From positions 1 to 38,652 of the forward strand of contig JACMPM010000072.1 in the NCBI GenBank assembly GCA_014377485.1: a DNA stretch of 38,652 nucleotides. Direction: 5' to 3'. The notes beneath the pieces were generated by a model, which was not told the origin of the DNA, searched no databases, and saw nothing but the letters and a program-made list of their open reading frames with translations. The translations under genes were made by a program, and so were the position numbers. The stretch comes from Bacteriovorax sp. Its GTDB lineage: Bacteria; Bdellovibrionota; Bacteriovoracia; Bacteriovoracales; Bacteriovoracaceae. Within the stretch, counting starts at the first letter, position 1. Each line of letters opens with the position of its first letter. Positions 1 through 38,652 of the stretch are shown in pieces.

Positions 1-540
1 AATTCTATGCCAATAATTTTGAGATTAAGCAGTAAGTTTTCAACTTCTAAAATTGGTGTATCTTATTTTGATGGTAAAAGTTGGGCGTATACAAATTTCA
101 TGGACCCAATGGCAAATACATCCTTCAGGACACGCCACCCAGGAGGGATGGCCGATCGTTCAAAGCTTTATTATCGTCAACATGGTGCAGTTGACTATTT
201 AGTAAAATGGGAAAAATTTGATCTTGCACTAGAATATTCACAGGGACTCGATCACGATGCTGCAATAAACTCGACTTATCACACTAGAGGATATTTTTCG
301 CGAATAGATTACACTATAAAACCACAATCGCTTATTCTTCAATTACAATTTGATCAGTATCATGATGGACGCCCAAGGATTAATGATGAAAAATCATTAT
401 CAACCGGCCTTCAATTTTATATTCACGATCAGGCATTTATACGAATTGGTTTTATGTATAATCGTCTCGGTCTTTCGTCTAGAGATGATAGTGGCGTAAT
501 AGAAAACATTGGCTTCACTCAGTTTTATTTTCCTTTGTAA
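1..540 (+). CDS. Outer-membrane beta-barrel protein, C-terminal part (5' end outside window)
   Basis: The reading frame is open from base 1, with Asn-Ser codons before the first ATG at 7, so this is the 3' part of a longer gene. The visible 179 residues alternate short polar turns with strands rich in Tyr, Phe and Leu (LYYRQHGAVDYLVKW, LILQLQFDQY, FIRIGFMYNRLGL). It ends in an aromatic strand, FTQFYFPL, typical of the last strand of an outer-membrane barrel recognised by the BAM complex. A porin or transporter-type barrel is inferred; the substrate cannot be told from this part. No terminator hairpin is obvious after the stop. Confidence 0.6.
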   Translation, partial: NSMPIILRLSSKFSTSKIGVSYFDGKSWAYTNFMDPMANTSFRTRHPGGMADRSKLYYRQHGAVDYLVKWEKFDLALEYSQGLDHDAAINSTYHTRGYFSRIDYTIKPQSLILQLQFDQYHDGRPRINDEKSLSTGLQFYIHDQAFIRIGFMYNRLGLSSRDDSGVIENIGFTQFYFPL

Positions 541-601
541 TTAAATTTTTGCTAGTGACCTAGGAATAGAGGACGATGCCCACTGCCCCATGACATACCC
601 T

Positions 602-790
602 TCACTCGCCGTGGTATAGCAAAAAGAAGTGGTAAGGAGATGCCCCACTGAAATAAAATCTTTTAAGCATTAAATCATATCCGGAATTATCTTCTTCACC
701 ACTTTGAATTTCTACTGGCTCAAGCACCATCCCGCAAAAAGGAAAATTGCCCGGTCCGATTTGACGAATCTGGGATTGCATAGGACATGT
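602..790 (-). pseudogene. CopA-type copper P-type ATPase remnant (metal-binding domain and start of first helix)
   Basis: Read leftwards from 790, the frame encodes TCPMQSQIRQIGPGNFPFC followed by GMVLEPVEI. This closely resembles the metal-binding module at the N-terminus of many copper/heavy-metal P-type ATPases (family pattern TCPMHP..RQ.GPG.CP.CGM.LEP). The next residues (about 25, ending in HFFLLYHGE) fit the start of the first membrane helix. A stop lies directly upstream (793-791) and another at 604-602, so only about 60 of some 700-800 residues remain. Key residues are damaged: the His after CPM is Gln, and the first Cys of the CPxCG pair is Phe. No further ATPase sequence was found between 541 and 601. 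From 791 to 1046 nothing is recognised. Confidence 0.7.
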
Positions 791-1109
791 TTATTCAATA
801 TTATTTTTGATACAGTAAATGATTGAACATTTGGATGGACGTGAGTTTTATGAATTTTTTTCCACTTAATTTTCCTTTGTGAGAAATAATTCGATTTGAC
901 TTTAGTCCTTTTTATAAAAAAATCCTACATTATAAAGACATTGGGAAACATGATGAATTTAATAGAATATAAATATCTTTAAATTATTGTTTCAATAAAT
1001 AATCTCTGACAAACTTGTTTGATTTTGAAAATATAAAGGTGTTAAAATGGAAACAGATGAAGTTCATCATATAATCAATAGCGACAAATAATAGTTAAAG
1101 AGGCAAAAA

Positions 1110-1301
1110 ATGAGTAATGAGATGAACCATTCTGAATCATCTGGATTATTGCTTCACTCGTCTTCGTGGAAAGTGCTTTATAAGGCTCAAACAACAAGTG
1201 CACTTGTTGTGGCAAGCACATATCTATACGTTCACCATTTGCAGTACATCTCTTTCGTATTTGTTATGCTAGGATTTTACTATGAGTGTAACCAGTGTTG
1301 A
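1110..1301 (+). CDS. Small single-helix membrane protein, 63 aa
   Basis: A GAGG ribosome-binding site lies seven bases before the ATG. The product has a Ser/His-containing N-terminus (MSNEMNHSESSG) and one hydrophobic helix at about residues 30-57, then ends in YECNQC. The helix region loosely recalls the DUF2933 family of small proteins found beside heavy-metal ATPases, but the usual C-terminal end is missing, so it could be a truncated relic. It overlaps the next gene by 20 bases in another frame. A 14-codon open frame at 1047-1091 with a weak ribosome-binding site precedes it; I do not consider that a gene. Confidence 0.4.
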   Translation: MSNEMNHSESSGLLLHSSSWKVLYKAQTTSALVVASTYLYVHHLQYISFVFVMLGFYYECNQC

Positions 1302-1761
1302 AATTGAATTGAAAGGAGCTATGAACTCTCGAAAAATAAGCATGATCTTTCTAATTGCGAGTATTTCCATTATTGGGTTCGCTTTACATTTATTTTGGGA
1401 ATATTTGCAATGCTCGCCTTTGTACATTCATCTCAAAGTTGTCCCTACATTTTGGTCAATGATTAATGCCACTTTTGGGGATGTAAGTATTCTTTGGTCG
1501 TCTTATTTAATTGTCGCGGCATTTAGGAAATCGTTTGTTTGGCCGTGGGACTCAACTAGCTTGATAAGCTTTGCCTTGTTAGCATTTATTTCTGCAGTAA
1601 TTTCTGAATTTATTGAATATTTTGCAATTATTCGTCAGCTTTGGTTCTATAATTTAATCAATCCAACAATTAATGGAATTTCAGTAGTTCCTTTTTTTCA
1701 AATGGCATTTATCAATCCATTAACAATTTTGATTGCTAAAAAGACCTTTACAACCAAATAA
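1282..1761 (+). CDS. Four-helix integral membrane protein of unknown function
   Basis: The 159-residue product has about four transmembrane segments (roughly residues 20-38, 55-75, 90-115 and 130-153), with a WEYLQC motif after the first helix. I do not recognise a named family. Two starts are possible: ATG 1282, preceded by TAGGAT at reasonable spacing, and ATG 1321, preceded by AAGGAG at only two bases, which is too close for normal initiation. I chose 1282. It lies next to the CopA relic and opposite the copper-type regulon, so a link to metal handling is possible but is inference only. It ends at a strong hairpin shared with the convergent gene. Confidence 0.6.
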   Translation: MSVTSVEIELKGAMNSRKISMIFLIASISIIGFALHLFWEYLQCSPLYIHLKVVPTFWSMINATFGDVSILWSSYLIVAAFRKSFVWPWDSTSLISFALLAFISAVISEFIEYFAIIRQLWFYNLINPTINGISVVPFFQMAFINPLTILIAKKTFTTK

Positions 1762-1763
1762 AT

Positions 1764-1796
1764 GATAGCTCTTGAAAAGAAAATTCAAGAGCTATC
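1764..1796. terminator. Bidirectional hairpin terminator between convergent genes
   Basis: A perfect 13-bp inverted repeat (GATAGCTCTTGAA and its complement) encloses a 7-base loop. It sits in the 42-base gap between two convergent stop codons. The flanking tracts are T-rich rather than pure T-runs in both directions, so it could serve both genes. Confidence 0.75.
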
Positions 1797-1803
1797 TTAT
1801 GCA

Positions 1804-2562
1804 TTAAAAAACTTCAACAGCTAGTGGAACCGTTCTTAATATATTATTATCTAGAAACTGAATCCAAAGACGATATTTTCCAGAAGTCGCAAATGTGGAA
1901 TGAACCATCCCCTCGTTTATTTTTGAAGCATTCATTACATGAACATGTGTAATTGAATCGCCATCATCTGTTACAGCTATAACATGGGCCATCGCTCCAA
2001 GATAATTTGTAATAATTGCAGTTGTACCATCAGTTCTTAAAAATTTAAGATTTAACATAACCTCTTTTTTTGCAATTATTTTATTGCTACTTAAGGTAAT
2101 AGAAGAAATCGAATCGTTTCCTGATCTAGTTAATTGTAATTTGGCGGGAAGTGGATTGGCTTCAATTCCTCCCATAATAGATAATTTGTTAGATGAAGAA
2201 AAGTCAGTTTTATTTCTAGATAATTGTCCTTGTGCCCAAATCCAGTAGTCTCCATTTCTTTTTAAATCGAATTCAATTACCCAGTTTTTCCCGGTATAAA
2301 TTGGGTGCAAATGTTGAAATTCTTTAAGTGCCGAGTCGTAAGCGATAAAATGTAGTAATTTTTCGTTTTCTACCGTTAGATCAGAATCTTTTATCAAAGT
2401 CTTGTTTTCTAAATCAATAAGTTGAAATTCGTAAGTAATATGTCCTGCTTGATTTGAAAATAACTCAGGTTCCAGTGCCACTTTTTGTGTTTCTTCGTGG
2501 GCCATAATTGATGAAGAAAACAAAGCTAAAAATAAAAAGAGAATTGTACTGTAAAGTTTCAT
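1804..2562 (-). CDS. Secreted protein with tandem YtkA-like domains and a repeated His motif
   Basis: The 252-residue product has a signal peptide (about residues 1-21, ending SIMA). The mature part contains two similar beta domains. The first has H71, H84 and H86; the second has H193, H206 and H208. Both follow the same spacing H-x12-H-x-H, and each is followed by a GDYWIWAQ- or GKYRLWIQF-type strand. The C-terminal form (YRLWIQFLDN...TVPLAVEV) resembles YtkA-like/FixH-type domains often seen near copper genes. The repeated histidines suggest metal binding; that is inference. AAGGAG lies five bases before the ATG. It is the second gene of a leftward pair, 16 bases after the lipoprotein gene that starts at the CsoR-type promoter. 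Confidence 0.75.
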   Translation of the reverse strand: MKLYSTILFLFLALFSSSIMAHEETQKVALEPELFSNQAGHITYEFQLIDLENKTLIKDSDLTVENEKLLHFIAYDSALKEFQHLHPIYTGKNWVIEFDLKRNGDYWIWAQGQLSRNKTDFSSSNKLSIMGGIEANPLPAKLQLTRSGNDSISSITLSSNKIIAKKEVMLNLKFLRTDGTTAIITNYLGAMAHVIAVTDDGDSITHVHVMNASKINEGMVHSTFATSGKYRLWIQFLDNNILRTVPLAVEVF

Positions 2563-2578
2563 GTAAACTCCTTATAAA

Positions 2579-2923
2579 TTATTGTTTTTCTATTATTGTG
2601 CCTTCATTGAAGTCAAATTTGCTGTCGAATTTTACAACAGAATAATGATCATTTATTAAACTTGTTACTTCGCCAGAACCTAATTGTACTTTTTTACAAG
2701 GAGTTACTTTTCCAGCGCGGCTAACTCTGTTTGCATCTGGTGTACAAACATTCTGAAACGCGACGACTTTATCACCAACTTTAACTTCTTTATCTCCCAA
2801 GCAAACGTGGGCTTCTGTATCGCTAATTTTCATTGCAACACTTCCTCTCATTGTAGAGTGTGAGGCGCATCCCACTAAATTTGCGATAAGTAAAAAAGTT
2901 AAAAAATTTTTAATTGACTTCAT
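2579..2923 (-). CDS. Small lipoprotein divergent from csoR
   Basis: The frame extends further upstream, but the ATG at 2923 is preceded by GGGAG and starts a clear lipoprotein signal (MKSIKNFLTFLLIANLVGC, lipid Cys at 19), so I place the start there. The mature protein of about 95 residues is beta-rich, with three further Cys (in HVCLG, NVCTP and TPCKK) and a GDKVVAF turn like an SH3-type fold. I do not recognise a named family. It is transcribed from the promoter that overlaps the CsoR-type operator and leads into the YtkA-like gene, so it is probably part of the metal response. Confidence 0.75.
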   Translation of the reverse strand: MKSIKNFLTFLLIANLVGCASHSTMRGSVAMKISDTEAHVCLGDKEVKVGDKVVAFQNVCTPDANRVSRAGKVTPCKKVQLGSGEVTSLINDHYSVVKFDSKFDFNEGTIIEKQ

Positions 2924-2958
2924 TAAAGACTCCCGTGTAATTGTTACATTGTGAGGAT

Positions 2959-2987
2959 ACAATACTCCCCCTAGGGTATAATGTGAA
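2959..2987. promoter_or_regulatory. Divergent promoter with CsoR-like operator (core 2962-2979)
   Basis: The 18-bp core ATACTCCCCCTAGGGTAT is an imperfect inverted repeat: ATAC/GTAT arms around a C-tract and G-tract. This is the layout of CsoR/RcnR-family operators. Leftwards, TTCACA (2987-2982), 17 bases and TATTGT (2964-2959) form a plausible promoter with the core in its spacer. Rightwards, a perfect TATAAT lies at 2977-2982, overlapping the operator's right arm; its -35 is not clear. Binding here would block both directions. The site sits between the lipoprotein gene and the csoR-like gene. Confidence 0.65.
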
Positions 2988-3017
2988 TTTAAATAATATA
3001 TTTTCAAGTTGGGTGTT

Positions 3018-3344
3018 ATGAAAAGTAAGAAAGTTTCTACAATTATAAAAAGTGTCGAGTCACATAATCACCCTGATCATCGTATTCATCTTAAACAACT
3101 AGCAAGAGTTAAGGGCCAAGTTGAAGGTATAGAGAAAATGATTCTAGAGAGTAGGTATTGCATAGATATTATCAATCAATTAAAAGCTGTTTCCGCTGGT
3201 CTAAAGGTGATTGAATCTGCAATATTTGAAGGGCATTTGAAGAGTTGTGTTGCGGCTGCTTTAGCATCGAACGACAATGAGGACATTCAAAAGAAAATTA
3301 ACGAAATTAATAAACTAGTCTACGGTACAAAATCAAAAAGGTAA
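3018..3344 (+). CDS. csoR: CsoR-family copper-sensing transcriptional repressor
   Basis: A 108-residue all-alpha protein of the metal-sensitive repressor family (DUF156; CsoR/RcnR/FrmR). The signature QLARVKGQVEGIEKMI (about residues 27-42) is clear. The ligand positions are C48 (RYCID), H73 and C77 (GHLKSC). The gaps of 25 and 4 residues are exactly those of the copper ligands C36/H61/C65 in Mycobacterium CsoR; RcnR has His at the last site and FrmR lacks the Cys there. Copper(I) sensing is therefore the best reading. I chose ATG 3018; an in-frame TTG at 3009 would add three residues. It is first in the rightward operon and six bases from the next gene, so the operon is probably autoregulated and derepressed by copper. 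Confidence 0.88.
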   Translation: MKSKKVSTIIKSVESHNHPDHRIHLKQLARVKGQVEGIEKMILESRYCIDIINQLKAVSAGLKVIESAIFEGHLKSCVAAALASNDNEDIQKKINEINKLVYGTKSKR

Positions 3345-3349
3345 TTAGA

Positions 3350-5011
3350 ATGAACAAGACTTATTTTATTGCAAAAATGTTAGCACTAACTTGGATATTA
3401 ACTTCGTGTAAAGATGGTAATTTACCAAATCTTAATGGGCGTTACCAAGGTTTTATGACGATAGGGAATGCTAGAACACAGATTGTCGCTCAAGTCCCAG
3501 ATTTTAAGAAAGAGTCAAAGGTTAGAACTTTAACTTTTAAGATTTACCCGACACTCGCAAGTTCAGCTGGTAATCAATATTCTCTTACAATTTTAGATAA
3601 AGAAACAATCGAACTTAAAAGTTCACAAATATACTCAGGGAGTGCAAATTTAAATTTAAATTCGGATAAAAATTGTGTTAAAGGGACTGCTGCTCCCCAG
3701 ACCATTATAGCTTGTTGGGAACAAAACAAATTTACACTTTCTATTAATGATAAATTAAATCCAGAAAAGTCAATTTTGATAAATCTAAATTTGGATAAAA
3801 ATTTAGCTCCTTTGGAAGCCAATAAAATTTTATCAATCGATGAACTTGTTGGTCGTGCAAAATTTAACAATTATACTGTTACCGAAGAATCAGAAAGAGT
3901 TTTTCAAGCTCAAAAAAGTATTGGCGTGGCCAGGGGAAACCTCTTGCCTAAATTAAGTTTGAAATCACTCTTAGGTTTAGCAACAGGTGACTATGTTTCA
4001 GCGGTAGGGACTGTATTGCCATTTTTGTTTCCTGGAAACTGGTATAAATGGGAAGCATCCAAAGAACTTTATCAGGCTGAAAAAACTTCATTTGCCACCT
4101 TAAGAGGAAATGAAATGAATATGGTAGAGGGGCTTTATTATATTATTCTTCGTGATCAACAAGTGCTTGAACGTCTGAAGAAACATATTACATGGATGAA
4201 ACAGATTCAGGATACTATCAAACAATCTGAGAAAGTTGGAACTGTTACTCAAGGAACAGCAGATTATTTTGGTTTAAATATTGGGATTTTAGAAAGAGAC
4301 AAAATTAATTTTGAAGCTCTTATTAAAATTCAATATGCTCAACTGGCAGAAGCTTCGGCCCTCTCACCAATTAATGGAATTGCGGGACTAATCGCAATTT
4401 CGGTTCCAGACTTATCTGGTATGGATGCCTTAGATCCATCTACTTTTTTCAAAGAAGCTCAAGACTACTCGTATGAATTAAAGTCTCTTGGATTTCTCTT
4501 GAAGGCAGCAAAGACATCGCAAAAAGAAATTTATTTTAATTTTTTCGATCTAGAAGGAAATAATGGAATTGGTTTCGGTACACATTCCCAAATCTTAGTT
4601 TCTAAATCTCAACAAGAAGAGATCAGTAAAAAAATTGATGAAACCAAGTCATTAATCGAATTACAATCTTCAATGGTCGCAAATGAATACAATCAGGCAT
4701 TAGATAGCTATCAATTAGCAGAATCGAATAAAAATACTTCTTTAAAGCGCTTTAATTGGCTTATCAGTCGATTGCTCCAAGGTGATGGAGCTATTGATAG
4801 TGAAGAGTTTGTTAATGAATTAACAGATATTCAAAATAAAATTATTGGCTTTACAGCTGACGAAGCTACTAGCGCGCAAATGTGGTTAATGGCGAAGTCA
4901 AAATTAAATCGACTTATGCTCAAGGGTTATTATTCTGACCTTGAAGCTGCATTACCAGATGAACCGATCGTAAAGAGTCGCGATGAAAATTCTCATGTTG
5001 GGGGAAATTAA
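3350..5011 (+). CDS. TolC-like outer-membrane efflux lipoprotein with extra N-terminal domain
   Basis: The 553-residue product begins with a lipoprotein signal (LTSC, lipid Cys at 20). Residues of about 25-150 form a beta-rich domain (GRYQGFMTIGNARTQI, with a second Cys pair near 105-120) unusual for this family. From about 160 the sequence is alpha-helical with long heptad-like stretches typical of outer-membrane efflux proteins (AQKSIGVARGNLLPKLSLKS; a second long helix pair at about 410-470). It probably forms a trimeric channel. No RND pump or membrane-fusion partner lies in the window, so the partner is elsewhere or the protein has another role. It follows csoR by five bases with AAGG before the ATG. 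Confidence 0.75.
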   Translation: MNKTYFIAKMLALTWILTSCKDGNLPNLNGRYQGFMTIGNARTQIVAQVPDFKKESKVRTLTFKIYPTLASSAGNQYSLTILDKETIELKSSQIYSGSANLNLNSDKNCVKGTAAPQTIIACWEQNKFTLSINDKLNPEKSILINLNLDKNLAPLEANKILSIDELVGRAKFNNYTVTEESERVFQAQKSIGVARGNLLPKLSLKSLLGLATGDYVSAVGTVLPFLFPGNWYKWEASKELYQAEKTSFATLRGNEMNMVEGLYYIILRDQQVLERLKKHITWMKQIQDTIKQSEKVGTVTQGTADYFGLNIGILERDKINFEALIKIQYAQLAEASALSPINGIAGLIAISVPDLSGMDALDPSTFFKEAQDYSYELKSLGFLLKAAKTSQKEIYFNFFDLEGNNGIGFGTHSQILVSKSQQEEISKKIDETKSLIELQSSMVANEYNQALDSYQLAESNKNTSLKRFNWLISRLLQGDGAIDSEEFVNELTDIQNKIIGFTADEATSAQMWLMAKSKLNRLMLKGYYSDLEAALPDEPIVKSRDENSHVGGN

Positions 5012-5599
5012 GTGAAGCAATTATTTTTATCAATTTTATTTTTAGTTCAAATTTCAACTCAGGCTTTTGCAAGTCCTACAGTAGAAGATTTAAATTATTA
5101 TAGACAACTTACTCAAGCAATCAGAACACAGGCACAGTTCAAAGTTTCTTTGATTAATCAAGACGAATTTTATGATTATTCATTAGAACTCGGCGAACCT
5201 GTTTACAATGAGCCTATAGTAAGTGATCTGCCAGTAATGGATCAATCTGATAAATTTTATAGAAATTTTTGGGATAGAATCTATTTGAAGGATGGATCGA
5301 GAGTTGTAATTAATGGTGAGGAAGTGCCTCTGACTTGCATTTTTGTTAGTGGCCAGGATAATCGATATTCTGGATTAACTGATCCTCGTTTTCCACAGTT
5401 TATAATGAAGATATATTTGGTCGCAAATGATTTCACTTGCGTAGGTCCTAAGAACCCAGGGTGGCCGAATAATGGAGCGAAAGAAGAAACATGGGATACC
5501 TACCTCTACTATGAAGTAAAAGATCCGACCATAATGTTGCCAGTTGAAGCAAAAATTCGTGTCAAGTGGAATGAATTTAAATCGGTCTTAGTTAAGTAA
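5012..5599 (+). CDS. Secreted protein of unknown function, 195 aa
   Basis: The GTG start at 5012 directly follows the stop of the TolC-like gene, with GGGGGAAA as ribosome-binding site, so translation is probably coupled. A signal peptide covers about residues 1-20 (TQAFA). The mature part looks beta-rich, with two Cys (LTCIF, FTCVG) that could form a disulfide, and a conserved-looking YLKDGSRVVINGEEVPL segment. I do not recognise the family. Its place between other exported proteins in the CsoR-headed operon suggests a periplasmic or outer-envelope role. Confidence 0.7.
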   Translation: MKQLFLSILFLVQISTQAFASPTVEDLNYYRQLTQAIRTQAQFKVSLINQDEFYDYSLELGEPVYNEPIVSDLPVMDQSDKFYRNFWDRIYLKDGSRVVINGEEVPLTCIFVSGQDNRYSGLTDPRFPQFIMKIYLVANDFTCVGPKNPGWPNNGAKEETWDTYLYYEVKDPTIMLPVEAKIRVKWNEFKSVLVK

Positions 5600-5614
5600 G
5601 TTAATGGAGCTAGC

Positions 5615-6529
5615 ATGAAAAAGATTATTTTCTTATTTTTGATCACAATTACAAGTCTTACTCGAGCTGAAGTCATTTGGTATCCTTCACCTCCTGAAGC
5701 TTATAAATTAGGCGATGTTTATCCAGAAGCTCAGAAGCTTCTTTTCGCATTTGATTATGGTCATGCACTCGTATACGAGACATTGATTTTAAAAAAAGGT
5801 GATATCAAAAATCCGAAGCAATTTGAAAAAGAAATGTTGGCAAAGATTTTTAGTATTCTTAATAATCCACCTAATATTAAAATGGATGAAGGTGATATCG
5901 CTCCTAATTACGTTTACAAATTTCCATTGGTCATTAATTTGTTTGATTGGTCTCATATGCTACATCAATTTGTTTTAGATGTTTTAGCGACTTCTGAAGA
6001 TCGTGGCCCAAGAATGATATCTAGAATAAATGAAATCTATGAACTATATAAATCAAATAAACCCGTCATGATAACTGATTCTTGTAAGTCTATGCTATTT
6101 ATGGATGGGCAATACTTTTCTAAATCTTTTAGAAGACAATTTCCAAGTTTTAATCTTTTAATTTGGAGTTATCACTGGTTTCAAATCAAATTGTATGAGG
6201 CACTTCTTGCTCCAACTAAAATGGAGAGAGATTTTGGCGTAATGGATACAATTGCAAAGTTTAAAAATTTAATTTCAGATTTACCTGATTCTGCGGATTT
6301 CGATATGATGCCTGAAACGGCGACAGAAGCTCCTACTTTTGCAAAACTTTTTCCAAAAATCCCGGCAGCATTTGATAATAATCACATGTTGCATGATATT
6401 GTTTCTGACATGCTTACTTCAGATAAAGTACCTACTGATAAATTGCGATCAGAAGCTATCCGCATGGGGCGTATGGATCAAGACCCAGAAGCATTTAAAA
6501 CAACTCATTGCAATCAATATAACGAATAG
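5615..6529 (+). CDS. Secreted four-repeat His/acidic helical protein, putative metal binder
   Basis: The 304-residue product has a signal peptide (about 1-18, LTRA). Four helix segments about 64-73 residues apart carry a repeated motif. Repeat 1 is FDYGH (H50, with E55). Repeat 2 is FDWSHMLHQFVLD (H114, H117, D122). Repeat 3 is SYHWFQIKLYE (H187, E195). Repeat 4 is FDNNHMLHDIVSD (H257, H260, D265). Repeats 2-4 fit H-x2-[HQ]-x4-[DE], and three of the four start FDxxH. A four-helix bundle holding a metal or di-metal centre with His and carboxylate ligands is a natural reading, but it is inference and I know no named family. GGAG precedes the ATG; it lies 15 bases after the previous gene. Confidence 0.75.
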   Translation: MKKIIFLFLITITSLTRAEVIWYPSPPEAYKLGDVYPEAQKLLFAFDYGHALVYETLILKKGDIKNPKQFEKEMLAKIFSILNNPPNIKMDEGDIAPNYVYKFPLVINLFDWSHMLHQFVLDVLATSEDRGPRMISRINEIYELYKSNKPVMITDSCKSMLFMDGQYFSKSFRRQFPSFNLLIWSYHWFQIKLYEALLAPTKMERDFGVMDTIAKFKNLISDLPDSADFDMMPETATEAPTFAKLFPKIPAAFDNNHMLHDIVSDMLTSDKVPTDKLRSEAIRMGRMDQDPEAFKTTHCNQYNE

Positions 6530-6537
6530 GTTTGATT

Positions 6538-7773
6538 ATGATAAAGTTTATTTTTTTAATATTTTCATTTCTTACTATTAGTTTTTCTTCAGCTGAAGTA
6601 ATTACTTGTTCAAAGGATTACAGTAATTCTGATGTTGATCCTGCATATAGATTGAAAGATTTTAAAATTCAATATGAAAAATATTTTACAGGAAGTTCGC
6701 TAGGAGCACTTCAAGCAAAAGGGCAAATTGGTTACGCAGGAATTCGCTCACAGGTTAAAAGATATTATTCACAGAAAAAATTTCTTTATAAGTCTTTACT
6801 AGATGATGCTGAACTTAATTTAATCTTAACAAATAATTCTAAAGAAATTGACTCTTACAATGGAATTTTAACATTAGATAAAGGATCTAGTCATGAACGT
6901 GTTTTAACTGATCTACATTGCACATTGATTGGCACTCTTGATGCTCCTTTTCAATGTGCTGAAACACAGGCTAAAAATGATCAATCTTTGTTTGATGCAA
7001 TTCTTACCTCTGATTTGGATGAAGTAAATTACACTTTGGAATGTGGAGCTGATACAAATAGCGTAAACAAAGTAGGGTGCACACCTCTTTTAAATCTTCT
7101 CGATTCACAATGTGGAACCAGGTTGACTCGGTCAATATACCCATTTTCTCCAATGAAATTAAATCAATTATCCTCTCTTTTGATAGATAGTGGTACAAAT
7201 ATAGAAGGGCAAGACCCTATCAATCAGCAGACTGCTCTTCATAAAGCAGTATTGCTAAATAATTCTGATGTAGTAAAAATGTTAGTTGATCTTGAAGCAA
7301 ATATTAATTCTCAAGATAGCAATGGCCTTACTCCTTTAATGCTATCGGTTTTTTCGGGAGACTACTTTTTAGTTAATGACTTACTTACTGCTAACGCCAA
7401 TATCGAATTGAAAAATAAAAAAGGTAAAACTGCTTACGATTTAGCGAAAGACTTAGGCCGAGAAGACATTGCAGAACTTCTCTTGCCTGTAAAAAGTTCA
7501 ATTTTAATTTCTGGAAACTCAAATGATATAGGATGTTCTGTAAGTAAAATTGAGCTTGTTAAGAATGAAGTTGTCGAAATTATTTTGAAGTCTAGCTCAA
7601 ATAAAATGTTTCGTTTACTTTCACCTGAGCTGGGAATTGACCTAATGGCACAGCCAAATGAAAAAATTAAGGCGAGATACACACCTAATTCAATTGGAAC
7701 TTTTAATTATATATGTGGTCCCCATGGTGCACAAGATAGTCAACAAACTAAAGGTGTAATTATTATAAAATAA
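6538..7773 (+). CDS. Secreted ankyrin-repeat protein with C-terminal cupredoxin-like domain
   Basis: I place the start at ATG 6538, giving 411 residues with a signal peptide (ending FSSA). Residues of about 25-145 are unassigned. About 150-320 are ankyrin repeats (QTALHKAVLLNNSDVVKMLV, then GLTPLMLSVFSGDYFLVNDL and GKTAYDLAKDLGREDIAELL). The last 85 residues look like a cupredoxin: a FRLLSPELGI strand, a PNSIGTFNYICGPHG loop and a final GVIIIK strand. C393 and H396 occupy the Cys/His loop of cupredoxins, but the usual first His, before FRLL, is replaced (NKM), and no distal Met is evident. Copper binding may be altered or lost. It starts nine bases after the His-repeat gene. Confidence 0.75.
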   Translation: MIKFIFLIFSFLTISFSSAEVITCSKDYSNSDVDPAYRLKDFKIQYEKYFTGSSLGALQAKGQIGYAGIRSQVKRYYSQKKFLYKSLLDDAELNLILTNNSKEIDSYNGILTLDKGSSHERVLTDLHCTLIGTLDAPFQCAETQAKNDQSLFDAILTSDLDEVNYTLECGADTNSVNKVGCTPLLNLLDSQCGTRLTRSIYPFSPMKLNQLSSLLIDSGTNIEGQDPINQQTALHKAVLLNNSDVVKMLVDLEANINSQDSNGLTPLMLSVFSGDYFLVNDLLTANANIELKNKKGKTAYDLAKDLGREDIAELLLPVKSSILISGNSNDIGCSVSKIELVKNEVVEIILKSSSNKMFRLLSPELGIDLMAQPNEKIKARYTPNSIGTFNYICGPHGAQDSQQTKGVIIIK

Positions 7774-7801
7774 TTTACTAACTTTAAAACTGGAGAAAAT
7801 T

Positions 7802-8431
7802 ATGAAAAATGTTAAGAGCCTTTTGTTTTCACTTGCCTTCACAACGCTTGCGAGCAGTACTTTATTTGCGGCCGATTTAACTGTAGCACCAGGAAAGGCA
7901 GTTGAACTTAGTTGCCACCGTCTTGAGCGATTAGTGACATTAGGAAAAGTTGAAGATTCATTTTTATCTAAGCTGAGTTCGTTACAAATAACTCTTCTTC
8001 AACCAACTAAACCAACAGACCCATCTTATAAAGTTGTTGCCAGTCAAGTTGCAGGTGCTGACGGAAGTTCAAAGCAGGTAGAAATGATGTTGGATGCAAC
8101 TGGGAAGGGTATTGCTCAAAATGTAAAAGCAGGAACTGAAGCTCAGAACGCTCCTGTTTGGAGTGATAAAAATGCTGCTGATCTTGTAGAGAACTCACTT
8201 CATTATATTCTAGAATCAAATAATGCTGATGCTAAGCCTTTCGTATCTGGTCTTACTTCCTTAAAGTTAATTCAGGTAAAAAATGACCAAGGTCAAATTA
8301 TGGCAAGAGTTGTAATGTTATCAAAAGATAGTGCGAAAAAATTTGAAGTCACACTAAAAGAGGATGGCACTGTTGATTCGGCAAATTTAATTGACAACGC
8401 GCCAGAAGCTACGGACTCAGCTAATTTATAA
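7802..8431 (+). CDS. Secreted protein of unknown function, 209 aa
   Basis: A clear signal peptide spans about residues 1-23 (STLFA). The mature protein has a single Cys in ELSCHRLERLV (about residue 38), next to a His and an Arg/Glu-rich helix, and two predicted alpha/beta halves (LQITLLQPTKP... and LKLIQVKNDQG...). The end is Ala/Asp-rich and probably disordered. I do not recognise the family. TGGAG precedes the ATG with good spacing. It lies 28 bases after the ankyrin gene and 12 bases before the cytochrome lipoprotein, so it belongs to the same operon. Confidence 0.7.
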   Translation: MKNVKSLLFSLAFTTLASSTLFAADLTVAPGKAVELSCHRLERLVTLGKVEDSFLSKLSSLQITLLQPTKPTDPSYKVVASQVAGADGSSKQVEMMLDATGKGIAQNVKAGTEAQNAPVWSDKNAADLVENSLHYILESNNADAKPFVSGLTSLKLIQVKNDQGQIMARVVMLSKDSAKKFEVTLKEDGTVDSANLIDNAPEATDSANL

Positions 8432-8443
8432 TTTGAGGCGACT

Positions 8444-9136
8444 ATGAATCTAGGGATTAATAAATTAATTTTTTTAATAATGATTAGTTTACTAGTCTCT
8501 AGCTGTAGTTATCGAAAAGAAAAAGAATCAAACTTTTTAGTCTCATATAATCAGGCCATGCTTGATAAAGTTTCATATCAGTTAATTAATCAAAAAATAT
8601 TTATTCCTAAATGTATTTCATGCCATGGGAATTCAGGAAATGTTAATCTTGAATCTTATATTTCAGCCTATGGTCACGTAGATAAAATTAGAGAAGTTAC
8701 ACTATTAACACACAAGATGCCAAAATCACCTTATCCAGCACTTAACAATGAAGAACTTGTTTTATTGGCCACATGGATTCATGCAGGTGCTCCTGAAAAA
8801 CCTCTCGGAGGAGGAGGCGATTTACCGCCACCCACGACTGAGCCTCTAGAGCCAAAATTTTCATCAATTAAGAAAAATATTTTACAAACTAAGTGCTTTG
8901 TTTGCCATTCTGCTGGAAAAGAAGGTGAAAGAGTTTCCCTGAATAGTCCCGAGGATATGATTAATTCCCCTTTAGAAATAGTTATTCCTGGAAACCCTGA
9001 CGAAAGCGATTTAATTCTTGTCGTCTCACCAGATGCTCGAAAAATAATGCCTCCAAAAAAATCTGGAATGGCAAGTTTGAAACCTGAAGAAATAGAAACA
9101 ATTAAACAATGGATCGCAAATGGTGCAAAAGATTAA
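8444..9136 (+). CDS. Di-haem cytochrome c lipoprotein
   Basis: The 230-residue product is a lipoprotein (LLVSSC, lipid Cys 21) with two haem c attachment motifs, CISCH at 57-61 and CFVCH at 151-155. Each is followed by a Met that could be the distal ligand (HKMP near 92; RKIMPP near 205) and by an acidic helix ending in WIHAGA or WIANGA. This is the layout of duplicated class I/planctomycete-type cytochrome c domains. A Gly/Pro-rich linker (about 121-135) joins them. It should carry electrons at the periplasmic face of a membrane. GAGG precedes the ATG. Its end overlaps the YceI-like gene by 17 bases. Confidence 0.88.
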   Translation: MNLGINKLIFLIMISLLVSSCSYRKEKESNFLVSYNQAMLDKVSYQLINQKIFIPKCISCHGNSGNVNLESYISAYGHVDKIREVTLLTHKMPKSPYPALNNEELVLLATWIHAGAPEKPLGGGGDLPPPTTEPLEPKFSSIKKNILQTKCFVCHSAGKEGERVSLNSPEDMINSPLEIVIPGNPDESDLILVVSPDARKIMPPKKSGMASLKPEEIETIKQWIANGAKD

Positions 9137-9725
9137 TGCTCTTAAAATTATCACTTTAATTCAAGTTTCTTTATATTCGATGACTGGCTTTGCTCAAATC
9201 GATAAAATTGAAATAAACCAAAATAAATCTTCTGTAGAATTTCTCTGCATTGGGAACCCCAGTGCTTTGAAGATCAAAGGTGAGAAGGCTAAAGTTCAGG
9301 GACAAATCAGTAATACTGAAAATATATTTGGTGCAAAGCTCAAAGTTGATCTCAATGAATTTGTTACAGGCATTGATATGCGTGATGAACATATGAAAGA
9401 AAAATATTTTGAAACTGATAAGCCAGAAAATAGATATGCAACTCTTGAAATTATTAATTTGAATATTCCTGAAAGTTTTTGGAAAAAGAATGAAGAATTC
9501 AAAGGCGAATTTAAAGGCAAGCTACTATTGCATAATGTAGAAAAAGATATTTCAGGAAAAATAACTTTTTCTCCTTATAAAAAAGGCGCTGAAGTCATAA
9601 CTGTTTCAAGTTTTCCCATAAAGCTCTCTGATTTCAAAATTTCCGTACCATCCTTTGTAGGTATAACGGTTGCCGAAGATGTAAATATTGAAGTCAAACT
9701 TCCATTAATTGTTGTCGAGAAATAA
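9120..9725 (+). CDS. YceI-like periplasmic lipid-binding protein
   Basis: The 201-residue product has a signal peptide (about 1-25, ending GFAQ) and the single-domain YceI lipocalin-like pattern. This includes a start strand (KSSVEFLCIGNP), the central DMRDEHMKEKYFETDKPEN motif characteristic of the family, and a late KGKLLLHNVEKDI strand. YceI proteins bind polyisoprenoids or quinone-like lipids in a beta-barrel and often sit beside cytochromes, which fits here. The ATG lies inside the end of the cytochrome gene; no strong ribosome-binding site is visible, so coupling is likely. The stop overlaps the next ATG (TAATG). Confidence 0.85.
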   Translation: MVQKINALKIITLIQVSLYSMTGFAQIDKIEINQNKSSVEFLCIGNPSALKIKGEKAKVQGQISNTENIFGAKLKVDLNEFVTGIDMRDEHMKEKYFETDKPENRYATLEIINLNIPESFWKKNEEFKGEFKGKLLLHNVEKDISGKITFSPYKKGAEVITVSSFPIKLSDFKISVPSFVGITVAEDVNIEVKLPLIVVEK

Positions 9726-10831
9726 TGAAAGTTTATCTTCTTTTTTTATTATTGTGTTTTCATACGCCAGGATATTCTTATTCGGAATTGTCCAGGCATG
9801 GTTATGTTAACTGCACTGCTTGCCACTTAAGTCCTTCCGGTGGAGGGATAATGACTCCTTATGGTAGGGAGCTTTCTAGGGCGGTGGTCAGTACATGGGG
9901 GGCAAAAAATGAGCAATATTTTGCTTATAATGCAATTCCGGCTTTATCAAAAAATGAAAAAATATTAGTAGGTGCTTTTGTAAGAGGCTTACAGGCGATA
10001 AGAAATGATAAACAGGCCACAGAAGCAAGGGCCATTCTCATGCAAGCTGATGTTGATGTCGCTTACAATGAGAAGAACTGGGCGGTTCTAACGTCTTTAG
10101 GTCGCCAAGAGATAAGAAGTGGATTGAATAGTGATTCAAGGTTATTCAGCAGGAGACACTATGCTATTTATCGTTACAATTTTTCAAATCAGTTTCGTGC
10201 TGGAAAGTTTTTACAGTTTTATGGACTAAATGATCCGAATCATCAACTCTATGTGAGAAAGTACTTGAACTTTGGTTTTGATACAGAGTCATACAATGCT
10301 GAATATTCTTATCTAGGAGAAAATTTTAATTTTTATTTAACCTCAAGTTTCGGGAATTTTGGTGATATACATTCCCAAAATACAGAGAAAGGTATTTCTG
10401 CTTCAACGAGCTATTTTTTTTGGGATAAGCAAAAGGTTGGCTTAAGCACTTACAGGGGAACTGAGACATTTACCAATAGAATTACTTATGGAGTTTGGGG
10501 GATTTTTTCTTTTCATCCAAAAATATTCACAATGCATGAATTGGACTTCCAGAATAAAAAGATCAAATCGAGTGGAATAAAGCAATCAGGTTATGTCACC
10601 TCAAATAAAATAAATTACGAATATGTCCGAGGTCTCATTGGTTTTTTAAGTTATGATCTGGCCAATTTAAACCCGGCAAATATCAGTTCTAGAAAATTTG
10701 CGTATGGGGCGGGAGTCCAGTTCTTTCCTCGACCACATTTCGAATTAATTTCAGCATGGCAGAAAGAAGAAATTGTTCATTTAAAATCACAATCAGATTT
10801 ATTTTCATTCATCCTGCATTTTTATCTATAA
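9725..10831 (+). CDS. Outer-membrane beta-barrel with N-terminal haem c motif
   Basis: The 368-residue product has a signal peptide (about 1-18), then one haem c motif CTACH at residues 30-34 within a short Gly/Ser-rich segment (LSPSGGG). The rest, from about 75, is alternating amphipathic strands of an outer-membrane barrel (WAVLTSLGRQEI, YAIYRYNFSNQF, FNFYLTSSFGNF), ending SFILHFYL with an aromatic penultimate position. A cytochrome fused to its own barrel suggests electron transfer to or across the outer membrane. It is last in the CsoR-headed operon, with a one-base overlap with the YceI-like gene. No clear terminator follows. Confidence 0.8.
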   Translation: MKVYLLFLLLCFHTPGYSYSELSRHGYVNCTACHLSPSGGGIMTPYGRELSRAVVSTWGAKNEQYFAYNAIPALSKNEKILVGAFVRGLQAIRNDKQATEARAILMQADVDVAYNEKNWAVLTSLGRQEIRSGLNSDSRLFSRRHYAIYRYNFSNQFRAGKFLQFYGLNDPNHQLYVRKYLNFGFDTESYNAEYSYLGENFNFYLTSSFGNFGDIHSQNTEKGISASTSYFFWDKQKVGLSTYRGTETFTNRITYGVWGIFSFHPKIFTMHELDFQNKKIKSSGIKQSGYVTSNKINYEYVRGLIGFLSYDLANLNPANISSRKFAYGAGVQFFPRPHFELISAWQKEEIVHLKSQSDLFSFILHFYL

Positions 10832-11040
10832 TATAGGGATGCATATTTCTTAGGTTGAACTTTGTGACAATTCAAAAATAATTTTTAACATATTAGTGGA
10901 ATATTTATTCGTGCTTTCTTTGACAATAAAACTTAAATCATCAAACTGATAATTCGCTGATTTTATATAAAGTTTTTCTTACTGGCTTTTTAATTATATC
11001 ACATTTAATGATAGAATTAAAAAGTGGACCGTAAAAAAAT

Positions 11041-11220
11041 AGCGCCTTTCCTCAAAGGTGAGAGTCGACGAAAACCAGGGGTAAGGCGAGAATGGAATCA
11101 GCCTATCATCAACAGCTGTAATGGTTCCTCCAGAAACGACGACCAAAAGACTGGAGCGGATACGCCACGATAGTAGAGACGCCAAAGTGAGATCCCGTCA
11201 CCACAAGTTGGAAGGGAATA
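11041..11220 (+). ncRNA. Candidate structured RNA: GC-rich island in an AT-rich gap
   Basis: By count, 91 of these 180 bases are G or C, far above the surrounding non-coding sequence. Local hairpins include CCTTT-cctc-AAAGG (11045-11058), CTCCAG/CTGGAG with a 17-base loop (11128-11156) and GTGA/TCAC (11187-11201). The element ends at GGAAGGGA, which could be the ribosome-binding site of the short frame starting at 11224. It does not match tmRNA, RNase P, SRP or 6S patterns that I can recall. The strand is inferred from the position of the downstream ribosome-binding site. Confidence 0.35.
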
Positions 11221-11223
11221 ATA

Positions 11224-11379
11224 ATGTCTCGACGTTTATTTTTTATAAGAAGTTCTTTTTTTGGCGTTTCTGTTGATATTTTTCTTACGAATAAATTCTC
11301 CTTATGGAGAATACCTCTTTATATCAGTATATGTTTTTTTAAAAAACATAACAAGTGCACGAGACATTTTTCCATTTAA
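11224..11379 (+). CDS. Possible small basic protein, 51 aa
   Basis: ATG 11224 has GGAAGGGA six to eight bases upstream, at the end of the GC-rich island. The product (MSRRLFFIRSSFFGVSVDIF..., ending KHNKCTRHFSI) is basic, hydrophobic in the middle and unlike any family I know. The reading frame also contains two strong hairpins, so the DNA may act as RNA instead. I rate it as possible only. Confidence 0.22.
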   Translation: MSRRLFFIRSSFFGVSVDIFLTNKFSLWRIPLYISICFFKKHNKCTRHFSI

Positions 11380-11400
11380 AATTGGACTGAAAAACGAGTA

Positions 11401-11443
11401 GTTTTAAATCCAAGGTCACATTTTGTGACCTTGGATTTAAAAC
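11401..11443. repeat. Perfect 19-bp inverted repeat with 5-base loop
   Basis: GTTTTAAATCCAAGGTCAC (11401-11419) and its exact complement (11425-11443) flank the loop ATTTT. No T-run follows in either direction, so it is not a standard intrinsic terminator. It lies about 450 bases before the stop of the convergent gene. It could be a transcription-stop structure, a protein-binding palindrome or a mobile-element end. Confidence 0.8.
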
Positions 11444-11890
11444 CGTAAAGCCTCAGTAAAGTTTTTTACCGTACTTTCCAAAATTGATTAAAAAAATCTC
11501 AAAAAAATTACAAAAGCAGCTCTTAGGCGTTCCTTGTTTTCAAAAGGCGGTCCCCGATTATTGATTAGTTTTAAATTTATTAGTCTAATTTAGGCTATAC
11601 TCTATTAAGCTTCCTTATTCCTGATTTTGCTTGTATTTCTCTGGGCTTGGTCCCGATTTTTACGCCCGGTCGCTGGATCTATTTCTTTAAAAAGATAAAA
11701 ATGAAAGAGCAAAGAATTTTTATAAACTAAATTCTGCTTATGGCCGAAGTAGCAGTATCGAAATTTACTCCACTCTCATACCATGAGCTAACACAACTCT
11801 TCATAGACACTAAAAAATGCTCAGAGTTAGTAATGGGTAAAATCTTAAGAGTCTTTTTTGCCTGCCTATTAGAGTTTTTTTGAAATCCTA

Positions 11891-14029
11891 TTAAAATTTG
11901 AACTGAAAATTTGATTCCAAATCTTTTTTTGGATTAAAGGGCTTAGACCAGACATAAAATAAAATAAACTGTGCTGAGAATTCTACAGGTTTAATCGTCT
12001 GACATTTTTCTATTTTATATGTAAGAGGAGTATAAATCGTATTCTTTAAGAAAGATTGTGGGTAAGAGTACCCTTGATAAATATCGGAATTAACTTTTCC
12101 AAAAGAACCTCCAAGGGTTGGTAGCTTTATGGTTTTTATAATTTGATCACAAAAATAATTAAGCTGTCCATTTTTTAAAACGATGTTTGGTCCTAGTGTA
12201 AAAAACCTAGAAGTTTCTTCTGAAAAGAATGTGAGCTCTTGATTCTTTCTATCATATAGTAGATGAAACTGAGGCCCTTTGCCTTCGAATGTCGGGATGT
12301 GAAATTGAATTAATGAGCGATGATCCTCCAGATATCTTGATGATATTGAATTTGGAAGACCCACATTTTGAATCGACACAGGTAAAGTCTTATCGTTAAC
12401 TTTGTAAGTGAGAATGGTAAAGGAATCAATTTTCCTTGTGCTAGTAATGATAATTTTAGAGTTTTTAATCCACCTTCTCCATGTGGGTTCAACTTCTAAT
12501 TTGGTATTGAAATCAAGCATGTATTTTGCTCTGTTATGAACAACGATATATCCAATATTTTTATCAGCAATTCCTGGCTTTCGCTTTATAACTCCGTCGT
12601 AGACATAAACTGGAGAAAATTCAGGAAAAACTCCTACCCAATAAACCCTTTGCCTGAATTCTTCACTGCTCCACGATGTTTCATTTGCAATCAACTCAGA
12701 AATTGCAGTTAAAGAGCGCAATGGGACAAACTTAATTATGTTTTCTGCAAACCAACGCCATTTATTTGCATAAACTTGAGTTGAGAAAAGTATTGAAATT
12801 AAGCACATTAAAAGTATTTTATTTCTAGAAACTGTAAAGTACAAAAGAAAAAACAGTAACAACAAAGGTAAAACTACATATGAAAAATGATAGAGATATT
12901 GCCTCTGAAGATATAAATCAATAATAAAAAAGATTGAAAATAAACCAGCTAGATAAGACTCTAATTTACTTTTATAAAATTGTGAAAAAGCAAAAACAAT
13001 ATAGCTAAGTCCAAAGATGGTGGGCAAAAAAAGATAACGATATTGCTGTCGTTGAAATAAAACAGGATTGAGGAATAAAAGAGTAAGAAAAAAAAATCCT
13101 ACAAATAGTGCATCTCGCTTTAAAATCCCTACCTTCTTCAATATGGTAGATTGGTATATTCTTCCTGCAATGCAGATAAGAAAAGTTGCAATATATAAAA
13201 AACCAAAGGCCATATAAAATGTTTCCAAAATCCTTCGTGCCGATGTTAATGAATAAGTATCCTGATAAGCTTCAGTTAAGCTTGATGCTAAGCTCATACT
13301 AATTTGAGCCATTTTGTAATTAGTAACGTGTGCTTTGAAAAAGATATCCCATATGTAATACGGTAAAAATGGGATGAGGAAAAAAATAATTCCTTTTAAC
13401 CAAACTCTCCACTCCCATGATATCGATAGATAAAATATTGAACCAAAAAATATCCAGAACAAGCTCATCATATGAATTTGAACAGATAGTGCGGCAACAA
13501 TGCAATAGAAATACCAATTCCAAATTCCACTTCTTGTTTCAAAAATAGAATAAAGCAGGATTATAAGAATGCTCCAGAATATTAAAAGGAAACTTGGATT
13601 CCAAACCATTCGCCTGAATTCTGCCAAAACTGGGTTGCTAACAAGAATAATAAAAATAATAGCTAGCCCTAATTTAAAAAAATAATGATTAAGAAAAATC
13701 CAAAATGCACCAAATGAAAGACCGATTGTTAATGCCAGAAAATAGGCACAAGCTTTAAAGCCACCAAGCAAATAAGGGATTAGGAGAAAATAGTAATAAA
13801 AAGGGCCTGGAATATTACCATTTTTTGACAGTTCTGGGCCGTACCATATCAAGTGACCTTTAATAAGATCTTGCTCACGAAGATAATCTCTCAAGTTAAA
13901 TATTCCAGGTGAAATATTGTCGAGTTCGAGGCTAAAAAGGAAAAAAATGACTAGCGAAAGAAAAACTCCTTCAAAGAAAAGTTGCTTGTCAATGTTCAAG
14001 ATTTTGAGCCTAGACCGGATAGTGCTCAT
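11891..14029 (-). CDS. Multi-pass membrane protein, GT-C (glycosyltransferase 39-like) fold
   Basis: About 712 residues from ATG 14029, which has GGGAG eleven bases upstream; an in-frame upstream ATG (14086) would add 19 residues. The first two-thirds hold about ten to twelve transmembrane helices. Between helices 1 and 2 is a large loop (LREQDLIKGHLIWYGPELSKNGNIPGPFYYY) of the kind seen in GT-C enzymes of the PMT/ArnT type, where acidic residues in this loop serve catalysis. The last 230 residues are a soluble domain, presumably periplasmic. GT-C enzymes move sugars from a polyprenyl-phosphate carrier; the acceptor is unknown. The gene stands alone. Confidence 0.6.
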   Translation of the reverse strand: MSTIRSRLKILNIDKQLFFEGVFLSLVIFFLFSLELDNISPGIFNLRDYLREQDLIKGHLIWYGPELSKNGNIPGPFYYYFLLIPYLLGGFKACAYFLALTIGLSFGAFWIFLNHYFFKLGLAIIFIILVSNPVLAEFRRMVWNPSFLLIFWSILIILLYSIFETRSGIWNWYFYCIVAALSVQIHMMSLFWIFFGSIFYLSISWEWRVWLKGIIFFLIPFLPYYIWDIFFKAHVTNYKMAQISMSLASSLTEAYQDTYSLTSARRILETFYMAFGFLYIATFLICIAGRIYQSTILKKVGILKRDALFVGFFFLTLLFLNPVLFQRQQYRYLFLPTIFGLSYIVFAFSQFYKSKLESYLAGLFSIFFIIDLYLQRQYLYHFSYVVLPLLLLFFLLYFTVSRNKILLMCLISILFSTQVYANKWRWFAENIIKFVPLRSLTAISELIANETSWSSEEFRQRVYWVGVFPEFSPVYVYDGVIKRKPGIADKNIGYIVVHNRAKYMLDFNTKLEVEPTWRRWIKNSKIIITSTRKIDSFTILTYKVNDKTLPVSIQNVGLPNSISSRYLEDHRSLIQFHIPTFEGKGPQFHLLYDRKNQELTFFSEETSRFFTLGPNIVLKNGQLNYFCDQIIKTIKLPTLGGSFGKVNSDIYQGYSYPQSFLKNTIYTPLTYKIEKCQTIKPVEFSAQFILFYVWSKPFNPKKDLESNFQFKF

Positions 14030-14217
14030 TATAATAATGACTCCCAGAATCTTCTGTTTTATCAACCACAGTCTTATTGGAATCAACGATGAGTTGTTTG
14101 ATCTATATCCAACTAATGCTAATTTTACACTTAAAGCTCAATAAAGCCAAATACTGCTACATGTTCTCATCGGAGAATTTTGAAAGCGCTCACTATTTTT
14201 AAAATTCATTATTCTTC

Positions 14218-15070
14218 CTACCCCCAATGATAGTTAAACTTTACAGCTTCTTTTTGATTTAGTATTTCATAAATTTCACTCACACCTGAAGACGCGGGAA
14301 TTAGCCATTCATTGATTAATTCTTCTTTAATAAATATGGGGCATCGATCATGACCCATAATCTCTACTTCCTTTGGAGGATCATCAGTAATAATCGCAAA
14401 TGATCGAAAAGAAATTTCATCATTTAAGGAAGTCCATTCATTCCATAAACAGGGAGCCCACATGATGTTTCTATTTTCTGGGTAAAATGAGATAAGCCTT
14501 TTTCTTGCGTTTGCTTTTCACCTAAATTTTTCTTCTCTTCATCATCAAGATCTAGAAAATTAAATAAACCCAGGTTTCTCTCTTCTTCAGGATCTATTAC
14601 CCATTCATAAAAATTTGTAAAAGGCACTAACCCATGTTTGCGGATAAAGAGTGGCTGGCAAGTCTTCTTTGATAAAAGAGAATCGATACGAGCATTATAA
14701 ACTCCAAACTTGTCTGGAATTTCTTATCTGGAGCCCTCAGACCTCACTTTGTACCTCATGGGCTTAAAAACCCTTTCTCCCTCTTCCATGACAATGACAT
14801 TCGCAAAGTAGCCCGGAAAAATTCTATTATCATTCCAAGGCATTCTGAAGAGAGATGGCCTCTTGCTGGAATGAGGAAGCCCCAAAAGAGCTTCAAACTT
14901 CTTTTGCTCCATTTGTCTTGCTGCGTAAATAGTTTTTGTAGATGCTCGTCGTCTTTTCTTTTGAGAGAAGCTCCGAATATCTTAGACAACTTCTTAATAT
15001 CTTTATCAATAGCGACTGAAAAAACATTGTAAGAATTTTCCCCCTTGCAACTTACGCAAAAACTACGCAA
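14218..15070 (-). pseudogene. SRAP (SOS response-associated peptidase, YedK/HMCES) pseudogene
   Basis: Read leftwards, pieces of one SRAP protein appear in order: CVSCKGENSYNVF near the start, then NDNRIFPGYFANVIVMEEG, FKPMRYKV, VYNARIDSLL, PFTNFYEWV, MWAPCLWNEW and RSFAIITDDPP...DRCPIFIKEELINEWL. The frame breaks near 14911-14913 (one base lost in an A-tract), is cut by an in-frame TAA at 14724-14722 (before EIPDKFGVYNAR), and shifts again at the five-base A-run (T on plus) at 14499-14503. The catalytic Cys normally follows Met directly; here CVSC is preceded by Phe, so the start codon also seems lost. SRAP proteins crosslink to abasic sites in single-stranded DNA. The divergent S24/UmuC pair starts eight bases away. 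Confidence 0.8.
15053..15070. promoter_or_regulatory. Direct repeat TACGCAA x2 upstream of the umuDC-like pair
   Basis: TACGCAA occurs at 15053-15059 and again at 15064-15070, an 11-base period, about one helical turn. It sits just before the ATG of the S24-like gene and over the lost start of the divergent SRAP gene. It could be an operator for both. It does not match the palindrome TTAC-N3-GTAA reported for Bdellovibrio LexA, so LexA control is not shown. Confidence 0.3.
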
Positions 15071-15078
15071 GATACATT

Positions 15079-15624
15079 ATGAGTAAAACAAATCAAGAAT
15101 ACATATACGACGCAGAAGAATCAAACGTTGACCATGCCACTAATGAAGCTTCCGCTGGCCCGGTTCTTATGGGAAGAGAGAGAGAATACTTCGATCGCAG
15201 AAACCAGACGGTTAAAGAATTTGTTGAACATCAAAGGAATGCAGATCTGGAAGTTGAGCAAAAAAAGAAAGTTGATACCAGTAAACAGCTTTTTGGAATT
15301 AGTAACCAAAATCATAATCATAGAGTATCACTTGATGAAAAATTTCCTGGAGACATGTTTTATAAAGTGACAACTGATCACATGAGTCCGCTAATTCCCA
15401 TTAATAGCTACGTTCTTCTGAAATTTTGTGATCAACATGCTAGTGGTGAAGTCTGCGTCTATCGCTACCGAGGTCAGACTTATTGCAATCAAATAAAAGT
15501 TATAAAAAACAAAGTTATTGCGATTTCAATAAACTCTAAATACATGTCAGTAGTTTTAAACGCTGACGATTATTATTTTATTGCAGTCGTTTCTTCAATT
15601 CATCGTTCATTAAAAGGTAGCTAA
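15079..15624 (+). CDS. S24 (UmuD/LexA-like) protein with both catalytic residues replaced
   Basis: The 181-residue protein has a charged N-terminal 90 residues without a visible helix-turn-helix, then an S24 fold. The segment TDHMSPLIPINSYVLL (99-114) aligns without gaps to the family pattern GDSMxPxIPxGSYVLV, which puts H101 where the nucleophilic Ser should be. The segment YCNQIK (135-140) aligns with the YVKRIK-type strand, which puts N137 where the Lys general base should be. Self-cleavage is therefore not expected. Its stop overlaps the start of the UmuC-type polymerase gene by one base, so it is probably that enzyme's UmuD-like partner, perhaps constitutively in a binding form. Confidence 0.78.
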   Translation: MSKTNQEYIYDAEESNVDHATNEASAGPVLMGREREYFDRRNQTVKEFVEHQRNADLEVEQKKKVDTSKQLFGISNQNHNHRVSLDEKFPGDMFYKVTTDHMSPLIPINSYVLLKFCDQHASGEVCVYRYRGQTYCNQIKVIKNKVIAISINSKYMSVVLNADDYYFIAVVSSIHRSLKGS

Positions 15625-16940
15625 TGCTTACCAAAAGTTTATTCAGCAAGAATCGCATTGCAATTTATGATGTGAATGGCTGCTACGCTATGGTCGAAGG
15701 AGTATTTAGGCCTGAAATTCGTGGGGAACCAATTGCAATATTAGGTAATACAGGCGGAATTGTAATAGCAGCTTCGCGAGAAGCAAAAGATTTAGGTATT
15801 GATATAGGTACTACTGCATGGGAAATAAAAAAAGTTGCCAAAGGTAATCATGTATATGTTTTCTCCGCTAACTTTGAAACATATGCCTACTTCTCTCGCC
15901 TACTTTTTACAGAATTAAGAAAATTTACCCCTCATTTATTTGTTTATTCAATTGATGAAGGTCTATTTGAAGTTGATCATATTCCCATTGAAAATCTATT
16001 AAAATTTGGAATGGAGGTTAATAGAGCAGTTTACCTTAACACTAGATTAGAAGGATGTATTGGTTTTGCCCCAAATATAACACTTGTTAAAATCGCAGTA
16101 AAAATTGCTAAAAAGAATCCAATTTATAAAGGTGTTTTTGAAATTAATGAATTGAATCTAGATTGGGCCCTAGAAAAAACTCCTGTTGAAAAACTATGGG
16201 GTATTGGTAAATCACGTGGAAAACAATTAAGAGCTCTAGGAATTAACAATGCAAAGCAATTTAGAGACTATTCATCCCCTGAAAAAATTCAAAACCTTCT
16301 CACGATTAATGGAAGAAAAATTCAACTTGAACTTCAAGGAGTTCAGTGTTTTAGAATTGATGAACCAATTGAAAAAAAACAAGAAATTTCACACAGTCGA
16401 ACTCTAGGAAGTAAAACAAATGATCTTGATTATCTTAAACAATCCTTAGCAACGTATGCAACGCTCGCATCTGAAGATATGAGAAGACAGGGATCTTTAT
16501 GCAAAGAAGTTGGTTTATTTTTGTGTACAGATTTTCATAGCCCAGATTTGCCACAATTTGGCGATAGTATAAAAATGTCTCTACCGACTTACACAATGGA
16601 TACTGTTAAAATTATCGAAACTATCTGGTCGCTACTAGAATCAATATATGATCCGCAATTTGAGTATAAAAAAATAGGAATATCATTAAAAAAACTTCAG
16701 GATTTTGAATCACATCAATTCTCTCTTTTTAACGAAGATGACGATCCAAAAAGAATTGGTCTTATGAGAACAATTGATGAGATTAATGCAAAATATAAAC
16801 CAGACACTATACGTAGTGCCGCTTGCGGATTGGGTAATGGGAACTTTGAAGCGAAACGACCAATGATGACACCGTCGTATTGTACGAATTGGGGGGAGGT
16901 GCCAATTATTGATACGGTTATTACACAGAAGGAAAAATAG
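15624..16940 (+). CDS. umuC: UmuC-type Y-family DNA polymerase (Pol V catalytic subunit)
   Basis: The 438-residue product matches UmuC along its length. D16 in YDVNGCYAMVE and D111/E112 in YSIDEGLF are the metal-binding carboxylates, and Y21 is at the steric-gate position. The thumb region has the VEKLWGIGKSRGKQL helix-hairpin-helix, the C-terminal (little finger) domain starts near 255 (EISHSRTLG), and QFSLF near 370 is a likely sliding-clamp motif (compare QLNLF in E. coli UmuC). All catalytic residues are intact, unlike its S24 partner. The enzyme performs error-prone synthesis across damaged bases. It is translated from an overlapping start; AAAGG precedes the ATG. Confidence 0.92.
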   Translation: MLTKSLFSKNRIAIYDVNGCYAMVEGVFRPEIRGEPIAILGNTGGIVIAASREAKDLGIDIGTTAWEIKKVAKGNHVYVFSANFETYAYFSRLLFTELRKFTPHLFVYSIDEGLFEVDHIPIENLLKFGMEVNRAVYLNTRLEGCIGFAPNITLVKIAVKIAKKNPIYKGVFEINELNLDWALEKTPVEKLWGIGKSRGKQLRALGINNAKQFRDYSSPEKIQNLLTINGRKIQLELQGVQCFRIDEPIEKKQEISHSRTLGSKTNDLDYLKQSLATYATLASEDMRRQGSLCKEVGLFLCTDFHSPDLPQFGDSIKMSLPTYTMDTVKIIETIWSLLESIYDPQFEYKKIGISLKKLQDFESHQFSLFNEDDDPKRIGLMRTIDEINAKYKPDTIRSAACGLGNGNFEAKRPMMTPSYCTNWGEVPIIDTVITQKEK

Positions 16941-17131
16941 GTTATTAGTAAAGTTAGAGCAATAAAATTTTATACGCTACGAGCTTACTTTGCTAGCGAA
17001 ATGCAAACATCTCATTTATTCCTCAAATTACAAAATTAAATTCGGAAATATTAATTTCCCGTGAGCAATATTTATTGTCATACAATCAAAGACTATAAGG
17101 GCGTTGCACAGACTTGGTTGAAAATAATCAG

Positions 17132-17251
17132 ATGACTTTTGTATTAAGCAATATGATTCCCCAGACTGCTTATCTGAATCGGGTTATCTGGAAATCATGG
17201 GAAGAAAGTGTATATTATTGCTGGGCCTATAAAATAAATTTCTCAACTTGA
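17132..17251 (+). pseudogene. DNA/RNA non-specific endonuclease (NUC1) fragment
   Basis: A 39-codon frame encodes MTFVLSNMIPQTAYLNRVIW followed by KSWEESV. This matches the C-terminal half of the NUC1 active site, pattern (T/S)F.LSN..PQ...LN...W...E, including the Asn that binds the metal. The catalytic DRGH segment should lie some 20-30 residues upstream; only DYKGVAQT in another frame (about 17089-17112) is visible, without the His. The rest of the enzyme is absent, so this is a decayed remnant. The remaining bases 16941-17088 show nothing else. It abuts the stop of the convergent lipoprotein gene. Confidence 0.6.
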
Positions 17252-17252
17252 T

Positions 17253-18311
17253 TCAAAACTGATACATTAACTGGCCAGAAGTCTCAAAGCTTTTATCCTT
17301 AAATTCTTCTGGATGCGTGGTAAAACTGTTCAATTGTGCAGGCGTGCACATTAGATAAGGTGAATTCGGAGTTCCCATTCCGCCTCCAAAACGGGTTGTC
17401 ACTCTTGATCCTTTACAAACTTGTTGTTCATTGGCCGCGATAAAGACCCGAACGGTGGATTGAGAGTCATTTTGAACAAGCTCCCTTGTGGAAGCGAAGG
17501 CCTTTGTTCTAGGTGTCCCTGTTAGCGGTAATTCAACAGCATCCTCATCTTGGACAATTTTTTGAGTCACGCACCCTTCATCCGTATAGTAGAGATTGAT
17601 TTTATACTCGATTCCGGCCTCATTCGAGTCAGGTAATGATAATGTAAGGGGAGAGATAAATTTCTCATTTGAAGTGCTTATTGATTGACCAAAACCGGAC
17701 ATTGAATCGATTGCTACACAGCGAGACTCTAGTGATTTTCCGATGAAAGTTTTTTCGCCATTATTGTTTTGAAATTCAGGTAACGAAATTTTTAAGAAGG
17801 TTGCATAACCTCTGTTCTTAACTTGTTTATCGCATTTAGAAGTTTCGCCGAAATTATTTATTTCATAGATATTACGACAAATGATAAAGTCTCTATTGGG
17901 AAAATGAACGTCTTTGTTTGATGAAACACTAGGTGAGTAGGTAAAATCTTGGTTGTTACAATCAGAATTAGACATAACAATTTTAAAATTGTAATCGTCA
18001 CCTTGTAATTTAACTTTTTCAATTTTTCCACAATATGCTTTCCCCTCAAAGTTACCTAATTGATCGCTAGATACCTTTTCCCATCCAATGGCAAAAAAAC
18101 TCCATGTATCGTTATTGAAATCTAATTTAAGATTTTGGGGAGGGACTTTTTTTAAGAAACTTCTTCCATCTAAGCTTTTACCAAAAAGAATAAAGCCATT
18201 AGAAAATTTATTAGCCGTTTCATTGAAGCTAAAAGAAACATTAGAAATAGGTCTAGGCTTATTACATGAAATAAGAGAAACCAAAAAAATAGTAATGAAG
18301 ATTCTTCTCAC
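17253..18311 (-). CDS. Lipoprotein with cysteine pairs, unknown function
   Basis: The 352-residue product has a short lipoprotein signal (VSLISC, lipid Cys 16). The mature part is beta-rich with about ten Cys, often in pairs, suggesting disulfides. Near the C-terminus is [22 protein letters not shown], a motif of the PY.IC...QLN type that recurs in surface lipoproteins of Bdellovibrio relatives. The start overlaps the end of the ABC ATPase gene by four bases (ATGA type), so it is the last gene of that operon. It might serve the transporter, possibly as a substrate-capture component, but there is no recognisable binding-protein fold. Confidence 0.7.
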
Positions 18312-19630
18312 TCTTCTTCCTCAGAAGCAAAGATGACCTTTCTATTTAAGTCATAATCCAGAATTTCGGCAAATCGCCCCCAATCAACAATGGTATCAAA
18401 TATTTTATCTGCATTTTCATAAGGAAGCTTGTCGGCAATTTCTTCTTGCAACGAAGCCTCGCTGACTTCTTTTTGCTTTTCTAACCTACGCAGAATGATT
18501 TTAAATAAGTTTAACTTTTTTATTTGATCTCTAAAAATAATTTTTCTTTCTAGAGTATTCGCACTTACAAGTTGATGCCCTAATGGAGTAAGAACTACAT
18601 CGTGCTTTGGGGTTTCAACTAATTCTAAAAGTTCCAGCGCTTTTGTAAGGGAAATTGTTAGTCCGAATTCTTCTCTCATTTGTGCTGACAAATCAAAAAT
18701 ATCAACTATACCTTTATCAGTGGCTATCATTTCGAGTAGGCCGATCATTCTTCCTGCTGTAACTGGAGGAATTGATTCTATACGAGTTGTTAGTTCAGAA
18801 ATAAAGAGTTCCTTCATATCTCTTGGAGTAGAAAATGATTTTTCACTTTCCTTTTCTTTATCTGGAAGAGTTAAGTTGGTAATCATGTCGTGAATTTCAT
18901 CAACCATTGTTTGAAATTCAGAAGACTTTTCATTTCGTGGATAAGAAAGCTCATTTTTAATATCGTAAACAATACTTCCTGGATTGCTGGAAAGAATTAA
19001 AATCCTTGAGGCCATGGAAACCGCATCTTGGATATTGTGAGTAACCATAAAGGCCGATTTAAAACCAGCATCTCCATTTTGCCAAAGACGGATAATTTCA
19101 GCTCGCAAGTTTCTAGCAGTATAGACATCTAAAGCGCTAAAGGGTTCATCCATGGCCAAAATTTCTGGTTTAGCTACCAAGGCACGGGCAAAGCCTACAC
19201 GTTGTCTCATTCCACCGGATAATTCCTTTGGGTATGCATTTTCATGTCCTCCAAGACCTATAAGATCGAGGGCCTTTTCAATTTCATCGTCTTCTTCTGT
19301 CTTACTTAACTTTCTTTGATTAAGTCCAATCCGTACATTTTCAGCGACAGATAACCACGGATAAAGAGCAAAGCTTTGAAAGACTATAGCAACGTCGGAG
19401 TTAACATCGTTAAGTACTTCTTCATGATGTAAAACTTTTCCAGTGCTCGCTGGAATTAGACCTGACATTATTCGAAGTATGGTTGATTTCCCTGAACCCG
19501 ATTGACCCAGGAGAGCGATGAATTCACCTTCGGAAACGGATAAGTTAATATCTTTTAAAATTAAAACATCTTGATCATTTTCAAGATTATATGTTTTTGA
19601 AATTTTTTCTAAGGAAGTAATTACTTTCAT
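18308..19630 (-). CDS. NitT/TauT-family ABC transporter ATPase with C-terminal AAA-associated domain
   Basis: The 440-residue product has a full ABC domain: Walker A GQSGSGKS (42-49), Q85 loop, signature LSGG (137-140), Walker B ending DEP (161-163) and switch His (THN, 198). It groups with nitrate/sulfonate/taurine-type ATPases by [15 protein letters not shown]. Residues of about 270-435 form the C-terminal winged-helix AAA-associated domain found in a subset of these ATPases, possibly regulatory. It is followed within eight bases upstream by the permease gene and overlaps the lipoprotein gene. The substrate is unknown. Confidence 0.88.
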
Positions 19631-19638
19631 AAAATCAC

Positions 19639-21396
19639 CTATTCCAAATGAAACTTATCAGCAGATAGTTTATAAAGCTTTCGCCATACAAGGCGGTTAA
19701 TAAGAACAACAAAGATAGACATCGTAGCAATACTTAAAAAAATGGCACTCCAATTTCCTTCGCTGGTAGCTTGCGAAATATAAGATCCAAGGCCTTGAGC
19801 AATTAATTTTTGTTTTCCAAAATTAGCGTATTCGGCAACAATGCTTGCGTTCCATGCACCACCTGCGGCAGTGCACGCTCCTGTTACCCAAAAAGGAAAG
19901 ATGGCCGGAATAATCATTTTTGACCAAAGCTTGATTCCCTTTAAATTGAAAATGCGAGCACATTCTTTCATGTCATTAGGAATAGAAGATGCGCCAGCAA
20001 TAATATTAAAAAACACATACCATTGACTACCAAGTGAAAGAAGAAAAATACTTCCCCAATTCATACCAATATTATGGTTTATAAAAAATGCTACGACGAT
20101 GGGGAAGGTCATATTGATTGGAAACGAAGCTCCAATTTGGGCCAGTGGTCTAACGATCTTGGCAGTACTCGGACGAAATCCGACCCAGACTCCAATGGGA
20201 GTCCAGATAAGTGTTGAAACTATAACCATAAGAAAGACTCTTAACATCGTATAAGTTCCAAGTTTTAGAACGAGGATAATATCATCAAATGAAAATTTAT
20301 TTTTAATCTGATTAAAAGCAAAATAAATGATGTATGTGACAACTCCAAAAACAAAAAGATAAAAGAAAAAATCGAAAAGATGATTTTCTTTTATGCCTTT
20401 TTTCTTTCTTTTCTTTTTTAAAAAAGTCATGGTTCCGAGACTAAAAAACCAATTAAAGAAAATATCAATTGAACTCAAGATAAGATCAACCAACTTATTA
20501 ACTAGTTTTGACTTATTTAATATTTCAAAAATAATTGATTTTGGATTTTCCGCCGAATCAACTTGTTCGTTTTTAAACTTCATTGACCAAACAGTGATTG
20601 GCTTCCAGAACAATAGATCTATTAAAATGATAGTTGTGACCATGGCAAGAACAGCATAGAGAGCGGCCCTCGTGTCACCTTTTTCTAATGCCATACCCAT
20701 ATATGAACCAATTCCTGGGAGCTTGATATTTTTTCCAAGGACAGTAATCATTTCACTTTGAACAACGAAAAACCATCCACCACCAAAACTCATCATTGAG
20801 TTCCACACGAGTGAGATTGTCGAATTCGGTAATTCTAGTCTTGAAAATCTTTGCCAAGGGTTGAGCTTATATACTTTTGAGACTTCTTGCAGGTCATTAG
20901 GAAGGGTTATTAAGGAGTGGTAGAACCCTAAGGTCATATTCCAAACTTGGCCTGTGAAAATGGCAAATAGACTTGCTAATTCCACACCCAATAAGCTGTG
21001 AGGAAAAAGCGACATAAATCCAGTGACTGTGATAGATAAAAACCCCAAAACTGGCACAGATTGTAAAATATCAACCATCGGAATTATTAGAGAACGAGCA
21101 CGTTTACTTCTATAGGCCCAATATCCGATAGTCGTTGTAAATAATAAAGAGGCTCCATATGCGAGAAACATTCGAAAAGTGCTTCTCATCATATAATAAG
21201 GAATTCTATCGTAGTTAAGATTTAAATCTTGAAAACCAGATGTCGTATAAGGAACGTTCATATCTTTAATTAAGCTGATCGCTAGCCATAAGGAAGAAAT
21301 GAACATTAGAAGGGCGATAAGATCACGCCAAGTGAAATCAAAATCTTCAATTAAAAAAGAAAGTGAAAAATTAAATATAGGTTGTCGTTTTTGCAT
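19639..21396 (-). CDS. Fused double ABC transporter permease, NitT/TauT type
   Basis: The 585-residue product contains two BPD-type permease domains in tandem, each about 250 residues with six helices. Each has a cytoplasmic coupling loop: [20 protein letters not shown] near 165-185 and [20 protein letters not shown] near 455-475. A basic linker with KKKRKKK (about 328-336) separates the halves. The fusion supplies both membrane subunits of one importer. No periplasmic binding protein gene lies nearby. It is the first gene of the leftward operon and is preceded by a long leader with an inverted repeat. Confidence 0.87.
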
Positions 21397-21480
21397 AACT
21401 CAATCTCGTGCGAGGTCTTCATTAAGAGAAAACCTGAGAGATTAAGCGTTTTTTAGAATTTAAAAATTGGCATTATTCTT

Positions 21481-21534
21481 CTCAGGAACATAAAAAATGT
21501 TTGTGGGGTGCTCGTCCATCTTTTCTCTCCTGAG
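21481..21534 (-). promoter_or_regulatory. Two-stem hairpin in the leader of the ABC permease operon
   Basis: CTCAGG (21481-21486) pairs with CCTGAG (21529-21534). Inside it, AACAT/ATGTT (21487-21491 with 21497-21501) forms a second stem with a five-A loop. This leaves a 27-base GC-richer strand containing GTGGGGTGC. It lies 85 bases upstream of the permease ATG, so on the minus strand it could be part of a 5' leader RNA. The segment resembles pieces of several riboswitches but matches none fully. Confidence 0.35.
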
Positions 21535-21540
21535 TAATAA

Positions 21541-22377
21541 ATATTAAAATTGGCAATATTAAGTGAATATAAAGATATAAATGTATTTGGCAAGAAATAA
21601 ATTAGATGGAGTATTGTATTTTCAATATTATTTTAATAATCATTATGATTTGTATAAACGATACTTACTATCACCAATGATTAATATCTTTTGGAGTAAT
21701 TAAAATATTACATTTTAATTACCCATCTTATCCATCACTTAATTTTTGTATATCCATTTAAATTTCTTAAAAAAATATATTAATAAAACTGATAGCAAAA
21801 GAGCACCGACTTAAAGGAGTTATTTTCTCGTATCAGTTTTTTAGAATATAATTGCTTCGCTCTTGGATATTCAAGCTAAGTAATTTGTTTTTACTTTGGT
21901 GGATCTTATAGAATTAATTTTGAGAAATAATTCGGGAATCAATTTATTGAATCTTGTAAAACAGTCTTTGTCTTTAAAACAACTAGAACAATTTGTTGGG
22001 AATTATGAAAATGATCTTAAGAATAAGATTCCGATCGTTACATCACAAAATAATTTTTTTCCCAGAAGGTCGTGAAGCGATTAAATCTCTTAGAATCTAT
22101 CAAAGTGGAAAAGATTTTATCTATAAAAAGATTGATTCAATATATTTTTGGAATTATTTTTTTTACTTAGCAACCAGCATTTATAACAGCTTTGTCATAT
22201 TTGCCTGATTCTGCCTGTCCATCAAGCGAATGGTTGGAATATGCCCTGAAACTATACGAAGTGTCTGTCTTACACCTACTTGGTGTAGAGTGAAAACTAC
22301 TGCCCTAGTAGAAATTAATACTTGGGCAGAGTTACTTAAATCAAATCGTAAAAGTTAAACGCACTTTAATTTTAAAA
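21541..22377. other. Structured intergenic stretch with eroded coding traces
   Basis: No intact gene is seen. Strong inverted repeats are GTAATTAAAAT with its complement around a 5-base loop (21696-21722), and AAAACTGATA with its complement (21785-21794 and 21831-21840), the latter followed by a short T-run. From 21920, frames read on in three registers on the plus strand: MRNNSGINLLNLVKQSL... to a stop at 22075; then FFPEGREAIKSLRIYQSGKD... in a second frame to 22208, switching at a T-run near 22054; then EWLEYALKLYEVSVLHLLGVE in a third. This looks like a decayed gene, but I cannot name it. Confidence 0.4.
22300..22329 (-). terminator. Hairpin downstream of the DUF347 gene
   Basis: CTGCCC (22300-22305) pairs with GGGCAG (22324-22329), and in the leftward direction is followed by TAGTTTTCA. 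A second perfect 6-bp hairpin, TACACC/GGTGTA (22271-22287), lies just beyond. Together they could end the leftward transcript of the DUF347 gene, whose stop is 49 bases away. The T-run is short. Confidence 0.4.
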
Positions 22378-23139
22378 CTAATGAGATTCTTGAGCTGCTC
22401 TATGAGGAAAAATCAAAATAAAAGCAACCATGAAGGCCAAAAGAGCAGCAGAAGCTGAGTAACGACTCAAGTTTAGTCCACCCTTAGCAATTGGCTTATC
22501 TAAGAAATCTCCTACTACAGCACCTAATGGTCTCGTTAATACGAAAGCTGCCCAAAATAGCAAAGTGCGAGAAATCTTTGTCCAAAAATAAAGTACAATC
22601 ACCAGGGCCAATGCTCCACCAAAGACGACAGCACTACCTAAATATCCAAATCCTGCTGAATCTGCCATCCAGTCGCCTAATGCCGTACCTAAAGTCTGAG
22701 AGAACATAATAGTTATCCAGTAAAACATCTCCGATTTGGGATTACTAACTGAGTTCACGTTGATTGAACCCATCGTTTTATGCCAAATAAAAAGAGAAGC
22801 TAATAAAAGGATAATTAGAATTGTAGTTCCACCTGTATAACCTATTCCGAGTGAGCGGTCGACGTAATCCGCCATTGTTGTCCCGACAGTTGTAGTCGCA
22901 ACAATCGTAATCCAATAAACTATAGGATGAAATTTATGAGCCTTAATTTGAAAGTAAACGGCCACTAAAAAGATTACTGCAAAAATAAGTGTGCTGACCA
23001 AGTAACCTAAATTCATCGACATTGAAACTGCATCTCCACCTGTTTCTCCAAGTGTAGTTGCTGCAATTTTAATGATCCAAAAAACGAGCGTTAATTCTGG
23101 GACCTTACTTAATCCCTTCTCCATGTTGGTCTGTTCCAT
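22378..23139 (-). CDS. DUF347 (COG4705) repeat membrane protein
   Basis: The 253-residue product has about eight transmembrane helices made of four repeats. Each repeat begins with a (K/T/S/R)-x-x-(T/G)TxG(x)xxxD segment: AATTLGETGGDAVS, ATTTVGTTMADYVD, FSQTLGTALGDWMA and LTRPLGAVVGDFLD. The second helix of each repeat starts near a GYLGS/GYTGG-like turn. This fourfold motif defines the DUF347 family, whose function is unsettled; it has been linked to metal tolerance and transport. AGGAG precedes the ATG by five bases. It stands alone in the leftward direction. Confidence 0.85.
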   Translation of the reverse strand: MEQTNMEKGLSKVPELTLVFWIIKIAATTLGETGGDAVSMSMNLGYLVSTLIFAVIFLVAVYFQIKAHKFHPIVYWITIVATTTVGTTMADYVDRSLGIGYTGGTTILIILLLASLFIWHKTMGSINVNSVSNPKSEMFYWITIMFSQTLGTALGDWMADSAGFGYLGSAVVFGGALALVIVLYFWTKISRTLLFWAAFVLTRPLGAVVGDFLDKPIAKGGLNLSRYSASAALLAFMVAFILIFPHRAAQESH

Positions 23140-23612
23140 TTTTTCTCCTAAAAGATGATGTAATTTGTTAGAAAATAATTATTAAAATTTCCAAAATAAA
23201 AGACAATTATCTATACGAAACGTTAGTGAATTTAATTATGCAAGTGCAATTAATCCTGCAAAAATGGCAAACTAAATTTGAAACCCTCTCCTGAATTTTT
23301 TGGCACTAATTTTTTTATGATTGCATGTTTGGTGCAAATGATCAACTAATCAAAAGTATAATCCGAGAGGTTGTGACCTTTCCTAAAAAATTTAATCTGT
23401 AATTATGCAAATCTTTCTTATGCTTTATCGTCCTAGATCCTGAATAATTTATAAAAGATTGATTAAGTTTAAGTTGCTTAATCTCTTTAGTGAAAGGCAT
23501 ATTTATATTAAGATTACTTAAATAAAGTAAAAGATAAAATCGAAGATTAGCTAAAACCTTCTAAATTTTATTAAAAAAATGCAAAAATTAAATCGCAAAA
23601 AAGGATATTACT
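23140..23612. other. Divergent intergenic region, no gene seen
   Basis: These 473 bases separate the leftward DUF347 gene and the rightward dioxygenase gene. The sequence is AT-rich, with stop codons in all frames I followed. It presumably holds both promoters, but no convincing -35/-10 pair or operator stands out. Confidence 0.5.
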
Positions 23613-24428
23613 TTGACAAATAAAAAACTGCCTACTTACTTTATCTCTCACGGCGCAGGTCCTTGGCCTTGGTTAAAAAAGGAAATGCCTTATTTTGACA
23701 AGCTTGAGGCTTCGTTAATTAGTATTGCCAAAGAAGTAGGGAGGCCAAAAGCAATTCTTATGATTTCAGGACACTGGGAAGAAGAGAATTTCACACTTAT
23801 GGCCAATCTAAATCCTCCAATGCTTTATGATTATGGAGGATTTCCTGAACATACTTATCACGTACAATATGCAGCGCCAGGCGATTTAGAATTAGTTGCT
23901 AGAGCCAAAGCTTTAATTGAAGGTGCAGGTTTTCCTGTCGGTATAGATAAGTCACGCGGATTTGATCATGGAACATTTGTTCCACTTTCCGTTATGTATC
24001 CTGAAGCAGATGTTCCAGTCGTTCAACTCTCTCTTAAAAAAAATTATGATCCAGAAACACATTACCAATTGGGATTAGCTCTCGCTCCTCTAAGGGAAGA
24101 GGGAATTCTTATTATTGGAAGTGGTTTGACTTATCATAATTTGCGCCAATTTGGTAAAGGGGAGGCGGCCAGCCTTGCTTCAGCACAATTTGATGAGTGG
24201 CTTAGAAAAGTTCTGATTGATTTTTCTAAAGATGAACGGCATCAACAATTATTAGAGTGGTCAAAAGCTCCATCAGCGCGAACTGCTCATCCCGATGAGG
24301 ATCACCTTATACCTCTTCATGTTGTTGTAGGCGCAGCTGAAAATGAAACGGGTATTTTGATTTATCATGAAGATAAAGGCTTCGGTGGCATGAGTGTTTC
24401 TAGCTTTCGATTTGGGCATTTACCTTAA
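23613..24428 (+). CDS. LigB-type extradiol dioxygenase (YgiD/DODA family)
   Basis: The 271-residue product is a single-domain class III extradiol dioxygenase. H13 (ISHGAGP) and H54 (SGHWE) are the expected metal ligands, and H119 (FDHGTFVPL), H175 (TYHNL) and H235 (PLHVVVGAA) are the other conserved active-site His. The length is normal for YgiD-like proteins, which open catechol rings such as DOPA at the 4,5 position; the physiological substrate is often unknown. The start is TTG 23613 with AAGGA eight bases upstream; no in-frame ATG is better placed. The cytoplasmic enzyme stands alone. Confidence 0.88.
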   Translation: MTNKKLPTYFISHGAGPWPWLKKEMPYFDKLEASLISIAKEVGRPKAILMISGHWEEENFTLMANLNPPMLYDYGGFPEHTYHVQYAAPGDLELVARAKALIEGAGFPVGIDKSRGFDHGTFVPLSVMYPEADVPVVQLSLKKNYDPETHYQLGLALAPLREEGILIIGSGLTYHNLRQFGKGEAASLASAQFDEWLRKVLIDFSKDERHQQLLEWSKAPSARTAHPDEDHLIPLHVVVGAAENETGILIYHEDKGFGGMSVSSFRFGHLP

Positions 24429-24536
24429 TTGCTTAGGAAGATTACACTTTTGCAATGTAAGTTAATGCAAGATATTGTGTGTTTTCAACGCGGATTAATT
24501 TTCTTAGGCTATGGCAATACTTATTAAGGAGTGATT

Positions 24537-25382
24537 ATGAAATTAAAATGTATTTCTTTTTTTATCTCAATAATTCTTAGTTCTGCCCTACACGCGCAAG
24601 CTAATACTAATAGCGGTCATTTTAAAAAAGTAGTTTGGATTGTGTTTGAAAATACAAATTACAGCAAAGCTTTAGCTCAACCAGATTTTAAAAAATTAAC
24701 TCAGAATGGTGCTTTGTTTACCAATCTAATTGCAGAAGTTCACCCATCTCAAGGAAACTATATTGCAATGGTGGCCGGATCTAAATTAGGTGTGAATAAT
24801 GATAATGTTGTTGATTTGAAAGAATCTCATGTTGGAGACTTACTGGAAAAGGCAGGCCTTAAGTGGAAAACATATGCAGAGAATTATCCTGGAAATTGTT
24901 TCACTGGAAAATCTTCTGGTGACTACTATAGAAAGCATGTTCCCTTTATGAGTTTTGCTAATGTTTCTCAAAATAGTGCAAGATGCTTAAACATTGAAGA
25001 TGAAACAAAGTTTTTTGATGATTTCAAAAGTGGAGCTCTACCAGAATTTTCAATGTATATTCCAAATATTAAAAATGATGGACATGATACGGGTGTAGAT
25101 TACGCAGGTAAATGGCTTGGAAATACATTTGGATCTATTCTTTTAAATCCAGCTAATCTTGGTGATGTTCTCTTTATTATTACTTTTGATGAAAGCGGAT
25201 TGCTTTCTCCAAAAAATCAAATCTATACAGTTCTTCTTGGAGCCAACGTAAAGGCAGGATCAGAAAATGCTCAATTGATGAGTCATCCGGCCTTGCTCAA
25301 AATGATTGAGGACGAATTTGGCATTGGTGATTTGGGAAGAGAAGATTTAACGGCTCAGGTGATCACAGGAATTTGGAAATAA
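24537..25382 (+). CDS. Secreted AcpA/phospholipase C-type phosphoesterase
   Basis: I place the start at ATG 24537 with AAGGAG five to seven bases upstream, giving 281 residues; a GTG at 24531 is inside that site. A signal peptide ends near residue 22 (ALHAQA). Family motifs are VFENTNYSKAL near 37-47 (acidic metal ligand and Asn), HPSQGNYIAM near 69-78, an IPNIKNDGHDTG segment near 180 and ITFDES near 217. These belong to the PF04185 phosphoesterases, which hydrolyse phosphate esters or phospholipids outside the cell. The Thr usually serving as nucleophile in phospholipase C relatives is not obvious, so activity is inferred. Confidence 0.82.
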   Translation: MKLKCISFFISIILSSALHAQANTNSGHFKKVVWIVFENTNYSKALAQPDFKKLTQNGALFTNLIAEVHPSQGNYIAMVAGSKLGVNNDNVVDLKESHVGDLLEKAGLKWKTYAENYPGNCFTGKSSGDYYRKHVPFMSFANVSQNSARCLNIEDETKFFDDFKSGALPEFSMYIPNIKNDGHDTGVDYAGKWLGNTFGSILLNPANLGDVLFIITFDESGLLSPKNQIYTVLLGANVKAGSENAQLMSHPALLKMIEDEFGIGDLGREDLTAQVITGIWK

Positions 25383-25790
25383 AATATATCTTTTTTGGTT
25401 AGGGGAATCTGGAAAGCTGGCCTGATTCACAGATCTTCAATCCGAAGATCATCAACAAGGCATTCAATTTTAGAGTATTAAGATTTTAAAATGAATTTAC
25501 TTACAAGAGAGAGATGATCTTTTAGAAAAATTTAGAAGTATCTTTTTTATGATCATGATTTTTTTCTTATAATTTATTTTTTTGGAGTCATTTATATAGC
25601 TCAAAAAATATTGAAGCCACTTGAAAGTATAACCCTATTGGTTGAGCAAGAATGACTGCTGAAATGTTAATTCAAAGTAGGATGCTAGAAAAGTAATATT
25701 AAATAAAACTCGCTTTAGAGTTAAGGACTTATACTCAAGGGCCAATTCAAAATTTTTTTTTACTTCGAATTATATACAAAGTGAGTTTTC
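25383..25790. other. Intergenic region with one perfect hairpin
   Basis: No gene is seen in these 408 bases. GATCTTC (25432-25438) pairs with GAAGATC (25444-25450) about 50 bases after the phosphoesterase stop. No T-run follows, so it is a weak terminator candidate. Close to the EamA start, AAAACTCGCTTT (about 25706-25717) and AAAGTGAGTTTT (about 25780-25791) form an inverted repeat with one G-T mismatch, which could fold over the start of the mRNA. Confidence 0.4.
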
Positions 25791-26216
25791 GTGAATAACT
25801 GGTTAATCTATGCAATCGGTTCTGCATTTTTTGCGGGACTTACCGCCATTCTTGGTAAAGTTGGTGTGAAGGATATAAATTCTAATTTCGCGACCTTTAT
25901 TCGAACAATCGTCATCATGGTTGTGAGCTCTCTTGTGATAACGATGAGATCGGAATGGGAAGGATTTGATAAATTACACTCTCGAACATTGATGTTTTTA
26001 GTTTTTTCAGGAATAGCCACCGGTCTTTCATGGCTCTGCTATTACAAGGCCCTTCAATTAGGACCAGTCTCCAAAGTCGCGCCAATAGATAAACTTAGCG
26101 TTGTCTTCGCTATTATTCTGGCGGTCGTTTTTCTAGGGGAGAGTCTATCTTGGCAGGTATTAACCGGCGGATTGTTGATAGTTGCTGGCTCGTTGGTTAT
26201 TGTTTTTGCCAGCTAG
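25791..26216 (+). CDS. Small EamA-family transporter
   Basis: The 141-residue product holds one EamA domain with five hydrophobic helices. It includes the start motif YAIGSAFFAGLTAILGKVG, SWLCYYKALQLGPVSKVAPIDKLSVVF in the middle and a final GGLLIVAGSLVIV. Full-size drug/metabolite transporters have two such domains; the small COG2510-type proteins have one and probably pair as dimers. The substrate is unknown. The start is GTG 25791; no clear ribosome-binding site is seen and the upstream inverted repeat may cover it. It stands alone. Confidence 0.82.
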   Translation: MNNWLIYAIGSAFFAGLTAILGKVGVKDINSNFATFIRTIVIMVVSSLVITMRSEWEGFDKLHSRTLMFLVFSGIATGLSWLCYYKALQLGPVSKVAPIDKLSVVFAIILAVVFLGESLSWQVLTGGLLIVAGSLVIVFAS

Positions 26217-26372
26217 ATGCGTATGTTGAGCGACGCGTTCTACAATGCAAAATGACTCCAATTTTAAAGCATTCTCTGCCAAATTCTTTCATCTCTAATA
26301 AATTAGTTGCACCCCAGTATTTTTATTTGATAACTTGCACTCCTCAAGGCATTAGCTAAATTTGGAGATGAT

Positions 26373-27584
26373 ATGAATATTGTTTATGTATCAGACCAGT
26401 ACTGGCCGTCTGTTAGTGGTGTACCCGTTTCCATGGATTCTTTTAAGGACAATTTTACTCAAAGAGGCCATAAGATTTCATTAATAGTTCCCGATTATCC
26501 TGAAGCAGTAGTCTGGGATAAAGAACATAATTCAAAAAATATTTTTCGATTTCGTTCGCGTTCTATCTTTTTTAATAAAGAGAATCGGCTGGTCTACAAA
26601 TCAGAAAAAAAGAAAATTTATGAAAGACTAGATTTAATACGGCCTGATATTATTCATATTCATACAGAATTTGCTCTTGCAAAATTAGTTATAAAATATG
26701 CAAAGAAAAATAATATTCCACTTGTTCTAACGGCCCATACAAATTGGGAAGAATTAATAAATGAATACATAAAATTTATTCCACATAGAGTGGCAAGATT
26801 TTATTGTCGTTCGATTCTACGCCGAATTTTTAATAAAGTTGACGTGGTTATTGTACCCACTACATTAATGGAATCTCGTTTAAATCAATATTATATTCAA
26901 AGTCCCATTCAAGTAATTCCAACGGGAATTAACGTAAGTCATTTCTCTAGAAATGATGAAGAAATGGAATTGACTCACAATTTGATTCTAGAGAGTTTGT
27001 CGGAAAGAATAAAAGACCACAAGACACTCCTATATGTAGGAAGACTAGGAAAAGAAAAAAACATAAAGTTTTTAATTGATGCTTTTTCTCAGTTGGTAAA
27101 AAGTAACAGCGATATTAAATTAATTATCGTTGGAGATGGACCTGCGAAGTCTGAACTTGAAAATTACACAAAACAACTTAGCCTTGATGGACGAGTTATT
27201 TTCACCGGCTATGTTCAAAGAAATATGCTGGCCGATTTTTATTCTATGGCCCATATCTTTATTTTTGCCTCAAAAGTAGAAAGTCAGGGTTTAGTAATTC
27301 TTGAATCTATGACTTGTGGAACGCCAGTTGTGGCCATTGGGGAAATGGGAACGCGGGCCCTGATGGCCAGCGGAGATGGCGGATTCATGGTTGATGATGA
27401 TTTAGATTTATTTATTGAAAAAGTAGAACTATTATTAAACGATACTCAGATACATAAAATAAAATCAGCTGAAGCCCTGAAAGAATCTAAGAACTGGGGC
27501 AGCGATATTATGACTTCAAAAGTGCTTACACTGTATGAAGACCTATTGACCGAGAAAAGGATTCTCCATGAAATTAGACATTAA
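26373..27584 (+). CDS. GT4-family glycosyltransferase
   Basis: The 403-residue cytoplasmic product has two Rossmann domains. The N-terminal half begins NIVYVSDQYWPSVSGVPVSM, with the Gly loop of GT4 enzymes, and has HIHTEFALAKL and VLTAHTNWEE. The C-terminal half has YVGRLGKEKNIKFLIDAF, GDGPAKSELE and the donor-binding E-x7-E pair in VESQGLVILESMTCGTPVVA. Such enzymes transfer a sugar from a nucleotide sugar onto a lipid or glycan. The end overlaps the LolA-like gene by 17 bases, so its product may be linked to what that cassette moves. GGAG lies before the ATG. Confidence 0.88.
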   Translation: MNIVYVSDQYWPSVSGVPVSMDSFKDNFTQRGHKISLIVPDYPEAVVWDKEHNSKNIFRFRSRSIFFNKENRLVYKSEKKKIYERLDLIRPDIIHIHTEFALAKLVIKYAKKNNIPLVLTAHTNWEELINEYIKFIPHRVARFYCRSILRRIFNKVDVVIVPTTLMESRLNQYYIQSPIQVIPTGINVSHFSRNDEEMELTHNLILESLSERIKDHKTLLYVGRLGKEKNIKFLIDAFSQLVKSNSDIKLIIVGDGPAKSELENYTKQLSLDGRVIFTGYVQRNMLADFYSMAHIFIFASKVESQGLVILESMTCGTPVVAIGEMGTRALMASGDGGFMVDDDLDLFIEKVELLLNDTQIHKIKSAEALKESKNWGSDIMTSKVLTLYEDLLTEKRILHEIRH

Positions 27585-28335
27585 AAAGAGTTTTTTAGTA
27601 TTTATCTGCGCTATTACTTTTTCAAATTTAATGGCCGCTGAAGTTAAACCTGATATTAAAAAAATTTTAGACAACGTTGATAGACTTTATCGTTCAGAGC
27701 ATAGTTTTGGCACACTCGAAATGAGAATTGAAACGCCTGATTGGAAAAGAACTTTAGAAATAAACGTGTGGGCATCTGGTCTCGACAAAACATTCATTCG
27801 AATTTTATCTCCTCAAAAAGATAAAGGGGTTGCAACACTTAGAATACAAAACGATATGTGGAATTTTTTTCCAAAGATAGATAAGGTTATGAAAGTTCCG
27901 CCATCAATGATGATGGGATCATGGATGGGTTCAGATTTTACCAATGATGACTTAGTGAAAGAGAGTACCTTTTTAAAAGATTACGATTCAAAATTAGTAG
28001 CAGCTGACTCTAAAAGCCCAGATACAACTCATTTTTATATTGAATTAAAACCTAAAGAAAGAACGGCGACGGTCTGGGATAAAATTATTTTAGTAGTAAG
28101 CAAAGATACTTCGATACCTGTGCGCCAGGAATATTATGATGAAAAAGGTGTCAAAGTAAGAGAACTTGTTTTTAAAGAAATAAGAAAATTCGGCAACAAA
28201 ACCCTTCCAGCTATTATGGAACTTACGCCATTTAATAAAGTTGGGCATAAAACTATCATTGAGTATAAGGAATTAAAGTTCGATCATGTTGATGAAACTA
28301 TTTTTTCTCAAATTACTTTGCAAAAACGCATTTAA
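27568..28335 (+). CDS. LolA-like outer-membrane lipoprotein-sorting protein
   Basis: The 255-residue product has a signal peptide (about 1-23, NLMAA) and belongs to the LolA-like family (COG2834). The typical core is FIRILSPQKDKGVATLRIQN followed by MWNFFPKIDKVMKVPPSMM and SWMGSDFTNDDL. The fold is a half-open barrel that carries a lipid or lipoprotein across the periplasm. It is encoded with two FtsX-type permeases, a LolD-like ATPase and a barrel, an arrangement that differs from the housekeeping lolA/lolCDE. It starts inside the glycosyltransferase gene, with GGATT upstream. Confidence 0.87.
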   Translation: MKLDIKKSFLVFICAITFSNLMAAEVKPDIKKILDNVDRLYRSEHSFGTLEMRIETPDWKRTLEINVWASGLDKTFIRILSPQKDKGVATLRIQNDMWNFFPKIDKVMKVPPSMMMGSWMGSDFTNDDLVKESTFLKDYDSKLVAADSKSPDTTHFYIELKPKERTATVWDKIILVVSKDTSIPVRQEYYDEKGVKVRELVFKEIRKFGNKTLPAIMELTPFNKVGHKTIIEYKELKFDHVDETIFSQITLQKRI

Positions 28336-28355
28336 GAATAAATCAAAGCTGACCC

Positions 28356-29588
28356 ATGTTAATTTTAAAAATAGCATTTAGAAATATATTCAGACAAAGA
28401 CGCCGTTCGGCTTTTACCATTCTGACCATGGTTGGAGGATTTGTTTTATTTTCGCTGGCACTTTCAATTTCTGAAGGAACTTACGCCACTGTCATTGAAA
28501 AATTTACAAAATCCTATACAGGACATTTGCAAATTCACAAAAAAGGATATTTTGATAAACCTTCTCTTTATAAATCACTTACTGATTATGATTCATTGAA
28601 TGAACAATTAAAGAAAATTCCCGGGGCAAAATCCTGGACACCAAGGGCCTATTCAGCCGCCCTGGCTTCTAAAGATAAAAAGACCGCCATTTCCAGAATC
28701 ATTGGTATTAGTCCAGAACAAGAATCGAGAACAACTTCGATAAAAAATAAAATCAAGGAAGGGCGTTATCTCAAAGAATCTTCCACTATCAGCAACGACG
28801 TTATTGTTGGTGCAGGCCTTGCCGAAACACTAAAACTAAAACTCGGTGATGACATAGTTTTAGTCGGACAAGGGGCCGATGGTTCAATTTCAAATGATAT
28901 TTTTAAAGTCGTTGGGATACTAAAAGGCGATGTTTATTCCATGGATCGAAACTATTGCTATATGGACCTGAAGATGGCCCAAAAGTTTTTATCTCTGGAT
29001 AATAGTTTTCATGAACTTACTATAGTTCTTGCCGATTATAAAAAAGCAGATGAAACCGCAATTCTATTAAATCAGAATTTAGTGAATGCCAACATAAGCG
29101 AACTTGAAGTACTGCCTTGGCCGGTTGTTGAAAAACAATTTTACAATACGATGGTCTTCGAAAAACGTGGAATGAGAATCTGTTTAATTGTTATTGTAAT
29201 CATTGTGGCCATCGGCGTACTTAATACTGTGCTGATGACCATACTCGAGAGAACAACTGAGTATGGTGTCTTACGCGCTCTTGGAACCCGTCCAATAATG
29301 CTTTTTTGGATGATCCTTTTAGAGAGTGCAGGTCTCGCAATTATTTCCATTATTATTGGATTTATACTAAGTTTTACAATTAATTATTGGGTTTCTATTC
29401 ATGGAATTGATTATCCAACCCCAATCGATATTGGTGGATTCTCTATAACTACGATGTATGGACTTATTTATCCTGGAGCTTTCATAGTTCCTGCAATTGT
29501 TACATTTTTTACGGCTCTAATCGTAAGTATCTTTCCTGCAGTTCGGGCGATGAAAATAATTCCTGTTGAAGCGATGAGGATGAATTGA
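28356..29588 (+). CDS. FtsX/LolC-type ABC transporter permease (first)
   Basis: The 410-residue product has one N-terminal helix (about 20-40) after the FRNIFRQRRRSAF motif, a large periplasmic MacB-type domain (about 45-255) and three C-terminal helices (about 270-400) of the FtsX domain. The cytoplasmic coupling motif TEYGVLRALGTRP follows the second helix. With the next gene it should form the LolC/LolE-like heterodimer that lifts a lipidated substrate from the inner membrane and hands it to the LolA-like protein. The ribosome-binding site is weak. It lies 20 bases after the LolA-like gene. Confidence 0.9.
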   Translation: MLILKIAFRNIFRQRRRSAFTILTMVGGFVLFSLALSISEGTYATVIEKFTKSYTGHLQIHKKGYFDKPSLYKSLTDYDSLNEQLKKIPGAKSWTPRAYSAALASKDKKTAISRIIGISPEQESRTTSIKNKIKEGRYLKESSTISNDVIVGAGLAETLKLKLGDDIVLVGQGADGSISNDIFKVVGILKGDVYSMDRNYCYMDLKMAQKFLSLDNSFHELTIVLADYKKADETAILLNQNLVNANISELEVLPWPVVEKQFYNTMVFEKRGMRICLIVIVIIVAIGVLNTVLMTILERTTEYGVLRALGTRPIMLFWMILLESAGLAIISIIIGFILSFTINYWVSIHGIDYPTPIDIGGFSITTMYGLIYPGAFIVPAIVTFFTALIVSIFPAVRAMKIIPVEAMRMN

Positions 29589-29602
29589 GGAGACGATTGT
29601 AA

Positions 29603-30832
29603 ATGTGGATGATTATCAAGCTTGCCTGGAGAAATATTTTTAGAAATAAGAGACGAACGTTGCTCTCAGTGCTTGCTATCGGTGTAGGTCTTGCGGCGAT
29701 GATGTTTGCCGATGCACTTATTGTAAGTCTCGGTGAAACGATGGTTAGTTCGGCCACTGAAAATTTTTCTGGAAATGCTCAAATTCATCAAGCGGGATTT
29801 GTTAAAAATTTTGATGTTGAAAAAGTTATTGCGAATAACGAGAATAATAAACTTTTGAATGAACTCGGACAGGAAAAACAATTGCAAAGTTTTGCACCTA
29901 GGGTGCTTAGTTATGGAATGTTAACCTCTACATCGGATGCTAATAATATCGTGGTATACGGGATTGACCCGGAAAAAGAAAAAAGTATTTCGAAAATATC
30001 TTCCGTAATTATTAAAGGCAACTATCTTGATAAACTTGATGGTCGTAAAATTCTAGTCGGAAAAAAACTTGCTGATAATTTAAATATTGATGTTGGCGAC
30101 CGAGTTGTAATTACAGTCGCTCGTGCAGGTTTGGGGGATCTTTCTCAAGAAATGTTTCGAGTCGGTGGCATTTTCTCATTCGGCATAAGAGAAATGGACG
30201 AAAATGTTGCTTTTTTAAATTTAACTGAGGCTCAAAAAATTCTCAATCTCGGGAATAATATCCATGAAATTGCTCTAAACTTTAAAGACCTTAACCTTCC
30301 TGCTCAAAAAAATTTCCCTTTCACGCTAAAGTATTCCAAAGGTGGAAATGAGGTTTTCGGTTGGAATAAAATGTTTAAAGAATTAGCGTCCATTTTACAA
30401 TTTACTCAATTTTCTCTTAGTATTTTGGCCTTTATTTTATTTGGTATAATTGCCTTTGGAATTATGAATACTTTATTCATGTCTCTTTATGAACGGATGT
30501 TTGAGTTTGGTGTGCTTCGGGCAGTCGGGACAAGACCAAGTGTTGTTGCCAAAATGATTGTCTATGAAGCCTTTTTGTTAGCGTTGATAAGCTCGGTTGC
30601 CGGGATACTTATTGGAATTGTTTTTATTTCTTTCTTCTCGCATTACGGAATAGACTATCGTGGAATCGAATACGCTCATCTTGTGTTCAAGGATAAGATT
30701 TATCCTCATTTTAGATTGATTCAATTTATTCTTTATCCACCAAGCTTAATTGTTTTCGCCACATGTGTTGGATTATACCCGGCATTTTATGCTGCTAATA
30801 TTGTGCCTGCAAAAGCACTTAGAAAAAAGTGA
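29603..30832 (+). CDS. FtsX/LolE-type ABC transporter permease (second)
   Basis: The 409-residue product has the same four-helix plus periplasmic-domain plan as its neighbour and is clearly a paralogue (AWRNIFRNKRRTL at the start, FEFGVLRAVGTRP after helix 2, ANIVPAKALRKK at the end). The periplasmic domain (about 45-255) diverges most, as expected if the two subunits hold different faces of the substrate or of the LolA-like partner. GGAG is eleven bases before the ATG, and the gap to the previous gene is 14 bases. Confidence 0.9.
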   Translation: MWMIIKLAWRNIFRNKRRTLLSVLAIGVGLAAMMFADALIVSLGETMVSSATENFSGNAQIHQAGFVKNFDVEKVIANNENNKLLNELGQEKQLQSFAPRVLSYGMLTSTSDANNIVVYGIDPEKEKSISKISSVIIKGNYLDKLDGRKILVGKKLADNLNIDVGDRVVITVARAGLGDLSQEMFRVGGIFSFGIREMDENVAFLNLTEAQKILNLGNNIHEIALNFKDLNLPAQKNFPFTLKYSKGGNEVFGWNKMFKELASILQFTQFSLSILAFILFGIIAFGIMNTLFMSLYERMFEFGVLRAVGTRPSVVAKMIVYEAFLLALISSVAGILIGIVFISFFSHYGIDYRGIEYAHLVFKDKIYPHFRLIQFILYPPSLIVFATCVGLYPAFYAANIVPAKALRKK

Positions 30833-30865
30833 TCGAATTTTGGAATTAAGACTGGAGATTATTAT

Positions 30866-31570
30866 ATGAATACAGAAGTAATACTTAAATCAAGCGACAT
30901 TCTGAGAACAGAAAATGTTATAAAAACATATATAAGTGGTGAAATCGAAGTCGCTGCTCTAAATAAGATAAATATCTCTATTAAAAAAGGGGAATTTACT
31001 GCGATTGCAGGCCCGTCTGGTTCTGGTAAATCAACTCTACTTAATCTGCTGAGTGGTTTAGATAAACCTACAAGTGGGATTGTTTATATTAATGAATTGC
31101 CCATTAGTAATATGAGCGGGAATGAACTTTCAGATTTTAGACGTGATCATATTGGATTTATTTTTCAATCTTATAATTTAATTCCGGTGTTAACTGTAAA
31201 AGAAAACATAGAATATATTATGCTTATCCAAGGTATTCCCGAAGAAGAAAGGCATCATCGAGTCAATGATATATTAAAAGATGTTGGCTTAGTGGAGATG
31301 GGGAATAGAAGACCTGCTCAGCTTTCAGGTGGACAACAACAAAGGGTGGCTATCGCGCGCGCAGTTGTTTCAAGACCCGATATTATTTTAGCTGATGAAC
31401 CGACTGCTAACCTGGATTCAGTAACTGCAAATAATTTAATTGATATGATGAAATCTTTAAATGAAACGAAAGGCATTACTTTTTTATTTTCAACTCATGA
31501 CAAAAGAATCATGGATCACTCTAAGAGATTAATTATTTTAAAAGACGGGATCATTGATAGTGACAATTAA
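30866..31570 (+). CDS. LolD/MacB-type ABC transporter ATPase
   Basis: The 234-residue product is a single ABC domain with all motifs: Walker [10 protein letters not shown] (about 50-58), Q-loop [20 protein letters not shown], signature LSGGQQQRV, Walker [13 protein letters not shown] and switch His STHD. The FQSYNLIP segment places it with LolD/MacB/FtsE-type ATPases that power FtsX-fold permeases. It completes the transporter formed by the two preceding genes. GGAG lies seven bases before the ATG. Its last bases overlap the barrel gene. Confidence 0.92.
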
Positions 31571-32765
31571 GCACATAACTAAATTTAAGTACTCATTCTT
31601 TGCACTTGTCATTTTCTTAGTTTGTGAACAAAAATCATTTGCTCTTAATGGTTCTTATAAAACATATTTTTCTGAATCTCAAAATCCGAATGAAAGCTCA
31701 TTGCATAACTCATTAACCAATACATTCAGACCTAAATTTACCTGGACTCCAAATGAGAGTTACACTTTTTATTCAGCTTATGCTCTTTCGGCAAACTTGC
31801 AAAAAAAATCTCTTCTCAATCCTGTACCGGAGCCCAAAAGAGATTATCGTGTAGTTGACTTGGATTCAGAGTTGTATACTTCTAGTCATTCAAGTTCTTC
31901 TAGCTTTTTAGTTAATCAAAATTTGGATAGACTCTATATGAGTTATTCATCTTCTGGTTTCAATCTAAATATTGGGAGAGCTCCAATTGCCTTTGGCTCT
32001 GCTAAAATTGTTAATCCTTCAGATGTTTTAACCCCTATCTCTTATCAAACGCTGGATAAAGAAGAGCGGGTGGGAGTAGATACAATTAGAATGAATTATT
32101 CGCTAGGGCCTCTGAGTCTAATAGACGCCGGTTATGTTGTTGGAAATAAATTTAAATCATCTAAAAGCGCAGCATTTTTAAGATTGAAGTCTAATTTTTT
32201 TGAAACTGATATCTCAACAATGCTTATGAACTTTCAAGAAAATTTTTTAATTGGAGTGGATCTTGCGAGATCTGTTGGAAATGCCAGTGCATGGTTTGAA
32301 AGTGCCTATGTTATCCCTAAGTATTTTAATGATAACGACAATCTTCACTTAAAGAATTATTTTCGAGCGACGTTGGGGATGGATTATAAATTAACTTCTT
32401 CGATTTATAGTTATGTTGAATATCACTATAACGGTGCTGGAACCCATGATCCAAAAAAATATATTTTTCAGCAAACCAATATAGCTTATTCCGAAGGAGG
32501 AGTGACACTTCAAGGAGTCCATTATCTCATTCCAGGCATGACTTATGAAATTAGTTCCCTCTGGAAAGTGACAGGGCAGTGCTTATTTAATGCTAATGAT
32601 TTATCAATCTTTAACAATATTTCTGTTGAACATAATTTTGCTCAAGATGTGTTTATAGATTTAGGCGCCTATATTCCTTTTGGTGCTAAAACCCGATTAA
32701 CCCAAAATTCCGAATTTGGTATTTATCCAAAAATTATTTATTCATCACTAAGATTTTATTTTTAA
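31560..32765 (+). CDS. Outer-membrane beta-barrel protein of the Lol-like cassette
   Basis: I prefer GTG 31560, with GACGGGA about nine bases upstream; TTG 31554 is also open. The start overlaps the ATPase gene by 11 bases. The product (about 401 residues) has a signal peptide (ending KSFA) and then amphipathic strands throughout (SYTFYSAYALSANLQ, FNLNIGRAPIAFGS, SSIYSYVEYHYNG), ending SSLRFYF with a terminal Phe, the usual barrel end signal. Strict co-location with a LolA-like carrier suggests that it receives or displays the cassette's substrate at the outer membrane. Confidence 0.78.
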   Translation: MTIKHITKFKYSFFALVIFLVCEQKSFALNGSYKTYFSESQNPNESSLHNSLTNTFRPKFTWTPNESYTFYSAYALSANLQKKSLLNPVPEPKRDYRVVDLDSELYTSSHSSSSSFLVNQNLDRLYMSYSSSGFNLNIGRAPIAFGSAKIVNPSDVLTPISYQTLDKEERVGVDTIRMNYSLGPLSLIDAGYVVGNKFKSSKSAAFLRLKSNFFETDISTMLMNFQENFLIGVDLARSVGNASAWFESAYVIPKYFNDNDNLHLKNYFRATLGMDYKLTSSIYSYVEYHYNGAGTHDPKKYIFQQTNIAYSEGGVTLQGVHYLIPGMTYEISSLWKVTGQCLFNANDLSIFNNISVEHNFAQDVFIDLGAYIPFGAKTRLTQNSEFGIYPKIIYSSLRFYF

Positions 32766-32855
32766 AATTATTTTATGGTTTGCTTCCGCCACCTAATGGG
32801 CTCCATCTATTTGTTTGAAATTAATTAATTTTTTTTATGTATAAGAGAAACAAAA

Positions 32856-32875
32856 CGCCTAAGTTTTGTTAGGCG
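32856..32875. terminator. Hairpin terminator between convergent genes
   Basis: CGCCTAA (32856-32862) and its exact complement (32869-32875) enclose a 6-base loop. Leftwards it is followed by TTTTGTTT and rightwards by GTTTATTTAATAA. It lies between the barrel gene and the convergent DUF937 gene, and best fits termination of the latter. Confidence 0.75.
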
Positions 32876-32891
32876 GTTTATTTAATAATTT

Positions 32892-33536
32892 TTATGGTGC
32901 AGTAGAGTTTATTTGCACAGCTTGCCACCAAAACAAAATAAAAATTAAGGCAATTGAAAGCAAAATAATAATTTTCCAAGGTATATCTTGTGCAGGTCCT
33001 TTTCTTAAATCTTTGTCGGGATCTTGTCCAGATAAACGATAATATTCTGAAGTATTTGGGCTGAAACCTGCAAGAACCATTTTCTGTTGGGTAAAAAAAG
33101 TCATTAATCCTGATGAACTCAATTTTTCACTTTTTACTTTTGAACCAAGCACTCCCATAATTACAGGCGCTACTAAACCCAACATCTTCGATATATCAGG
33201 TGTACTTAGTCCAGTAGATGCCACCAATTTTGAGACAATATTATTGAGATTACTACCGAAAATTTTATCAACTACTTCATTTCCATCACTCAGTTTATTT
33301 TCGTCTGGAGTAGTAATAGATTCATAATTATGAGTATTCACCATATCCACTAGAGTAGCAGCACCGTCAGGAGTTGTGCCTTTATCAATCATTCCCGACA
33401 CAAACGTAGGAACTGTTGACATAAGTCCAGTTTTTGTTTTTTCTTCAGATTGTCCTATAACGTCACTTATTTTATGAACAATTTTTGGGGTGAAAAAATT
33501 TTGAGAAACATTGAGCAAACTATCATTAGCCGCCAT
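32892..33536 (-). CDS. DUF937 protein with C-terminal membrane anchor
   Basis: The 214-residue product has a DUF937 domain (about 1-150) with two repeats of a helical motif, LMSTVPTFVSGMIDKG and MLGLVAPVIMGVLGSKV. This is followed by a linker and one C-terminal transmembrane helix (about 187-205) with WW at its end. Family members often carry an OmpA or similar anchor, but the function of the fold is unknown. AAGGAGG lies six bases before the ATG, an unusually strong ribosome-binding site for this window. It is transcribed divergently from the next gene. Confidence 0.82.
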   Translation of the reverse strand: MAANDSLLNVSQNFFTPKIVHKISDVIGQSEEKTKTGLMSTVPTFVSGMIDKGTTPDGAATLVDMVNTHNYESITTPDENKLSDGNEVVDKIFGSNLNNIVSKLVASTGLSTPDISKMLGLVAPVIMGVLGSKVKSEKLSSSGLMTFFTQQKMVLAGFSPNTSEYYRLSGQDPDKDLRKGPAQDIPWKIIILLSIALIFILFWWQAVQINSTAP

Positions 33537-33724
33537 AAGTCCTCCTTTTTTTGAAACTCTTAAAAAAAGAGCATATCTCTAATGATATATATGCAATACG
33601 AAGACCAAAGTTTTAAAAGCATAATTTATTACAATATTTTGCTGCGAAAAATTATATTGTTTTTGGTGTCTTGTGATTAGCTATTCTTAATACATCTTTA
33701 TCTTTTATAACCAAGGATATTATT

Positions 33725-34312
33725 ATGGAACATTTAGACACGAGATTTAAAAAAGTACAGCCTGCAGTTATCGCTGTCTTTAAAGATCATAACGAATTAG
33801 AAAAAATATTAGATGAATTAAAAAAGAAAAACTTTAATAATGAAAAGATCTCAATTTTGGCGGCAAAAAGAAAAGACTTTGGAAAACTTTCTGTTGATAA
33901 AAATATTCTTGAAAATGTGGCCATGGGAACGGTCATTGGATTTGCGGAGGGAGGGATTTTGTGTTGGCTTGCAAGTCTAAGTTTGATTGCCATACCTGGT
34001 GCAGGTACTTTTATTGCCGCCGGTCCCTTTATTAGCGCCATCGCTGGAGCAACCCTAGGAGCAAATGTCGGGTTTATTACCGGAGCACTTGTAGGTTTTG
34101 GAATTTCAGAAGTAGAGGCAAAAAATATTGAAAATTTTATAAAAGATAAAGGAGTAATAGTTTCTGTACATGTAGATAACCCAAGAGAGCAGTTGGTCGC
34201 AAAACAAATATTTGTCACAAATGGTGCAGTAAAAGTATTTAATCCTATCGGGAAAAAATCAGCTTCAGCAGCTAAAGGGAAGTATTTTAGTCATAAACTA
34301 AGAGAAGTTTAA
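33725..34312 (+). CDS. Glycine-rich membrane-associated stress-type protein (YflT/DUF1269-like)
   Basis: The 195-residue product begins with a ferredoxin-like segment, VIAVFKDHNELEKILDELKK followed by FNNEKISILA, like the heads of YflT and related general-stress proteins. A Gly/Ala-rich hydrophobic stretch (about 66-130, GTVIGFAEGGILCW... to GALVGFGISE) could form a membrane hairpin. After this, a second half-domain (KNIENFIKDKGVIVSVHV) repeats the fold. The role is probably in the stress response but is unproven. AAGGA lies before the ATG. A 143-codon frame on the other strand is only its shadow. Confidence 0.7.
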   Translation: MEHLDTRFKKVQPAVIAVFKDHNELEKILDELKKKNFNNEKISILAAKRKDFGKLSVDKNILENVAMGTVIGFAEGGILCWLASLSLIAIPGAGTFIAAGPFISAIAGATLGANVGFITGALVGFGISEVEAKNIENFIKDKGVIVSVHVDNPREQLVAKQIFVTNGAVKVFNPIGKKSASAAKGKYFSHKLREV

Positions 34313-34391
34313 AATTTAATTTATTATATTTTAATTTTGTTACTTCATCCTCTATGGTAAATATTGTACTAATTACTACAAAAGGATGCTC

Positions 34392-35024
34392 GTGGGAAAA
34401 TACACTGTAGTTGTAATAGACTTTGAAACCACTGGGCTCTCTCCGAATATGGGAGATAGAACCATCGAAGTTGGTGCTGTTCTTGTAAGCAATAATCAAA
34501 TAATAGACAGATACCAAAGCCTAATGAATCCTGAAATGAGAATTTCGGGCTTTATTGAACAGTTTACTGGTATCAATAATAAAATGCTCTCCACTGCCCC
34601 AAGTATAAAAGAGGTTATGGAAGATCTAAAATCGTTTATTGGAAATCATCAACTTGTGGCACACAACGCTTCTTTCGACTTAAGATTTTTGGATGCTGAA
34701 TTCAATAGAATAAAACATAAGAGAAAAAATGAATTTGCCTGTTCAATGTTAACTTCCAGACGAATATATCCTGAAGCACCCAACTGTAAACTAGAGACCC
34801 TAGTGCGCTATAAAAAACTTAAAACAGATGGTGTTCATCACCGGGCCTTGGCCGACGCTGAGATGACTGCTCATTTGTGGATACGATTGATTGAAGATAT
34901 TAAAGAGGAATATGGAATTAAGAATGTTTCGTTTCAACTAATGCAAATGTTGTCGAAAGTTGCCAAGAACAAAGTTCCTGAAATTATGAGTAAGGTGAGA
35001 GATCAATTAAATCATTCGTTATAA
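34392..35024 (+). CDS. DEDDh 3'-5' exonuclease (DnaQ/epsilon-like)
   Basis: I chose GTG 34392, which has AAAGGA six to ten bases upstream; the ATG at 34386 overlaps that site. The 210-residue product has the full DEDDh set: D10 and E12 (VIDFETTGL), an Asp in AHNASFDLRFLD (about 98) and the His/Asp pair in HHRALADAEMTAHLW (about 152 and 157). It is the size of stand-alone epsilon-type proofreading or RNase T-like enzymes. It lacks an obvious clamp motif. It stands alone, 79 bases after the stress-type gene. Confidence 0.9.
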   Translation: MGKYTVVVIDFETTGLSPNMGDRTIEVGAVLVSNNQIIDRYQSLMNPEMRISGFIEQFTGINNKMLSTAPSIKEVMEDLKSFIGNHQLVAHNASFDLRFLDAEFNRIKHKRKNEFACSMLTSRRIYPEAPNCKLETLVRYKKLKTDGVHHRALADAEMTAHLWIRLIEDIKEEYGIKNVSFQLMQMLSKVAKNKVPEIMSKVRDQLNHSL

Positions 35025-35536
35025 TTACCTTTAGAGTGTGTTCTTCTTTTGCATTTCAAAATTTTTTATAATCTTGCATAGCTTTATTCATTTTAAAATG
35101 ATGAATAATTAATTTTTTAGAAGAATTTTTCCCGACATAACGGTTTTGAAAAGCATCGGAATCTTGACGGTGTCACGTCACCTTTCATAATATGCAAATC
35201 TGTTTCACATATTGTCGTCTTCGTTATTTTGACAATAGCGTCTGTCGGTAATGTCTTAATTGGTTTATAAAAATTGAACTTCTTTCCAAATAATTAACGG
35301 ACGAAAATATTTCTCTCGGTGATCTTTTAACCTTGAGTAAATGATTTGAGGCCATTGTGTAACGGCACTCTGTCACTGAGTCCTAAGTTTCTCCCCTCAG
35401 GTATTTATTGCATAATAGGTAGTTGGGCTTCTTTGATGATGGCACAGTCAGTGCTCTCTATAAAAGAACAAGATCACGATGATCAATATTTAAAGAAATT
35501 TCTTAGGAAGTTTTTTTTAAACATGGGGGCTTTAGA
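35025..35536. other. Intergenic region upstream of the lysozyme gene
   Basis: I see no firm gene in these 512 bases. GGTG/CACC flank TCACGT near 35170-35184, and CTGAG (35376-35380) pairs with CTCAG (35396-35400). A 64-codon frame (35346-35540) ends with ATGA overlapping the lysozyme start; its last 34 codons from 35436 (MMAQSVLSIKEQDHDDQYLK...) could be a coupled leader peptide, but its ribosome-binding site is poor. The lysozyme promoter probably lies here. Confidence 0.4.
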
Positions 35537-36397
35537 ATGAAGCAAATAAATAAAAGTATATTTATCATATCTCTATTTCTTTTGACAGTTACAACTCAAG
35601 TATACGCAAGCGGAGCTCAGTTGCCAGCAATAGCATCAGGATCAGGCTCTATAGGCGGACCCGCAGTAGATCAAATCACTGCAATTGCTTCAGGTTCAAC
35701 ATGTGAAAACACTTCATGGACAGGGCGTGGACAAGCACCTGCCGGATATATAAAAGGTGTAGCTCTTAGTTACGCTAGAAGTTTATGTCGATTAAAAGCT
35801 GGTTCTTCTTTGTCTTTTATAATGAGTGCTGCAAGTTCAGGTAATGCAGCTAAAGATGCACTCGCAAATTATGAATCAACTTTTGCGGGACTATCTATAT
35901 CAGTTTCTAGTGCGGGGGAAGAATCTTTGCGAGCTCTTTATACTCTGGGAATGGGTTTAGGAATGAGAGAGAGTTCCGGATCATATTGTGAGGGCTGGGA
36001 TAGATCTGCAGGAAGCAGTCGTTCATCAAATGCAGCAGAGGCCGGAGCTTTTCAGACAAGTTACGATTCAATGGTTCTTTCTCCAGAGTTAAGTAAGCTC
36101 TATGCAGAATATAAAGCTAGACCAGAACTTTGTTTTCTAGCTGTGTTTAAAGAAGGCGCGAGCTGTGGACCTCAAGATATTTTAGGAACAGGAGCTGGAG
36201 CAGAATACCAGGCGTTCAATAAATCTTGTCCGGCATTTGCTACAGAATATGCAATGACCATGCTTAGAATTTCGCGAAGCCATTATGGTCCGATCAATAG
36301 AAAAGAAGCGCAAGTTGTTCCAGCTTGTAATCAGTTACTAAAAAGTGTTCAAGATGTTATCGATAGCAATCCATATGCTTGTCAGGATATTATTTAA
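35537..36397 (+). CDS. Secreted DslA-like lysozyme (peptidoglycan hydrolase)
   Basis: The 286-residue product has a signal peptide (about 1-25, QVYAS) and a Ser/Gly-rich start. The core is LGMGLGMRESSGSYCEGWDR with E145, followed by SSNAAEAGAFQTSYDSM, a lysozyme-like ESSG...GxFQ pattern. The latter half has FNKSCPAFATEYA and HYGPINRKEAQVVPACNQLL, with paired Cys. I recall this layout from the deacetylation-specific lysozyme DslA of Bdellovibrio, which cuts the GlcNAc-deacetylated walls of invaded prey; the Glu position is close. The match is from memory and not aligned. A predatory or wall-remodelling role is inferred. GGGGG precedes the ATG; a strong terminator follows. Confidence 0.7.
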   Translation: MKQINKSIFIISLFLLTVTTQVYASGAQLPAIASGSGSIGGPAVDQITAIASGSTCENTSWTGRGQAPAGYIKGVALSYARSLCRLKAGSSLSFIMSAASSGNAAKDALANYESTFAGLSISVSSAGEESLRALYTLGMGLGMRESSGSYCEGWDRSAGSSRSSNAAEAGAFQTSYDSMVLSPELSKLYAEYKARPELCFLAVFKEGASCGPQDILGTGAGAEYQAFNKSCPAFATEYAMTMLRISRSHYGPINRKEAQVVPACNQLLKSVQDVIDSNPYACQDII

Positions 36398-36412
36398 AAG
36401 TCTTAAACCCTG

Positions 36413-36457
36413 GTCCTATCACTAAGGTAAAACTAAATAGGTGATAGGACTTTTTTT
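36413..36457 (+). terminator. Rho-independent terminator after the lysozyme gene
   Basis: GTCCTATCAC (36413-36422) and its exact complement (36441-36450) enclose an 18-base loop and run directly into seven T. It lies 16 bases after the lysozyme stop. Confidence 0.92.
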
Positions 36458-36493
36458 ATCCTTTTTTTTTCATAAACATTATTGCTGGGAATT

Positions 36494-36531
36494 TTCAAAC
36501 AATATGTTAGATTTACATATAATGTAAATCT
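36494..36531 (+). promoter_or_regulatory. Promoter with a perfect palindromic operator for the oligopeptidase gene
   Basis: AGATTTACAT (36509-36518) and its exact complement (36522-36531) flank ATA. A perfect -10 TATAAT (36518-36523) lies at the palindrome's centre, with a -35 candidate TTCAAA (36494-36499) 18 bases upstream. A dimeric repressor binding the palindrome would cover the -10. The ATG is 18 bases beyond. Confidence 0.6.
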
Positions 36532-36548
36532 TATGAAAGAAGGATTAT

Positions 36549-38573
36549 ATGAAAAATTCAGCTCCAGTTGCGAAAAGAAAAGAATATTATACGAATTATC
36601 AAAAAGAAAAAGTTCTCGATCCTTATTTTTGGTTAAGAGAAAAAGAAAATCCAGAGGTTTTGAAACATTTAAAAAATGAAAATAAATTCTTTGAAAAAAA
36701 TGTAAAACCATACAAAAAAATTGCAACAAAAGTTTTTAATGAATTAAAAAAAAGAATTCCAAAAGCTGATGATAGTGTTCCCATCAAAAGAGGCGATAGT
36801 GAGTACTTTTCCAGATACGTTCAAGGAAAGCAGTATATTCAGTTCTGTAAGTTAACTGGAAAAAAAATTGAAGTTCTAGTGGACTTTAATAAATTGGTTA
36901 AAAAAGATGGCTACCTATCCACTCACGATATAAGTGTATCTCCTGATGGGAAGTTTCTGGCCTACTCCGTGGATACGACTGGAGACGAAATTTGTGACAT
37001 TGTTATCATGGATACATCTACCAAAAGAGTAATTTCTCATTTAAAAAAAACAAGTGGGGATATTACATGGTCTAATATTGACATTCTTTTTTATACAACA
37101 TTCGATGGACATATCAGACCAGATAAGGTTTGGCGTCACGTTTTAGGGAAGAAGCAAACAAAAGATGAATGCATTTTTTATGAAAAGGATCAGAAGTTTT
37201 TTGTTTCAGCGCAGGCATCTGGATCAAGAAAATTTTTAATTATTTCTTCAGGTGAACAAGTCTCATCTTATGCGGCCTACATGCTGCTTGACGATAAAAA
37301 TTCAAAACCTGCAATTTTTAAAAAATTAAAGAATAATATTGAATATTCTATTGATCATGGAAGCGATGGATTTTATATTCATACAAATGAAAAGGCCCTG
37401 AATTTTAAAATTTATAAATGTATTGAAAATAATACTACACAAAAAAATTGGAAATTGGTTTTGGCCCATTCTGATAAAGTTCATTATATTCATATCGAGC
37501 TAACTGATAAGTTTCTTTGCGTTTTTGAGAGGTCTAATGGACTTCCAAAGGCTCGAATTATAAATATTAAAACAAACAAATCTTACTTCGTGAAATTTCC
37601 GGATCTTGCTTACAATATGTCATTTAATACTTCGGTTTTTGATTTCAAAGAGAATAAAATCAGAATTAATTACGCCTCTCCAATCAGTCCAAAATCTGTT
37701 TTCGACTATGATTTACAAACAAAAAAACAAGTTTTAAGAAAAACGGATAAGGTTAAGAATTTTAAACCAAAAAGTTATCACGTTGAATATGTTTTTGTTA
37801 CAGGTCAAGACAAAGTTAAAATTCCTTTATGTATAATTTATAAAAAAGGACTTAAGAAAAATGGATTGGCCCCTACTGTTCTATATGGCTATGGATCGTA
37901 TGGAGCAACAATTGGTTATAATTTTTCATCTTCGCTTGTAAGCCTTCTTGATCGAGGCTTTGTTTACGCGTATGCCGGAATAAGAGGTGGAGCTGAGCTA
38001 GGTCGCAAATGGTATGAGGAAGGAAAATTTTTAAAGAAAAAAAATACATTTAAAGATTTTATCAGCTGTTCAGAGTATTTAATCCAGAAAAAGTATACTT
38101 CACCAAATCATCTTGCAGCTAGAGGCGGGAGTGCCGGAGGGCTCCTTGTTGGGGCCGTCGCAAATATGAGACCAGATCTCTACAAAGTAATTTGCGCCCA
38201 TGTCCCTTTTGTCGACGTCATCAATACTATGTTTGATGACTCGCTACCGCTTACCCAAACCGAATATAAGGAATGGGGTAATCCCCATGATAAAAAATAT
38301 TACAATTATATGAAATCCTATTCACCCTACGATAATGTTCACGAATGTGCTTATCCATGTATGTATATTACTGCTGGGCTCAATGATCAAAGAGTTACTT
38401 ATTGGGAGCCTGCAAAGTGGGCACAAAAACTTCGTGATTTTAATATAGGTGATAACGAAATTCTTCTTAAGGTAAATATGGGAGAAGGCCATTTTGGAAA
38501 GAGTGGACGTTTTAATAGTTTAAAAGAAGTTGCAGAAGAATATAGTTATTTGATCGGCCAACTGAGCAATTAA
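36549..38573 (+). CDS. Prolyl oligopeptidase, S9A family
   Basis: The 674-residue cytoplasmic product starts with the family's N-terminal helix (DPYFWLREKENPEVLKHL). It then has a seven-bladed propeller (about 70-410, DISVSPDGKFLAYSVDTTGDE as one blade) and a C-terminal hydrolase domain. The triad is S528 (GGSAGG), D613 (NDQRV) and H648 (EGHFG), all intact. It cleaves short peptides after proline (or after basic residues in the oligopeptidase B branch); the TEYKEWGNPHD segment occurs in both. The absence of a signal peptide places it in the cytoplasm, where peptides from digested prey or food protein could be its substrate. AAGGA precedes the ATG. No gene is seen in the last 79 bases. Confidence 0.93.
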   Translation: MKNSAPVAKRKEYYTNYQKEKVLDPYFWLREKENPEVLKHLKNENKFFEKNVKPYKKIATKVFNELKKRIPKADDSVPIKRGDSEYFSRYVQGKQYIQFCKLTGKKIEVLVDFNKLVKKDGYLSTHDISVSPDGKFLAYSVDTTGDEICDIVIMDTSTKRVISHLKKTSGDITWSNIDILFYTTFDGHIRPDKVWRHVLGKKQTKDECIFYEKDQKFFVSAQASGSRKFLIISSGEQVSSYAAYMLLDDKNSKPAIFKKLKNNIEYSIDHGSDGFYIHTNEKALNFKIYKCIENNTTQKNWKLVLAHSDKVHYIHIELTDKFLCVFERSNGLPKARIINIKTNKSYFVKFPDLAYNMSFNTSVFDFKENKIRINYASPISPKSVFDYDLQTKKQVLRKTDKVKNFKPKSYHVEYVFVTGQDKVKIPLCIIYKKGLKKNGLAPTVLYGYGSYGATIGYNFSSSLVSLLDRGFVYAYAGIRGGAELGRKWYEEGKFLKKKNTFKDFISCSEYLIQKKYTSPNHLAARGGSAGGLLVGAVANMRPDLYKVICAHVPFVDVINTMFDDSLPLTQTEYKEWGNPHDKKYYNYMKSYSPYDNVHECAYPCMYITAGLNDQRVTYWEPAKWAQKLRDFNIGDNEILLKVNMGEGHFGKSGRFNSLKEVAEEYSYLIGQLSN

Positions 38574-38652
38574 ATAAACCTATAAACTGGGTTGGTCAGA
38601 GTGAATATAAAGAAGCGATTCACCTTTTAACTTTGTTATTACGCTAGAAATT

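Follow-up and report, generated by a model that had tools for sequence, protein, structure and literature searches.

Gene content of the csoR locus

The window analysed is an entire contig (C14, 38,652 bases) from a 3.95 Mb genome of the Bdellovibrionota, and it starts at the contig end. The closest relative among the compared genomes is a Bacteriovorax MAG, with 92% identity in His304 (see below). Nine genes are carried on the + strand between 3009 and 10831 (ORF coordinates), with csoR first: the intergenic spacings are, in order, 5, 0, 15, 2 to 8, 28 and 12 bases, followed by overlaps of 17 and 1. A terminator scan detected no + strand terminator-like site within the nine-gene run (the earliest was at 11295), and a promoter-like scan of the window performed no better than shuffles.

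A signal peptide or lipobox was found on 8/8 of the products encoded after CsoR. These export signals were called by inspection, from the hydrophobic N-terminus and the lipobox, and not with a trained predictor. Lipoboxes are carried by the TolC-like protein, the di-haem protein and a divergently encoded 114-aa protein; the other exported products have plain signal peptides. An earlier note on this DNA had described a CsoR with exact ligand spacing heading nine genes with gaps of at most 28 bases or overlaps, and export of the eight following products; both descriptions were confirmed (by PF02583 and the ORFs, and by the N-termini and lipoboxes, respectively).

The control region upstream of csoR is shared with a divergent pair on the - strand, as the note had also stated, with the correction that the start of the small lipoprotein gene is most likely at 2923 and not at 3007. 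This lipoprotein (2579..2923, -; 114 aa from the ATG, with a lipobox) has homologues in the copper loci L009, L010, L011 and L054, and its gene is optional. The second member of the pair, H252 (1804..2562, -), is an exported protein for which homologue alignment revealed two halves with conserved HxHP-type motifs; its mature N-terminus is probably His. H252 belongs to a general copper-associated family, present in 13/15 block-bearing genomes (the block is defined below) and in others. Its relatives have a metal ATPase and CopZ as neighbours on a Staphylococcus capitis plasmid; in Gordonia the neighbours are a CsoR-type regulator and a copper ATPase, and in Hymenobacter an RND pump system. Searching PDB sequences with the H252 alignment returned nothing real.

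Core genes of the block

Three genes of the operon encode conserved exported proteins of uncharacterised families. The p195 protein (5012..5599, +; 195 aa) was assigned to no known family by homologue searches; it has two invariant Cys, and its structure model is beta-barrel-like (pLDDT 81.8). Fold searches (Foldseek and a second search) returned weak barrels only (best Z 7.1), a result that does not decide fold novelty.

His304 (5615..6529, +; 304 aa) is an exported protein whose structure model (pLDDT 77.9) is helical throughout: it comprises four hairpins, with invariant His on the first helix of each. In an alignment of 20 homologues, among them proteins encoded on plasmids of Gemmatirosa (35% identity) and Methylobacterium, six His are invariant (H50, H114, H117, H187, H257 and H260), as are E195 and D254. 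The His residues are laid out as a single His followed by HxxH, occurring twice (3+3), and the set of six is retained as far as Gemmatimonadota and Methylobacterium. The fourfold His repeat proposed earlier corresponds to the four modelled hairpins with their conserved His; by profile, repeats 2 and 4 match clearly (97%) and the other repeats weakly. No family match was obtained in Pfam, NCBIfam or PDB sequences, including profile searches with His304 alignments, and fold searches (Foldseek and a second search) gave chance helical bundles only (best Z 4.7), which allow no firm statement on fold novelty. In other bacteria, the long relatives of His304 are found in gene surroundings with no clear tie to copper.

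The p209 protein (7802..8431, +; 209 aa) has the invariant residues H39 and H134; weak DUF6488 similarity was detected in two relatives, and a search of plasmids returned nothing. It is followed by a near-core gene for a di-haem cytochrome c lipoprotein (8444..9136, +), with two CxxCH motifs and a match to PSCyt1 (37.1, cut-off 22). The number of CxxCH motifs in this haem protein is one in L052 and L055, two in most loci and five in L011.

Accessory genes of the operon

The remaining products are accessory. The TolC/OEP-like lipoprotein (3350..5011, +; 553 aa) has a single OEP match (27.7, cut-off 22) and an extra N-terminal part. The YceI-family protein (9120..9725, +) matches PF04264 (55.6, cut-off 23.7). 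With the di-haem protein, these identities, all suggested earlier, scored above the Pfam cut-offs. Two proposed fusions were upheld in part. In the ankyrin-cupredoxin protein (6532..7773, +; start probably at 6538), the ankyrin part scores strongly in Pfam (59.5) and the cupredoxin part falls slightly under the cut-off (26.0 vs 27): C395 and H398 are kept, and the first His and the axial Met are absent in all three homologues. Assignment as a CopI-type cupredoxin was rejected on this incomplete His...Cys-x2-His...Met ligand set; assignment as a defence gene was likewise rejected, the PADLOC matches being to common ankyrin repeats only. In the haem-barrel protein (9725..10831, +), a mono-haem protein with a candidate barrel-like C-terminal part, the CxxCH is invariant in six homologues, and the barrel part remains a prediction. 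Members of its family were found in 247/369 phylum genomes, with up to five copies each and mostly without the block.

Conservation and spread of the block

Strong matches to His304 were obtained in 15/369 phylum genomes, and strong matches to p195 in the identical 15, with the two genes adjacent in 15/15. The p209 gene comes next in 14/14 loci where the contig continues (in the window, the ankyrin-cupredoxin gene intervenes), and the c-type haem protein gene lies behind p209 in 13/14, being missing only in L015. From this adjacency, the core was defined as p195-His304-p209-haem protein under a CsoR operator, hereafter the block. The core order is thus kept in relatives; its loss was an outcome that the earlier note had named as counting against its proposal. 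The genes for the TolC-like, YceI, haem-barrel, ankyrin-cupredoxin and small lipoprotein products are optional, and those for the haem-barrel and YceI proteins are absent from most block copies.

The block is patchy, with 4/14 searched genomes of its own genus carrying it, and it recurs in several Bdellovibrionota families of scattered predatory-type bacteria; the culturable Bdellovibrio sp. qaytius is one of its carriers. The His304 tree is discordant with these families: supported splits separate G145 (family f3) from its congeners G135 and G140, which points to horizontal transfer.

CsoR and its operator

The csoR gene (3009..3344, +; start probably at 3018) encodes a CsoR repressor that matches Pfam PF02583 with 77.2 bits (cut-off 22.8). 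Its copper ligands are arranged as Cys-x24-His-x3-Cys, so that His comes 25 residues after the first Cys and the second Cys 4 residues after His: 25 + 4 is the classical CsoR copper-ligand spacing. The three ligands are retained across the CsoRs of block loci. In NCBIfam, this CsoR comes closest to the copper sensor RicR, far under its cut-off (63.7 vs 175).

A CsoR operator of the TACCC-N5/6-GGGTA type, with one mismatch, is predicted at 2963..2978 (TACTCCCCCTAGGGTA). It is a G-tract pseudopalindrome within the control region of csoR itself, with the csoR operon on one side and the divergent H252/lipoprotein genes on the other, and it overlaps a -10-like TATAAT (2977-2982); no -35 element was recognised in the window. 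Operators of this type agree with the experimentally tested CsoR boxes of S. lividans copZA1, copZA2 and csoR (PMC3902906) and with the CsoR box of the Bradyrhizobium csoR-cueA divergon (PMC5057107). A literature search turned up no study of copper control in Bdellovibrionota.

Across 17 compared loci, 15 perfect TACCC-N5/6-GGGTA sites were counted against 0.24 expected from shuffles, and all 15 sit in the control regions of csoR, p195, H252 or cus genes. The position of the operator is matched in nearly all relatives, with two copies each in L012, L014, L052 and L055; no operator was found at L015 and only a degenerate one at L054. Upstream of p195, the operator persists in L052 and L055, where csoR no longer adjoins p195, and the block therefore looks CsoR-controlled in its own right. 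A relaxed version of the operator pattern has just four matches in the whole genome from which the window comes; the two csoR genes account for two of them.

Copper genes near the block and elsewhere in the genome

A CPx-ATPase (CopA-type), a CusA-type pump or a multicopper oxidase is encoded within ~10 kb of the block in 10/14 other loci; no copper pump was found near it in L012, L013 (a short contig), L015 or L055. Representative neighbours were checked: the CusA/CzcA pump matches TIGR00914 (847, cut-off 701), the copper-translocating ATPase matches TIGR01511 (600, cut-off 397), and the oxidase matches multicopper oxidase domains. At L053, for example, the order is OEP-cl9-CusA-cl14-H252 and, divergently, CsoR-p195-His304-p209-dihaem-YceI-barrel-ATPase.

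Pfam and NCBIfam searches of the window operon genes gave no P1B ATPase, RND pump, multicopper oxidase or chaperone. The missing copper ATPase and RND pump, which the earlier note had stressed, are missing from this contig only: a CopA-type ATPase, a CusA-type pump, a multicopper oxidase and a second csoR are encoded on contig C10 (L021) of the same genome. Since pumps are found on another contig, and beside the block in relatives, the emphasis on their absence was a contig artefact. On C126 (L022), a further copper-type ATPase gene stands back to back with a second, decayed copy of the block, in which His304 and p209 are fragments and the haem gene is intact; no operator was found there at one mismatch or fewer.

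Comparison with known copper systems

The csoR-cueA divergon of Bradyrhizobium liaoningense (PMC5057107) resembles the locus in its CsoR, in a TATACCC-N5-GGGTATA-type box in a common divergent control region and in its copper defence; its output is a P-type ATPase, whereas the non-CsoR products of the window operon are all exported and three are of undescribed families. Like the block, copXL of Staphylococcus aureus USA300 (PMC5947656) belongs to a CsoR-repressed, horizontally spread copper locus, and it adds CopL, an extracytoplasmic lipoprotein without an assigned role that can be likened to the exported proteins of the block; unlike copXL, the window has no DUF1541 match, its exported set is larger and it includes no ATPase. 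The cop/cus set (CopA ATPase, CusCBA, multicopper oxidase) lies beside the block in most relatives and, in this genome, on C10 with its own CsoR, whereas the block in the window has no pump, chaperone or oxidase. CopI, a copper-induced periplasmic cupredoxin required for copper tolerance (reviewed in PMC7558416), recalls the cupredoxin of the window, but the latter is joined to ankyrin repeats, has neither the first His nor the axial Met ligand, and is accessory.

In the type-3 copper proteins tyrosinase and haemocyanin, six His (3+3) are carried on helices, with one helix per half bearing a close His pair. His304 is alike in its 3+3 His on modelled helices and in the close His pair of each half, but its spacing is HxxH and not HxxxH, and no family or fold match links it to these proteins.

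Proposed function of the block and alternative explanations

The block is best read as a CsoR-controlled, copper-induced periplasmic copper-handling module, a reading to which we assign a probability of about 0.6. Its link to copper is firm as regards both regulation and neighbouring genes. Copper control, as predicted from sequence, is well supported by the CsoR ligands, the conserved operator and the copper-export neighbours in relatives; together with the export signals, these also favour the copper-responsive control and envelope location suggested earlier. The biochemical role of the block we infer from the features of its products.

Under this reading, cytoplasmic Cu(I) would bind CsoR, the operator would be freed and both arms would be switched on. 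The products would act outside the inner membrane, probably binding and detoxifying copper there, downstream of the CopA- and Cus-type pumps encoded elsewhere in the genome (beside the block in relatives). Less certainly, His304 may bind copper through its six invariant His (three plus three, spread over four helices), H252 and p209 may be further copper binders or deliverers, and the c-type haem protein may accept or donate electrons, keeping copper in, or converting it to, a less harmful oxidation state. The TolC-like, YceI, ankyrin-cupredoxin and haem-barrel genes may be locally recruited helpers.

Whether copper is the signal was weighed against a module whose main trigger, sensed by a CsoR relative, is a different metal or stress (Zn, Cd, Ag or an electrophile). 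The CsoR/RcnR family senses several signals, and the Bradyrhizobium CsoR responds to Zn and Cd as well (PMC5057107), so that copper as the sole signal is not proven. A main signal other than copper is nevertheless very improbable given the exact Cys-His-Cys copper set, the copper ATPase, Cus and multicopper oxidase genes as neighbours and RicR as the best NCBIfam match of CsoR, even if that match is far under cut-off. A stronger rival accepts copper and denies redox chemistry: His304, p195, p209 and H252 would merely soak up periplasmic copper, with the haem proteins as bystanders. The numerous His-rich exported proteins suit such plain sequestration, as do the locus without a haem protein and the variation from one to five haem motifs; retention of the haem c protein behind p209 in nearly all loci speaks against it, and six strictly invariant His in a 3+3 arrangement resemble a defined site rather than a sponge. 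We regard sequestration as unlikely, while giving it real weight.

The earlier note had favoured copper handling coupled to electron transfer across the outer membrane by way of the di-haem lipoprotein, the haem-barrel protein and YceI. The three genes are indeed consecutive in the window, L009, L018 and L053. This coupling is nonetheless very improbable, because the genes for YceI, the haem-barrel protein and the ankyrin-cupredoxin fusion are optional, members of the barrel family are spread through the phylum mostly without the block, and the number of haem motifs in the block's cytochrome varies between one, two and five. Nor do a mono-haem barrel and a di-haem lipoprotein resemble a trans-membrane haem wire: an MtrCAB/porin-cytochrome conduit needs a multihaem cytochrome in a dedicated barrel, whereas here one CxxCH is present in the haem-barrel protein and two in its partner.

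Within the preferred reading of a copper-handling module, three plus three His is the stoichiometry of type-3 copper sites, and we put forward as a hypothesis, from the His count on modelled helices, that His304 could hold a type-3-like dinuclear copper site. A bolder and rather doubtful extension would make His304 the founder of a new helical metalloprotein family with such a site. In this block it would be a copper-inducible periplasmic enzyme that oxidises or reduces copper, with the c-type haem protein as its dedicated partner; the long homologues, which pair with an exported barrel-like protein, would have other roles in other phyla.

The locus is of a known kind, CsoR-controlled copper defence, and what is new is its three uncharacterised conserved exported core families. 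Few proteins of periplasmic copper defence are known; for the three families of the block, the link to copper rests on regulation as well as on neighbourhood, and His304 is a candidate for a new histidine-based metal site.

Copper genes elsewhere in the genome

The absence of copper pumps reported in the earlier note applies to the window only. The same genome carries, on contig C10 (locus L021, 1642-12857), a second csoR with a CPx-ATPase, a divergent CusA/OEP operon and a multicopper oxidase, and a perfect match to the CsoR operator pattern (4588-4602) lies with the CusA/OEP operon. A decayed second copy of the block in the window was found on contig C126 (L022, 3371-6697), where its back-to-back neighbour is a copper-type ATPase. 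In this copy, His304 (the exported all-helical protein) and the exported protein p209 are reduced to C-terminal fragments and the di-haem gene is intact.

Flanks and other genes of the window

Two short, remnant-like ORFs were located at 1110-1761. In another genome (L014, 16187-16858), a homologue of the first has a copper ATPase beside it; a fragment similar to the second occurs at the beginning of contig C10. Between the operon end and the following gene, a near-perfect inverted repeat of 20 pairs (11400-11444) is terminator-like on the - strand. Judged by the appearance of the sequence alone, 15079-16940 may encode a UmuD-like and UmuC/DinB-like pair, and 18308-21396 an ABC transporter of the nitrate/sulfonate type that has a fused double permease. 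A DUF347 (PF03988) membrane protein with four repeats is encoded at 22378-23139 (208.8 bits).

Relatives of His304 and of the haem-barrel protein

The six His of His304 are also found in long relatives (about 470-510 aa), which lie at L057:9072-11401, L058:8482-10754, L059:9460-11236, L060:11064-13217 and L061:9650-12005. Their hosts are other Bdellovibrionota and Methylobacterium, with a related pair in Gemmatirosa. An exported barrel-like protein usually adjoins the long relative (PF13557 in L059); within L057-L061, a clear copper context was seen around L059 only.

The last operon product (9725-10831) and its homologues have the haem motif CTACHxSPxGGG at the N-terminus, the rest being barrel-like. 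No Pfam match was obtained for the window protein or its homologues, which form a phylum-wide family, often with several copies per genome.
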